Below, one piece after another: positions 1 to 64,000 of a stretch of DNA of 64,000 nt. Source of the DNA: an uncultured Clostridia bacterium (lineage in GTDB: Bacteria; Bacillota; Clostridia; Saccharofermentanales; Saccharofermentanaceae); NCBI GenBank assembly GCA_947165785.1, contig CAMVBS010000004.1, forward strand, positions 1 to 64,000. The letters run 5' to 3'. The notes below the pieces were generated by a model that saw nothing but the letters and a program-made list of their open reading frames with translations, did not search any database and was not told the origin of the DNA. Every line of letters begins with the position of its first letter. Within the stretch, counting starts at the first letter, position 1. The translations under genes were made by a program, and so were the position numbers.

Positions 1-2
1 AA

Positions 3-800
3 GCTTCCGACGGTACGCTTTATCTGGTCATCCATTCCGGCAGCCGTAACCTCGGTAAGCAGGTTGCGGAGCTTTACCAGCACCTTGCAGTTGAACTTCA
101 CAAGGGTAAGGAGGAATACTATGTAAAGCGCGAAGAGATCATCAGGACCTATAAGGAAGAGGGCAGGAGAAAGGAGATCGAAGGAGCACTCAAGGAACTT
201 AACAGAAAATACGAGAGAACGGATCTTAAGATCCCCGAGGCATTGTGCTGGCTCTACGGTTCTTTCCTGGAGGACTATCTCCACGACGTCAAGATCTGCC
301 AGGAGTATGCGACCATGAACCGTGAGCTCATGGCAGATATCATCCTTCAGAAAACGGGTCTTACTAAGGTCAGCGCTTTCCATACAGTCCATAACTATAT
401 CGATACCGATGAGATGATCTTAAGAAAAGGTGCGATCGCTGCACACAAAGGTGAGAAGGTGTTGATACCGATCAACATGCGTGACGGTTCTATCCTTGCA
501 ACAGGCCGCGGCAATCCTGACTGGAACTATTCTGCACCTCACGGTGCGGGTCGTGTCATGTCCAGGAGCAAGGCCAAGGCGACTATCCTTCTGAAAGACT
601 TCGAAAAAGCGATGGAAGGTATCTACACGACTTCGGTCAACGAAGCAACTATCGACGAATCCCCAATGGCTTACAAGTCTTTGGAGGACATAATCGATGT
701 CGTTTCAGAGTCCGTTGATATCATTGAAGTCATCAAGCCGATATTCAATTTCAAGGCTTCCGAGGAAGGTCCTTTCTGGATGAAAAAGAAAGATCAGTAG
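3..800 (+). CDS. rtcB: RtcB-family RNA-splicing ligase, C-terminal part (5' end outside window)
   Basis: Open frame from the window edge (ASDGTLYLVIHSGSRNLGKQ...) joins the listed ORF; motifs HSGSRNLG, NRELM, HNYID, RKGAIAAHKGE, IPINMRDGSILATGRGNPDWNYSAPHGAGR. Confidence 0.92.
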   Translation, partial: ASDGTLYLVIHSGSRNLGKQVAELYQHLAVELHKGKEEYYVKREEIIRTYKEEGRRKEIEGALKELNRKYERTDLKIPEALCWLYGSFLEDYLHDVKICQEYATMNRELMADIILQKTGLTKVSAFHTVHNYIDTDEMILRKGAIAAHKGEKVLIPINMRDGSILATGRGNPDWNYSAPHGAGRVMSRSKAKATILLKDFEKAMEGIYTTSVNEATIDESPMAYKSLEDIIDVVSESVDIIEVIKPIFNFKASEEGPFWMKKKDQ

Positions 801-3028
801 ATCTGGTAGACTATCGTATTATTGTCGTCAGGGAAATATGCGACCTGCTTTAAGTTGGTCGCAAAAAACTCTGCGGCATAGATAGCTCTGTCATTATTGT
901 CATGGAGGTCATAGAACTCCGGATCGAAGACAAGATACTTGATCTCACGTTCCCTGCAGTAAGCCTTGAAAGTATCTATATCACCGCCGCATCCTGAGAT
1001 GAGCCACTTGTAGATCTTGTCTCGCTTATCCGTATCATGACCTGCTGACCATGCGTAGTAAGGCCAGCCGTAGTATGACGGACGTCCTGCAAGATAGAAT
1101 CTGTTGACCGACCACATTGGTGTAAGGAATACGTCTGACGGAGAAGTGTTGTGCTCTATCCAGTCAACGAGTTCCGAGTCGGTATTGATGTCGATGTGAT
1201 CCTTATTGAGATTAATGTAAGTGCGCCATTCCACAAGTCCCGTTGCCGTAAGTCCGAGGAGCAGGCAAAGTGCGACGAGAACGGATAATGCCTGAACAGG
1301 GATATATGCGGGGAGAGGAAGTCCGAGCGGTTTTGACGGTTCTTTTTTCTCCTCGTTCATCTTCTGCGCGAGCTCATCATTATCCAGAGGAAGGAGCTCA
1401 GGAAGAACGACACGGTTACGAAGTGCCTTGATTGGAAGTACAAAGAGATTACAAAGAACAGTTGAAACAAAGATGCTCATGAAGATAAGCGAGATCTGTA
1501 TGAACTTGTGATTCGCGAGCATCTCTTTTGTTACTCTGAAATTAAATGCAAATATGAGCGGAAGAAGGAAACATACAACGAGAAGTGAACGGTATACCGG
1601 TTTCTTCTTTATGATGTCCTTGGCAAACCATGCAACCGCAAATATCGCTGCGATCGCGAGCGTGAATCCCGTGATGTAGATAAGGTAGCTCATCTGTCCT
1701 TTGAATGTCTCTGATTCGCTTACGAATCCCTTCTGAAGGGAGAAGGCTACGAGATTCTTGTATGATCCGGAGAATATCCTTGTCTGAACATAGGATGAAC
1801 CGACTGAAAGGACTGCGACTGCAAGGTAGCTTAAACGGTTCTCGCTCATTATCGCCATGCCGAACAGGATAAGAAGACCTGCGATCAGGGCAGAGCCGTG
1901 GATGTAAGGCATTACGAATACGATCACGAGCGCGAGGATGAGATTACTTACAGGGAACAACGGATCGTTCTTTCTCGGGATCCATGCGTTCTTTGAGATG
2001 AACGCTTCCTTGTAGTTGCCGTTCATGATGCTTATGTAAAATCTCCTGACGTGCGGAATGAAAAGTATCACGAGGATAAGTATCATTGCAACACCGAACA
2101 TGAGGTGTCGCTGATTGGCATAAACGTTGATCGCCCAGATTCCCCAGTTGTCATATGGCGTGTCATTAAACCATCTGTATGAATTCTTCAGAAGGTCGAA
2201 GATCATGGTCGTTGTGTATTGGTGTTTGATGCAGTCACCGATAAGTGAGAAGACGTTAAAAGAACTTCTGAAAAGTACCAGGACAGGTGCCAGCAAAAAC
2301 CCGAGTCTCCTGCTGCTTAAAAGAACAGTGAGAAGTCCCAGGAGCATGAAGCAGCTTACCATCGCGATGATCGACGGAAGGTTAAGTGCGTAGTCGATCG
2401 GAAGCCCCAGAAATTCGAGGACTCCGCAGAAAAAGTAGAAGAAAAAGTGGTACTGGATGCCGTCTCCCGAGTAGTGCATATACTGTGTCGGGAAGTTTGA
2501 GGATACGCCGAATGAGGAAGTTATGGCAGTATGCGGTGCCAGATCCGAGAAGGTCGTGAAGCCGTTTTCGAGAATACCGTTATTGATCCTGAATGTATAG
2601 AAGAAAAGAAATGCGGAGATCGCGGTAAAAAATACGATCGACAATCCGTAGAAGACAGTTGTTACGATGGAATTGTCATAGTCAGGGATCTTGCTGTTCT
2701 TCTCGATCTTTCTTTTTTTGTTGCGGCCGATCAGGACGAAGATCACGTAGCACATCAAAGTTGCAGTGACAGCCGTTCCTGCGGTTATGGGGCCCTGACG
2801 TGTGAGAACTTTGGAAAATCCGAGCGACAGGTAATAGTCAGCAAAAGATGCGATGGAGATGCCGACGATGAAACCTGCAGGGACCTTAAAGAGAAGTTCA
2901 GGGATGTTACTAAGTGACTTTTTGTTCGGTGCAATGGCAACGAATAATCGTCTTACATCCGGTACCAGAAATGACACCAGTTCGTAACCGAAAAAAGCAC
3001 ACAAGATAATGAACAGGATCCCTAACAT
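794..3028 (-). CDS. Large polytopic membrane protein, GT-C glycosyltransferase-like
   Basis: About 12 hydrophobic segments plus a C-terminal soluble domain; start set at MLGIL (ATG 3028 with AGGAG upstream) instead of the longer ORF start. Confidence 0.65.
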   Translation of the reverse strand: MLGILFIILCAFFGYELVSFLVPDVRRLFVAIAPNKKSLSNIPELLFKVPAGFIVGISIASFADYYLSLGFSKVLTRQGPITAGTAVTATLMCYVIFVLIGRNKKRKIEKNSKIPDYDNSIVTTVFYGLSIVFFTAISAFLFFYTFRINNGILENGFTTFSDLAPHTAITSSFGVSSNFPTQYMHYSGDGIQYHFFFYFFCGVLEFLGLPIDYALNLPSIIAMVSCFMLLGLLTVLLSSRRLGFLLAPVLVLFRSSFNVFSLIGDCIKHQYTTTMIFDLLKNSYRWFNDTPYDNWGIWAINVYANQRHLMFGVAMILILVILFIPHVRRFYISIMNGNYKEAFISKNAWIPRKNDPLFPVSNLILALVIVFVMPYIHGSALIAGLLILFGMAIMSENRLSYLAVAVLSVGSSYVQTRIFSGSYKNLVAFSLQKGFVSESETFKGQMSYLIYITGFTLAIAAIFAVAWFAKDIIKKKPVYRSLLVVCFLLPLIFAFNFRVTKEMLANHKFIQISLIFMSIFVSTVLCNLFVLPIKALRNRVVLPELLPLDNDELAQKMNEEKKEPSKPLGLPLPAYIPVQALSVLVALCLLLGLTATGLVEWRTYINLNKDHIDINTDSELVDWIEHNTSPSDVFLTPMWSVNRFYLAGRPSYYGWPYYAWSAGHDTDKRDKIYKWLISGCGGDIDTFKAYCREREIKYLVFDPEFYDLHDNNDRAIYAAEFFATNLKQVAYFPDDNNTIVYQIY

Positions 3029-3205
3029 ATAAACTCCTCTGTTTTTAATATATACATATCTTATCAAAACGTCACAAAGGCAAAAAATACAATAATGTTA
3101 CGTTAAGTATACAGTTCTGTAAAACCTTGGTATCTCGGCTTTTTGGCTCGAAAAAGAATGCTACAATCCTTAAAAATCAAAGTGTTTTTAAGGAGCTTTA
3201 TCGCC

Positions 3206-4252
3206 ATGAAGATCGTAGTTTTGGCGGGTGGTCTCAGCCCGGAAAGAGATGTCTCGAAAACATCAGCAAGCCTTATCGCAAATGCTCTTCTCACAAAGGG
3301 TCACAAAGTAGCGGTGGTCGACCTCTATGAAGGTGTCGAGGAAGGCGTATCATTGGATTCGATCTTCAGGGAAGGAACTGACTCTCTTTTCAGCTATGAG
3401 ATCCCTGAGACAGAGCCTGATCTCGAAGCACTTATCCAAAGCTTCGGAGGAAGAAGAGAGTGGCTCGGACCTCGTGTCATCGAGATCTGTAAGTTCGCCG
3501 ATTCCGTATTCCTCGGACTTCACGGATCACACGGCGAGAATGGCCAGCTTCAGGCAGTTCTCGATGCCCATAACATTGCTTACACAGGTTCAGGTTACCT
3601 CGGATGCGCACTTGCAATGGATAAGGATATCTCCAAGGCTATCATCGCATCACGCGGAATTAAGACGGCAAAATGGATCGTTAAGCCTGCCGAGCAGATC
3701 GATATCGATGAGATCAAGAATACGATCGGTATCCCTTGTGTCGTTAAGCCGATCGGTTGCGGAAGCAGCTGCGGCGTTTCCATCGTTAAGACGGATGACG
3801 AGTTTAACAAGGCTATCTCATATGCTGCAAGCTACAAGCAGGAAGTATTGATCGAAGCATTCATCACAGGTCGTGAGATCACTGTCGGTGTAGTAAATGA
3901 TGAAGCACTTCCTATAATCGAGATCATTCCTCATGAAGGTTTCTACGATTACAAGAACAAATACCAGGCAGGACTTACGGATCATATCTGTCCTGCAAAG
4001 TTTACTGATGAACAGACAAAGCGTGCACAGGGTCTCGCAGTCGAGATCTTCAAGGCGCTTCGCATGAAGGCATACGGAAGGATCGACATGATCTATGACG
4101 AGAAGGTCGATGATTTCTGGTTTATCGAAGCCAATAATCTCCCGGGTATGACAAACACGAGTCTCGTTCCTGATGCCGCAAAGGTTGCAGGTATCAGCTA
4201 CGAAGATCTCTGCGATCGTATCGCAAGATCATGCGGAAACGGCAAAATCTGA
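3206..4252 (+). CDS. ddl: D-alanine--D-alanine ligase family protein (ATP-grasp)
   Basis: MKIVVLAGGLSPERDVS, LHGSHGENGQLQAVLD, YTGSG, CVVKPIGCGSSCGVS, GRIDMIYD, EANNLPGMTNTSLVP; AGGAG before ATG 3206. Confidence 0.9.
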   Translation: MKIVVLAGGLSPERDVSKTSASLIANALLTKGHKVAVVDLYEGVEEGVSLDSIFREGTDSLFSYEIPETEPDLEALIQSFGGRREWLGPRVIEICKFADSVFLGLHGSHGENGQLQAVLDAHNIAYTGSGYLGCALAMDKDISKAIIASRGIKTAKWIVKPAEQIDIDEIKNTIGIPCVVKPIGCGSSCGVSIVKTDDEFNKAISYAASYKQEVLIEAFITGREITVGVVNDEALPIIEIIPHEGFYDYKNKYQAGLTDHICPAKFTDEQTKRAQGLAVEIFKALRMKAYGRIDMIYDEKVDDFWFIEANNLPGMTNTSLVPDAAKVAGISYEDLCDRIARSCGNGKI

Positions 4253-4269
4253 TCATCAGGGGTTAGTAA

Positions 4270-5520
4270 GTGAAGGAAGGAAAAGTCAGGGTCGGAATAA
4301 TCGGAGGAGGTGCTGCAGGTCTTTTTACGGCTTGTCAGCTGAACAGACTACGCGGAAGTTCCGACATAGACATCACCATAATCGAGAAGACATCCGTGCT
4401 CGGCAAGAAGCTTACGCTTACGGGCCACGGACGTTGCAACATAACTAACAGGAAGGAACCTTCGGAATTCAAGAAGGGACTTCATGAAGCAGGTAATTTT
4501 CTTTACCCGGCGATAAAGGAATTCAGTCCGGATGACACGGTGAAATTTTTCGAGAAGGATCTCGGACTTAAGCTCAAAGAGGAAGACAATAACAGGATGT
4601 TTCCGGTGTGTGACAGCGCGGTCAAGGTGCGCGACACACTGGTATCCTACATCTCGGACAACGTAAGGATCATATGCGATTCCAAGGTTCTCGACATCGC
4701 CAAGGGGGAGGACTTCGAGGTGTATACCACAAAAGGTGACATGCACTTTGACGTACTCGTTTTATCATGCGGAGGCGGCTCGTTCCCTGAGACGGGATCG
4801 ACGGGAGATTCCTACATCTTCGCGACCGGTCTCGGGCATACAGTCGTTCCCATCCGCGCAGCTCTGGCACCCGTGAAGGTCGATGCAAAGGCAAGAGAAT
4901 TCACATCGGCATTGAGCGGAGTATCTGTAAATGCCAATGCATCACTCTACTGCTCGGGAAGCAGATCCGCATCATCTGAAGGTGACGTGCTCTTTGCTGA
5001 CTTTGGTCTGACAGGTCCTGCCATCATGGAGCTCTCGCGTGAGATCCCGACGGATATTGCCGACATGAACGGTTGGATCGAACTTGATTTCACGCCTTTC
5101 ATGAGCGACGAGCAGATCGATAAGGAATTCCAGAAACTCATCAATGAGCATCCTGATACGAAAGTATCCACACTTGCATCCAAGTTCGTCCCTTCATCAG
5201 TATCCAGGGAACTTACCGCGCGTGCCAAGGTCACGGATCTTTATGCCCAGAACTTTACCAAGCAGAACAGGAAGGCTCTCTGTAAAGAGATCAAGCATCT
5301 GGAACTCGGCATCGACGAAGCTCCTTCACTTGAGCGTGCCTATGTTACCCGCGGCGGAGTAGTTCTTAAGGAAGTCGACCGTAAGACCATGCAATCCAAG
5401 ATCGTTCCGGGTCTTTATATCATCGGCGAGGCGCTCGACATCGACGGCATAAGCGGCGGTTATAACCTTCAGTGCTGCATGAGCGAGGCTTATGTTGTAA
5501 GCAGGAGCATACTCGGCTGA
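4270..5520 (+). CDS. HI0933/BaiN-type NAD(P)/FAD-dependent oxidoreductase
   Basis: GIIGGGAAGLFTACQLNRL, GKKLTLTGHGRCNITN, GGGSFPETGSTGD, GEALDIDGISGGYNLQ; GTG start. Confidence 0.9.
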   Translation: MKEGKVRVGIIGGGAAGLFTACQLNRLRGSSDIDITIIEKTSVLGKKLTLTGHGRCNITNRKEPSEFKKGLHEAGNFLYPAIKEFSPDDTVKFFEKDLGLKLKEEDNNRMFPVCDSAVKVRDTLVSYISDNVRIICDSKVLDIAKGEDFEVYTTKGDMHFDVLVLSCGGGSFPETGSTGDSYIFATGLGHTVVPIRAALAPVKVDAKAREFTSALSGVSVNANASLYCSGSRSASSEGDVLFADFGLTGPAIMELSREIPTDIADMNGWIELDFTPFMSDEQIDKEFQKLINEHPDTKVSTLASKFVPSSVSRELTARAKVTDLYAQNFTKQNRKALCKEIKHLELGIDEAPSLERAYVTRGGVVLKEVDRKTMQSKIVPGLYIIGEALDIDGISGGYNLQCCMSEAYVVSRSILG

Positions 5521-5662
5521 ATCCCTTAGTAAAAATACTGATATTTTTTCTCGAAAAAGATAGCAGATTACCCCATTCAAGGTTTAAAATATCTGCATGA
5601 GGGTCAAATGCTTTTTACATTGCGATTCTTTGTGAATATGTGTTATGTGAGGGGGACATACC

Positions 5663-6400
5663 ATGGCTTTTTGCAGCAAATGCGGTCTGAAACTGGAAGA
5701 GGGGGATCTGTTCTGTCCAAAGTGCGGAGCGAAGGCAAGGATATTAGAGGAAACAGCAGGTCAGGAGCCTTCCAAGGCACCTGTTGAAGAGGTCAAAGAA
5801 CCTGTACAGGAAGCTTCGGTGCCTGTTACGATCTCCAAGGGTGAGGCCATAAGAAGACTGGAAAGATACAGGAAGAATCTTGTTAATCAAAAGCAGCTCA
5901 GAGAGAAGAAGACATCGCTTGCTTCCCGTGCTGATTCGAGGGAGCGTCCGATGCTTTCCGAGAGTGCCCCGTTCATTAAATTCTACTGGAAATTCATCCT
6001 TATCGGTGTGCTCATTATCATGGCGGGTTATATCCTTATGATCATATCTGCTCTGAAAGGCTGGGGTTTTGAAACCATGCTCTTTTTATGGGGAGGTATC
6101 ATAGGAGGACTGATCACAATCCTTGTAGGTATAGGTGCGGCTAAGAGAAGCCAGAGAGCTGCTGTCTATGTGATAAAAGAACATAACGGTAAGATAAAGA
6201 GAAGCCGGCAAAGTGCCGAAGAGCTTTCTAAGGTATCAAGCGAATTATCAAGAGTTGACAAACTCATAAGAGAGGACTGTGAGATGGTCCCAATGAATTA
6301 CAGGACCGCAGATAAGATATCCAAACTTATCATGGTATTCAAAGGTCCTGATGTGAATACCATTGAGGAAGCGATCGCTAAGCTTGAGAATAAAAAGTGA
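5663..6400 (+). CDS. Zinc-ribbon membrane protein
   Basis: MAFCSKCGLKLEEGDLFCPKCGAKA plus two TM segments. Confidence 0.75.
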   Translation: MAFCSKCGLKLEEGDLFCPKCGAKARILEETAGQEPSKAPVEEVKEPVQEASVPVTISKGEAIRRLERYRKNLVNQKQLREKKTSLASRADSRERPMLSESAPFIKFYWKFILIGVLIIMAGYILMIISALKGWGFETMLFLWGGIIGGLITILVGIGAAKRSQRAAVYVIKEHNGKIKRSRQSAEELSKVSSELSRVDKLIREDCEMVPMNYRTADKISKLIMVFKGPDVNTIEEAIAKLENKK

Positions 6401-6429
6401 TTAACTTAAATATTAGGGGGAATTAAGTT

Positions 6430-8391
6430 ATGAAGCATTTAAAAGGAATCTATGGGTTAAGAAGAAAATCTGTGGCGATCGTTCTTATCGGTTGTCTGGT
6501 TGCTTCATCGTTATTGGTCTTCGCGGGATGTAACAGCGGAAATAAAAAGCGTACCAGAAGAAGTCATGATGATGACGATGAAGAGGAAATCGTAACAGAA
6601 ACAGTAGAGACTACTACTGTCGAGACCACTTTGGAAACAACGGCAGCTACAACTGAAGTAACTACTGCTGCGACAACGACAGAACCTGTCATTACCGAAC
6701 CGGAGAGAGCCGTTACAGGCAAATTCGATATAGAGAGAAACCTTGTATGTACTCACAGAGGATTTTCTGAAGGACTTTGCTGGGTTGAATATAAGGCTAA
6801 TGATAAAGAAAAGCTCGGTGTCATGAATAAGGATGGAGAATTAATCTATTCGATCGGAGTACATGATATATCCAAACGTATCGATCAGGAATTCAACTAC
6901 AGAGTATGTTGTACGGATTTTGAAAATGGACACAGTGTTATCTTTCCCAAAGGAAGTTATGGTGACATATCTAACGCAGGTTTTATCATTATAGACAGTG
7001 AGGGAAACGAAGTTCTTGTCAAAGACAATAGTGATGCTGCTGAGAAATGGTACTATCTCGGAACTTATAATGGTGAATTCCTTGTGGCTCACTATCGTGC
7101 TGATTTTTCTCATAGCGGGATCAATATTGAAGTTATAGATGCAACGGGTAGTGTAATTGCTGATGATATCTATGAATATACGTGTAATGGTGCCCCTTCT
7201 GAATGTGGATTAGCAAGGGATATGGGTGAAGGTATATTTGAGCTTTCTCTTTATGGGTCCTCTTATTATATCAATATGAATGAGTATACTTACTTGTATC
7301 CTGACGGTCGTAGGTTAGAGACGTCTCTGTATAATGGTACAGCCTATATGACTGGAAAAGTTGAGTGCGTCACACTCGATGATCTTAAAAATCAGGAATC
7401 TCTGGATGCTTATTTATCCGAAGCAACAGACATGACAGATGGATATGGTTTCGCACAGCGAGTTGGTGGCGGATACTTTTGGTGTAGTGGACCACAGGGT
7501 GAAGGTTTTTATTCCTATGATCGTTCAGTATTTATTGAGATTCCTGCCGTATCTGATGAAGTGTATTTCAAGTATTGCGGTCATTTTAGTGGCGGATATG
7601 CACCGGTTTATTATTTGGGTGCAGACAACCAGACATATTTTACCCTTCTTAAAGAGGATGGGACATTTGCTTTTGATCCTTTGATTTGTCAAGACCCGGG
7701 TTTTTGGGATTCTCACTATGATCCGGATTCTTGGAATGGTTATACTCCTGTTTGGATGAGTGATGATTATTCATACAGTATTGTGACTCCTGAGGGAAAG
7801 ATCCTCGACCCCGGTGTGGATGATCTCTCATGCATCGGAAATGATGCCAAGATCAAGGATTGTTATTCCGGATCGCCTATTGATCTTGATAATTCATATA
7901 TTGTTTCGGATGGATTCTTTAATACAGATTATCTGAATAAATCTGTATTCTCCGATGGTGACTCTGCAGAATCTGCATATTGTTCCGGTTCTTTTGCATA
8001 TGTAAATCTCGCAGGAAGAAAGAAGATAACAGAAGTAACTGAATATGAAGATCTCAATAAGATCTTTATATACCATACGCGTGTAAACAACATGCAAGAT
8101 GATTTCGAGACCAATATGAAGAAGTTAGACAAAGAAGATGAGAGAGTATATCACTTCAAGGTCGGCGGTCTATACATGGATGAGACGGTCCCGATCTACT
8201 ATAAGTCGACTCTTTCTGACGGAACAGTTACGGAAGGTAAGTTTGATACTCCTGTCAGCGGCGATTCTGATCTGTATGTATACTGGACTTTCGATGATCC
8301 TGCAAATGTAACAGTTACATCCGAGACATTCAGTGTCTACAGATCTGATACTGATGAACTTTTGGGTACGATGTATGTTGAGTTTAACTGA
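6430..8391 (+). CDS. Lipoprotein with WG-repeat-like region
   Basis: Lipobox LLVFAGCNSG, Thr/Glu-rich linker, repeats such as LGVMNKDGELIYSIG and FIIIDSEGNEVL. Confidence 0.65.
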   Translation: MKHLKGIYGLRRKSVAIVLIGCLVASSLLVFAGCNSGNKKRTRRSHDDDDEEEIVTETVETTTVETTLETTAATTEVTTAATTTEPVITEPERAVTGKFDIERNLVCTHRGFSEGLCWVEYKANDKEKLGVMNKDGELIYSIGVHDISKRIDQEFNYRVCCTDFENGHSVIFPKGSYGDISNAGFIIIDSEGNEVLVKDNSDAAEKWYYLGTYNGEFLVAHYRADFSHSGINIEVIDATGSVIADDIYEYTCNGAPSECGLARDMGEGIFELSLYGSSYYINMNEYTYLYPDGRRLETSLYNGTAYMTGKVECVTLDDLKNQESLDAYLSEATDMTDGYGFAQRVGGGYFWCSGPQGEGFYSYDRSVFIEIPAVSDEVYFKYCGHFSGGYAPVYYLGADNQTYFTLLKEDGTFAFDPLICQDPGFWDSHYDPDSWNGYTPVWMSDDYSYSIVTPEGKILDPGVDDLSCIGNDAKIKDCYSGSPIDLDNSYIVSDGFFNTDYLNKSVFSDGDSAESAYCSGSFAYVNLAGRKKITEVTEYEDLNKIFIYHTRVNNMQDDFETNMKKLDKEDERVYHFKVGGLYMDETVPIYYKSTLSDGTVTEGKFDTPVSGDSDLYVYWTFDDPANVTVTSETFSVYRSDTDELLGTMYVEFN

Positions 8392-8446
8392 CAAATGAGT
8401 TATCGTATGATCTGCTGATAAAAACTCATTAAAGGAAACACCAACT

Positions 8447-8833
8447 ATGACAAGGATTATTAAAAAGACTATTGCGGCCATGATCATGCTTTCCATGACA
8501 TTGGCCTTGACGGCATGCGGCAAAGAAAAGATCGTAAAGGAATGCACCTGGGGTGAGGAGGATTTCAAGATCAAGTATGTCAAGACAACCGAAAGCGAGA
8601 GTGGCGATAAAGCGGTAATAAGACTTAAGATCGTTATGGACAAAGACGGCATGCCGGTAGACTTTTTCGAGAAGAATGTCGAAGACGGTAACCTCAAGAT
8701 CAAAGATGAAAAACCTAGCCAGTTCTACAATTATACAAAGACCAAGCAGGGAAATATCGCAGAAGCCAACATGAGTTTCTTTATGCCGAAGGACTATGTT
8801 TTTGACGCCAACGATATAATCGTTAATGAATAA
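8447..8833 (+). CDS. Small lipoprotein
   Basis: Signal peptide with lipobox LALTACGKEK. Confidence 0.65.
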   Translation: MTRIIKKTIAAMIMLSMTLALTACGKEKIVKECTWGEEDFKIKYVKTTESESGDKAVIRLKIVMDKDGMPVDFFEKNVEDGNLKIKDEKPSQFYNYTKTKQGNIAEANMSFFMPKDYVFDANDIIVNE

Positions 8834-8893
8834 TACTCTGTTGTAAGATAACTTTTCTTACGATAAAATCAAAACATCTTTATCGAATACGGA

Positions 8894-9385
8894 GTGGCAC
8901 TTGTTATGAAAAGAAGCGACTATATCTCCTGGGATGAATATTTCATGGGCGTTGCGAGCCTGTCGGCTCAGCGCAGCAAGGATCCCAGCACACAGGTTGG
9001 CGCGTGCATCGTCAATGAAGAGAACCGCATTATGACCGTAGGTTATAACGGAATGCCCCGCGGATGTTCCGATGATGAATTCCCGTGGGAGAGGGAAGGC
9101 GGAATGCTCGATACGAAGTATGCTTTCGTCTGCCATGCCGAGATGAATGCCATCTTGAACTGCGGTACGGCTGATCTTCGTAATACCAGGGTATATGTTA
9201 CTTTGTTCCCGTGCCGTGAGTGCACCAAGGCTCTCATCCAGAAGGGCATCAAGGAAGTCATCTATTTCAGCGACAAGTATCATGATACCGAAGATGCCAT
9301 CGCAGCACGTAAGATGCTCGATGCTGCAGGTGTTGTATATAAGCCGTATGAGCCTACTGGCAGAAGTATAAATCTAGACGTATAA
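8894..9385 (+). CDS. dCMP deaminase family protein
   Basis: [38 protein letters not shown] zinc-deaminase motifs. Confidence 0.93.
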
Positions 9386-9397
9386 AAATCGGAGGGT

Positions 9398-9880
9398 ATG
9401 AATATGATCTGTAACAATTGCGGAGCTAATATCGGAGACGGACAGTCTTTCTGTGAGAATTGCGGAAGTCCTGTACAGCAGGCACCACAGCAGGTGCAGC
9501 AGCCGGCTTACCAGCAGCCTGTAGCACAGCAGCCACAGCAGCCGGTACAGCAGTATCAGCAGCAGCTTCAGCCTAATGGTGCGGCAAGTGCAGAATCACT
9601 TGCAATGAAAGCCATGATATTCGGTATCGTAACGATGGGCTGTGTCGTTGTACTTGACTGGATCCCTTATATCAAGGGCCTTGCAGCGATAGCAGGTGTT
9701 GTATTTGCGATCCTTGCCCTGTCATTTACATCCAAGGCAAGAGCACTCGGTTCCAGGAACATCAAGGATAAGCTCGGAAAGATCTTCGGTGTTATAGGTC
9801 TCATCCTCAATATCGTCCTTCTTTTCATCAACATGACAGGATGGCTTTTGGGCTTTATCAACACACACATCCTTCATTGA
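9398..9880 (+). CDS. Zinc-ribbon, Gln/Pro-rich, DUF4190-like membrane protein
   Basis: MICNNCGANIGDGQSFCENCGSPV, then QQ/PQQ-rich segment, then two or three TM helices. Confidence 0.75.
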   Translation: MNMICNNCGANIGDGQSFCENCGSPVQQAPQQVQQPAYQQPVAQQPQQPVQQYQQQLQPNGAASAESLAMKAMIFGIVTMGCVVVLDWIPYIKGLAAIAGVVFAILALSFTSKARALGSRNIKDKLGKIFGVIGLILNIVLLFINMTGWLLGFINTHILH

Positions 9881-9943
9881 TCGCGGGATGACTTTTTCGA
9901 GAAAAGAAGTCAGGATAGCGTAATTTCTTCTCGAAAAAGTGTA

Positions 9944-9972
9944 TTGCAAATTACAAAGCACGAAATTATAAT
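9944..9972 (+). promoter_or_regulatory. Sigma-A type promoter of the T-box transcript
   Basis: TTGCAA - 17 nt - TATAAT. Confidence 0.65.
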
Positions 9973-9984
9973 GAGTCCATATCT

Positions 9985-10267
9985 TAAATGCGTCGATTGA
10001 GAGGAGTAGTCTTCCCAAAGCGGCAACAGGGATGAGAGGTCTTGACTGAGAACCTTTCTTGCAAAAGCCGGGAATATGAAGTTCGCTCATGAGCAGGAGT
10101 GCTGAAGCTGTTGGTTGTAGGCGTTCCCGGAGGTTCACCGTTAACATGAACGAAGAATTGTTGGATTCTTGCTGAGAGCAGCCCTTCACAAGGCTGAAGA
10201 TGGGTGGTAACGCGTATACTATACGTCCCGTCAACGGAGACAATGTCCGTTGGCGGGATTTTTGTTT
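9985..10267 (+). ncRNA. T-box leader RNA with intrinsic terminator; candidate specifier UUC (Phe)
   Basis: AGTA (10005-10008) and GAA-g-TTC-G (10078-10085) in a Stem I-like arrangement; T-box core GGGTGGTAACGCG near 10202; terminator CCCGTCAACGGA/TCCGTTGGCGGG + T tract at 10227-10263. Confidence 0.87.
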
Positions 10268-10299
10268 ATCCGAGAGCAAGATGCGAAAGGAGAAAGAAA

Positions 10300-11625
10300 A
10301 TGGCAAAAAAGGAGTTCAAGACGTTCATTTGGGACGAGAAGAACGAGTGTATGAGCGATGACGAGCGCGAAGCACTGGTAAGCGAGAGGATCAGATCCTG
10401 CGTAAAGAGACTTTATGAGAAGGTCCCTTACTACAAGAAAAAGCTTGATGATGCCGGTATCGAGCCGGGCGACATCAAGGGTACGGAGGATCTTTGGAAG
10501 CTTCCGTTTACGGATAAGTTCGACTTCAGGGATAATTACCCGTTCGGAACACTGGCTGTTCCGAGAGAGGACGTCGTACGTTTTCACGCATCTTCCGGAA
10601 CTACGGGAAGGATGAAGGTCGTAGGCTATACACAAAACGATATCGATCTGTGGTCTGATATGCTCTGCAGAGCCTTCGCCATGGCAGGCATGCAAAAGGG
10701 CGACCTTGCTCATATCTCTTACGGCTACGGACTTTTCACGGGCGGTCTTGGACCTCACTATGCATGTAAGCCGTTCGGTGCTACCGCTATTCCTGTATCT
10801 ACGGGTCAAACAGACCGTCAGATCATGATCCTTACAGAATGGAAGCCTGACGTAATCTTCTGTACTCCTACGTACATGCTCAACCTCCTCGATAAGATGG
10901 AGGAGAAGGGCATCGATAAGAGCCAGCTTAACTTAAGGACGGGTATCTTCGGAGCTGAGGCATGGACGCTCGACATGAAGCGTGAGATCGAGGAGAGAGC
11001 AGGCATCAGGGCATTTGATATCTACGGACTTTCCGAGGTGTGCGGTCCGGGAGTAGGCTGTTCATGTGAGAAGGGCGATCTTATCCACATCCAGGCAGAT
11101 CACTTCTGGCCTGAGGTCGTTGATCCGAAGACAGGTAAGCCATTGCCTGACGGCGAGATCGGTGAGCTCGTATTCTCTTCCATCACTAAGGAAGCAGTAC
11201 CGCTCATGCGATATAACACTCATGACCTTACACGTATATATCACGGTAAGTGCGCATGCGGAAGAACAACTCCGAGGATCGAGAAGATCACGGGAAGAGC
11301 AGACGATATGCTCGTTATCCGTGGAGTAAATCTCTTCCCGAGCCAGATCGAGGAGGCTATCGGTAAGCATACTGATGCCGTATCCCTTAACTATCAGATC
11401 TTCGTAGACAGGGTCAAGAACCAGGATACGATCTATGTTAAGCTCGAACTTAAGCCGAACCTCTTCTCTGATACGGTAGGTGATCTTGCTAAGCTCAACA
11501 AGGCCATCGAGGCTGATATCACATCCATTACGGGTCTTCATATCAGAGTTCAGCTCGTTGAACCTAACACGCTTCCTAAGTCAGAAGGAAAGATGAAGAG
11601 AGTTATAGACTCGAGGTTCAAATAA
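10300..11625 (+). CDS. paaK: Phenylacetate-CoA ligase
   Basis: ANL motif HASSGTTGRMKVVGYT, ILTEWKPDVIFCTPTYMLNL, DIYGLSEVCGPGV, ITGRADDMLVIRGVNLFPSQIE; ATG 10300 preceded by AGGAGA. Confidence 0.92.
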   Translation: MAKKEFKTFIWDEKNECMSDDEREALVSERIRSCVKRLYEKVPYYKKKLDDAGIEPGDIKGTEDLWKLPFTDKFDFRDNYPFGTLAVPREDVVRFHASSGTTGRMKVVGYTQNDIDLWSDMLCRAFAMAGMQKGDLAHISYGYGLFTGGLGPHYACKPFGATAIPVSTGQTDRQIMILTEWKPDVIFCTPTYMLNLLDKMEEKGIDKSQLNLRTGIFGAEAWTLDMKREIEERAGIRAFDIYGLSEVCGPGVGCSCEKGDLIHIQADHFWPEVVDPKTGKPLPDGEIGELVFSSITKEAVPLMRYNTHDLTRIYHGKCACGRTTPRIEKITGRADDMLVIRGVNLFPSQIEEAIGKHTDAVSLNYQIFVDRVKNQDTIYVKLELKPNLFSDTVGDLAKLNKAIEADITSITGLHIRVQLVEPNTLPKSEGKMKRVIDSRFK

Positions 11626-11669
11626 GTAGTATACTTCTCCAAGGGTAAAATGACTTTTGGGGGTCTACT

Positions 11670-13709
11670 ATGACAAACAACATAAAGAGAAATGTATCCG
11701 TGGTGCTTATCACGGTAATGACGGTTATTATGGTCGCTTTCGGAAACTGCCTTGCAGATCCGGAAGCGACTGTTGATTCTACAAATCCCTGGGAATCGGG
11801 CGGACAGATAACGCTTACGCTGAGCGGATGCGACGGTTATAACAAGATAACGGTCGTAGCCGACTTCGGAGGCACGGTCTCTGACGCATCGGGCTGGGGA
11901 TTTGATACTTATAAAGTGGACGGCAGCAAGGTTACAGCTGAAGTTACAAGAGGCGGCCAGAATGACTGGGCCTTTAACGGCAGTGTCGGTATCCAGGTCA
12001 ACGGCTCCAATATCAAGGATATAAAGCTCGTATCGATCACGGGTGACGGTGTAAGCGGCACTGTCTCCAACGCTCCTTCAAATAAGCCGACGACCGCTCC
12101 TTCCAATGGTACACAGACAACTACTGCTCCGGTAGAGACAGGATCTTCCGATAACAAGGAAGGCAAGAAGGGTGACGACTGGCTTACGACAGACGGCAGT
12201 AAGATCGTCGACAAGAACGGCACAGAAGTGTGGCTTACGGGAGTCAACTGGTTCGGTTATAACACCGGGACCAACATTTTCGACGGGTGCTGGTCATGTA
12301 ATATGGATCAGTCCCTTAAGGCTATCGCAGACCACGGATTTAACCTGCTGAGGATCCCGATCTCCGCTCAGCTCCTTCTTGACTGGAAGGGCGGCAACTA
12401 CCCTCAGGCTAATTTCAATCAGGCCAACAACTCCGAACTCGTCGGAATGAACAGCCTCGAGATCTTTGATTATGCGCTCCAAAGATGCGAGGCATACGGT
12501 ATCAAGGTCATGCTCGATATCCACAGTGCGGAGACAGATGCATCGGGTCATAATGCGCCGCTGTGGTACACGGACAAGATCTCCGCTGATCAGTACCTCG
12601 AGGCACTCGACTGGGTATCCGCGAGATATAAGGATAACGACACCATCGTTGCATATGATCTTAAGAACGAGCCTCACGGCGCGGGAAATGAACAGAACAG
12701 AGCGATCTGGAATGACTCCAAGGATCCTAACAACTGGCGTTATGTTGCTTCGCTTGCAGGTAATACGATACTTGATAACAACCCTAATGCTCTAATCGTG
12801 ATCGAGGGAAATCAGATCTTCCCGAAAGATCCGGGAAGCAACAACTTTACGTCGATGAACGAGGATGATTACTACAATGCATGGTGGGGCGGAAACCTCA
12901 TGGGCGTTAAGTACTATCCGGTCGACCTCGGAAGCAAGGAGAGAAATAAGCAGATCGTCTATTCTCCTCACGATTACGGCCCTGCAGTATATCAGCAGCC
13001 GTGGTTCGGTTCGGGATTCTCCTATCAGTCCCTCATGGATGATTACTGGTACGATTACTGGTATTACATCAAGGATCAAAATATCGCTCCTATCCTTATC
13101 GGTGAGTGGGGAGGCTTCATGTCGGGCGATAACCTTACATGGATGACGTATTTAAGACAGCTCATCGGCGAGAAGAAACTCCACTATACGTTCTGGTGCT
13201 TCAATGCGAACTCCGGTGATACAGGCGGACTTGTTCTTGATGACTTTACGACATGGGATGAGGAGAAGTACTCATTCGTTAATGAAGTCATCTGGAAAGA
13301 TGATGACGGCAAGTTCGTCGGTCTTGATCATGAGATCCCTCTCGGATCTTCGGGTATCTCGTTAAGTGATTACAGCGGCATCCTCGTTACGGTGGATGAC
13401 GATAAGGAACCTGAAGAGACAACTGAGACTTCAGAGACTGAAGAAACCGAGCAGACTTCCTTGACGGATACTGCTGTATCGGAAACGGCAGCTGAGACGT
13501 CGGAAGAGGAGCTCATCAAAGAGCCTTCAGTCGAGAAGAAGAACAACATGCCTATGTCAACTCTTAGTAAGGCAATAAAGATAATTGCCGCAATACTCAT
13601 AGGTATCGCGGCAATCGCCGTTGCTTTTATTGTGCTACGTGTTGTTTACCTCAGGCGCAAGGGAATGAACTTTAAAGAGATACTCGTAAATCTCTTTAAG
13701 CTATTCTGA
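11670..13709 (+). CDS. GH5-family glucanase, C-terminally membrane-anchored, with N-terminal CBM-like domain
   Basis: Signal peptide; N-terminal beta-rich domain; GVNWFGYNTG, HGFNLLRIPIS, VAYDLKNEPHG, APILIGEWGGF; Thr/Glu linker; C-terminal TM (IKIIAAILIGIAAIAVAFIVLRVVYLRRKG). Confidence 0.9.
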   Translation: MTNNIKRNVSVVLITVMTVIMVAFGNCLADPEATVDSTNPWESGGQITLTLSGCDGYNKITVVADFGGTVSDASGWGFDTYKVDGSKVTAEVTRGGQNDWAFNGSVGIQVNGSNIKDIKLVSITGDGVSGTVSNAPSNKPTTAPSNGTQTTTAPVETGSSDNKEGKKGDDWLTTDGSKIVDKNGTEVWLTGVNWFGYNTGTNIFDGCWSCNMDQSLKAIADHGFNLLRIPISAQLLLDWKGGNYPQANFNQANNSELVGMNSLEIFDYALQRCEAYGIKVMLDIHSAETDASGHNAPLWYTDKISADQYLEALDWVSARYKDNDTIVAYDLKNEPHGAGNEQNRAIWNDSKDPNNWRYVASLAGNTILDNNPNALIVIEGNQIFPKDPGSNNFTSMNEDDYYNAWWGGNLMGVKYYPVDLGSKERNKQIVYSPHDYGPAVYQQPWFGSGFSYQSLMDDYWYDYWYYIKDQNIAPILIGEWGGFMSGDNLTWMTYLRQLIGEKKLHYTFWCFNANSGDTGGLVLDDFTTWDEEKYSFVNEVIWKDDDGKFVGLDHEIPLGSSGISLSDYSGILVTVDDDKEPEETTETSETEETEQTSLTDTAVSETAAETSEEELIKEPSVEKKNNMPMSTLSKAIKIIAAILIGIAAIAVAFIVLRVVYLRRKGMNFKEILVNLFKLF

Positions 13710-13742
13710 TGCGTCAGGTGATCAGATGATTAAACAAAACAA

Positions 13743-15803
13743 TTACTCGAAGCTGATATCCGTAATAGTGAATGTCTGCTTCTTGTCATTCTTATCTTTC
13801 TTCGTTGCGTCGAAGTAAAGATAAATACCGTTCTTATTCTCCTCTGTGAGAGTGATGGTAACGGTCTGCTCTTCAGTTGAAGAGAACTTACCTTCGTTGT
13901 CCCAGTGATTACGATAGAAGATCGGGTTGTTCTCGTCCTGGTTCGTAATACCAAGGTTCATACCTTCTCTTGAAGGGATAACTGTCAGGGTAACTGTGGA
14001 ATACTTATCGAGATCGACACCGCCGAAATCGATGATAACGGTCTTCCAGTTCTCCTTCTTCTTGGAGCTCTTCTTATATGAGATCTTGCAGATATCATCT
14101 GTCTCGTCGATCTCGTAGAAAGAAGAATTTGTGTGGATATCGTAAGAAGGTTCGTCGCCTTCTTCGATTACATTGTTGTCGTCGTTGCTTATGACTTCTT
14201 CTGTGTCTGCATCGTTCGGATCTTCGTTGGTTGGCTCGTCTTCGGTTTCAACAGGGTCAACGTCAGAAGGTTCAGGTGTGATAACGGGAGCTTCAGTAAC
14301 GACAGGCACTTCTGTTACGGCCGGAGCTTCTGTTGGCGCAGGAGCTTCGGTTACGACAGGTGTCGGTGCCTCGGTGACCTCAGGAACTTCAGTAACTTCT
14401 GCTGCATCGGAAACAGCATTGCAGCCGAACTTGCTCAAGTCTGTCTTAGAGGAGGCAGTGATCGTCAATGTATGCTTCTCGCCTTCGTTACCGTTTACCT
14501 TGCACTTCAATTCCGTATCGACAACATCCTTTGTGCTGTGGCCTGAAGGCTTGGTATTCTTGTTGATGAGATTATTCTTGAAAACGTTATTTGATGCACC
14601 GGCTTCGTTGGCATAGATCTTGCCGCTTGCATGGTAGAAGATATTGTCGTAGATCTTATTTGTGTCTGAGTCTGCGAGCTGGATGTTGAAGCAAGGTTTC
14701 TCTTGATTAACAACAGTGTTGTTGTGGATATCGAGCTTATTTGCATAGCCGTTGATATCGTCGTCATCAACACTTCCGCCGATGCTGATGCCTGCAAGAT
14801 TATCGTTGTTGATCAAAGTATTGTTATATACTCTGATGTCATCAGTTGAACCGTACTTTACGCCCTTTATGTCGAAAAGATGCTCGCTGGCAAGCTCGAT
14901 ACCGATGTCACAGTTATATACGTAATTATCGTAGATGCTGATATCGTATCCACCGTCAACATAGATGCCGCCTGCGCATGCGCTGTCGTATGTCTTGTTT
15001 TCCTTGGATGAGATATTCTCTACCGTATTTCCGTATATTGTTCCGTTATGGGCTCTGTCTACATCGATAAGCTTCTTGCTCGGCTTATCCTCGTCAACGT
15101 TCTCATAACCGATGACATCGATTCCGATGTTGTCACAGCCATAGATGTGGTTGTTGCTTATAGTGAAGTTCTCGACACATCCGTTGATGGCAAGTGCTTC
15201 GCTGTTGCCGAGGACAAGATTGTGAAGGCTGCAACCGTCGATGGTAACGTTTTTGATACCTTTCGGAATCTCCTGATCGTCATGGTATGTGTTAACAAGG
15301 ATACCCTGTGCGTTTACTTCCCCGCCTTTGTACTTACAACCCATACTGTAGATCTCACAATTGGAGATAACGATGTCATGAACACCGTCAACGACTTCGA
15401 TACCGTATGCCGCATGACTTGCGGATTTGGTATAAAGACCTGTGATCTTCATGTTCTCAACGGTTACGTTAGAAGCTTCGACACTGATCATGGTCCATCC
15501 GCTTACGCTTGAACCGTCAAGTATCGCAGATCCCTTGGAATCGCTGATGCCCTTGATCGTAACATGGTCTTGGGTGATCGTGACGTTCTCCGAATACGTG
15601 TTCGGCTTAACGTTGATGACAACATCGCCGCCGGCCTTTTTCACGGTGTTTGAATTAAGTGCTGCCGTGATGGTCTTGTACTTTTCATTCGGACCGACAG
15701 TAACTACAGTTTCTGAGTCAGCAAGAACCGCTGCAGGGAAGCTGACGCCTGCTGCAATGATGAGTGCAGCAAAACTCGCAAAAATCTTTTGTAGCTTTTT
15801 CAT
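13743..15803 (-). CDS. Secreted right-handed beta-helix (pectate-lyase-like) protein with C-terminal beta-sandwich domain
   Basis: Signal peptide; GPNEKYKTITAALNS...GGDVVINVKPNTYSENVTI; successive PbH1-like repeats; VTEAP linker; C-terminal CBM-like region. Confidence 0.75.
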   Translation of the reverse strand: MKKLQKIFASFAALIIAAGVSFPAAVLADSETVVTVGPNEKYKTITAALNSNTVKKAGGDVVINVKPNTYSENVTITQDHVTIKGISDSKGSAILDGSSVSGWTMISVEASNVTVENMKITGLYTKSASHAAYGIEVVDGVHDIVISNCEIYSMGCKYKGGEVNAQGILVNTYHDDQEIPKGIKNVTIDGCSLHNLVLGNSEALAINGCVENFTISNNHIYGCDNIGIDVIGYENVDEDKPSKKLIDVDRAHNGTIYGNTVENISSKENKTYDSACAGGIYVDGGYDISIYDNYVYNCDIGIELASEHLFDIKGVKYGSTDDIRVYNNTLINNDNLAGISIGGSVDDDDINGYANKLDIHNNTVVNQEKPCFNIQLADSDTNKIYDNIFYHASGKIYANEAGASNNVFKNNLINKNTKPSGHSTKDVVDTELKCKVNGNEGEKHTLTITASSKTDLSKFGCNAVSDAAEVTEVPEVTEAPTPVVTEAPAPTEAPAVTEVPVVTEAPVITPEPSDVDPVETEDEPTNEDPNDADTEEVISNDDNNVIEEGDEPSYDIHTNSSFYEIDETDDICKISYKKSSKKKENWKTVIIDFGGVDLDKYSTVTLTVIPSREGMNLGITNQDENNPIFYRNHWDNEGKFSSTEEQTVTITLTEENKNGIYLYFDATKKDKNDKKQTFTITDISFE

Positions 15804-15913
15804 TTCTTTTCCTCCATTAAGAATGTTTTAGCAACGGACGGGCATAAGACTACTTTAAGTAGTATCAAAAGTCAAATAAAGTCAAAGAATAAAAAGCAAG
15901 CTCAAAAATACAA

Positions 15914-15947
15914 AAGCATCATCACTCAAATTTGAGAAATGATGCTT
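15914..15947 (-). terminator. Imperfect inverted repeat, candidate terminator for the S37-like gene
   Basis: AAGCATCATCACTCAAA|TTTGAGAAATGATGCTT (two mismatches in 17 bp), followed on the minus strand by TTGTATTTTTG. Confidence 0.45.
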
Positions 15948-16082
15948 ATTTAAATTATCTACAAACTATTTAATACCAGGCGTTTAAGGGTTATTAACCG
16001 TTAACTTTTACGGTATGATGATAACCTATGTCAGTGGTTAAATCAAGTGGCTTTTTCGAGAGGAAAAAAGAGTTCTTATCGA

Positions 16083-17663
16083 TCAGTCTATGGCTGCTTC
16101 AGAAGTTATGGAGTCTACCATCTTATATACTTTATCTGCATCCTCATTGGGCATGACCTTGTAGATGATCGTGTGAGCTGCAAACTGATCGACATATGTG
16201 ATGAAGTTATCCCTGTCAGGAACATCCGGCAGCCTTGGCTGATACCAGACATCAGATCCTCCGTAGAGCATTATCACATTGCAGTCGGTATTCTTCATCC
16301 AGTCCATGAGCATGTTGCGTGATGAAGGATCATATTCGAGTGAATCGTAGACTTCGGGATAAAGGGTCATCTTATAAAGGATCATGTCTTCCATGTTCTT
16401 CGTAACGACAAGCTCAGCTCCGCTGCCGTCTTCTTCGAGGGCCTCGCGAAGATAGGAGAAGTCATAGTCGTGTTCGCCGATCTCCTTAAAAGCCTGAATG
16501 TAATACGGGGCGAATTCGGAATTGACTGCCCAGGTGTCAGGCTCGTTGGCTTCGATAAGCATGTCGAGCATGTTATCAAGATAACTGTCCTGATCTTTGG
16601 AGTTCAGAAGACTTCTTATGGATGAGAAATCCTGTTCGTACTGCCAGGTCTGAGTCGCAAATTCAAGGACTGCCATATCATAGAGGACCTCAGGCGTCGT
16701 GAAGTCATTAAACACGGCACCTTGAGTTATGCCATAGTCATAATATCTCTGCTGAAGATCTTCGCGGTGTTTGATCGCCTCGACCTGGAATTCGAGAACG
16801 AGTCCTCTGTATTCCGATGCCTTGTCGGGACCGTATCTGTCATCACCGATGGTAGTATAGATGTTCTTCATGAAGCCTTCTGCCTGAGGACCGTCACAAT
16901 ATGGTGCAACGATCGGAACATAGATGTCGGCATCGTCAGGGAAATAGGCACCCTGGAGCATCGTTGTCATGCCGCCCTTGCTGCCGCCTGTCATTACCCA
17001 GCCGTCAGGTTCGAGGATCCTGTCGAACTGCTCGTAGATATGATGGAAATCGCAGGCTGCGTTATAGGTAGTGAGATATTCCCAGTAATCGGCTTTTGAA
17101 ACATCCAGTCCGTCAGGTATTGATTCACCGAAGAAGCGGTACTCCGCATTTATGAAATTGCATTCCATCTGTTCGGCAAAAACGCCCAACATCGGACCGT
17201 AAGTCAAGTAGAGATCATCAGGCAGGAAATAGCCGCCCGTGTAAAATTCGCTTATATCGGAACCTGTATAGAAGAACTCCACTCTCTGATCGAAAGTCCC
17301 GCAGGAAGGGTCATTCCAATCAAGCGGCTGCTCGAATATGACCATGAAGTTCGTGCCATCTACGCCGCTGTAATTATCGATCTTTGTTACTTCAACGACA
17401 CCGTCGAGAGATCTGATCTGATCCTCGATCGAAAGCGTCCTGTCGATCGGCTCGGGTTCGGCCTTGATCTCGACAGGTTCATCGGTAACGACCGAAGGGA
17501 TCGTATCGTCTGTCTCGGTCGCCTCAGGAGTCTCTGTAACTTCAGTCGTCTTGGAAGGTTTGCTCCTTACCGACTTTTCCTTAACCTGTACTTCGTTTGC
17601 TGAGCATGCCGATAATAGGAGCACAGCCGACAAAAGCAGTGCGTAGATCCTAGTGTTTTTCAT
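16083..17663 (-). CDS. Lipoprotein, serine peptidase S37/S28-like (PS-10 type)
   Basis: Lipobox LLLSACSAN; LDWNDPSCGTFDQRVEFFYTG; AEYRFFGESIPDG; WVMTGGSKGGMT nucleophile elbow. Confidence 0.65.
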   Translation of the reverse strand: MKNTRIYALLLSAVLLLSACSANEVQVKEKSVRSKPSKTTEVTETPEATETDDTIPSVVTDEPVEIKAEPEPIDRTLSIEDQIRSLDGVVEVTKIDNYSGVDGTNFMVIFEQPLDWNDPSCGTFDQRVEFFYTGSDISEFYTGGYFLPDDLYLTYGPMLGVFAEQMECNFINAEYRFFGESIPDGLDVSKADYWEYLTTYNAACDFHHIYEQFDRILEPDGWVMTGGSKGGMTTMLQGAYFPDDADIYVPIVAPYCDGPQAEGFMKNIYTTIGDDRYGPDKASEYRGLVLEFQVEAIKHREDLQQRYYDYGITQGAVFNDFTTPEVLYDMAVLEFATQTWQYEQDFSSIRSLLNSKDQDSYLDNMLDMLIEANEPDTWAVNSEFAPYYIQAFKEIGEHDYDFSYLREALEEDGSGAELVVTKNMEDMILYKMTLYPEVYDSLEYDPSSRNMLMDWMKNTDCNVIMLYGGSDVWYQPRLPDVPDRDNFITYVDQFAAHTIIYKVMPNEDADKVYKMVDSITSEAAID

Positions 17664-17699
17664 AAAATATCCCTTATCTCGAAAAAGTTATTCCGTTCC

Positions 17700-18194
17700 T
17701 TATTTTGTCAGCTCGATGAAGAATCGGATCTGACCGTAAACAGGTACCAGATAAAGAAAGATCCTCTTACGTGGAAGACCAAGGTCATTAAGTCTTCTTG
17801 CCGTCATGCTGATAAGAGGGAGTAAAGCGATAAGCGACAGTGCGCCGACAACGTAATTGACTCCAGGAATGTAATCAGCCACAGCCGTTCCCACGCAGAT
17901 GATCACAAAGAAGAGAAAACCGAACCAGTACTCTCTCTTGCCTGTCTTGTCGGAAAAATTAACGATGTTGACTATAAAGTTCTTGATGGCTCTTCCGAAT
18001 GAGACTTTGGAATCGTCAGGACTTGTCCTGTTCTCGTTATAAGCGCTGCCTGAAGCCTCTGCGGTTGCAGGGATCTGTGAAAGGACAGGCGCAGGCTCCG
18101 GTGACTTATAGGCGGTAGATGTTCCCGTTCCGCATGAAGGACAGAACTTAACGTCATCTCCCATCGTCTCTCCGCATTTTGAACATGTGATCAT
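17700..18194 (-). CDS. Zinc-ribbon plus DUF805-like membrane protein
   Basis: MITCSKCGETMGDDVKFCPSCG; GKREYWFGFLFF; TARRLNDLGLPRKRI. Confidence 0.75.
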   Translation of the reverse strand: MITCSKCGETMGDDVKFCPSCGTGTSTAYKSPEPAPVLSQIPATAEASGSAYNENRTSPDDSKVSFGRAIKNFIVNIVNFSDKTGKREYWFGFLFFVIICVGTAVADYIPGVNYVVGALSLIALLPLISMTARRLNDLGLPRKRIFLYLVPVYGQIRFFIELTK

Positions 18195-18314
18195 GTAAGG
18201 ACCTCCTTGTAACTATCCTTGGATAAGAGCATTTTACTATATTTTAAAATTAATATTTAACTTTTTCGAAAAAATGTATAATACGAAGTGAAGGCAAAAA
18301 ACAGAGGTGTGACT

Positions 18315-19535
18315 ATGAGGGGCAGAAGAGTATTTTCGGCAATGGTCATAGTGTTGACGATTGTCTTATGTATGTTCAGCGGGGTCCATGCTGACGGAAG
18401 ATCAGTAATCGACCAGGGTTCAGGTTTCAAAGACGGTATGTATACGTTCAAGTTCTCTTTGAGCGGTTGTGCCGAGTGCACGAGCGTTACGGTAACCGTG
18501 TCTTTGGACGCAGTAGCCTTAAATCCTTCGCAGGGTCCGAAGGGTTCCGTAATGTATCATGATTACAGTGGGAAGAATTGCGATTCCGTTTATTCTTCCG
18601 ACGGTCAGAACCTGACCGTTAAGATCACGTCCGCCAAGAATCCGAGCACGATGAAAGGTGATGCCATCGTCGAGATAAAGGCCGGAGGTAACCATGAAGA
18701 GGGATTTTCCATCTCGCTTACATCCAGCAGCCCTGAGGCAACACCTACGCCTACACCGCTTCCGACCCCTACTTCTACTCCGACGCCGATTCCTACGCCG
18801 ACACCTACTCCGGCACCTACAGCTACGCCGACTCCGACCCCTACTCCTACTCCTGCAGCGACCTCTGCACCGACATCGACACCTGTTCCGACTCCTGTTC
18901 CGGAAGTGATAACCGATACGACAGAGACAACGGAAGTAACGGAGGAGACAGAGCCTTCCGAGACGACCGGGGAGACGACGGCGACACCTACTCCAACGCC
19001 TACGCCTACACCGACTGAGGAAGTAACTCCTACTCCTACGAAGAAACCATCTCCGACGCCGACGACCAAACCGCTGGATGACGGTGAGCGCGACAGGAGC
19101 AACGATGATCCTGAGGAAGAAGTTCAGGAGGGCGAGATACCTACCAAGCCGCCGACGAAGCTCGGTTCCATAATAAAGCGTGACAGCAATGACAAGGTAA
19201 GCATCGGATCAGTGATCTGGGGCATAACGAAGTTCGTTCTTATCCTTGCAGTGGTACTTATCGTTGTAAGACTCATAGTCCTTAAAGTAAATGGAACATA
19301 TAACGAAGACCTGTTGAAGGAATTCATCCCGCGTAAGAAAAAGCCTGAAGATACGACTCCGCCGAATGCCGTTAACGGGTATCTCCAGAAGTCCAATACC
19401 GCATCCGTTCGACCGATGTATTCGAATGCTCCGTCATCCGATACGCCGCGTAACAGAGGCGTAAATCACAAGGGCAATTCCGTCGAGAGATCAAATATGG
19501 CTGATGCCAAGGATGAAGGTCCGCGCGATCAATAA
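18315..19535 (+). CDS. Membrane-anchored surface protein, CBM-like domain + TP-rich stalk + TM + conserved tail (paralogue 1)
   Basis: Signal peptide; beta-rich ectodomain; (TP)n linker; [33 protein letters not shown]; tail [35 protein letters not shown]. Confidence 0.75.
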
Positions 19536-19644
19536 CCAATAAAATGCACAAAAGAAAGTAATAAAAACGTTTTCTATCTGATACCTATGAAACGCCCTGA
19601 GATGCTATAATCCTTTGCAGTTATGTGTTTTGGGAGGAGAAAAC

Positions 19645-20841
19645 TTGAGTAGGGTTAAGAATAACAACGCGATGATCGCGCTGGCTTTGAGCCTTGTGAT
19701 CATCTTCTTAAGTGTGATCTTTATAAGTAATGACGTCAGAGCCGACAACCGTTCAGCTACTGCTACCATAACCTGGTCAGAAGGCGACAGTGCCGGAATG
19801 AGTATCAAGATCTCAGGCTACAGTGATTATGATGTGGTGACAGTTACCATCACATTTGACCGTAACGATCTGTACTACAGTGATGTTCAGTCCATGGCGA
19901 TGTCCGCATCGGGTGACGGTTCGGATACCTTCACATTCACGATAAGCGGATACAGTAACAATCCTAACGGTGAATATTATGTTTCCATCTCCGGAATGAA
20001 TATCGGAGATCTCGGCATCGAGTCCGTAAGTTCTTTGTATACCAACAATGCACCATCTCCAACGCCTACTCCGGTTCCTACTGCGGCGCCGACTTCCACT
20101 CCGACACCTAAGCCGACGGCAACTACTGCTCCGACGGCTCCTGTAGTATCAGCAACGGCAACACCGACACCTGCTCCGACAACAGAACCTTCCGTATCGG
20201 AAACTGAAGACGAAGAAGATGATGAAGAGGAGAATGAAGAGGAGGCTACTCCTACACCGACTCCTACTCCGACAGCGACACCGACTCCGTCAGGATCGCC
20301 TACACCTTCGCCGTCGGTAACACCTACTCCGACAATTACGAATAAACCTTCCCCGACACCTACGAGAGCGCCATTCGGCGACGGAGAGAAAGTCAGGGAG
20401 AACACTGATGAGACTGATCCTTCAGATGAAGGTTCGATCCCTACTAAGGCTGCTACCGATCTTAGTGCCATAACAAGATACGAGCACAAGAAGGAAGGCC
20501 CGAGCGTAGGTTCCATCGTACTCGGTGTCGTTAAGTTCGTTCTCATACTTGCAGCCGTAGCTGCGATCGCGAGGATAATCGTCCTCAAGGCAGGCGGAAC
20601 CTATAACGAGGATCTTCTCAAGGAGTTCTTCCCTCACAAGAAGGAAGACGAGACCGTTAAGGAAGCCCATGCAGTTAACGGATATCTCCAGAAGTCCAAT
20701 ACGGCCTCTGTAAGACCTATGTATTCCAACGCTCCTACATCTGATACGCCTCGTAACAGGGGAGTTAACCACAAGAATGACAATGGTGTCGACAAGTCAG
20801 ATATGGCCGATGCCGCAAACGATCAGAAGACTTCTGACTAA
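19645..20841 (+). CDS. Same family, paralogue 2
   Basis: TTG start after [41 protein letters not shown]; tail [35 protein letters not shown]. Confidence 0.75.
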
Positions 20842-20863
20842 ATGACGAAAAAATCCTAAAAGA

Positions 20864-20900
20864 TGCTTGAGTCCTGTGTTTCGGGACTCGGGCATTTTTT
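20864..20900 (+). terminator. Intrinsic terminator after paralogue 2
   Basis: TGCTTGAGTCC...GGGACTCGGGCA + TTTTTT. Confidence 0.8.
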
Positions 20901-21119
20901 CTTGCCCATAATATCGAAAAGGCTACTCAACGCCTTTTGAAAGACTGATATCAGCGCAAAGCTCCTTTTCCCTCTCGAAAAAACCACGCGAAACGGTTTT
21001 TGTGCAAGTTGCATAAGTCAAAGCGTTTTCGAGAGCGAACTTCTAAAGAAGATGCATAAATCCGTGATATAATGTATATGAGTTTGTTAGTCTCACGTGT
21101 AATTTTGGGGGGAATCAAA

Positions 21120-22760
21120 TTGAATAGGATCCATAGAGCCAGAGGGGCATTGGCACTTCTGTTGTCTATGCTACTCATATTAAGCATATTGAGCATCGGC
21201 AGAAATGTATATGCCGATACAACAAGTTCTGCGGGTTTGGACTCCGTCTGGGGCGATGGAGCAACTGTCTATGCAAAAGGCAGCGGATTCGAACCTAATT
21301 CAACTTTCACGGTAACGGTGAATTTCAGTCAGTCCGTCGGATCGATATCGGGTCCCTGGGGCAGTGCTTCGTCTGCTTCAAATAACGGATCGTCAGTAAC
21401 GTTGACGGTCACGGCTGACGGAAACGGCAGCTACAGTGCAGGGTTTGGTATAACTGCACCTGAAGGGGTCGTTTACAAAGATTACTGGCCTGAAGAAACG
21501 ACTTATCTGACTGCTTCATCGGGTGGGACTACCGGAACTGCGGCAAAGCCTGCGGAACCTGCCAAACCTGCTGAGCCTGCAAAGCCTGGTGCAGACAAAC
21601 CGGGAGCCAATAAGCCAAATGACAATAAGCCTGAACCTGCAAAGCCCGGAGCAGAAAAGCCGGGTGCAGGTAAACCGGGACCTGCCGATAACAATAAACC
21701 TGCAGCACCTGCGGCACCCGCTGCACAGGATAACAAACCTGAGCCGGCTGCTGCCGACAACAATAAGCCTGCAGCGCAGGAGCCTGCTCCTAAGGAAACG
21801 GAAGCAGCTGCTCAGCCGACGACGGCTGCGACTTCCGCACCGACCAAGGCACCTGCAAACAACAATACGACGGCTACAACGGCGCCGACTAAGGCTCCTT
21901 CGTCAGGTTCAAGTTCCACGACTACTACAAAGACCAATACTTCCACGGGTAAGAATCCTACACCGACTCCTACTCCGAAGAAGACTGAGATAATCACTTC
22001 ATCAACGGAGATCTCTGATGAGACAGCCGTAACTACCAAGGCTTCAGAGTCTGACAAGACGACTGACGAGAGCAGTGATGCTTCTGAAGAGACTGCAGTA
22101 GCAGCAGTTGCCGGTTCGGTTACGGATGGCGGAGAAGGCGGAAACGGCGGCGGAACGGATGAAACGGTCGCAGGCGAAGCCATGGACGGAGCTGATGAGA
22201 CTGCATCAACCGAAGAAGCATATGTAAGACATTCCATCAAGGGACTGGTAAACGGACCTAAGAGAAATACCGGCGGCGGATGGCTTAAGTTCATACTGAT
22301 CCTTCTGGTTATCGGAATAGGGGCAAGACTTGCAGTGATGAAGAGCAACGGAGTAGATAATTCCGACCTTCTCATCGAATTCTTCCCTATCAAGGCAATA
22401 AAGAAAAAGTTCAGACCTGAACCTCAGGTTTCTGCAGTTGAGACTGTATCTGATACGAAAGTCGTTAACGGATATCTTCAGAAATCGAATACCGCAGCGG
22501 TAAGACCTGTATATTCCAATGCTGCTTCCGCAAGCGCTTCGAGAGTAAGAACGACAACGACTGCGAAGGCGCCGGTCAAGCGCCCAAGCTCCATTCAGAC
22601 GATGACAGCTGCAGATAAGGCGGCAACACCGAGAAAGACAACAACGGCGTCTAAGCCGAGTTCAGGAAATACTGCGTTCAATCAAGCTCAGGCAATGAAG
22701 GAACTTCGTGCCATGAGCGAGAAGGACGGACTTGGTGCAGGAGCACCTCCCAAAAAATAG
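21120..22760 (+). CDS. Same family, paralogue 3 (KP/PA-rich stalk)
   Basis: TTG start after GGGGGGA; ectodomain WGDGATVYAKGSGFEPNSTFTVTVNF; TM FILILLVIGIGARLAVMKSNGVDNSDLLIEFFP; tail [21 protein letters not shown]. Confidence 0.72.
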   Translation: MNRIHRARGALALLLSMLLILSILSIGRNVYADTTSSAGLDSVWGDGATVYAKGSGFEPNSTFTVTVNFSQSVGSISGPWGSASSASNNGSSVTLTVTADGNGSYSAGFGITAPEGVVYKDYWPEETTYLTASSGGTTGTAAKPAEPAKPAEPAKPGADKPGANKPNDNKPEPAKPGAEKPGAGKPGPADNNKPAAPAAPAAQDNKPEPAAADNNKPAAQEPAPKETEAAAQPTTAATSAPTKAPANNNTTATTAPTKAPSSGSSSTTTTKTNTSTGKNPTPTPTPKKTEIITSSTEISDETAVTTKASESDKTTDESSDASEETAVAAVAGSVTDGGEGGNGGGTDETVAGEAMDGADETASTEEAYVRHSIKGLVNGPKRNTGGGWLKFILILLVIGIGARLAVMKSNGVDNSDLLIEFFPIKAIKKKFRPEPQVSAVETVSDTKVVNGYLQKSNTAAVRPVYSNAASASASRVRTTTTAKAPVKRPSSIQTMTAADKAATPRKTTTASKPSSGNTAFNQAQAMKELRAMSEKDGLGAGAPPKK

Positions 22761-22860
22761 CTGATGATTCCTAGGCTTATGTTTTTTATAACCTATGGTC
22801 GCTCTTGCGGCCATAGGTTATAATCTTTGGAGAAAAAATAACTGATATACGGAGGTTTCA

Positions 22861-23655
22861 ATGAGGATCGCGATAATTACCGGCGCTTCATCGGGAATAG
22901 GCGAATCATTTTTGAATGTCGTCACCAAGGAGGATTATGACAGGATCTGGATAGTCGCAAGACGTGCCGACAGGCTTGAAGCTCTTGCCGGAAAGTTCGG
23001 AAAAGATAAGGTGATCCCTGTAGTAGCTGACCTCCTCGATAAGGATTCCATCAAGACCATTTCGGATAAGCTCGAGGCTGAAAAGCCTACGGTAGAGCTT
23101 CTTATCAACTGTGCGGGAATGGGTAAGAGAGGAACTGTCGAAGGAAATACTCTCAAAGATCTCGATAACATGGTGGAGCTTAACTGCAATGCTCTCACGA
23201 CCGTTACCAAGATATGCCTTCCGTATATGATCGTTCAGGGAAGGACCTTTAAGACAGGACCGAGGATCCTTAATATCTCGTCATCTGCAGCGTTCCTTCC
23301 ACAGCCGGGATTCTCTGTATATGCGGCTTCGAAGGCATATGTGGAAAGCTTCTCGAGAGCTCTGCAGTTTGAAGTTCGTAAGTATAACATCGGCGTAACG
23401 ACAGTCTGCCCGGGACCTGTTAAGACTGAGTTTCTTAAGAAGGCAACCGACAACAAGGCAGGTGAATTTACGGGTATCAGGGCTTTGTGTGCTGCTGATC
23501 CCGATAAGCTCGCGGCTGCTTCATATAAAGCATGCAAAAAGGGCAGGGGACTATATGTTTACAAGGTCTCGCAGAAGGCCCTGCACGTAGCTTCCAAGCT
23601 CATCCCTACGGCATGGATACTCTGGGTCGAGAAGGTCACAATGAAACAGTTCTAA
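22861..23655 (+). CDS. Short-chain dehydrogenase/reductase
   Basis: ITGASSGIGESF, LINCAGMG, NISSSAAFLPQPGFSVYAASKAYVESFS. Confidence 0.9.
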   Translation: MRIAIITGASSGIGESFLNVVTKEDYDRIWIVARRADRLEALAGKFGKDKVIPVVADLLDKDSIKTISDKLEAEKPTVELLINCAGMGKRGTVEGNTLKDLDNMVELNCNALTTVTKICLPYMIVQGRTFKTGPRILNISSSAAFLPQPGFSVYAASKAYVESFSRALQFEVRKYNIGVTTVCPGPVKTEFLKKATDNKAGEFTGIRALCAADPDKLAAASYKACKKGRGLYVYKVSQKALHVASKLIPTAWILWVEKVTMKQF

Positions 23656-23687
23656 GGCTGTGACTTTTGGTGTTATTTGTACAGTAG

Positions 23688-23709
23688 ACGGGCTTTAATG
23701 CCCGTTTTA
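23688..23709 (+). terminator. Short intrinsic terminator
   Basis: ACGGGC TTTAAT GCCCGT TTTA. Confidence 0.6.
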
Positions 23710-23749
23710 TAATGTTTCACGGAAATAAAAAGATAAAAGGGGAATCATA

Positions 23750-25360
23750 ATGCTTGACGTCTCAAATGTTTCACTGATGTTCGGAAGCAGAACGCTTTTC
23801 GAAGGTGTAAATATTCAATTTACGAAGGGTAACTGCTACGGTATCATCGGCGCCAACGGTGCAGGTAAATCCACGTTCCTTAAGGTCCTGTCGGGTGAGG
23901 TCGAGCCTCAGAAGGGTTTTGTAAACCTTCCTAAGACAGAGAGAATGGCAGTCCTCGAGCAGGATCACTTCAAGTATGATGATTTCCTGGTAAGAGAAAC
24001 GGTCATCATGGGCCACAAGCGTCTCTATGAGATCATGAAAGAGAAGGAAAGACTCTACGCCAAGCCTGATTTCAACGACGAAGACGGAATCCTTCTGGGT
24101 GAACTCGAGGGCGAATTTGCAGAACTCGACGGATGGTCAGCAGAGAGTAATGCGGAGATCCTTCTTCAGGGTCTGGGTCTCGGTGAAGAATTCTATGAGC
24201 GTCCGATGAAAGACCTCACGGGTGGTCAGAAGGTCAAGGTCCTTCTTGCACAGGCGCTCTTCGGTAATCCTGACGTGCTCCTCCTCGACGAGCCTACGAA
24301 CCACCTTGATCTTAACAGCTGCCGCTGGCTCGAGAACTACCTTATGGACTTCGAGAACTGCGTACTCGTCGTATCCCATGACCGTCACTTCCTCAACAAG
24401 GTCTGCACACACATCGTAGACATCGACTTTAAGCAGGTAACACTCTTCCAGGGCAACTACGATTTCTGGTATGAATATACACAGCTGTCACTTCGTCAGC
24501 TCCGCGATCAGACAAAGAAGATCGAGGCAAGAAGGAAGGAACTCCAGGACTTTATCGCAAGGTTCTCTGCCAACGCTTCCAAGTCTAAGCAGGCTACAAG
24601 CCGTAAGAAGCTTCTCGAAAACATGGAGCTCCCTGAAGTTAAGCAATCATCCAGAAGGTATCCGTTCATCTCATTTACCCAGGATCGTGAGATCGGTAAT
24701 GACGTACTTTTCGTAACGGACCTTTCTGCAAAGAATAACAACAGAAACACTTTGAACCATATAACTTTTTCGATGGAAAGAGATGACAGGATCGCCTTCG
24801 TAGGTAAGGATGAGGTTGCGATCACGCAGATCCTCAATATCCTTGCGGGCGAGGAAGAAGATTACGAAGGTGAGGTAAAGTGGGGTATCACGACTTCCAG
24901 ATCCTACCTTCCTAAGGATAATTCCAAGTTCTTTGACGGATGCGAGTTAAGTCTTGCCGACTGGTTAAGACAGTTCTCCAAGGATCAGACAGAGACATAC
25001 ATAAGAGGCTTTCTCGGAAGGATGCTCTTCTCCGGCGAAGAGGCGGCAAAGAGCGCCAAAGTCCTCTCCGGTGGCGAGAAGGTCCGTCTCATGCTCTCCA
25101 GGATGATGCTTACGAATTCCAATATCATCATCCTTGATGACCCGACTAACCACCTTGACCTCGAGTCCATTACGGCTCTTAACGAGGGCATCAAGAAATT
25201 TCCGGGTCCGATCCTCTTTACTTCTCACGACCGTGAGCTCGTAAACACTGTTGCCAACCGTATCATTGAGATTACGGATAGTGGTATAATCGATAAGAGA
25301 ATGACTTATGACGAATACCTCGAATGGCGAGCAGAGAATGTCGAGGGAAGTCTTAACTGA
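23750..25360 (+). CDS. ABC-F family ATP-binding protein
   Basis: Two ABC domains: GANGAGKSTFLKVLSGE, LTGGQKVKVLLAQALFGNPDVLLLDEPTNHLD, LSGGEKVRLMLSRMM...DDPTNHLDLES. Confidence 0.93.
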   Translation: MLDVSNVSLMFGSRTLFEGVNIQFTKGNCYGIIGANGAGKSTFLKVLSGEVEPQKGFVNLPKTERMAVLEQDHFKYDDFLVRETVIMGHKRLYEIMKEKERLYAKPDFNDEDGILLGELEGEFAELDGWSAESNAEILLQGLGLGEEFYERPMKDLTGGQKVKVLLAQALFGNPDVLLLDEPTNHLDLNSCRWLENYLMDFENCVLVVSHDRHFLNKVCTHIVDIDFKQVTLFQGNYDFWYEYTQLSLRQLRDQTKKIEARRKELQDFIARFSANASKSKQATSRKKLLENMELPEVKQSSRRYPFISFTQDREIGNDVLFVTDLSAKNNNRNTLNHITFSMERDDRIAFVGKDEVAITQILNILAGEEEDYEGEVKWGITTSRSYLPKDNSKFFDGCELSLADWLRQFSKDQTETYIRGFLGRMLFSGEEAAKSAKVLSGGEKVRLMLSRMMLTNSNIIILDDPTNHLDLESITALNEGIKKFPGPILFTSHDRELVNTVANRIIEITDSGIIDKRMTYDEYLEWRAENVEGSLN

Positions 25361-25376
25361 TAAGGAGGACATCCGT

Positions 25377-25769
25377 ATGAATAATGCCAAGGCTACACCG
25401 GTTCCAAAGACAGCAGTAAAGAAGGTCAAGAAGGAAAAGATCGAGGTAATACCTACCTTTGAGAGCATCTTCAATGCCGTAAGGACGAAGGCTTCCAAGG
25501 CAAAGTTCACGTCGGAGTTCATCGCTACTCAGATCACCCTTAAGGGAAGGCTCGAGTGCAGTCCTCTATACGTCAAGATCGAAGACGGTAATGTTGAGAC
25601 CGCTCCATACGAATACAACAACGCAAGTTTCTATATTGATGCAGATACGGATGTTTTCGTTCAGGTATTGAACGGAAAGAAGGATTTCTGTGAGGCACTT
25701 GCCGAGCACTCCATTGAAGTAAACGGTGACCCTGTGAAGGCTATCCTCTTCACGAGAGCGATGCTTTGA
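25377..25769 (+). CDS. Small SCP2-like protein
   Basis: LYVKIEDGNVETAPYEYNNASFYIDADTDVFVQVLNGKKDFCEAL...VNGDPVKA resembles SCP2 fold pattern; GGAGG before ATG. Confidence 0.5.
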   Translation: MNNAKATPVPKTAVKKVKKEKIEVIPTFESIFNAVRTKASKAKFTSEFIATQITLKGRLECSPLYVKIEDGNVETAPYEYNNASFYIDADTDVFVQVLNGKKDFCEALAEHSIEVNGDPVKAILFTRAML

Positions 25770-25931
25770 ATATCGAAGTATAACGCTCGTTCACTTTAAA
25801 GAGAAAAACATCACTTTTTTTACATAAAAATGCAAAAGATTTATCAAAAATTCAGATATTTCTGATTGCATTACGTTCCGACCCGTTATTTAATATAAAA
25901 AGAGGAAGATGGGTCAGGGGGTTATGTCATC

Positions 25932-28900
25932 TTGAAACAGAGGATTTTTGATAGAGCAAGATTTGTTGCTCTGGTTTTGGTTACCATTTTAACTTTTTCG
26001 TGTATCTATGTACCGGTAAGTGCGTATACGCCATCGGATGAGATCGAGGTTACGATCCAGCATGATCAGGATTCGGCTCGTTCAATGTTACCGTTGATCA
26101 ATCAGCTTAGAGCTAATCCGTCATATACAAATAAGGAAGGCGAGCAGATAAACCTTAATCCTGCTCCGGCTCTTGCTTACGATTACTCTCTCGAGAAGAT
26201 CGCGATAATGCGTGCTGAAGATCTCGGAAGAGATTTCGTTGCGGGAGTCAGACCTGACGGAACACCTTTTGGTGAGATCAAGATCGACGGTATGTCTTCG
26301 AACAGTGAAATCTTAGGTAAAGGCCCGGATGTTGTATCAGCTTTCAACTATATGTCTGAGATCGACGACGGTACAGGAGGCAGAGAACATCTTATTGATT
26401 CGAAATTTAAATCCGTAGCTGTCGGACACGTAAAGTTTAACGGTATCGATTACTGGGTAATCGAGCTGTCCATGGATTGTAAGAATACGACTCCTACAGA
26501 ACCTAATAATTCCATCACAAACACAAGAGTATCCATTGATATGGATAAAGCGATCATGGGTGCCACTATCAACGGAGATAGTGCACTAAGACTTCAATTG
26601 GGAGATGAGATCGATCTTCCTGAAGTACAAGCCAAGCTTTCCTACGGCACGGTGAATCATGATGCGGAACTGTATATTCCCGACTCGCAACTTACTTTAA
26701 GGAACTGGAGATGTGATGATTCAACAGTTCAGTTTGAGGGCGGAAAACTTAAGGCATTGAACAAGAATGCCATAGGAACTTACATCTATGTCGATTGCGA
26801 ATTCTCCGGTAAGACTACTACCGCTTCAGTCTTGGTCTACGTAACAGAGAAGCCGACAGGTGATCCGACTCCTACGCCAAGACCAAATCTTGTTGATCTG
26901 ACTCCTGATTCCGATAAGAATATTACGGTCAGGAAGGGTTCAACCGTTACACTGACGGTGCTTTATAATGACACTGATTACCCGACTTTTTTTGATTCCA
27001 TATGGTTTAAGGGTGATGAAGAAGTTTCTTCCGGTTCTGCTTCTTATACATTTGTAGCTGAAGAGTCTGCTAATTACAGTTGCGATCTTACAGCTCGAGC
27101 AGTCGGAGGAGGATATGGAAATATCGTCGTTAACTTCACGGTCAATGTAGTTGACGAATTATACACGATAACGGACAACACTCCTGATTCACAGAAGAAT
27201 TTCGTTGCCAAGTCAGGTGAGAGCGTGACACTTCAGGCACTTGCCACAGGTCACGGTAATCTGTCATATCAGTGGCAGCAAAAGATCGGAAATAATTACC
27301 AGAATGTATCTAACGGAAATACCAGCTCCTACAAATTTAACTTCACATATTCCACTTCTTATCGTTGTGTAGTAAGTGATACTTACGGTAATTCGATAAA
27401 TATCGATTACACGATCTCAAGTTCTAATCTTCAGGTTTCATCTAACCAGACCTATTTCCAGGCTGTTAACGGACAGAATCTTCTTTTGAAAGTAAATGCA
27501 TCCACTAACACGGGTGGAAACCTGAGTTATTCATGGACAAAGGATGGTCAGCCTATAACGAATACTGATGCTACTATTCCTGTATTAGTCCAGGGAGATG
27601 CTGACTATGTATGTACTGTAACAGACAGTTTTGACAATGCTTCTAAGAGCATAACCTTTACTATCAGAGTTCACGCCTTCAGTGCAAAGGCTGAAACTGA
27701 GCAGATCTTCTATGTTGCTTCCGGAACAAGAGTCAGCATGGGAGTAAGCGGTACATCCAATACCGGAACAGTAACATACCAGTGGTATGAGGGTTCCAGA
27801 TTGATCAACAATGAGAAGACACCTAATTTCTCTTTTAATGCTTATTCGACAACAGAGTATAAGTGTGTTGTTTCTGACGGAATAAGTACCGAGGAAGTTA
27901 AGTTTAATATCTATGTGCCTACTTTGAGCCTCAGTTCACCAAGGACATCCTTCACTGTTAAGAGTGGTGCATCCATTGATATGGAAGTAGTGGCTGCTTC
28001 AACTGATACGGACAAGGATCTTTCTTACACATGGTTTAAGGACGGCACCAAGGTTTCAGGTTCCGAGAGCACGCTTTCTGCAACGGTCAGTGATTCCTGC
28101 ACATACAGTTGTGAAGTTAATGACGGATATAACACGGCAACTATCGAGTTTACCGTAACGATCGCTGATCTTACCGCATACGCTGAGAAAGATACTGTCT
28201 ACGCAGCTAACGGCGGTTCTGCAACATTGAAGGTCATCACAGATTCAGACACATGTACCTACACTTGGTATAAGGCAAACGGCAATAAGATCGCAGGCCA
28301 GACCACATCTTCATATGTTGTGACAAATGTTAAGAATACAAGCAGTTTCTACTGTGTAGTTTCTGAAGGAAACAAGAGCGTTACCGTAAATTTCCAGGTC
28401 GTTGTTCCGACACTTACTGCTTCTGCCGATAAGAGCACATATGTTGTAGCTAAGAACTCGACAGTTGATCTTAAGGTCAATGCAACTGCTTCCGGAAGTG
28501 ACAAGACGATCACTTACACATGGAAGGACGGAAGTACGGTCCTTTCCGAAGGTGAGTCAGATACATATAAGCTTACGGCTAATTTCACATCGTCCAAAGC
28601 GATCACCTGTGAGGTTAATGACGGCTATAATACCGTTTCCGTAAACTTTACCGTAAAGGTTCCTGTTCTTACTGCTTCAGCTGTTTCTGATACTTCCTTT
28701 ATACAGAAGAACGGTGACGAGATCCAGATGATCGTTTCAGCTTCTTCTCCTGATTCCGACAAACCGATCACTTACACTTGGAAGAAGAACGGAACAGTAT
28801 TGAGCGAGACTACATCTACTCTTTCTGAGACTGTCAACGGCGAAGCTGATTATGTTTGTACCGTATATGACGGTTATACTTCTATCGATCTTGAATTTAC

Positions 28901-31900
28901 GGTTTCTGTTCCAAGTCTTGTTATCGATTCGACATCCGACTTGTTCGTAACTGCTGCTTCAGGTAAAAAAGTCAATATGTCTGTTTCTGCTCACTCTACA
29001 AAGCCGGTTACATACAATTGGTATCTTAACGACAGCAATACTTCAGTCGGAACAGCTTCTTCATATTCTCCTGTTATTGACGGTTCATGCACTTACAGGT
29101 GTGTAGTAAGCGATGGTTTTAATTCTCAGACCATTACGTTTACCATTTCTGTTCCTTCGATAAGCCTGGGTGAGAATGAGACGGAGTTGTATGTTGAAAA
29201 TGATACCAGCATTACTCTGACGGCTAATGCTACTTCAGACAGCGGCTTGCTATTGACTCGTAAGTGGTACAGAGGATATTCATTTTTAGGATCGGAAGAA
29301 ACATACACATTTACTGTTAACTCTCAGACAGCTACTACTTATTACTGCGATGTAACTGATGGTGTGAATACAGTGAGGATCACTTATCATGTAACACGAG
29401 TCAAGCTTTCCTTAGAGCGTAATTGCATCAATCCGAAGAATGTTAACAGCGGAAGCAGTTATACCCTGAAAGTCAGTGCCGGTGGTACAGGAACTTTCAC
29501 ATATAAATGGATCGATCCTGATGGACAGATTATGGATTCTACGACCAATGAATGTGTCATCTATCCTACAAAATCAGGAAAGTATTATTGTGAGGTAAGC
29601 AACGGCTATCTTACCAAGTCGATAGATTTTGATATCACCGTTCCTACAATTAGCGCAACTGCTTCCGGTAATTCCACTTTCTCCATCAAGGCAGGTGGAA
29701 GTGTTACCATGGGAGTTGATGTAGATTGTAATACGGACTACATGATCAACTGGTATATTTTACCTCCTAATTCGACATATGGTTCGCTCTTGAGTGACTA
29801 CAAGAATCAGAGTTCTATCACTATTAACAACATTACAGCTTCTACCAAATATTTCTGTCAGGTAGTATCAAGTGCAAACGATTCTCTCAGAGCAAGAGTT
29901 GATTTTACCGTCAATGTAGAAGAGATCACCGCTAATGCGGAAAACAGCACTGTTTATGTGAAGTCCGGTTCGAATGCCAATCTTAAGGTCGTTACGGATC
30001 CTTCGCTTACAGGTCTTTCCTATGCGTGGTACAAGAAAGGAAGTTCAACTCCTATAAGCGGAGCAACTTCTGCATCTTACACTCCGACAGTTACCGAAGA
30101 TACAGCATATGTGTGCAAGGTAAGTAAAGGAAGTTCTTCTGTTGATGTTGAATTTAATGTCATTGTTCCAAAACTGACGATCGATTCTTATTCCGGAGAT
30201 GATAATGTCGTAACATCCGGAACCTTTGTAGTAATGAGCGTCAGTGCATCTTCTCCGAAGTCAGACGTTGGAATTACTTATAGATGGATAAAGGACGGCG
30301 TTGAACAGACGGGTGAGAAGAGTTCATCTGTCGGTTTTACGGCATATGCCAATACTCAGTATAAGTGTGTCGTATCTGACGGATATAACGAAGAAACGAT
30401 CACCTTCGATACTGTTATACCGACTCTTAATGTAACTGCTTCAACTGCACAGAAGTTCAGTGTAAAAGCAGATGAAACTGTTGAACTCGGTGTAACTGTG
30501 ACTGCAAACGGTTCTGATATGCCGATCACATACACATGGACAAAGAACGGACAGCTTATCGAGAATGCAGATAAGGATACATATTCGTTCAAGGCATCTA
30601 CCGGAACATACAAGTGTACAGTCTCTGATGGCTACAATACTTCTTCTGTCGAGTTTACTGTAACAGTATCCACACTGACGGCTCAGGCAGGAATCGTAAA
30701 TACTACGCTTTATTCCAAGCCGAATGTTTCCAATACTCTCAGCGTGGCCGCAACATCTTCGCTTCCTGTAACTTACAAGTGGTATGCAAATGATGCACTC
30801 GTTAACGGTGAGACAGGCTCGACATATAGTCCTGCACCAAGTACAACGACAAATTATACCTGCCGTGTCAGTGACGGTGTAAATACGGCTGATGTATCTT
30901 TCAAGATCATTGTTCCTGAACTTTCCGTATCCGGCGGTAAGAACATCGTTGCTGCCTCAGGCGAAGAGTTTACCATGCAGGTATTTGCAACTTCCGATTC
31001 CAACAAGGCTATCACATATCAGTGGTACAAGGGTAATTCGGCTATAAGCGGTGAGACTTCATCGACTTGTAAGACATCCACTTCCGGAGCTACTTCCTAT
31101 TCCTGTAAGATATCTGACGGATATACAGAAAAGACAGTAGAATTTACAGTATCTATCCCGTCATTTAGTGCAGAAGCTTCTACGGATACCGACATTAAGG
31201 TCAAGAGCGGCTCTAAGGTAACTATGGGCGTAACTGCTACATCTGAAGGCAGCGATCAGTCCTTAAGTTACACATGGATGAAGGGCAGTGAAGTTCTCTC
31301 GAATGAGAAGAGCAATGAGCTTACTGCTTATCCTTCAGACAACTGCACATATTCCTGTGTAGTTTCTGACGGACATAATTCCAAGACCATTAGTTTTACG
31401 ATCACGGTTCCTAAGCTTGTATCAAGTGCTGTTTCAAGTTCAGAAGTTATCGTAGCTTCTAATGCAACAGCCAAGCTTCAGGTATCTGCAAGTTCATCTG
31501 AACCTGTAAGTTACAGCTGGTATGTATCGGGAAGTACAACTCCGATCAGCGGAGCAACCAAAGATACATATTCTCCGACAGTCTCTGCTTCTGCTTCTTA
31601 CGTCTGTAAGATAACAGATGGCTATAATACTGCAGAGTATACATTCAGCGTTAAGGTTCCTTCTCTTACTGCAGATGCTGCTACCAAGACATTCAAGGTT
31701 AAGTCCGGTGATCCTGTTTCTATGCAGGTCAATGCATCTACGGATTATGGTAATGACATAACATATCATTGGTATACTTCTTCCAATGATCAGCCTGTAG
31801 CAGGCGAAGCATCCGATAAGCTTACTGTTAATCCGACAGCAAGCATTGGTTACTATTGTCTCGTAAGCGATGGCTACAACTCGAAAAAGGTTGAGTTTAC

Positions 31901-34900
31901 GATCTCCGTTCCTACCCTTACTGTTTCCGCATCTGTGACTTCATTTACGATCGTAGCAGGTGATGATCAGGCGTTGAGTATTTCTGCTACAACTGATTCA
32001 GGCAATCAGATCACATACAGCTGGTATGAAAAGGGCAAGGAAAATACTGTTCTCGGTACAGGTACGAGTGTTACAGTTTCTCCTACGCAGTCTACTGTCT
32101 ATACCTGTAAGGTAGGCGACGGATTTAACGAGAAGACCATGGATTTCACGGTTTCCGTTGATCAGCCAAACCTTAAGGATGCAACAAGTGAGGATGACAG
32201 AAATAAGATCGTTAAGAAGGGTGCAAGCGTTACTTTGACGGCTAAGGTTGAATCCAATACTACTGTTACTTATCAGTGGCAGTATTTGAGAAACGGATCA
32301 TTTGTTAATGACAACACTAACAATGGAAAAAAGAAGACTTACAGCGTTTCTCCTTCTGAGTCCACTCAGTACCGCTGCGTTGTAACGAACAAGAATGGAG
32401 CATCCATAAGGATAATCTATAATGTTACTGTTCCTACTCTCACGGACAATACAACAACCACTTCTTATACTATCTCTAAGAATACTTCCGTCGATCTTTC
32501 CGTTAATATCGAAGGAACAGGTGATCTTACTTACGTATGGAAGAAGGGTTCACAGACACTTTCCGTATCGGATCCTTCTCTGAATACGGGAAATCTCCAG
32601 TCTTCCGCAACATATACATGTAAGGTATCTGATGGATATGGTAATTCAAAGACAGTTACATTCACTATTACAGTTCCAACCCTTGCACTTAACGGTGGAA
32701 ACAATGAGACTGTTAATATTGGAAAGAACAAGGAATTTACTCTTGATACTATAGCAAGCGGTACAGGTAAACTTACTTATTCCTGGACAAGGATCGAAGG
32801 AAACAGTTCATCTGCTGTCGGTTCGGATTCTTCAACCTTTAACAGCCATGAGAGTTCTGATGTTAAGTACACATGTACTGTTACTGATACTTACGGCAAT
32901 TCTGTAACGAAGACATTTAGTATAAAAGTACATTCGTTTACTGTCGTTCAGAGTGATTCTAATGTGAATATCTATAATGGTGACAGCTGTGACCTTAGTG
33001 TCACTGTTAACGGAGCAACAGGAACAGTCAATTATTCCTGGAAGGCCAAAGGCAGCGATGAGATCATCGGTACAGGTTCTTCTATAAAAGTTAAACCGAA
33101 TAAGACTACAGAGTACAGCTGTACTGTAAGCGATTCGTATTATGAGGAGACATTTACTTTTACTGTTATCGTTGGCAATGCCGTGCTTACAGATAATACA
33201 TCTGATTCAGCTAAGAATCAGACGGTAGCAAATGGAAGTACAGTTGTTATGACTCCTGTTATCCTTTCAAGCGAACAGGAGATCAGTTATCAGTGGGCAA
33301 GATTTGAAAACGGAACTTGGACAAATATTGATGGTGCAAGTGCTTCATCTTATAGTCCGAAGGTAAATTCTACATCTAAGTTCAGATGCACGGTGACTGA
33401 TGCTTATGGCAACAGTTGTGAGGTGGTTTTCGATATCACTGTTCCTGTTCTTGAAGTTGCTAAGGATTCCTATTCCTACAAAGTCGGCAAGAATAAGACA
33501 TTTAATCTTGTTCCGATTATCAAGAGCAATACTGGAAATACACCTTCCTACCAGTGGTATAAGGATGGTGCGATACTTCCGAATGAGACATCTGCAACAT
33601 TTACAGGTGCCTTAGGTTCTTCGGCTAAGTATACATGCGTCATCAGAGATGAATTGTATAACAATACACAGACGGTTACATTCGATGTTACTGTATATAG
33701 TCTTACTGCTAATGCCGATGAGAGCAGCCTTACTGTTGTGAAAGGCAACTCTGTTCAGATCGGAGTAACGGCTGAGACTACATCGAATAATGCTATCAGT
33801 TATAAGTGGTACAGTGCATCGAATTCTCCTGAATCGGAGATGACAGATTACACTGTTGCTAAGATATCCGTAACTCCTGAGAAAGACACATCTTACAGAT
33901 GTGAAGTATCTGACGGATATAATACGGAAAGTGTATCGATCAATGTAGTTGTTACGGTAACTCCTACACCTAACCCGACTACGAATCCTACTACTGTTCC
34001 AACAACAAATCCGACTGGTAATCCGACGACTAACCCGACAACTAACCCTACTGCTAATCCAACAGCAAACCCGACGGGTAATCCAACAACAAAGCCGACA
34101 ACTACTACTGCTCCGACAGCTAAGCCAACGGCGACGACTAAGCCTACTGCTAATCCGACAACAAAGCCGACGACTAAGCCGACAGCAACTGTTGCTCCGA
34201 CAAACAAGCCAACGGCAACAACAGCTCCGACAGCTAAGCCGACTTATAATCCTAATAAGGAAGATAACATCATGGCCTTCGTTGAGAGAATGTACAGTTG
34301 CGTGCTTGCAAGAGGCGTGGATAAGAGTGGTGCCGAGTATTGGTCCAATCAGCTTTATGAGTTCAATTTCTCAGGTGCGGATGTTGCATACAGATTCCTT
34401 GATTCAGAAGAATTCAAGGGCAGAAATACTTCTGATGGAGCATATGTAGAGATCCTCTACAGGACTTTCTTCAACAGAGAACCTGAGCCGGAAGGCTTTA
34501 ACTATTGGCTCGGACGTTTGAAGGCAGGCGATTCCAGAAAGACAGTTGCTGACGGATTCATAATGTCTCAGGAGTGGGCTGATACATGTGCAAGATACGG
34601 TATCAGATCAGGCGGAACGGTCAAGCCTAGTGTTAAGATCGCTCCTTCTGACAAGACTAATGCTTTTGTTGAGAGAATGTATACAACCTGCCTCAAGCGT
34701 GACTACGACAAGGATGGTCGCGATTACTGGGCAAACAGACTCTCGAACTTCGATATTACAGGCGAGCAGCTTGGTCTTGAGTTCTTCATGAGTGAAGAGT
34801 TCAGAGGCAAGAAGTTAAGTGATGAGGAATTCATCAACCGTCTGTACAAGACATTCATGAACAGAGAACCTGAGGGTGAAGGAAAGGCTTTCTGGCTTGA

Positions 34901-35000
34901 ATTTACTAAGACGCATACAAGACGAGAGACGGTCCTCGGATTTACAAGAAGTGAGGAATTCCGTAAACTTTGCATCGAAGCAAGGATCTTGCCTTGTTGA
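25932..35000 (+). CDS. Giant surface protein (3022 aa): CAP-like domain + about 28 Ig-like repeats + Pro/Thr linker + DUF4214 doublet
   Basis: Signal peptide; CAP-like LEKIAIMRAEDLGRDF...YWVIELS; repeats with YxWYK and YxCxVSDGYN; PTTNPTTNPT linker; DUF4214 motifs AFVERMY..CLKRDYDKDGRDYWANRL. Confidence 0.88.
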   Translation: MKQRIFDRARFVALVLVTILTFSCIYVPVSAYTPSDEIEVTIQHDQDSARSMLPLINQLRANPSYTNKEGEQINLNPAPALAYDYSLEKIAIMRAEDLGRDFVAGVRPDGTPFGEIKIDGMSSNSEILGKGPDVVSAFNYMSEIDDGTGGREHLIDSKFKSVAVGHVKFNGIDYWVIELSMDCKNTTPTEPNNSITNTRVSIDMDKAIMGATINGDSALRLQLGDEIDLPEVQAKLSYGTVNHDAELYIPDSQLTLRNWRCDDSTVQFEGGKLKALNKNAIGTYIYVDCEFSGKTTTASVLVYVTEKPTGDPTPTPRPNLVDLTPDSDKNITVRKGSTVTLTVLYNDTDYPTFFDSIWFKGDEEVSSGSASYTFVAEESANYSCDLTARAVGGGYGNIVVNFTVNVVDELYTITDNTPDSQKNFVAKSGESVTLQALATGHGNLSYQWQQKIGNNYQNVSNGNTSSYKFNFTYSTSYRCVVSDTYGNSINIDYTISSSNLQVSSNQTYFQAVNGQNLLLKVNASTNTGGNLSYSWTKDGQPITNTDATIPVLVQGDADYVCTVTDSFDNASKSITFTIRVHAFSAKAETEQIFYVASGTRVSMGVSGTSNTGTVTYQWYEGSRLINNEKTPNFSFNAYSTTEYKCVVSDGISTEEVKFNIYVPTLSLSSPRTSFTVKSGASIDMEVVAASTDTDKDLSYTWFKDGTKVSGSESTLSATVSDSCTYSCEVNDGYNTATIEFTVTIADLTAYAEKDTVYAANGGSATLKVITDSDTCTYTWYKANGNKIAGQTTSSYVVTNVKNTSSFYCVVSEGNKSVTVNFQVVVPTLTASADKSTYVVAKNSTVDLKVNATASGSDKTITYTWKDGSTVLSEGESDTYKLTANFTSSKAITCEVNDGYNTVSVNFTVKVPVLTASAVSDTSFIQKNGDEIQMIVSASSPDSDKPITYTWKKNGTVLSETTSTLSETVNGEADYVCTVYDGYTSIDLEFTVSVPSLVIDSTSDLFVTAASGKKVNMSVSAHSTKPVTYNWYLNDSNTSVGTASSYSPVIDGSCTYRCVVSDGFNSQTITFTISVPSISLGENETELYVENDTSITLTANATSDSGLLLTRKWYRGYSFLGSEETYTFTVNSQTATTYYCDVTDGVNTVRITYHVTRVKLSLERNCINPKNVNSGSSYTLKVSAGGTGTFTYKWIDPDGQIMDSTTNECVIYPTKSGKYYCEVSNGYLTKSIDFDITVPTISATASGNSTFSIKAGGSVTMGVDVDCNTDYMINWYILPPNSTYGSLLSDYKNQSSITINNITASTKYFCQVVSSANDSLRARVDFTVNVEEITANAENSTVYVKSGSNANLKVVTDPSLTGLSYAWYKKGSSTPISGATSASYTPTVTEDTAYVCKVSKGSSSVDVEFNVIVPKLTIDSYSGDDNVVTSGTFVVMSVSASSPKSDVGITYRWIKDGVEQTGEKSSSVGFTAYANTQYKCVVSDGYNEETITFDTVIPTLNVTASTAQKFSVKADETVELGVTVTANGSDMPITYTWTKNGQLIENADKDTYSFKASTGTYKCTVSDGYNTSSVEFTVTVSTLTAQAGIVNTTLYSKPNVSNTLSVAATSSLPVTYKWYANDALVNGETGSTYSPAPSTTTNYTCRVSDGVNTADVSFKIIVPELSVSGGKNIVAASGEEFTMQVFATSDSNKAITYQWYKGNSAISGETSSTCKTSTSGATSYSCKISDGYTEKTVEFTVSIPSFSAEASTDTDIKVKSGSKVTMGVTATSEGSDQSLSYTWMKGSEVLSNEKSNELTAYPSDNCTYSCVVSDGHNSKTISFTITVPKLVSSAVSSSEVIVASNATAKLQVSASSSEPVSYSWYVSGSTTPISGATKDTYSPTVSASASYVCKITDGYNTAEYTFSVKVPSLTADAATKTFKVKSGDPVSMQVNASTDYGNDITYHWYTSSNDQPVAGEASDKLTVNPTASIGYYCLVSDGYNSKKVEFTISVPTLTVSASVTSFTIVAGDDQALSISATTDSGNQITYSWYEKGKENTVLGTGTSVTVSPTQSTVYTCKVGDGFNEKTMDFTVSVDQPNLKDATSEDDRNKIVKKGASVTLTAKVESNTTVTYQWQYLRNGSFVNDNTNNGKKKTYSVSPSESTQYRCVVTNKNGASIRIIYNVTVPTLTDNTTTTSYTISKNTSVDLSVNIEGTGDLTYVWKKGSQTLSVSDPSLNTGNLQSSATYTCKVSDGYGNSKTVTFTITVPTLALNGGNNETVNIGKNKEFTLDTIASGTGKLTYSWTRIEGNSSSAVGSDSSTFNSHESSDVKYTCTVTDTYGNSVTKTFSIKVHSFTVVQSDSNVNIYNGDSCDLSVTVNGATGTVNYSWKAKGSDEIIGTGSSIKVKPNKTTEYSCTVSDSYYEETFTFTVIVGNAVLTDNTSDSAKNQTVANGSTVVMTPVILSSEQEISYQWARFENGTWTNIDGASASSYSPKVNSTSKFRCTVTDAYGNSCEVVFDITVPVLEVAKDSYSYKVGKNKTFNLVPIIKSNTGNTPSYQWYKDGAILPNETSATFTGALGSSAKYTCVIRDELYNNTQTVTFDVTVYSLTANADESSLTVVKGNSVQIGVTAETTSNNAISYKWYSASNSPESEMTDYTVAKISVTPEKDTSYRCEVSDGYNTESVSINVVVTVTPTPNPTTNPTTVPTTNPTGNPTTNPTTNPTANPTANPTGNPTTKPTTTTAPTAKPTATTKPTANPTTKPTTKPTATVAPTNKPTATTAPTAKPTYNPNKEDNIMAFVERMYSCVLARGVDKSGAEYWSNQLYEFNFSGADVAYRFLDSEEFKGRNTSDGAYVEILYRTFFNREPEPEGFNYWLGRLKAGDSRKTVADGFIMSQEWADTCARYGIRSGGTVKPSVKIAPSDKTNAFVERMYTTCLKRDYDKDGRDYWANRLSNFDITGEQLGLEFFMSEEFRGKKLSDEEFINRLYKTFMNREPEGEGKAFWLEFTKTHTRRETVLGFTRSEEFRKLCIEARILPC
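26884..33960 (+). repeat. About 28 tandem Ig-like protein repeats (about 83 aa each)
   Basis: Hand count of the YxCxVxDG + xFTVxVP boundary motif in the translation. Confidence 0.8.
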
Positions 35001-35024
35001 TAAATGACCCGGAGGTTTTAAGTT

Positions 35025-36845
35025 TTGAAACACAGTATTAAAGACAAGTTGAAGCTGGTATCGATCTTGATGACGACACTCATAGTCTTTTCGCTTTTTA
35101 GCGTTCCTGTAAGTGCCACAACACAGAGTTTTAAGTTCACATATCAGCATGACCAGACTAATGCAAGAAAGATGCTCGATAAGGTTAATTACCTTCGTCA
35201 GAACAATCCATGGTTGTGGAAGAACACTACAAGTAACGAGAAAAATTATCTTGGCAATCTTCCGGCCCTGCGTTACGATTATTCTCTTGAGAAGATCGCT
35301 ATACAAAGAGCAGAGGATCTTGCAGAGAATTTTGTCTGCGGAGCAAGACCTGACGGATCACCGGCTTATGAATTAAAGATAGATAATATCTATGCGAACG
35401 GTGAATGCATAAGTATAGGTTGTCCTGATATCAACAGTGCATTCGCATATTGGGAAGAAGTAGACGAACCGAATCACTTTCAGCAAAACAGAGCGCTCCT
35501 TCTTATGTCTGACTATAAGAGCTGCGGTATAGCTCATGTAAAGGCAAATGGTGTCGATTACTGGACTATCGAATTCAGCAGATCGTCAACTAATACAGGC
35601 TATACAAGTCCTAACAACTCTACTACTACCAAGACGGTAAGTATCGATATGGATAATGCGATCCTTGGTGTAAGAGTTAACGGTAATGATGATCTAAACA
35701 GCTACGCAGGTGATGAGATAGACCTTCCAAGGGTAGAACTTGTATTGTCGTATGGTAAGTTTCATGACAACATCTTGACGATCCCTTCATCTGACTATTC
35801 GATCACCGGCTGGAGTTCAGATGACTCCGCTGTCACTATCAAGAATGGAAAGATACTCTGCAATAAGCCGAGTGCTATCGGAGCTGAAGTGTTAGTTAAT
35901 GTTAACTATAACGGCAAAACGGCTGTGGGTAGTGTTTATGTTCGCATAAAGGATGCTAAGTTTAAGCCTGATACCCCTACAACGACTCCTACACCCAAGC
36001 CTTCAACACCTGCTCCGACTAATAAGCCTGTAACTTCTGCTCCTACGCAGAAGCCTAAGCCGACAGTGACGATACCTGCCAATGACACAAAGAGCGATCA
36101 GATCAGGGCATTTGTAGATAACCTATATAAGTCTGTCCTTGATCGTGATCCTGAAGAAGGCGGCGCAAAGTACTGGGCTAACAGACTTTATAACTTTGAC
36201 ATCACGGGTGCTGAAGTAGCTAAGGAATTTGTATTCAGTCAGGAGTACATTTCCTTCAATAAGTCCAACAGCGAGTTCCTTGATACACTTTATTCGGCAT
36301 TCTTCGGAAGACCTGCCGATGATGCAGGTAAAGCCTTCTGGCTCGGTAAGCTCGACAATAATGAGATGAGCCGCCAGGATGTTGCATGGGGATTCATCGA
36401 TTCTCAGGAATGGGCTGATAAGTGTGCAACTTACGGAATCAGATCCGGAGGAACAAGAAAGCCTCAGGTCACTATCGATCCGACAGATGACACGAATGCC
36501 TTCGTTGAGAGGATGTACACGACTGCGCTTAAGAGAACTTTCGATAAGGACGGCCGTGACTACTGGGCAAAGCGCCTTGCTGATTTTGATCTTACCGGAG
36601 AGCAGGTAGGTATCGAGTTCTTCTTAAGTAAAGAGATGAACGATCTTAATCTTTCTGACGAGGAATTCATCAACAGACTTTACAGCACGTTCATGAACCG
36701 TAATGCTGATGAAGATCCGACAGGAAAGAATTTCTGGATCTCATATCTTAAGCAGGGACACTCAAGATATGAGCTGGTCCTCGGCTTCACACGAAGCGAT
36801 GAATTCGTAGAAAAGTGCATTAAGGCAAGGATACTTCCTTATTGA
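35025..36845 (+). CDS. Surface protein: CAP-like domain + Pro/Thr linker + DUF4214 doublet, no central repeats
   Basis: TTG start after GGAGG; LEKIAIQRAEDLAENF...DYWTIEFS; AFVDNLYKSVLDRDPEEGGAKYWANRL; ends KARILPY. Confidence 0.87.
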   Translation: MKHSIKDKLKLVSILMTTLIVFSLFSVPVSATTQSFKFTYQHDQTNARKMLDKVNYLRQNNPWLWKNTTSNEKNYLGNLPALRYDYSLEKIAIQRAEDLAENFVCGARPDGSPAYELKIDNIYANGECISIGCPDINSAFAYWEEVDEPNHFQQNRALLLMSDYKSCGIAHVKANGVDYWTIEFSRSSTNTGYTSPNNSTTTKTVSIDMDNAILGVRVNGNDDLNSYAGDEIDLPRVELVLSYGKFHDNILTIPSSDYSITGWSSDDSAVTIKNGKILCNKPSAIGAEVLVNVNYNGKTAVGSVYVRIKDAKFKPDTPTTTPTPKPSTPAPTNKPVTSAPTQKPKPTVTIPANDTKSDQIRAFVDNLYKSVLDRDPEEGGAKYWANRLYNFDITGAEVAKEFVFSQEYISFNKSNSEFLDTLYSAFFGRPADDAGKAFWLGKLDNNEMSRQDVAWGFIDSQEWADKCATYGIRSGGTRKPQVTIDPTDDTNAFVERMYTTALKRTFDKDGRDYWAKRLADFDLTGEQVGIEFFLSKEMNDLNLSDEEFINRLYSTFMNRNADEDPTGKNFWISYLKQGHSRYELVLGFTRSDEFVEKCIKARILPY

Positions 36846-36863
36846 TATGAACTACAAGGGAGG

Positions 36864-36885
36864 CCGCCTCGTAAGAGGCGGTTTT
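36864..36885 (+). terminator. Intrinsic terminator
   Basis: CCGCCTC GTAA GAGGCGG TTTT. Confidence 0.65.
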
Positions 36886-36999
36886 CTTATGCTCGAAAAC
36901 AGTTAAGATTCTGTAACAAATAAACTTTATCAGTTTAAATCGATATCTCGACGGTGATATAATAATGTAGTTGATTTGTGCGCTTTGGGGGAAGTTCAG

Positions 37000-39900
37000 A
37001 TGAGACAAAGACAGTTTAGTCTTAGATATCTGATTTTACTGCTTACAGTATTCCTTTTGCTGGGTTTTTATTCGGCTGACATTAGCGCGGCCGGAGAGAC
37101 AAAGACTTTCTCCATAATCGGCACATATAACCAGACCAAAGCCAGAGAATTGACGCGTATGGTAAATGATTGGCGTCAAAACGGCGGAGATGATCTGTGG
37201 TATTGGAATAAAGGCGATCAGACAAAATCCTATTCCAGAAACTGTGAGACATTACAGTTCAGTTATGATCTTGAGCAGATAGCCATGCAGAGAGCTGCAG
37301 AGCATGTCTTTGGTATGAAAGATCACTACAGGCCCGACGGTTCAGATCCTCTTACATGCAGATACGGTAATTCCAGATCTTGGGGTGAATGTCTTATAAG
37401 GAGTAATTCCAGTCTTACGCCTGAAGCTGTTCTGGAAGCTTTTAAGGAAACGAATCTGGGATATTCAGGTCAGTCCCACAGACGTTGTATGCTTAAGGAG
37501 AGATATGACTTTGTAGGCGCTGCGTGCTTCTACTACAATGGTTATGAATATTGGGCATTGGAATTCGGTTATTCCTGGTCAGAAACATATTTAGGCACGC
37601 CATGTGCACCTGTTAACGAGACCCAAAGACACAATGTAAATCTGAGTCTTGATAATGCCTTGGAAGTGACGGCACAGATAAACAGTAATAACGTCGTATC
37701 CAAGTGTTATCTCGATGATGGAGAAATGGATCTTCCTGATGTAAAAGCAAGTGCGAAGGTAAGCGGAGCTGTGGCGACTGACGGTGTTATCCTGCCTGCT
37801 TCGGATTATGATGTCACCTGGAGTTCTTCTGACGCGACCAAGGTAAAGATCGAGAACGGTAAGATCGTTCCGATCGATGAAGGAACCGTTACCATCACTG
37901 CAACTGCCAAACTGAATTTCAAGGAGAATACGCAGGGAAGCACGTCCTTTACTTTGCAAGTCGAGAGAAGGTCATTATCTTCCGCAACCATAAGTGATAT
38001 CGAAGATCAGCCGTATACGGGAGGAGAGATCTGTCCTGATCCTGTTGTTAAGATCGGTGACAAGACCCTTACCAGGGATACAGACTATACATTAAGCTAT
38101 GAAGATAATATTGACGTTGAAGATGATGCGGCAGTTATCATAACAGGTATCGGCAAATACAAAGGTGTCGTAGAAAAGACTTTCGATATCATCCCTAAGG
38201 ATATCTCCGAGATCGATATCGAAGATCCGTCTTCCGTTGTCTACGACGGAACATTCCACAGACCTGAGATCATCGTCACATATAACGAGATGACCCTTAC
38301 AAATAATATCGATTACAGCAGGTCATCGGCTTCATCCAGATATATGGATGCCGGATCTTATGACATAGAGCTGACAGGTAAGGGTAACTATACCGGTACC
38401 AAAGTGGTCCGGTTCACGATCCTTCCTAAGTCGATCAGTGATTTTTCGATAAGCAGCATCAACGATATGATGTATACGGGATCATCCATGCAGCCTCCTG
38501 TAATGATCTATGATGGCGAAGAGCTTGTTGACGCTGCGAATTTTGATATCGTTTTCGAGAATAATATCCTTCCGGGAATCGCTAAGGTATCTGCTGACGG
38601 TGTCGGAAATTACGAGGGCCATATCGAGACGACATTCAATATCACTCCAAGGAGCATCGAGGACTTCGGCTTTGATTATGAGCGCAGTTTTACTTACGAT
38701 GAGGGAGAGGATATCGAGCCTTCGGTAACCGTATTTTACGGCGGACAGCCGCTGGTGCCTGATACCGACTATGAGGTGACTTACGAGGATAATACGGATT
38801 GCGGTTCAGGTAAGATCATCGTTACGGGCATTGGTTATTTCACGGGTGAGAAAACGCTTACGTTCTCCATCGAACCTAAGGATATCTCAGGATTCGAGGT
38901 CAAGGGCGTGAACGACAAGACATACACGGGACTTGAGATCGTTCAGGAGCCTGTAGTAAAGGGCGATCACGGTAATCTGCGTAACGGCGAGGATTACGAT
39001 ATCTCTTACGAGAACAACATCGAGGCCGGAACATGCGATTACAAGATAACGGGTAAGGGAAATTACTCCGGCGAGATCACCGGGACGTTTAATATCCTCA
39101 GAAGATCCATCAAGTCCATGATCGTGGACGAGGCAGCAGATCAGACCTACACGGGCCTTCAGATCACGCCTTCTGTGACGATCCGCTATGGTGAGACTGA
39201 GCTTGTTGAGGGCGTGGATTTTACCGTATCTTATGGCGAGAATATCAATGCAGGTACGGGTACTTTCACTGTCACGGGTATCGGTAATTTCACTGAAGAG
39301 AAAGAGTATGAATTTACCATCACATCCAGGGATCTTTCTGATCTTCAGACAGAAGACATCCCGTCCGCGGTATTTACGGGAAGCAGCATACAGCCGAAGC
39401 TCACGATAACAGACGGCGAGTATATTCTTCTCGAAAACACCGACTACACACTTTCCTACGAAGAAAATATCACCTCCGGCAGCGGCACCGTTACTGCAGA
39501 GGGTATCGGAAACTACAAAGGCAGCATCGAAAAGACGTTCGCGATCGATCCGAAGGACATGTCCGATCTTGAAGCAGGCAATGTCGCAACATATATCTAC
39601 ACCGGATCTCCGATAACTCCTCAGGTCACTGTCTCTTACGGTGAGATATCCCTTATCCCGGGAACTGATTACGAGATCTCATACAGCAAGAATACTAACC
39701 CGGGTACCGCTGAGATAATCTTCACCGGTAAGGGCGACTACACGGGAAGCCTTACCGTCGAATTTACGATCGAACCTAAGGACCTCAGGAATCTGGCCGT
39801 TGAGCCTTTGAAGGCTGAAGCATACACGGGTGATGAGATCTGTCCTGATGTTACGATCAAAAACGGTGAATATGTCCTTGTCAAAGATCAGGATTACACG

Positions 39901-42900
39901 GTCTCTTATGAGGATAATACCGATCAGGGAACTGCCAAGGTAATCCTTAATGGCATCAACGACTACACGGGTGAAGTTGAGGTTTCTTTCGAGATAGCAA
40001 ACAAGACCGTCTACGATCTGACGGTTGAAGATATTCCGGAGGTAACCTTTACGGGAAGCGCTTTCACGCCTTCAGTCATCGTTAAGGACGGCGATGAGAT
40101 CCTTACTGAAGGTACAGATTACGAACTCTCATACTCTGACAACTGTAGTGCAGGTACGGGCGTCGTAACGATCAAGGGTATCGGCGAATATGCAGGTACC
40201 ATAACCGCACAGTTCGTGATAACTCCGCGTGACATGGACGATCTTACGGTCACGGGGATCATCTCGGAGGCTACTTATACGGGAAGCGAGATAACCATAG
40301 AACCAGTCGTTAAGTACGGCGATACCGAGCTTATCGCAGGTACCGATTATGTGATCACATATTCCGACAATATCAATGCAGGCACGGCTTCCTATACGAT
40401 CAGCGGTGCAGGAAACTTCGGCGGAGATCAGGAAGGCACGTTCGAGATCCTTCCTAAGGATATAAGCGTTCTTACAGTTGACGAGATAAGCTCACAGGTA
40501 TTTACGGGCAATGCGCTCACACCTGTCGTTGTTATCTGGGACGGTGAGACTGAGCTCGTTCTTGATGAGGACTATACTCTTACATATGACGAAGCGGTCG
40601 ATGCAGGAACATACGTGGTAACCGTAAATGGCATCGGCAACTATTCGGGAACTAAGGATGTCGAATTCAATATCCTTCCTGCAGATATCAAAAATGCCGT
40701 TGCAGAAGATATCGATGATCAGGAATTTACGGGAGCAGCCATAACTCCTGTCCCGGTTCTTACATTCGGTGAACTTACTCTCGACAGCGATGATATTTAT
40801 TGCACGTATGATGAGGGTTACTCCACAGGTGTTCACACGGTCACGGTTCACGGCAAGGGCAACTTTACGGGTTCCAAAGATGTGGATTTCATGATCGTTG
40901 CCAAGGATATAAGCGGTTACAGCATAAGCGGACTTACGGACAAGAATTACACCGGACTTCCGGTCGTTATGGATATTACGGTCTCAGACGGTAGTGATGT
41001 TTTGGATGCCGACCTCGATTACGATGTCCTTTTCGAGAATAATACGGATGTCGGAACGGCAACCGTTACCGTTACGGGTAAGGGCGATTACACGGGTACG
41101 ATAGATTCGACGTTCGAGATATTGAAGACTGATATCAGCGGCCTTACGGTAAAGCCTGTAGCAGACGTAACATATACGGGCGAAGCAATACTTCCTGAGG
41201 TCACGATCAATAACGGAAAGTCAACTCTCACTGAAGGCACTGATTTTACATTGTCTGCTGAGAATAACATCGATGCGGGAGAAGTAGAACTCACGATCGA
41301 AGGTATCAATAACTATGAAGGCAGCACGAAGGTAACTTTCAAGATCGTTTCAAAGAGTGTTGAGGATGTGACGGTCGATGAGATAGAAGATAAGGTCTAT
41401 ACAGGCGAAGCCATCGAGCCTTCCGTAGTCGTAAGGGACGGCGAGAACATAATCTCCGACGAGTCCTATGACCTGAGCTACAAGTCCAATCTGAACATGG
41501 GTGACAGTGCGGAAGTTACGATCACGTTCAAGGGAAATTACACAGGATCCAAGACCGTGACGTTCAAGATCGTAGGAAAGCCGGTTACGGATCTTACGAT
41601 GGATCCTATCGAGGACGTTACGTTCTCGGGAAGTAAGTTCGAGCCTGAAGTAACGATCAGGGACGGCGAGAAGATCCTTGTCGAGGGTGAAGACTACAAT
41701 GTTTTCTATTCTGATAACAGAAATGCAGGCGATGCCGTTATAAGGATCGCGGGTATCAACAACTACTCAGGCGAGACGACTTACGGCTTTAAGATCAATG
41801 CGAAGGACATCGCTGATTTTGATCTTACGGGTGTAAGTGAGAATGCAACGTATAACGGCTCCGGGATCACATTCCCGATCCAGCTTTCAGATGGAAATAC
41901 TGACCTTACCGATCAGGATTATACCGTTACATACGCTTCCAATGTCAATGCGGGAACTGCTTCATTGACTGTTGAGGGCAAAGGTAACTACAAGGGAGTT
42001 ATCACAAAGGAATTCAAGATCGATCCGAGAGACTTTACCGAAGTGTCCGTAAATTCCATAGGTGACCAGGCATACACCGGTGACTATATCTGTCCGTCCG
42101 TAGTCGTTAAGGACGGAACGGTGACACTTGCCGAGAATACCGACTATGAGGTAGCTTTCTCGAGTAATAAAGCGGTAAACGAAAACGGAACCATCACGAT
42201 CACCGGAAAAGGCAACTATGAAGGTTCCAAGACCGTGACTTTCAAGATAGTAAGAAGGAACGTCAGTACGCTTAGCATCAGCTCCATCGCGGATCAGACA
42301 TACACGGGCAAGGCCATTACTCCTTCACTTACCGTAAAGCACGGAAATACAACGCTTAAGAACGGAACTGACTATGAGCTTACATACAAGAACAATACCA
42401 ACGCCGGCACGGCAACCGTTACCGTAACGGGACTTGGAAACTACACTGGTACGAAGGATGTGACATTTAAGATCAAGACGCCTCCTGCTACACCGACTCC
42501 GAAGCCTACAGCAGCACCGACAGCCAAGCCGACACCTAAGCCTACCGCTAAGCCGACGGCAGCTCCTACTTCCAAGCCGACTGCGGCGCCTACGCCGGCA
42601 CCGGTCGATCCGATGAAGGATATCAGGGGCTTTGTTGACAGGATCTATCTCTACGTCCTCGGTCGTGATTCCGAGGAGTCCGGCGCAAAGTATTGGAGCG
42701 AAGAGCTCTACTACTTCAGAAGGACCGGCGCTGAGGTTGCTTTCGAATTCATATTCAGTCCTGAGTTTACTGGCAAGAATGTCTCTGACAGGGACTTTGT
42801 AACGATTCTTTACCGTACGTTCTTCGGACGCGAGCCTGACGACGGCGGCATGAACTACTGGCTGTCCCAGATGAGCTCCGGTGCCATGAACAGGCGCGAT

Positions 42901-43359
42901 GTTGCCAATGGCTTCATCTATTCTCAGGAGTGGGCCGACACCTGTGCATCTTACGGCATCTGCTCGGGCGGTACGATCAAGCCTCAGGTCAAGATCGAGC
43001 CTACGAGCCTTACGAATGGATTCGTCGAGCGTATGTACACGACCGCTTTCGGACGAGATTACGATCAGGAAGGTCGTAATTACTGGGCAGGCGAGCTCGC
43101 GAACTTCAACGTCACGGGCGAATATGTCGGCGCGTTCTTCTTCCTGAGCGACGAGATGAACGGCTATCATCTCTCTGATTCCGAATACATTAACAGACTC
43201 TACCTGACGTTCATGGATCGTGAATATGACCAGGGTGGTAAGGACTACTGGATGAATTTCCTTGCACAGGGTCACTCCCGTCAGGAAGTCGTCTACGGAT
43301 TTACCCGCAGCCCTGAGTTCGTCGAGAAGTGCATCGAGGCAAGGATCCTGCCATACTGA
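37000..43359 (+). CDS. Surface protein (about 2119 aa): CAP-like domain + Ig-like segment + 20 MBG/YDG-like repeats + linker + DUF4214 doublet
   Basis: LEQIAMQRAAEHVFGMKDHYRPDG...YWALEFG; repeat consensus TYTGxxITPxVxVxxGxxxLxxGxDYxxxYxNNxxAGTxxVTVxGxGNYTGTxxxTFxIxPKDI; DUF4214 FVERMYTTAFGRDYDQEGRNYWAGEL; ends EARILPY. Confidence 0.88.
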   Translation: MRQRQFSLRYLILLLTVFLLLGFYSADISAAGETKTFSIIGTYNQTKARELTRMVNDWRQNGGDDLWYWNKGDQTKSYSRNCETLQFSYDLEQIAMQRAAEHVFGMKDHYRPDGSDPLTCRYGNSRSWGECLIRSNSSLTPEAVLEAFKETNLGYSGQSHRRCMLKERYDFVGAACFYYNGYEYWALEFGYSWSETYLGTPCAPVNETQRHNVNLSLDNALEVTAQINSNNVVSKCYLDDGEMDLPDVKASAKVSGAVATDGVILPASDYDVTWSSSDATKVKIENGKIVPIDEGTVTITATAKLNFKENTQGSTSFTLQVERRSLSSATISDIEDQPYTGGEICPDPVVKIGDKTLTRDTDYTLSYEDNIDVEDDAAVIITGIGKYKGVVEKTFDIIPKDISEIDIEDPSSVVYDGTFHRPEIIVTYNEMTLTNNIDYSRSSASSRYMDAGSYDIELTGKGNYTGTKVVRFTILPKSISDFSISSINDMMYTGSSMQPPVMIYDGEELVDAANFDIVFENNILPGIAKVSADGVGNYEGHIETTFNITPRSIEDFGFDYERSFTYDEGEDIEPSVTVFYGGQPLVPDTDYEVTYEDNTDCGSGKIIVTGIGYFTGEKTLTFSIEPKDISGFEVKGVNDKTYTGLEIVQEPVVKGDHGNLRNGEDYDISYENNIEAGTCDYKITGKGNYSGEITGTFNILRRSIKSMIVDEAADQTYTGLQITPSVTIRYGETELVEGVDFTVSYGENINAGTGTFTVTGIGNFTEEKEYEFTITSRDLSDLQTEDIPSAVFTGSSIQPKLTITDGEYILLENTDYTLSYEENITSGSGTVTAEGIGNYKGSIEKTFAIDPKDMSDLEAGNVATYIYTGSPITPQVTVSYGEISLIPGTDYEISYSKNTNPGTAEIIFTGKGDYTGSLTVEFTIEPKDLRNLAVEPLKAEAYTGDEICPDVTIKNGEYVLVKDQDYTVSYEDNTDQGTAKVILNGINDYTGEVEVSFEIANKTVYDLTVEDIPEVTFTGSAFTPSVIVKDGDEILTEGTDYELSYSDNCSAGTGVVTIKGIGEYAGTITAQFVITPRDMDDLTVTGIISEATYTGSEITIEPVVKYGDTELIAGTDYVITYSDNINAGTASYTISGAGNFGGDQEGTFEILPKDISVLTVDEISSQVFTGNALTPVVVIWDGETELVLDEDYTLTYDEAVDAGTYVVTVNGIGNYSGTKDVEFNILPADIKNAVAEDIDDQEFTGAAITPVPVLTFGELTLDSDDIYCTYDEGYSTGVHTVTVHGKGNFTGSKDVDFMIVAKDISGYSISGLTDKNYTGLPVVMDITVSDGSDVLDADLDYDVLFENNTDVGTATVTVTGKGDYTGTIDSTFEILKTDISGLTVKPVADVTYTGEAILPEVTINNGKSTLTEGTDFTLSAENNIDAGEVELTIEGINNYEGSTKVTFKIVSKSVEDVTVDEIEDKVYTGEAIEPSVVVRDGENIISDESYDLSYKSNLNMGDSAEVTITFKGNYTGSKTVTFKIVGKPVTDLTMDPIEDVTFSGSKFEPEVTIRDGEKILVEGEDYNVFYSDNRNAGDAVIRIAGINNYSGETTYGFKINAKDIADFDLTGVSENATYNGSGITFPIQLSDGNTDLTDQDYTVTYASNVNAGTASLTVEGKGNYKGVITKEFKIDPRDFTEVSVNSIGDQAYTGDYICPSVVVKDGTVTLAENTDYEVAFSSNKAVNENGTITITGKGNYEGSKTVTFKIVRRNVSTLSISSIADQTYTGKAITPSLTVKHGNTTLKNGTDYELTYKNNTNAGTATVTVTGLGNYTGTKDVTFKIKTPPATPTPKPTAAPTAKPTPKPTAKPTAAPTSKPTAAPTPAPVDPMKDIRGFVDRIYLYVLGRDSEESGAKYWSEELYYFRRTGAEVAFEFIFSPEFTGKNVSDRDFVTILYRTFFGREPDDGGMNYWLSQMSSGAMNRRDVANGFIYSQEWADTCASYGICSGGTIKPQVKIEPTSLTNGFVERMYTTAFGRDYDQEGRNYWAGELANFNVTGEYVGAFFFLSDEMNGYHLSDSEYINRLYLTFMDREYDQGGKDYWMNFLAQGHSRQEVVYGFTRSPEFVEKCIEARILPY
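37975..42480 (+). repeat. 20 tandem protein repeats of about 75 aa (about 225 bp)
   Basis: Hand-counted in translation; every unit contains Y/F-T/S-G near the start and G-x-G/N-x-Y-x-G near the end. Confidence 0.88.
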
Positions 43360-43485
43360 TTGTGCTTAAAGCACAATAAACCGACGCCTGCAGGCCGTGT
43401 CTTTCATCGCGGTGTTATGTATCTTATCTGTCCGTTGTGCTATAATAAGTCGTTAATCAAGATAATAACCGAGAGGTGCACTATA

Positions 43486-44511
43486 ATGAAAAAAGCATTG
43501 ATAACAGGAATTACAGGTCAGGACGGTTCTTATTTGGCAGAGCTTCTCCTGGAGAAGGGTTATGAGGTCTACGGTATCGTAAGACGTAAGAGCGTTGCTG
43601 ATTACGGCAATTCCAATCACCTTGTGGGAAAGGTAAATTTCATCTATGCGGATATGACGGATCCGATCTCTCTTATCTCCGCAATGAAGATCTCACAGGC
43701 TGACGAAGTATATAACCTCGCAGCTCAGTCCTTTGTCGCTACATCATGGGAGCAGCCTCTCGCTACTGCAAATATCGACGCCATCGGCGTAACAAACATG
43801 CTCGAGGCAATTAGGACAGTTAAGCCGGAAGCTAAGTTCTATCAGGCTTCAACTTCCGAGATGTTCGGTCTCGTTCAGGAAGTTCCTCAGAAGGAGACAA
43901 CTCCTTTCTATCCGAGATCACCATACGGCGTTGCTAAGCTCTATGGTCACTGGATCACAAAGAACTACAGAGAGAGCTACGGACTTTTCGCATGCTCCGG
44001 TATCCTCTTTAATCACGAGTCGGAGAGAAGGGGTCTTGAGTTCGTAACAAGAAAGATCACAAATACGGCAGCTAAGATCAGCCTCGGTCTTGAGGATCAC
44101 CTCGAGCTCGGTAACTTAAGTTCCAAGCGTGACTGGGGTCACTCCAAGGATTACGTCAGGGCTATGTGGCTCATGCTCCAGCACGACACACCTGATGATT
44201 ACGTAGTTGCCACAAACGAGACAAGAACAGTCCGTGAATTCTGCGACGTTGCTTTCAAGGAACTCGGCATGGAGCTCGAGTGGAAGGGCGAAGGCGTAGA
44301 TGAGATCGGTGTTGATAAGAAGACAGGTAAGACAGTCGTTAAGGTAAACCCTAAGTTCTTCCGTCCTGCAGAAGTAGATCTTCTCATCGGAGATCCTTCA
44401 AAGGCTGAGAAGACACTCGGCTGGAAGAGAGAGATCGATTTCGCTGAGCTCGTAAAGCGTATGGTCAGAAACGATCTTGAGATCGTAAAAAAAGAGAACG
44501 GACTTGCTTGA
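43486..44511 (+). CDS. gmd: GDP-mannose 4,6-dehydratase
   Basis: [74 protein letters not shown] 43486 preceded by GAGAGG. Confidence 0.95.
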
Positions 44512-45425
44512 TGAAAGTACTTCTTATTGGTGCGAACGGTTTTGCCGGCAGATATCTGAGACGTGAACTCGAGAACAATTCGTACGAGGTCATCTGCGTT
44601 GATGCGGTAACTTCGGATCCGAGTGTCAGAAGGATCGATATGCTCGACCCTGAGGCAAGCGAGGAACTTATTAAGGAAACTGCCCCGGATTACATCTTTA
44701 ATCTTGCGGGACAGGCAGCTCCGAGCATCTCATGGGAGAAGGTCCTCCTTACGATGCATCTTAATATCGATATCTCGGTAAATATCCTGGAAGCAGTTCG
44801 TAAGCACTGCCCGAAGGCACGTGTTATCCTCATCGGATCTGCGAACCAGTATGACGGCAGCAAGGCGGCAGACGGTGTCATCTCTGAGGAGACGCCGCTT
44901 AATAACACGTCGCCATATGATATATCGAAGAATACTCAGGAAGAACTTGTAAGGATGATGGTCAGAAGATATGACCTGGATGTCATCATGACAAGATCTT
45001 TCAATCATATAGGTCCTGGTCAAAGACCTGGCTTTGTAGTTACCGACTACTGCAAGAGGATCGTTTCCCTTGAAAGAGGCGAGATCGATACCTTCACATT
45101 CGGTAATCTCGATTCATGGCGTGATTTCTCTGATGTAAGAGACGTAGTAAGAGCCTATAGGCTCATTGCTGAAAACGGCGTCAAGAACGAGATCTATAAC
45201 ATCGGTTCCGGTAAGAGTTTTTACATCAGGGACATCATCGGAAAACTCGTTGAGCTGAGCCCGAAGGCGATGGAGAAGGTTACTTTGCCGCCAAGGCTTC
45301 CGGATGATGAACTGGTTCATGTAAGGGCAGATATCAGTAAGCTCAGAAGCGTGTGTGATTTTGAACCGGAATATGATGTTTTCGAGACGATAAAGGATGT
45401 TCTCGAAGAATACAGGCAATTATAA
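44511..45425 (+). CDS. rmd: GDP-6-deoxy-D-mannose (4-keto) reductase-like NAD-dependent epimerase
   Basis: VLLIGANGFAGRYLRREL, NLAGQAAPSISWE, SPYDISKNTQEELV, RSFNHIGPGQRPGFVVTDYCKRI; ATG overlaps the gmd stop. Confidence 0.82.
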   Translation: MKVLLIGANGFAGRYLRRELENNSYEVICVDAVTSDPSVRRIDMLDPEASEELIKETAPDYIFNLAGQAAPSISWEKVLLTMHLNIDISVNILEAVRKHCPKARVILIGSANQYDGSKAADGVISEETPLNNTSPYDISKNTQEELVRMMVRRYDLDVIMTRSFNHIGPGQRPGFVVTDYCKRIVSLERGEIDTFTFGNLDSWRDFSDVRDVVRAYRLIAENGVKNEIYNIGSGKSFYIRDIIGKLVELSPKAMEKVTLPPRLPDDELVHVRADISKLRSVCDFEPEYDVFETIKDVLEEYRQL

Positions 45426-45435
45426 GGAGACTTAG

Positions 45436-46218
45436 ATGTTAAAAGAGATCTGGGATTATCGACAGATGATAATCAGTCTTGTCCGTAAGGACTTAAGAGG
45501 CCGCTATAAGGGATCTGTACTCGGATTCCTGTGGACTTTTGTTAATCCTCTGTTCCAGCTCATTATCTATACTGTCGTATTTACATATCTTCTTCCGAGC
45601 GGTATCGACAAGTACTATCTGTTCCTGTTCGTAGCGCTCATCCCGTGGATCTTTTTCTCTTCGGCTGTCGTCGGAGGCTCGACTTCCATACTGTCGCAGA
45701 AAGACCTTGTCAAAAAGATATATTTCCCTCGAGAGGTCCTGCCGATCTCTTACGTAACGAGCTGTTTTGTTAACATGCTGTTCTGCTTCATCATCGTTTT
45801 TGCGGTCGTCCTGATCTCGAAGACGAGCGTTCATCCGCTGGGAATAGTATATCTTCCGGTGGTAATGATAGTCGAATATTTCCTGGCGCTCGGTATTGCC
45901 ATGATCACATCTGCGATAACAGTCTATTTCAGGGATTTCGAGCATATCCTCGGCATCATCACGATGGCGTGGATGTATCTTACGCCTGTCCTTTATCCGC
46001 AGACTTTGTATGATAATCTTCCAAAGCAGATCAAGTTCTGTGCAGAGCACATCAATCCGATGACATCCATCATCAGTGCCTACAGAAGGATACTTTACGA
46101 CGGATCGGTCCCTGATATGTCGACGCTTCTCGAGGCTACCGTACTCGGAGCGATATTTATCGTATTGGGTTTCCTCATTTTCGGAAGACTTAAGAAGCAC
46201 TTCGCGGAGGAACTCTGA
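45436..46218 (+). CDS. wzm: ABC-2 polysaccharide exporter permease (Wzm-like)
   Basis: LVRKDLRGRYKGSVLGFLWTFVNPLFQLIIYTVVFTYLL; ALIPWIFFSSAVVGGSTSI. Confidence 0.9.
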   Translation: MLKEIWDYRQMIISLVRKDLRGRYKGSVLGFLWTFVNPLFQLIIYTVVFTYLLPSGIDKYYLFLFVALIPWIFFSSAVVGGSTSILSQKDLVKKIYFPREVLPISYVTSCFVNMLFCFIIVFAVVLISKTSVHPLGIVYLPVVMIVEYFLALGIAMITSAITVYFRDFEHILGIITMAWMYLTPVLYPQTLYDNLPKQIKFCAEHINPMTSIISAYRRILYDGSVPDMSTLLEATVLGAIFIVLGFLIFGRLKKHFAEEL

Positions 46219-46219
46219 T

Positions 46220-47485
46220 ATGGCAGAAAATTCGATCGTAATCAAGAACGTAACAAAACAGTTCAAGGTCTACTTTGACAAGGGCCAGAGTTTCAAGGAG
46301 AGGATCATCTTCAAGAACAGGAACAGGCACGAGGACAGAGTAGTCTTAAACGATATCTCACTGACCATAGAGAAGGGTCAGGCCGTAGGTCTTATCGGAC
46401 ACAACGGCTGCGGTAAGTCAACGCTTCTCAAGCTCATGACGAGGATCCTTTATCCGGACAAGGGCAGCATCGAAGTTCAGGGCCGCGTATCGAGCCTCAT
46501 CGAACTTGGTGCAGGCTTCCATCCTGACATGAGCGGCAGGGAGAACATCTACACGAATGCTTCCATCTTCGGCCTCTCGAAAAAGGAGATCGACCGTCGT
46601 CTCGACGATATCATCGCTTTCTCCGAACTTGAAGAATTCATCGATAACCCGGTAAGGACATATTCTTCCGGTATGTATATGAGACTTGCGTTCTCCGTTG
46701 CCATCAACGTTGATGCTGATGTGCTCCTGATCGACGAGATCCTCGCCGTAGGTGACGCCAACTTCCAGGCAAAGTGTTTTGCCAAGCTTCAGGAGATCAA
46801 GTCCAAGGGTACGACGATCGTCATCGTTTCACACTCGCTCGATCAGATCGAGGCATTCTGTGACAGGTCCGTATGGATCAATGACGGCAAGATCGTAGCA
46901 GACGGAGTCCCGAGGGAGATCCATCTCGACTACATGGATTATATGGCAGGTCTTCGTAACGAGCAGCAGAAGAAAGACAAGGCCCGCGAGAAGAAGAACG
47001 AAGAGAAAAAAGCCGAGGAAGAGGCCGAGAAGAAGGAAGAATCCAAGCGCTGGGGTAACGGTGACGCCAAGATAACTGACGTCAAGGTCCTGGACGGTGA
47101 CGGCAATGAAAAGACCGTCTTCCACGTAGGTGATGCCATAAAGGTGAGGATCGCTTACAAGGTCAACAAGAAAGTCGAGGACGGTGTCTTCGGCATCGGT
47201 ATCTTCAGGAATGACGGAGTCTTCTGCTACGGAACCAATACCAGAATCGACAGGATAGAGCGCTTTGATATAATTGAAGACGGAGTGCTCGAGATAGAGA
47301 TGCCGAAGGCGGATCTTCTCCCGGGCAAGTACTTAGTCGACCTCGCGATCGAGTGCGGCAGAGGCATTCCGGTGGACTACTACAAAGAAGCTTGCGTTTT
47401 CGAGACGTATTCCAAGCGCGGTGACAGCGGCATTGCCAGGATCGATCAGAAATGGCACATGCCTGATAACATAAAGAATTCATAA
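46220..47485 (+). CDS. wzt: Polysaccharide exporter ATPase with C-terminal Wzt-C-like domain
   Basis: GHNGCGKSTLLKLMTRILYPDKG, YSSGMYMRLAFSVAINVDADVLLIDEILAVGD; charged linker, then beta-rich C-terminal domain; ATG 46220. Confidence 0.92.
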   Translation: MAENSIVIKNVTKQFKVYFDKGQSFKERIIFKNRNRHEDRVVLNDISLTIEKGQAVGLIGHNGCGKSTLLKLMTRILYPDKGSIEVQGRVSSLIELGAGFHPDMSGRENIYTNASIFGLSKKEIDRRLDDIIAFSELEEFIDNPVRTYSSGMYMRLAFSVAINVDADVLLIDEILAVGDANFQAKCFAKLQEIKSKGTTIVIVSHSLDQIEAFCDRSVWINDGKIVADGVPREIHLDYMDYMAGLRNEQQKKDKAREKKNEEKKAEEEAEKKEESKRWGNGDAKITDVKVLDGDGNEKTVFHVGDAIKVRIAYKVNKKVEDGVFGIGIFRNDGVFCYGTNTRIDRIERFDIIEDGVLEIEMPKADLLPGKYLVDLAIECGRGIPVDYYKEACVFETYSKRGDSGIARIDQKWHMPDNIKNS

Positions 47486-47498
47486 GGAAGGGATCATC

Positions 47499-48554
47499 AT
47501 GAAGATAGCGTTGCTCACGACACAGATACCTTTTATCAGAGGCGGTGCGGAGATGCATGTGGAAAACCTCCGTAAGGCACTCGTAGCTGCCGGCCATCAG
47601 GTCGAGATCATAACGGTCCCTTTTAACGACGGTCCTATCTCGAGGATCGAAGATCATATCGTTGCCATGAGACTTCTGGACGTAAGCGAGTCCTGGGGCG
47701 GAAGGATCGATTTCGTTATCGGAATGAAATTCCCTGCATACCTGATCCCGCACCCTAACAAGGTTATGTGGATCTTGCATCAACACAGACAGGCCTATGA
47801 CCTGTTCGGTACGGAGTATTCCAATTTCCGTGACGATGACGAGGGCAGAAGGCTTCGCGACATCATAACAAAGGCAGACGAGAAGTATCTTGCTGAGGCA
47901 AAGCATATCTTCGCGAATTCCGGAAATGTTTCCAAGCGTCTGAAGAAGTTCTGCGGTCTTAATTCGACACCGCTTTACCATCCTTGTCCTGACATGGATA
48001 AGTTCTACTGCAAGGACTCTGAGGATTATCTGCTCATGCCGAGCCGTATCAATATGACCAAGAGACAGTTTCTGGCTCTCGAGGCGCTTGCGAAGACCAA
48101 GTCCAACATCAAGCTCTATATCGTCGGTGCGGCTGATAATGAGCAGATGAAGACATGGCTTTTGGAAGGGATCGAGAAGCACGGCCTTAAAGATCGCGTT
48201 AAGTACTTCGACTTTGTAGAGCAGGATAAGAAGATCGAGCTCTACGCCAACTGTCGAGGTGTCGTATTCATTCCGAAGGATGAGGATTACGGTTATATCA
48301 CACTGGAAGCTATGGCTTCTTCAAAGCCTGTCATTACTGCAACTGACAGCGGCGGACCTTTGGAGTTCGTTGATAACGGAGTTAACGGATTTGTCTGCGA
48401 TCCTACTCCTGAGTCGATCGCGGAAGCGATGGACAGACTCGGAAGCGATAAGAAAAATGCGATCGCAATGGGTGTCGAGGCTAAGGCAAAGATCACTGAG
48501 AAGAATATTTCATGGGAGCATGTCGTAAGTGAACTTCTGAAGTTTGCTGACTGA
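47499..48554 (+). CDS. GT4-like glycosyltransferase
   Basis: IPFIRGGAEMHVENLRKAL; IPKDEDYGYITLEAMASSKPVITATDSGGPLEFV. Confidence 0.88.
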   Translation: MKIALLTTQIPFIRGGAEMHVENLRKALVAAGHQVEIITVPFNDGPISRIEDHIVAMRLLDVSESWGGRIDFVIGMKFPAYLIPHPNKVMWILHQHRQAYDLFGTEYSNFRDDDEGRRLRDIITKADEKYLAEAKHIFANSGNVSKRLKKFCGLNSTPLYHPCPDMDKFYCKDSEDYLLMPSRINMTKRQFLALEALAKTKSNIKLYIVGAADNEQMKTWLLEGIEKHGLKDRVKYFDFVEQDKKIELYANCRGVVFIPKDEDYGYITLEAMASSKPVITATDSGGPLEFVDNGVNGFVCDPTPESIAEAMDRLGSDKKNAIAMGVEAKAKITEKNISWEHVVSELLKFAD

Positions 48555-48559
48555 TTATT

Positions 48560-49753
48560 ATGAAGAAACTGGGTTTTGTAGTTCCTTGGTATGGAGAGAA
48601 GATCCCGGGAGGCGCCGAGATGGAGCTTCGCGGCGTTACTTCGCACCTTCATGCCGCAGGTGTGGAACTCGAGATCCTTACGACATGCGTAAAGCAGTTC
48701 GACAGTAACTGGAACGAGAATTTTCATAAGCCGGGCGAGACGGTCGAAGGCGGCATCAAGGTAATAAGGTTTCCTGCAGGGAAGAGGAACAGCGCTGAAT
48801 TTGACAGGGTCAACAGGATCCTCATGAGAGGAAGAGTACCCAAAGAGAGCGATCAGAAGATCTTTTTCGATGAGATGATAAACAGCCCTGAGCTTTATAA
48901 GTATATGGCAGAGCATAAGGATGACTACAGCCTTTTTGTATATGTGCCGTATATGTTCGGAACAACGGTGAACGGGATCAAGGTGTGTCCTGAAAAGTCA
49001 GTCGTCATACCGTGTTTTCACGATGAGGCATATGCTCATATGGACGTTCTGAAACCCGTTTTCGCGAGCGTAAAGGGGCTTGTATTTAATGCGGAGCCTG
49101 AAAAAGAACTCGCGCAAAGGCTCTACGATCTTAAGGATGTAAAGACGATAGTCATGGGCATCGGCGTGGACTGCGGTCTTACGGGTGATCCGCAAAGGTT
49201 CAGGGAGAAATATGATATCAGCGAGCCGTTTATCCTTTATGCGGGACGTAAAGATGAGGGCAAGAATGTCCATACGCTCGTTAAGTATTTCGCAGAGTAT
49301 AAAAAGCGCAATCCTTCGGATATGAAACTGGTCCTTATCGGAGGCGGTAACATAGAGCTTCCGGCTGATCTTGTTGCATCAGGAGCGATCAGGGATCTGG
49401 GATTTGTGGATCTTCAGGATAAGATAGATGCGGAAGCTGCGTCACTTCTTTTGTGTCAGCCTTCCAAGAACGAGAGTTTCTCGTTGGTCATCATGGAGAG
49501 CTGGCTCGGCAAAAGGCCTGTTATCGTGCACGAAGATTGTGCGGTAACCAAGCATTTTGCGATCGACTCGAAGGGCGGACTTTACTTTAAGAACTACTTC
49601 GATTTTGAAGGTGCGGTTGATTTTATCGTGAACAATAAGGACATCGCTGATAAGATGGGGGAGAACGGATATGAATATGTGCGCTCGAACTTCGACTGGG
49701 ATGTCGTGACTAAGAAATATATCGAATTTTTCGAGCTTTGTACGGAGGCTTAA
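48560..49753 (+). CDS. GT4-like glycosyltransferase (397 aa)
   Basis: PWYGEKIPGGAEMELRGVTSHL; ILYAGRKDEGKNVHTLVKYF; QPSKNESFSLVIMESWLGKRPVIV. Confidence 0.87.
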   Translation: MKKLGFVVPWYGEKIPGGAEMELRGVTSHLHAAGVELEILTTCVKQFDSNWNENFHKPGETVEGGIKVIRFPAGKRNSAEFDRVNRILMRGRVPKESDQKIFFDEMINSPELYKYMAEHKDDYSLFVYVPYMFGTTVNGIKVCPEKSVVIPCFHDEAYAHMDVLKPVFASVKGLVFNAEPEKELAQRLYDLKDVKTIVMGIGVDCGLTGDPQRFREKYDISEPFILYAGRKDEGKNVHTLVKYFAEYKKRNPSDMKLVLIGGGNIELPADLVASGAIRDLGFVDLQDKIDAEAASLLLCQPSKNESFSLVIMESWLGKRPVIVHEDCAVTKHFAIDSKGGLYFKNYFDFEGAVDFIVNNKDIADKMGENGYEYVRSNFDWDVVTKKYIEFFELCTEA

Positions 49754-49754
49754 G

Positions 49755-50156
49755 ATGGACAACAGTGTAGATATCGAGAAGATCATGGAGAATATCCGTG
49801 AAGAGATCGTGAAAAGCGGCAAGGATAAGCAGCCGCTGTCCTTCAAGGACGTTGAATCGACGGAGCGTAACGGCGATCTCGATGAAGCGATCGATTATAT
49901 CTCCTATAACTATGAAGTCCAGCCGTATGCACCGCTCGGCGGTAATAAGATCGCGGTCTTCTTTAAGAAGGTCATCAGAAAGATCACCGGATTCTTCGTT
50001 CTTCCGGTAGTAAGGCAGCAGAACACTCTGAACTATTACTACTACAGAGTGGCTGAGACGATCGGTGAGGTAAAGAGCGATAACGAGGAACTCAAAAAGC
50101 GTGCCGAACTTCTCGAGAAGCGCGTCAAGGTACTTGAGGAGAAGGCAGGGAAATAA
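49755..50156 (+). CDS. Small coiled-coil protein in glycan cluster
   Basis: MDNSVDIEKIMENIREEIVK...VLPVVRQQNTLNYYYYRVAETIGEVKSDNEELKKRAELLEKRVKVLEEKAGK. Confidence 0.7.
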   Translation: MDNSVDIEKIMENIREEIVKSGKDKQPLSFKDVESTERNGDLDEAIDYISYNYEVQPYAPLGGNKIAVFFKKVIRKITGFFVLPVVRQQNTLNYYYYRVAETIGEVKSDNEELKKRAELLEKRVKVLEEKAGK

Positions 50157-50158
50157 GA

Positions 50159-50533
50159 ATGGACGTACGTAAGACATTGGACGAACGTTACGAAACTTCG
50201 ATGAAGGATCTGCCTGATGTTAAGGTAGAGCCGTTCGATTCCGTGCCGCTCGCATATAATAACGAGGGTACCACCGGTTCCCTGAAGCACTGCATCAACT
50301 ATATCCGCAAGAACCGCGGAGTATCATATAACGGGCTTGATAAGAAGGGAAGGATCGTTCGTAAGTTCACGGCTTTCATGATCGATCCGATCGTCCGTGA
50401 CCAGAATTCGATCGATGATAAGTTCACGGTCGCACTCCTGGAACTGTTCAAGCTCTACAAGGAAAGAGAGTCACTTTATAACAGGATAAATGCGCTCGAA
50501 GCCGAGATCGTAAGACTGGAGTCAAGATCATGA
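50159..50533 (+). CDS. Second small coiled-coil protein, paralogous to the preceding one
   Basis: FTAFMIDPIVRDQNSIDDKFTVALLELFKLYKERESLYNRINALEAEIVRLESRS. Confidence 0.7.
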   Translation: MDVRKTLDERYETSMKDLPDVKVEPFDSVPLAYNNEGTTGSLKHCINYIRKNRGVSYNGLDKKGRIVRKFTAFMIDPIVRDQNSIDDKFTVALLELFKLYKERESLYNRINALEAEIVRLESRS

Positions 50534-51615
50534 GATTATTTCAGGTACTTACAACTCTATCATTCGGTGACGCGGTGAGTAATGATGCCGTCGCGATAAT
50601 GGATCTTGTCAATAAGAACGGCTACAAGATGAATACATATGCCGAGCATATCGATACCAGGATGACATCCATAAGCGGCGTCAAGGACATAAACGACCTT
50701 CCGAAGCTTAACGATGACGATATCATGATCTATCATCTGTCGACGGGTACTGATCTTAACCGTAAGATCAAGTCATTCGGCGGACGTAAGCTCCTTATCT
50801 ATCACAACATTACTCCGCCTAAGTACTATGCGAAGTATTCGGGACTTTCCGCACGCCTTTGTTCCAAGGGACGTAACGAAGCGGCAAGCCTCAATCAGAC
50901 ATTCGAAGCATGTCTTCCGGTGTCTGAGTATAACATGAGAGACCTTCGCGAGATGGGTTATACCTGTCCGATGGCGATAAGGCCGATACTCATCCCGTTC
51001 GATGATTATAAAAAAGAGCCTGATCAGGAGGTCATCTCCAAATACTCCGGTGACGGCGTTAAGAACGTGGTCTTCGTAGGAAGGATCGCGCCTAACAAGA
51101 AGCATGAAGATCTTATTACTCTCATGAGCGCATATAAGCAGATGTATAACGATAAGATCCGTCTGTTCCTGGTTGGAAATCCAACGGGAACCGAAAACTA
51201 TGATAAAAGGCTCAAAGATTATGCAAAGCTTCTTGATCTGGATAATGTGATCTTTACCGGACAGGTATCCTTCAAGGCGATACTTGCATATTATAAGATC
51301 GCTGATGCTTTCGTATGCATGAGCGAACACGAGGGATTCTGTGTTCCTTTGATCGAGGCAATGTGCTTTGACGACCCGATCATAGCCGCATCAAATGCTG
51401 CGGTCCCTGATACTTTGGGAGGAACGGGAATACTTATCGACAATGCCGACTTTAAAAGATCCGCGTTCATGCTCCACGAAGTCCTTAATGACGAGGCTTT
51501 GCGAAGCGAGATCATCGAAGGTCAGAGAAGAAGGCTCGAAGACTTTTCTTATGAGAAAGTATCGGCTCTTTTCATGGAGCAGCTTCAAAGATTCATCAGA
51601 GGTGAAGCATTATGA
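50530..51615 (+). CDS. GT4-like glycosyltransferase
   Basis: NVVFVGRIAPNKKHEDLITLMSAYKQ; MSEHEGFCVPLIEAMCFDDPIIAASNAAVPDTLGGTGIL. Confidence 0.9.
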   Translation: MRLFQVLTTLSFGDAVSNDAVAIMDLVNKNGYKMNTYAEHIDTRMTSISGVKDINDLPKLNDDDIMIYHLSTGTDLNRKIKSFGGRKLLIYHNITPPKYYAKYSGLSARLCSKGRNEAASLNQTFEACLPVSEYNMRDLREMGYTCPMAIRPILIPFDDYKKEPDQEVISKYSGDGVKNVVFVGRIAPNKKHEDLITLMSAYKQMYNDKIRLFLVGNPTGTENYDKRLKDYAKLLDLDNVIFTGQVSFKAILAYYKIADAFVCMSEHEGFCVPLIEAMCFDDPIIAASNAAVPDTLGGTGILIDNADFKRSAFMLHEVLNDEALRSEIIEGQRRRLEDFSYEKVSALFMEQLQRFIRGEAL

Positions 51616-52805
51616 GAATATGTTTTGTTGTGCAAAGATACGGTGACGAAGTAAACGGCGGTGCGGAAGTTCACGCCAAGCAGCTTGCCGAGCACGTAAA
51701 TGACCTCACGGATCACGAAGTTGAAGTTGCTACGACCAAGGCCATCGATTACGTGACCTGGAAGAATGAATATGAGAAAGACGAAGAGATCATAAACGGT
51801 ATCAAGGTAAGAAGGTTCCCTGTCGTTAATGAGCGTAACCAGGAAGTCTTCAACAAATATTCATCCAAGATGGCGGTCGGCGATCATTCCATCGAGGAAC
51901 TTGAGGAATGGATGCGCCTTCAGGGACCTGAGTGTCCGTCTCTTATCGAGTGGCTCGGTGCCCACAGGGATGATTATGACTGCTTCGTTTTCCTGACATA
52001 TCTTTATTACACGACATACTTCGGCCTAAAGGCAGTTGGAAAGAAAGCTGTCCTTATCCCGACTGCGCATGACGAGTGGACTATCCATCTTCCTCTTTTT
52101 GAGAAGATGTTCACTCTCCCGGGCGCATTTTTCTATAACACGACTGAAGAGAAAGAACTCGTCAACACATACTTTTCGACAGGAAACATCCTTGATAACA
52201 AGGGTATAGGCGGCGTAGGCGTAGAAGTTCCGCCTGTTGTAGATGCCGAGGCATTCAGGAAGAAGACCGGCATCACCGGCGATTTCATGGTCTATATCGG
52301 AAGGATCGATGAGAATAAGTGCTGCCCTGAGCTCTTCAGATATTTCAGAGAGTACAAGGACCGTCACAAGGATTCCGATCTTAAGCTCGTTCTCGCAGGT
52401 AAGGAAGTCATCAAGGTCCCTGAGGCTGATGACATCATCCCGCTGGGATTCGTATCCGAGGAAGATAAGTTCAATGCCATCGCGGCTTCGAAGTTCCTGG
52501 TACTCCCTTCATGGTTCGAGAGCCTGTCGATCGTAGTACTCGAAGCAATGAAACTTAAAAGACCCGTTCTCGTCAGCGGCCGCTGCGACGTTCTCAAGGC
52601 TCATTGCCTGAAGAGTAACGGCGGACTTTATTACACGGATTTCCTCGAGTTCGAGGGCGCAACCGATTACCTTCTCTCACATCCTGATGAGTGCAGGATC
52701 ATGGGCGAGAACGGCATCGAATACGTTAATGAGAACTACAGCTGGGAAGGCATCGTCGAGAGACTTGATGCCATCATGAAGAAGGTCGCACTCTCGGGAG
52801 TATAA
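51612..52805 (+). CDS. GT4-like glycosyltransferase (397 aa), related to 48560..49753
   Basis: RYGDEVNGGAEVHAKQLAEHV; MVYIGRIDENKCCPELFRYF; LPSWFESLSIVVLEAMKLKRPVLVSGRCDVL. Confidence 0.88.
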   Translation: MRICFVVQRYGDEVNGGAEVHAKQLAEHVNDLTDHEVEVATTKAIDYVTWKNEYEKDEEIINGIKVRRFPVVNERNQEVFNKYSSKMAVGDHSIEELEEWMRLQGPECPSLIEWLGAHRDDYDCFVFLTYLYYTTYFGLKAVGKKAVLIPTAHDEWTIHLPLFEKMFTLPGAFFYNTTEEKELVNTYFSTGNILDNKGIGGVGVEVPPVVDAEAFRKKTGITGDFMVYIGRIDENKCCPELFRYFREYKDRHKDSDLKLVLAGKEVIKVPEADDIIPLGFVSEEDKFNAIAASKFLVLPSWFESLSIVVLEAMKLKRPVLVSGRCDVLKAHCLKSNGGLYYTDFLEFEGATDYLLSHPDECRIMGENGIEYVNENYSWEGIVERLDAIMKKVALSGV

Positions 52806-53595
52806 AGTCATAGACAGCCTTTGCAAGACCGTTTTCCTCGCAGTTTGTCGTCACATATTCACAGCATGCCTTGATCTCGTCACTGCTGTTGCCCATCGCG
52901 ATCGAGTGAGGAGCAGCCTTGAGCATAGACAGGTCATTATCGTTATCCCCTGCGGCGAATACGTTTTCTTCAGGGATCTCCAGCATCTCCGCGAGCTTAA
53001 GGAGCGCATTTCCCTTGGAGGCTCCTGGCGCCGTCAGATCCATGAGGACACCTGTTGACATGGTGCATTCGAGATCCTTATTCCCGCGAAGGATGGCTTT
53101 GGTCTCTTCATCTGCGCCGACCACCAGGATCTTACTGAACTTCGGGAAAGGCTTCATATCAAGGCTGAAGTCATAAAGAGGCGCCTTTTCCTCTTCCTTG
53201 AGCCCTTCATTATACTTATCGAAAAAGTCACGTCGTCCGTTACGAGGTCCGAAGAATATGCCTTCACCGGAATATCCCGCAAAATCGATATCCCTCCTGA
53301 GCAGCATCTCGAAAACATCCCTTGCTACGGTTTCATCGATATTGACCGAGTAGACTTCATCAAACTTTTTGGGATCGTATAACGAACCGCCGTTACTGGT
53401 TATGCACGGAACGTCCACATCAAGTGAAGCAGCGAACTTTCTGACCAGATAGAAAGTCCTTCCGGTGGCGAGCGTAAAGGCAACGCCGTTTTCGCGAAGG
53501 AGCCTTATTGCCTTCTTGTTCTCTTCGGTTACATCCTCTCCCGGCATGAGCAAAGTGAAGTCCATGTCTGATGCGAACAGGTATCTGTATTTCAT
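52774..53595 (-). CDS. HAD-IIB family hydrolase (Cof-like)
   Basis: FASDMDFTLLMPGEDVTEENKKAIRLL; GASKGNALLKLAEML; VFAAGDNDNDLSMLKAAPHSIAMGNSSDEIK. Confidence 0.88.
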   Translation of the reverse strand: MKYRYLFASDMDFTLLMPGEDVTEENKKAIRLLRENGVAFTLATGRTFYLVRKFAASLDVDVPCITSNGGSLYDPKKFDEVYSVNIDETVARDVFEMLLRRDIDFAGYSGEGIFFGPRNGRRDFFDKYNEGLKEEEKAPLYDFSLDMKPFPKFSKILVVGADEETKAILRGNKDLECTMSTGVLMDLTAPGASKGNALLKLAEMLEIPEENVFAAGDNDNDLSMLKAAPHSIAMGNSSDEIKACCEYVTTNCEENGLAKAVYDFILPRVRPSS

Positions 53596-53690
53596 AATGA
53601 CCTCGTATCGGTTTATTTATCCGTGTAATAGGGTATAATAACAGACAAGCACTTTTCAAGAGTGCCATTAAGTTGCAAAAGAGGCATCAA

Positions 53691-54773
53691 ATGAAACGAA
53701 CAGCAGTTATAATGGCAGGCGGCGGCGGAACACGCTTTTGGCCTGTATCCAGAATGGCAACACCTAAGCAGCTCGTTAAGCTTACCGGAACAGACGTTAT
53801 GCTCAACGAGACGATCAAGCATTACGAGAACGTAATCGGAAGAGAATCCACATTCATAGTAACAAATGAAAAGCAGGCCGAGCTCATGAATGAGGTGCTT
53901 TTTCCTGAGGTCGACAGATCTCATATCCTCATCGAGCCGGTTCAGAGAAACACAGCTCCGTGCATCATCTATGCAGCCATGACACTTAAGAAGCTCTACG
54001 GTGATGCGCTTATGGCAGTGCTTCCTGCAGATCATCATATCTCTGATATCAAGGAGTACGAGAGGATCCTCGACCTCGCATTTAAGACGGCAGAAGAAAC
54101 TGACAGGATCGTAACTATCGGCATCTGGCCTAAGTTCCCGTCAACGGGCTACGGCTATATCAGATTTTCTACCAATCCTATCGAGCCTGGTTCTGAGATC
54201 TACCATCTCAGACGTTTTGTCGAGAAGCCGCGTGAATCGGTAGCAAAGGAATATCTCCAGTCAGGTAAGTACCTCTGGAACTCGGGAATGTTCATCTGGA
54301 AGGCTTCAGTCATCCTCGAAGAATTCAAGAAATTCCTTCCTGACACTTATGCAAAGATGGAATCCATCTTTGATTCACTGAGGACTCCTGACGAGAAGGA
54401 TGCGATCGCGAAGGTATATCCTGAACTCGATAAGATCTCCATCGACTACGGTATCATGGAGAAGACATCCGATGTTTACTGTATCCCTGCAGAATTCGGT
54501 TGGAACGATGTAGGATCATGGGATACGCTCGATTCAGTATTTCCTCATGACGGCGATGACAATGTAATAGTAGGAGACTACGAAGGTATTGATACCGAGA
54601 ACACCGTAATCTTCAACAAGTCCAATGACAAGATCATTACTACTATCGGAGTAAAGGACCTCGTTATCGTCCAGACTGAAGATTCAATCCTTGTCTGTTC
54701 CAAAGAACAGGCACAGGATGTTAAGCTCATGGTCGACCACCTTAAGGAAAGAGGAAGAGAAGATCTTCTCTGA
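53691..54773 (+). CDS. manC: Mannose-1-phosphate guanylyltransferase
   Basis: VIMAGGGGTRFWPVSRMATPKQLVKL; ILIEPVQRNTAPCIIYAA; FVEKPRES; SIDYGIMEKTSDVYCIPAEFGWNDVGSWD. Confidence 0.93.
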   Translation: MKRTAVIMAGGGGTRFWPVSRMATPKQLVKLTGTDVMLNETIKHYENVIGRESTFIVTNEKQAELMNEVLFPEVDRSHILIEPVQRNTAPCIIYAAMTLKKLYGDALMAVLPADHHISDIKEYERILDLAFKTAEETDRIVTIGIWPKFPSTGYGYIRFSTNPIEPGSEIYHLRRFVEKPRESVAKEYLQSGKYLWNSGMFIWKASVILEEFKKFLPDTYAKMESIFDSLRTPDEKDAIAKVYPELDKISIDYGIMEKTSDVYCIPAEFGWNDVGSWDTLDSVFPHDGDDNVIVGDYEGIDTENTVIFNKSNDKIITTIGVKDLVIVQTEDSILVCSKEQAQDVKLMVDHLKERGREDLL

Positions 54774-54901
54774 TGTCGTCGATCAAATAACGGTGATAGT
54801 TGCTAAGAGGAGGGATGGATTTGCGTAATAACAGGATAATTAGTGTTGTCAGTCTTAATATTTAGAGCAGTAATGCAAATTGTTGATTAGGTGGAGAGTT
54901 A

Positions 54902-55561
54902 TTGAAGAGACTGGTTTTATTAATTTTACTTGTATTCACAATTGTTTTGTGTATATCGTGTTCGTTAAATAATGAACGTCAGGTGTATCATGACGGTTTT
55001 GAGGATTATGAGCATCAAATCGTTGATGTGTATGGCGATTATATTATTGTTGCAGTACACGATAAGCGTAGTATATCGCTTACGTTTAAGAATTCATACT
55101 TGAAGGATGAGCAGAAACGAACTCAGATTCCTGAGTACAAAATCATAGAAGATATTAGGGTTTTAACCAATCAATATATTGATAATAATCCACACAGTCT
55201 TTTAGCAGACGAAATGCACCACAACTGTATGAGTATTACATTAGGACAAAGAACTGGTGATCATTATCAAATCATATTTGAAGTAGATAATTATTTCATT
55301 GACGACATGGGGGATCCTGGAATTCTACAAAATCAGTTTGTATATTACTCATGTCTTAGTCATTTTTCGCCGATTGTTCCTGAAGAATATGTAAGCGATA
55401 TGTATGATTATATTGCTATAACTGGAGAAAATATAAGATATATAGATATGTTCGAATTTTCGGGAATAAGTGAAGACGAACAACGCGCGTGGGAAGCGGA
55501 GATCTACTCCAAATTCCCACTTGTCACGTCTCCTGAAAAGTCACTAGTTCAAGAAGAGTGA
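54902..55561 (+). CDS. Lipoprotein of unknown function
   Basis: Signal peptide with lipobox IVLCISCSLNN; TTG start; AT-rich. Confidence 0.6.
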   Translation: MKRLVLLILLVFTIVLCISCSLNNERQVYHDGFEDYEHQIVDVYGDYIIVAVHDKRSISLTFKNSYLKDEQKRTQIPEYKIIEDIRVLTNQYIDNNPHSLLADEMHHNCMSITLGQRTGDHYQIIFEVDNYFIDDMGDPGILQNQFVYYSCLSHFSPIVPEEYVSDMYDYIAITGENIRYIDMFEFSGISEDEQRAWEAEIYSKFPLVTSPEKSLVQEE

Positions 55562-55652
55562 GGCCTATTACCTGATCCGTAGTTACATCTGTGAGAATGT
55601 ATTATCTGCTATGCATGAATATGAATAAACCGCGTACTTCGCGCCATTATTT

Positions 55653-55687
55653 CCCGGACACTGATCAACAGTGCCCGGGCTTTTTTT
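55653..55687 (+). terminator. Intrinsic terminator
   Basis: CCCGGACACTG ATCAA CAGTGCCCGGG C TTTTTTT. Confidence 0.85.
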
Positions 55688-56076
55688 GTTATTGAGAACA
55701 ACCCCCGATCCTGAGCTGATTACAAAAATGTAAGAAACTGGGCATCTTTGTAAGTAAATAGAATGGAAACGAGGGTTATATTAGCGGATAATCTTAAACG
55801 TAAAGGAAAGGAAACGCAAGCTCTTTTACATGCTTATAACATGGATAAAGAACTGTCGCAGGCCGCCCCCTTCTAAGCCAAGGGAGCGGCTTGAAAAATG
55901 GGAATATCAGGCTTTTAGCAGTGTTTTAGAATTTTGAAACAAATCTTTAAGCTCTCTTAACTAATTCTTAAACACTCATCCATATAATGCTTTATGGACA
56001 AAGGAAATAGCGTCGTGCAGTCCGGAACGCATGACAACAAAACCTACACAAAGCAAAAACCAAGGAGAAAACTAAA

Positions 56077-58464
56077 ATGCAATACTTTAAGAAAATCGCA
56101 GCATGCACAATGGCAGCAACAATGCTCTTCGGAATGGGAATGATGTTCTCAGGATGCGGATCTAAATCCGAAAAAGCGGAAGTTATCCAGAAAGACGACC
56201 TCTGGTTTAACACCAAGAAGGTCAAGCTTCAGTCTGATTATGATATGTCTGAATACTTGCTCGTTCAGCACAATACACCTCTTTCAGTAGGTGATAAGTA
56301 TGCGATCCTTTACCTCGGACAGAAGAACATGACTAAAGACATGATGAACGATAAGGATTTTGATTACAATACGCTCATGCTCAATGATGTCATTATCTAT
56401 GATAAAGAAGGTAATATTGAAAAGAAGATCGATATCAATTCGCAGATCGCAGAAGAGGGAAAGGTATCCAACATCACAGCCATCACTCCTTCAGGTGACA
56501 GACTTTGTGTTTACTATGTAAGCGGTGACCCTAATGGTATCGGTGAGAATACGAATTATATTGCATTCCTTAATGTTGAATCAGGAAAGATCGAGGAAAA
56601 GAAAGAAGCTGATATTCCAAACAGTGATATTGTTAATAATGTAAAGAATATTGACGGTTACGATGTTATCACCTGCGTAAACTACAGTGATGGTAATACT
56701 TCTTTTTCTTTGAGATTTGCCAAGGACGGTAAGATCGTATCTTCAACTGATTTTGATAAGGATATCGGAAAGGGTCAGATACTTTATGTAGAGGATGTTT
56801 ATTCGGCAGGAAACGGAAAGTACGTAGCAAATTGCTATGGTGAGAAAGGAACTATCAGCGTTGAGATCGATGCTGAATCCGGTTCATCGAGCAAACTCGA
56901 TTCCGAGGCTAAAAGTGAAGCAACCAAGAAGAAACACTCTACATTCGATGGCACTGAATATGTTATGGATGAGGACGGTATCCGTAAGGTAAACGGTGAT
57001 AAGGAAGAAGACTTTATTCCTTTTGATAATTGTAATGTCAATATAGGCGAGGCAAGCAACGGACAGCTCGTTAGCGTTACAGAAGATTCTGCAATTATCA
57101 TTTGTGAATCACAGGCATCAATGAACTATCTTGAAGACAATCCTGTAATCGTTTATGAACTTACCAGGGCTTCTGAAAATCCTAATGCCGGTAAGAAGGT
57201 CATCAAGGTCGCAGCAGGAAGCGGCGAACTCAGCAATGCTGAGGCAGAAGGTATCAGAGTATTTAACGATACCAACAAGGACTATTTTGCAAAACTTGTC
57301 ACATATGATATTGAAGATGTCGACACAGAGACAGAAGATTCGGATGAATTGCTGGCTAACGGAGAGAAGGTTCAGGCTTCACTTGCTAATCAGCTTGCTG
57401 TAGACCTTATGTCAGGCGATGGCCCTGATGTTCTCATCGGTGCAAGTTCTCTCGGTGAGCTCTTGAATGATGAATATCTTGAAGATCTCACTACATACAT
57501 CGGAGGAGACAACGGTCTTGATCTTGCTCAGTATTATTCCAATGTCATCGATGCATGCAAGACGGACGGTAAGCTCTATTTCATGCCTAACACATTCGAT
57601 ATGTACGGAGTTCTCTGTGATACTAAGAATTTTGATGCATCCCAGGTCGGTTTCACATTCGATCAGTACGATGAATTCGTAAAGAATGACTGTAACGGAG
57701 AGGAACCATACACGTTGAAAGGTTCTAAGATGGCATTTTTCAAGGAATGCATGGAAGCTACAAATGATTCCTGGATCAAGGACGGCAAGGCAAACTTTGA
57801 CAGTGAAGAGTTCAGAAATCTTGCAACATTCTTCAAGGAAAATATCCCTGACGGTATCACATCTACAGATGAAGAGATCTATTACGGTATTGATATGTCT
57901 GATAAGAAGGCAGGCGTTATTGCTCAGGTAGGTTGTCTCAGCAATCTTACGTCATACAACTATTTCGGTGCCGATTGTAAGCTCATGGGTCTTCCTTCTT
58001 CTGACGGAAGAGGTCCTTCTGCTATGATCTACTCCTCGACTTCCATCTCGGCAAAGTCCAATGTAAAGGATGGTGCATGGGAACTTGTTAAGACACTTGC
58101 CAGCGAGGATATCCTTAAGTACGAAGCAGCATGGAGCATTCCGATCAACATCGCAGCAGAGAAGGAATCTATCGAGTCATATATGAAATATAATGATAAA
58201 GTAGTAGATATGTATAAAGAGATGGGTATGCCTATGAGTGATGACAATCTTGCAGAAAGCGGTCTCCTGCCTAAGGACAGCGGTATTCCTGAAGCATATG
58301 AGAATATGATCGGAACCGTATCCGGCGTATTGACAAGTGATAAGTCCATCTCTGCGATCGTAACCGAGGAAGTACAGGCATACTTCGCAGGACAGAAAGA
58401 TCTCGATACGGTAATCGATACTATCCAGAACAGAGCTCAGACCGTAATCGAGGAAAGAAAGTGA
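56077..58464 (+). CDS. Carbohydrate ABC transporter substrate-binding lipoprotein with long N-terminal extension
   Basis: Lipobox GMMFSGCGSK; N-terminal about 350 aa of repeated beta-strand-like segments; SBP domain LMSGDGPDVLIGASSLGELLNDEYLEDLT...LYFMPNTFDMYGV. Confidence 0.85.
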   Translation: MQYFKKIAACTMAATMLFGMGMMFSGCGSKSEKAEVIQKDDLWFNTKKVKLQSDYDMSEYLLVQHNTPLSVGDKYAILYLGQKNMTKDMMNDKDFDYNTLMLNDVIIYDKEGNIEKKIDINSQIAEEGKVSNITAITPSGDRLCVYYVSGDPNGIGENTNYIAFLNVESGKIEEKKEADIPNSDIVNNVKNIDGYDVITCVNYSDGNTSFSLRFAKDGKIVSSTDFDKDIGKGQILYVEDVYSAGNGKYVANCYGEKGTISVEIDAESGSSSKLDSEAKSEATKKKHSTFDGTEYVMDEDGIRKVNGDKEEDFIPFDNCNVNIGEASNGQLVSVTEDSAIIICESQASMNYLEDNPVIVYELTRASENPNAGKKVIKVAAGSGELSNAEAEGIRVFNDTNKDYFAKLVTYDIEDVDTETEDSDELLANGEKVQASLANQLAVDLMSGDGPDVLIGASSLGELLNDEYLEDLTTYIGGDNGLDLAQYYSNVIDACKTDGKLYFMPNTFDMYGVLCDTKNFDASQVGFTFDQYDEFVKNDCNGEEPYTLKGSKMAFFKECMEATNDSWIKDGKANFDSEEFRNLATFFKENIPDGITSTDEEIYYGIDMSDKKAGVIAQVGCLSNLTSYNYFGADCKLMGLPSSDGRGPSAMIYSSTSISAKSNVKDGAWELVKTLASEDILKYEAAWSIPINIAAEKESIESYMKYNDKVVDMYKEMGMPMSDDNLAESGLLPKDSGIPEAYENMIGTVSGVLTSDKSISAIVTEEVQAYFAGQKDLDTVIDTIQNRAQTVIEERK

Positions 58465-58561
58465 TTTTTGAGGCAAAAGCCTTAAACGGGAAACAATCGG
58501 GTGGTAATAATCGTCCATAATGTGTTCCCACAAAGAACAAAAACTTTATGTCCCAATAAGG

Positions 58562-58590
58562 CCTTCCGGAGAGTCCAGTCCTCCGGAAGG
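58562..58590 (+). promoter_or_regulatory. Perfect 10-bp intercistronic stem-loop between SBP and permease genes
   Basis: CCTTCCGGAG AGTCCAGTC CTCCGGAAGG without a T tract. Confidence 0.6.
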
Positions 58591-58642
58591 TTAAATGGGG
58601 TAAAATGGTGAAGAAACAATATAGTAAAGGGAAGTAATGTAA

Positions 58643-59590
58643 ATGTCGGAAAGTCAAAACAAAAGAGGAGAACTTCTTCTTCAAAAGGCTGAGATAAACA
58701 AGCGTAAAAGACGCCTTCACAGAAAAAGAAAGATGCTTGACTGGGGTGTGTTCACCGCATACCTTTTCCCGAGTCTGGCGGGCGTATTGCTCTTTTTCTT
58801 TCTTCCTCTGTTAATGCTTCTTAAGACTTCTTTTCAGAAGTCGTCAACCAACACTGATTTCGTAGGTTTTGACAATTATGCCAGAGTCCTTACGAACAAG
58901 GCCTTTAAGGATGCTTCCATCAATACTCTCAAGTTCGCGGTGGTCGCAGTTCCTCTGGCTATCGTACTGGCGCTCCTTGTAGCGCTCCTGCTTAACAGCG
59001 GTATGCCGGGAAAGAGTATCTTCAGAAGTATCCTTTTGAACCCTATGATGGTTCCTGTTGCTTCGATCGTTCTTATCTGGCAGGTATTCTTCAGTTATAA
59101 CGGTGTTGTCAACGGATGGCTCGCGAGCCTTTTCCATATCGATAAGATCGACTGGCTCAAATCCTCGTACGCGCAAGTGGTAATCCTGGTAATGTTCATA
59201 TGGAAGAACCTGGGTTACAATATGGTCCTTTTCCTTGCGGCGCTCAACAATATCCCTGCAGAGGTTATCGAGTCCGCCAAGATGGACGGCGCAGGTCCGG
59301 TAAAAAGATTTTTCTCGATCAAGATGCACTACTTGAGCTCAACGATCTTCTTTGTCGGAATCATGTCGCTCATCAATTCATTTAAGATATTCCGTGAGGT
59401 TTACCTCCTGACGGGTGACTACCCGTTCGATACACTTTATATGCTCCAGCACTACATGAACAATGCGTTCAGACATCTTGATTATTCCAAGTTGTCATCA
59501 GGTGCGATCATCATGTGTATCGTAATGATCATTATCGTCGGCTTCCTTTTCTTTGCAGAAGCGAAATTCGGCGGAGATATCGAGGAGTAA
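58643..59590 (+). CDS. Carbohydrate ABC transporter permease (MalF/UgpA-like)
   Basis: AYLFPSLAGVLLFFFLPLLMLLKTSF; EAA-loop-like EVIESAKMDGAGPVKRFFSIKMHYLS. Confidence 0.9.
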   Translation: MSESQNKRGELLLQKAEINKRKRRLHRKRKMLDWGVFTAYLFPSLAGVLLFFFLPLLMLLKTSFQKSSTNTDFVGFDNYARVLTNKAFKDASINTLKFAVVAVPLAIVLALLVALLLNSGMPGKSIFRSILLNPMMVPVASIVLIWQVFFSYNGVVNGWLASLFHIDKIDWLKSSYAQVVILVMFIWKNLGYNMVLFLAALNNIPAEVIESAKMDGAGPVKRFFSIKMHYLSSTIFFVGIMSLINSFKIFREVYLLTGDYPFDTLYMLQHYMNNAFRHLDYSKLSSGAIIMCIVMIIIVGFLFFAEAKFGGDIEE

Positions 59591-59593
59591 GCA

Positions 59594-60664
59594 ATGGAAG
59601 ATCAGAACAGACAATTGATCCGTGAGAGAAGAAGGATGCAGGCAACTCTTGCACGTCGTAAGGTCTTTACGACTACAGAGAAGTTCGAGAGCCGCTTCGA
59701 TCACATGACACAAGAGGAGAAGGATGCTTATTTTCGAAAAGAACGTAAGCGTGCCGCAGGTGTCCTCGCCAGAAGAAATGTGTTTACCAAGATCGCCATG
59801 GGATTTGGCGTAGCGATCGCAATAGGTCTCGCAATACTTGCCTTGGTGCCTATCTTCTACACTTTTATAAATTCGTTTATGTCATCGGCAGAGATCAAGG
59901 ACAACTACGGAGTAGTATTCCAGAGCTTGTCCGGACATGCCAAGGATACAGGTGCGACATACCTTGATAAGACGGTCGTACTCCGAATGGTTCCTGAGAG
60001 AGTTACGCTCGAGCAGTACAAGACATTGCTCTTCATGAGCCCGACGTACCTTCTTAAGTTTTGGAACTCGGTAATAATGGTAGTACCGATCGTTTTGGGC
60101 CAGCTCGTTGTATCTTCGCTCGCTGCGTACAGCTTCGCGAGATACCGTAAGAGGAGAAGGGAGATATTGTTCTTCTCATACGTAATCCTCATGCTGATGC
60201 CTTTCCAGGTTACTCTCGTACCAAACTACATGATCTCCGAGAACCTTCACATACTGAATACCTTCTGGGCGATCATACTGCCGGGTGTCTTCTCAACATT
60301 CAGTTGCTTCCTTCTTACGAAGTACATGAGACAGATCCCTTCATCATATATCGAAGCGGCTAAACTCGACGGTGCTACCGAATGGCAGATCTTCACACAG
60401 ATCGCGCTTCCTACATGTAAGAGTGCTATCTTTGCTATGGCGATCCTGCTGTTCATCGATTACTGGAACATGGTTGAGCAGCCATTGGTACTTCTTACCG
60501 ATGATCAGAAACAACCTTTGTCGGTATTCCTTTCCCAGATAAATGAAGCTGAGATCGGAATTGCGTTTGCGGCCTCGGCGCTTTATATGATACCTGCGCT
60601 CCTCATATTCCTTTGGGGTGAAGAGTATCTCGTCGAAGGTATATCGCATTCGGGAATCAAGTAA
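59594..60664 (+). CDS. Carbohydrate ABC transporter permease (MalG/UgpE-like)
   Basis: IPSSYIEAAKLDGATEWQIFTQIALPTCKSAIFAM. Confidence 0.9.
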   Translation: MEDQNRQLIRERRRMQATLARRKVFTTTEKFESRFDHMTQEEKDAYFRKERKRAAGVLARRNVFTKIAMGFGVAIAIGLAILALVPIFYTFINSFMSSAEIKDNYGVVFQSLSGHAKDTGATYLDKTVVLRMVPERVTLEQYKTLLFMSPTYLLKFWNSVIMVVPIVLGQLVVSSLAAYSFARYRKRRREILFFSYVILMLMPFQVTLVPNYMISENLHILNTFWAIILPGVFSTFSCFLLTKYMRQIPSSYIEAAKLDGATEWQIFTQIALPTCKSAIFAMAILLFIDYWNMVEQPLVLLTDDQKQPLSVFLSQINEAEIGIAFAASALYMIPALLIFLWGEEYLVEGISHSGIK

Positions 60665-60702
60665 AAATATAAGAGTCTATATTAGTGGAGGCGTAAAGTA
60701 AA

Positions 60703-62454
60703 ATGGCTGACAAAAAGAAAACAAGAAGATGGGTAATAAGAGCGATAGTGGCATTCCTAGTAGTAATGCTCCTTCTGACGTTCTTTTCAAATACGATCAT
60801 GAACGCAACGATCCCGAAGGTCGTTGCAGAACACGCACAGTGGGGTAACCTTTCATTCTCCAACACAGAGAAGGGAATCCTCGAGTGCTCAAATAAGACA
60901 GAATATAAGGTTCCTAAGGGTCTTGCAGGCCGTAAGGTAGACGATGTCGTCCTTACCACATATGATGAAACAGGCCTTAACGAGACTGTCATCAAGCTCA
61001 AGGAAGTAGATGACATGGATGCATATGATGAGAAGGTAACTGAACTTGAAGACCTCAAGAAAGAGATCGATTATGATGCAAGGACTCCAAGCGATACGTC
61101 TTCACAGGATACCTATCAGGATGCAATCGATACTGCAAAGGACAACGTCGATGCAGCAGCTGAGAAGTATAACGAAGCCAAGGGTAAGGATCAGACGATC
61201 GCTGATGCAAATAAGACGATCTCAGACAGTACTTCCTCACTCGTAGAAGCTGAGGCTGAAGTTGATTCTATTTCCCAGACAGTTGAGGAATACAAAAAGC
61301 AGATGACTGAGCTCGATACTCAGATCCAGAAGATCGACGAAAAGATAACGATCCTTGAGACCGTTTCTCCTACTCCTACTCCGACTGTTGAACCTACAGC
61401 TGATCCTACAGCTGACCCTACAGCCGATCCGACTGAGTCTTCTGCAACAGAGACAACTGTTGATCCGAGTGTAACACCGGTACCGGGAAGCATTGAAGAT
61501 CTCAAGGCTCAGAAGGCAGCTCTTGAGGACCAGAAAGAAACTCTTCAGACTAACCTTGATGATGCTGAAGCAAGACTTGCAGAAGCTTCCGGTAAGAAGG
61601 CAGAACTCGATATCGCGATAAAGGATGCCGAAGGAACTATCGAGTCAGCAGGTCAGCTTCCGAGCGAAGATAAGGCTAAGAAGGCTCTTGATGATGCAAA
61701 CAAGGATCTCTCTGATGCTCAGAAGAGTTATTCTGATTCACAGATAACAGCAGGTATCACCAGTGAGAAGAATGCTGATGCACTTGAGAAGAAAAAGAAG
61801 AAGATAGAAAAGCTCGAGAAAGAAGTCGCACAGATGAAGGAAGATCTCGAGACAACTGAGATCAAGGCACCTGCAGCAGGTATCATCTATGATGTTTCCG
61901 TTAACGATGGTGATGAACTCCAGGAAGGTCAGGTCCTCTTCTCCGTTCTCCCTGATTATACGGATATGGAATGTACGGTAGAATTCAGCTTCTCCACTTC
62001 AGCTACTCAGGGAATGCAGGTAGGCCAGGAACTTACATGTGAGAATACATGGGTCGACAAGATCACTGTTATCTCTATCAAGCCTGACAAGGCTAATCCT
62101 AGAGAGAACAGGATCGTAAAGTGTTCTGTTGAAGCAGAATATCTCTATCCGGGTGAGGAGATCAAGGTAACTGCAGGTAAGTCAAATAAGAATTATGAGA
62201 ATATCGTACCAAGCAGTGCCGTTATCAAGGATAATTCAGGTGAGTTCGTATATGCTCTCGTTGAGAAGTCAACTCCTCTCGGAACAAAGTACACGGTAAA
62301 GAAGATCGAAGTTACTGTTGAGGATACGGACGGAGCAAGAACAGCCATCAAGGGTGACGGTCTCGACTCCAAGTACCAGTATGTTACACGAAGCGAAGAG
62401 CCGCTCAAGGACGGAGATCGTGTAAGACTTCAGGACTACAGTAAGAAGGAGTAA
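60703..62454 (+). CDS. HlyD/RND-adaptor-like membrane fusion protein
   Basis: N-terminal TM; long coiled coil; TTEIKAPAAGIIYDVSVNDGDELQEGQVLFSVLPD hemilipoyl-like segment. Confidence 0.8.
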   Translation: MADKKKTRRWVIRAIVAFLVVMLLLTFFSNTIMNATIPKVVAEHAQWGNLSFSNTEKGILECSNKTEYKVPKGLAGRKVDDVVLTTYDETGLNETVIKLKEVDDMDAYDEKVTELEDLKKEIDYDARTPSDTSSQDTYQDAIDTAKDNVDAAAEKYNEAKGKDQTIADANKTISDSTSSLVEAEAEVDSISQTVEEYKKQMTELDTQIQKIDEKITILETVSPTPTPTVEPTADPTADPTADPTESSATETTVDPSVTPVPGSIEDLKAQKAALEDQKETLQTNLDDAEARLAEASGKKAELDIAIKDAEGTIESAGQLPSEDKAKKALDDANKDLSDAQKSYSDSQITAGITSEKNADALEKKKKKIEKLEKEVAQMKEDLETTEIKAPAAGIIYDVSVNDGDELQEGQVLFSVLPDYTDMECTVEFSFSTSATQGMQVGQELTCENTWVDKITVISIKPDKANPRENRIVKCSVEAEYLYPGEEIKVTAGKSNKNYENIVPSSAVIKDNSGEFVYALVEKSTPLGTKYTVKKIEVTVEDTDGARTAIKGDGLDSKYQYVTRSEEPLKDGDRVRLQDYSKKE

Positions 62455-62459
62455 CGCTG

Positions 62460-63731
62460 ATGGGAATAATCAATTGGCTTAAGGATTACTGGCACGACAT
62501 CAAAAAGTCGTCCGGTAAGACCTTTAAGAACGTGGTCCTTACAGCTCACTTTTGGGTAATCCTCATTGCCGTAGCCTTGATGATCACATCAGGTATCCTT
62601 ATATTCAATACTTTGAATGCAAGGCGTGATCAGGATCTCGGTAAGATCTGGCAAAATGACGGTAAGACCTCGTTCAGACAGATGAGTGTTTTCGCGCAGG
62701 GCAACAGAAAAGACATCTATGCTCCGCTCGAGGCGATCGATGAAAAGTCTCTTACGTGGAAATCCGTCATGGATAATGAGAACGGTATCCGTAAGAAACT
62801 CCAGGGCACTGTCGATTCCGGTAAGACGATCGTTACTAAGCCCGGACAGCAGATCAAGCCCAGAGGATGGGAAGATTGTTTCTCTACGACATTTATGACA
62901 AAGGGAAATATCACCAAGGAAGCTACCATCAATGGTGAGATCAAGACAGCGGATGTTGAGTTTGAATCAGAAGTAGTAGCTGTAGGCGGTAACTTTGCAG
63001 CCTTCCATCCTTATGAATATATGGACGGAGGATTTCTTCCGATCGACGTAAAGGATCCTTATCAGATCGTTATCAATGACGAACTTGCATGGAAGCTTTA
63101 CAGATCATATTCCGTTGTAGGTGAGAAGATCCAGGTATTTGGCGAGGATTGCACCATCGTCGGTGTAGTTCGCGAGAAGAGAACATCGATCGATAAGATC
63201 AGCGGTGCAAGTGAGCCGAGGTTGTTCTGCTATTTCTCCACGGTAAGAGATCTTAAAGAAAAAGGTTATTTTGATGCAGCCGCAGAAGCTGATAATGACT
63301 CCAAGGCAGCAGCTTCTTATCCCGATATTGCGATCACATGTTACGAGGCTTTCCTGCCTGAGGTAGTAAAGGGTGTAGCAAGGAGCGATATGCTCGCAGC
63401 AATGCCTTCCTATAACATGCAGGATCCGCAGTACCTCATTACGAGCAATACCGGAAGATTCAGGGTCGACAAGGTCTATGACTTCGTAATGCCTTTGGGT
63501 GAGTTCCAGGCAAAGTATTCAAGCTATGAATTCCCATACTGGGAAAGAACGGCTCAGCTTTCGACCGAAAGGCTGTTTGTAATGGAGGCTGTAGGCGTGG
63601 CAGGTGTCATCCTTTTTATCATCGGAATCATCATCGCGATACTTCGTTTGCGTAAGCCGGGCGGTAAGTTCGATACCGTTGAGGAGGACGAGCCTGAGGA
63701 AGAGACAAATATCGCCATACAAATGACTTGA
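62460..63731 (+). CDS. MacB periplasmic-core-like membrane protein
   Basis: N-terminal TM, core VVGEKIQVFGEDCTIVGVVREKR, C-terminal TM VAGVILFIIGIIIAILRLRK. Confidence 0.6.
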   Translation: MGIINWLKDYWHDIKKSSGKTFKNVVLTAHFWVILIAVALMITSGILIFNTLNARRDQDLGKIWQNDGKTSFRQMSVFAQGNRKDIYAPLEAIDEKSLTWKSVMDNENGIRKKLQGTVDSGKTIVTKPGQQIKPRGWEDCFSTTFMTKGNITKEATINGEIKTADVEFESEVVAVGGNFAAFHPYEYMDGGFLPIDVKDPYQIVINDELAWKLYRSYSVVGEKIQVFGEDCTIVGVVREKRTSIDKISGASEPRLFCYFSTVRDLKEKGYFDAAAEADNDSKAAASYPDIAITCYEAFLPEVVKGVARSDMLAAMPSYNMQDPQYLITSNTGRFRVDKVYDFVMPLGEFQAKYSSYEFPYWERTAQLSTERLFVMEAVGVAGVILFIIGIIIAILRLRKPGGKFDTVEEDEPEEETNIAIQMT

Positions 63732-63753
63732 TATTGAAATATTAGATAAACAA

Positions 63754-63792
63754 GCGGGAAGTATAATCACAATGAATACTTCCCGCTTTTTT
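63754..63792 (+). terminator. Intrinsic terminator
   Basis: GCGGGAAGTAT ... ATACTTCCCGC (perfect 11 bp) + TTTTTT. Confidence 0.92.
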
Positions 63793-63813
63793 GCGGTGTT
63801 TTGGGGGTGCTTT

Positions 63814-64000
63814 ATGAGTTCTTTATTTAAAAGACGAGTCGCGACTCTTCTTGTTTTGTCAACCGTTGCACTTGCTTCCTGTGCCGTAGATCAGGAAGGC
63901 CTTAAAAATGATACTAAAAGACTAAAAGACATTGTCACCGGTTCCGAGGAGACCGAGGTTGCGGTTGAGGAAACTGCTGCTCCTTCTGAGACGACTGAAG
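63814..64000 (+). CDS. Lipoprotein N-terminus (truncated by window end)
   Basis: ATG after GGGGGTG; MSSLFKRRVATLLVLSTVALASCAVDQEG lipobox. Confidence 0.6.
   Translation, partial: MSSLFKRRVATLLVLSTVALASCAVDQEGLKNDTKRLKDIVTGSEETEVAVEETAAPSETTE

Follow-up and report, generated by a model that had tools for sequence, protein, structure and literature searches.

The window analysed here, 64,000 nucleotides of contig C4 of the draft genome of a rumen-type clostridial anaerobe (2.46 Mb, 148 contigs, 96.65% complete), carries a T-box leader with a phenylalanine specifier upstream of a gene for a PaaK-type aryl-CoA ligase (paaK), and the same pairing recurs in many gut Clostridia. The T-box, its specifier, the match to the host tRNA, the terminator, the family of the ligase and the recurrence of the arrangement are established by sequence. 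From these we infer switching, substrate, direction and flux, and consider it quite probable that the phenylalanine T-box controls a ligase serving phenylalanine supply. In the mechanism that we propose, uncharged tRNA-Phe (anticodon GAA) would pair with the specifier UUC when phenylalanine is scarce, and its ACCA end with the UGGU bulge; uncharged tRNA is known to stabilize the T-box antiterminator (PMC7778990), and its binding here would block the terminator at 10225–10259, allowing readthrough into paaK and perhaps also into the next gene, a cellulase. The ligase would convert phenylacetate to phenylacetyl-CoA, a separately encoded indolepyruvate/phenylpyruvate:ferredoxin oxidoreductase (IOR) would combine phenylacetyl-CoA with CO2 and reduced ferredoxin to give phenylpyruvate, and transamination of phenylpyruvate would yield phenylalanine. 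Since paaK would be gated by phenylalanine shortage, its expression should raise phenylalanine.

The leader is the single above-gathering Rfam match in the whole 64-kb window (cmscan; RF00230, 99.7 bits against a gathering score of 93, E = 8.8e-21, full model 1–219) and spans positions 9984–10233 of the forward strand, including Stem I, Stem II, Stem III and the antiterminator. A preliminary description made from the letters alone had already recognized a T-box with a competing terminator, beginning at 9985 (one base off the start of the Rfam match), and had proposed TTC at 10082–10084 as its specifier. Both the T-box and the specifier are borne out, the covariance model alignment placing UUC at those positions and not elsewhere, within the loop GAA-G-UUC-G. 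The T-box core GGGUGGUAACGCG lies at 10202–10214 on the forward strand, with its UGGU bulge at 10205–10208. By sequence comparison, the specifier matches the GAA anticodon of the host tRNA-Phe (in locus L103, truncated at its 5' end where the contig begins), and the bulge complements the ACCA end of this tRNA, which has discriminator A and terminates in ...GGGC-A-CCA.

Upstream of the leader, a sigma-70-like promoter (TTGCAA-17-TATAAT, 10 of 12 consensus positions) lies at 9944–9972 on the forward strand and is aligned in genus relatives (L014–L016 and L029). At the other end, an intrinsic terminator of 14 pairs with a U-run (10225–10259, forward strand) overlaps the 3' half of the antiterminator; the strand CGUCCC is common to both hairpins, which are mutually exclusive. 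Folding of 10200–10266 gave a dG of −29.8 and a z-score of −4.8 against shuffles. Across seven leaders from the genus, 95.9% of terminator cells were paired and five pairs were altered on both sides, and the pairing was destroyed in a control in which the partner was slid by 1–3 columns. Stem I folded alone by energy was no better than shuffles, so its assignment rests on the covariance model. The leader resembles the class I phenylalanine T-boxes of RF00230 in its Stem I specifier loop, core, UGGN bulge and terminator/antiterminator pair, and is by sequence a class I (transcriptional) tRNA-Phe T-box with predicted switching. It differs from known T-boxes in its target, a carboxylate-CoA ligase.

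Within the genus, a UUC T-box precedes the same paaK at loci L014–L017, L029, L051 and L060, and the leaders of L014–L017 and L060 align with the same GAAGTTC; both this motif and the variant core are invariant in the alignment of seven genus leaders. The T-box is not universal across the genus: many relatives keep paaK without one, directly behind a dCMP deaminase gene. We surveyed 293 Clostridia genomes, 166 of them with a close PaaK, and examined 100 loci for T-box cores. Seven family groups (f1, f3, f9, f13, f36, f50 and f72) have a core immediately in front of paaK, and the specifier was UUC in every T-box paaK leader aligned to the Rfam model (17 of 17, the window and 16 others). The weakest case, in f36 (L183:3981-4195), has a UUC specifier and a UGGC bulge unfit for discriminator A, which implies either a misread specifier or a different tRNA. 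Rfam did not support a weak candidate core at L217, which was set aside.

The ligase itself (P0001, 441 aa) is encoded at 10300–11625 on the forward strand, where the ATG at 10300, preceded by GGAGAAAG, is the likely translation start; the GTG at 10204 given as the start in the open reading frame list falls within the leader and was rejected. Matches to TIGR02155, Pfam and PDB identify the protein as an AMP-forming aryl-CoA ligase with a full-length AMP-binding plus AMP-binding_C_2 architecture, and its top PDB matches are the phenylacetate-CoA ligases 2y27 and 2y4o. It is thus like PaaK in length and domains, but its TIGR02155 score of 521.9 bits is under the equivalog cut-off of 646.3, which places it in the wider family outside the equivalog, and it is controlled like an amino-acid supply gene. 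Because the score misses the NCBI PaaK equivalog cut-off, phenylacetate is a likely but not certain substrate. The same shortfall would suit a scheme in which the T-box works as proposed but the substrate of the ligase is a different carboxylate (4-hydroxyphenylacetate or indoleacetate) or a broad range of them, and the pathway serves the aromatic amino acids generally or some other acid, as would the activity of IOR on phenyl-, hydroxyphenyl- and indolepyruvate (PMC13285125). We regard this as unlikely, since all aligned T-box paaK leaders are specific for phenylalanine and none for tyrosine or tryptophan, and the closest solved structures are those of phenylacetate-CoA ligases.

A gene for a GH5 cellulase (PF00150, 161.9 bits; 11670–13709, forward strand) begins 44 nt 3' of paaK, and no terminator-like site was called between the two genes in the window. 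In the genus relatives inspected, too, the gene that follows paaK is GH5-like, in some cases only a few bases away. The cellulase gene is possibly co-transcribed with paaK under phenylalanine control, and its role in the system is uncertain. Phenylacetate is a growth factor for cellulose digestion in some rumen ruminococci, a point that we counted, along with the adjacency (often a few tens of bases) and the missing terminator call, in favour of a paaK–cellulase transcript governed by the T-box mainly for fibre degradation, with phenylacetyl-CoA not destined for phenylalanine. Such a role seems decidedly improbable: outside the genus, no GH5 gene neighbours a T-box paaK, a phenylalanine tRNA sensor would be an odd control for a cellulase, and the adjacency may be plain synteny.

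Returning to phenylalanine supply, we looked at the partner enzymes of the proposed route. IorA is present in 19 of the 20 genomes with a T-box paaK, encoded elsewhere in the genome, and prephenate dehydratase likewise in 19 of 20. The window's genome has an IorA on contig C19 (714.9 bits against a cut-off of 650.9) with IorB adjacent; it is of a divergent type and lies near a second PaaK. A subtype that we call IorA2 (76–100% identity to the copy in genome G335) occurs, within the genus, only in genomes with this PaaK. IorA2 was not found in the window's assembly of 148 contigs, but the three closest relatives have it, and an assembly gap is therefore possible. IOR genes with similar leaders, a prospect raised in the preliminary description, did not materialize: scans for the T-box core motif found none at 20 iorAB loci in T-box genomes and none within 6 kb in front of 94 paaK genes in ior clusters, and no examined IOR locus has a T-box core. 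The window's genome also encodes shikimate genes and PheA (chorismate mutase-prephenate dehydratase). The presence of PheA rules out paaK as the only route to phenylalanine, so the paaK route would be an alternative that serves salvage or saves energy. That PheA makes the route dispensable in principle was counted against the phenylalanine supply explanation, as were the sub-cut-off PaaK score, the missing IorA2 and the many paaK genes in the genus without a T-box.

The commonest setting of paaK in Clostridia is an iorA-iorB-paaK-ACT cluster. T-box copies are instead solitary or beside an ACT-domain gene, and none of the 23 lies in an ior cluster, compared with 94 of the 129 copies without a T-box (Fisher test, 9e-12, with kinship ignored). 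Clusters of IOR with an arylacetate-CoA ligase, found in Bacteroides and other anaerobes and with ACT partners in many Clostridia, encode the same two activities, but paaK of the window's type stands apart from iorAB, behind a phenylalanine T-box. In three f3 genomes (L082, L083 and L084, from G042, G045 and G036, respectively), a paaK homologue heads an array paaK-tyrA-aroE-aroF-aroB-aroA-aroC, with Pfam names in the L082 operon for tyrA, an aroE/shikimate kinase fusion, aroF, aroB and aroC; tyrA is also near paaK in two f28 genomes (L138 and L139). In a FastTree phylogeny of 152 PaaK proteins, one clade of 35 rows (support 99) contains most of the T-box copies (17), five copies adjoining tyrA (three of them heading the aro operon) and no ior-cluster copy, and some T-box copies were placed outside it. 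The T-box label changes about 10 times on this tree, at least five of these changes being forced by well-supported branches. The counts do not distinguish gain of the T-box from its loss, but gain or retention, if repeated, would in either case argue for function. A small double-ACT-domain protein (PF19571) accompanies the ior-paaK clusters at L070–L078 and at many of L144–L224, joined in some genomes by a PaaI-like protein; this points to feedback by amino acids on the pathway.

The preliminary description had argued for an anabolic and not a catabolic role of this PaaK, a view that gains support from the recurrent phenylalanine T-boxes on paaK, the aro-gene context, the IOR in 19 of 20 T-box genomes and the isoleucine and valine T-boxes on acyl-CoA ligases in the same genome. 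In a published study, an AMP-forming arylacetate-CoA ligase adjoining IOR in Bacteroides was assayed, and its role was judged to be probably biosynthetic (PMC13285125). The same study links the Bacteroides IOR to conversion of phenylalanine to phenylacetate, which would fit PaaK and IOR running oxidatively for energy gain with the T-box incidental; we consider this very improbable, because the T-box would switch on at phenylalanine scarcity, the opposite of a catabolic need, AMP-forming ligases favour acyl-CoA synthesis (PMC13285125), and the T-box label has changed repeatedly on the PaaK tree. That the T-box is decayed or misassigned and does not control paaK is scarcely credible despite its core GGUAACGCG in place of the common GGUACCGCG and a score only 6.7 bits above threshold, given the invariance of the variant core in seven genus leaders, the covarying terminator, and the contiguity of promoter, leader and gene.

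The window's genome contains eight T-boxes, and the specifiers of the other seven were taken from the same alignment approach. Five of them fit amino-acid gene targets, which supports this way of reading specifiers: Leu-CUC before leuA, Thr-ACA before thrS, Trp-UGG before trpE, a second Trp-UGG (L006, G000:C53:12803-13057) before a TrpB-like enzyme (TIGR01415) that is possibly an indole salvage gene, and Tyr-UAC before an SSS transporter. The remaining two, Ile-AUC and Val-GUA, each precede an acyl-CoA ligase gene. Leader and gene together span L258:2473-5119 (G000:C100) for Ile and L259:3913-6504 (G000:C65) for Val, with the ligases at L258:2792-5119 and L259:4213-6504; the products are 763–775 aa with cupin and AMP-binding regions, and the Ile one has a weak N-terminal HTH match. 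Their nearest NCBIfam model is MbcS, the Staphylococcus aureus acyl-CoA synthetase for branched-chain acids (PMC10026030), from which they differ in reaching about half its cut-off score, in the extra N-terminal cupin (and HTH-like) region and in T-box control. A VorB subunit of a VOR-type oxidoreductase is encoded in the same genome, above cut-off. Since phenylalanine, isoleucine and valine T-boxes each precede AMP-binding acid-CoA ligases, all three would gate such ligases in this organism, and the Ile and Val ligases are possibly the branched-chain counterpart of the phenylalanine case. When other T-boxes in four related genomes (G001, G017, G019 and G057) were inspected for Val or Ile T-box ligases, those targets that could be identified were ordinary, including leuA, ilvB, trpE, tyrS-like and ilvA-like genes; the Ile/Val ligase pattern thus rests on one genome.

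We lean modestly towards a broader proposal, in which phenylalanine T-boxes (in this genome also those for isoleucine and valine) gate dedicated carboxylate-CoA ligases in some rumen and gut Clostridia, and phenylacetate, 2-methylbutyrate and isobutyrate would undergo activation and reductive carboxylation only while the cognate tRNA is uncharged. If true, amino acids would be rebuilt from fermentation acids under the control of tRNA, and the anabolic PaaK proteins would form a distinct clade. The presence of Ile and Val T-boxes before acyl-CoA ligases suggests that a broader regulatory logic governs how branched-chain and aryl acids are used in the gut. The recurrent phenylalanine T-box names a candidate ligase and a physiological sign (on under phenylalanine shortage), which makes the pathway from phenylacetate to phenylalanine testable in cultured relatives. 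It is also a warning that such paaK genes should not be annotated as phenylacetate degradation.

The riboswitch is an ordinary T-box and the ligase a member of an established family, and the synthesis of phenylalanine from phenylacetate was already known in the 1960s. As cited in PMC7356843, rumen anaerobes synthesize phenylalanine by reductive carboxylation of phenylacetate (Allison 1965); the predicted chemistry and the habitat are the same here, but that work is physiology, while the present analysis offers candidate genes and regulation. What gives the arrangement its value is that it recurs, that it stands apart from ior clusters, that it is linked to aro genes and that it has a parallel in the Ile and Val T-box ligases. 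A T-box survey reports a phenylalanine T-box before a transporter and does not mention paaK (PMC2494555), and we found no description of a T-box with paaK or phenylacetate in open papers, although large T-box surveys and databases may list the pairing. Near one T-box paaK copy, in locus L225, there are also a glycine riboswitch (7330–7427) and an FMN riboswitch (9788–9917).
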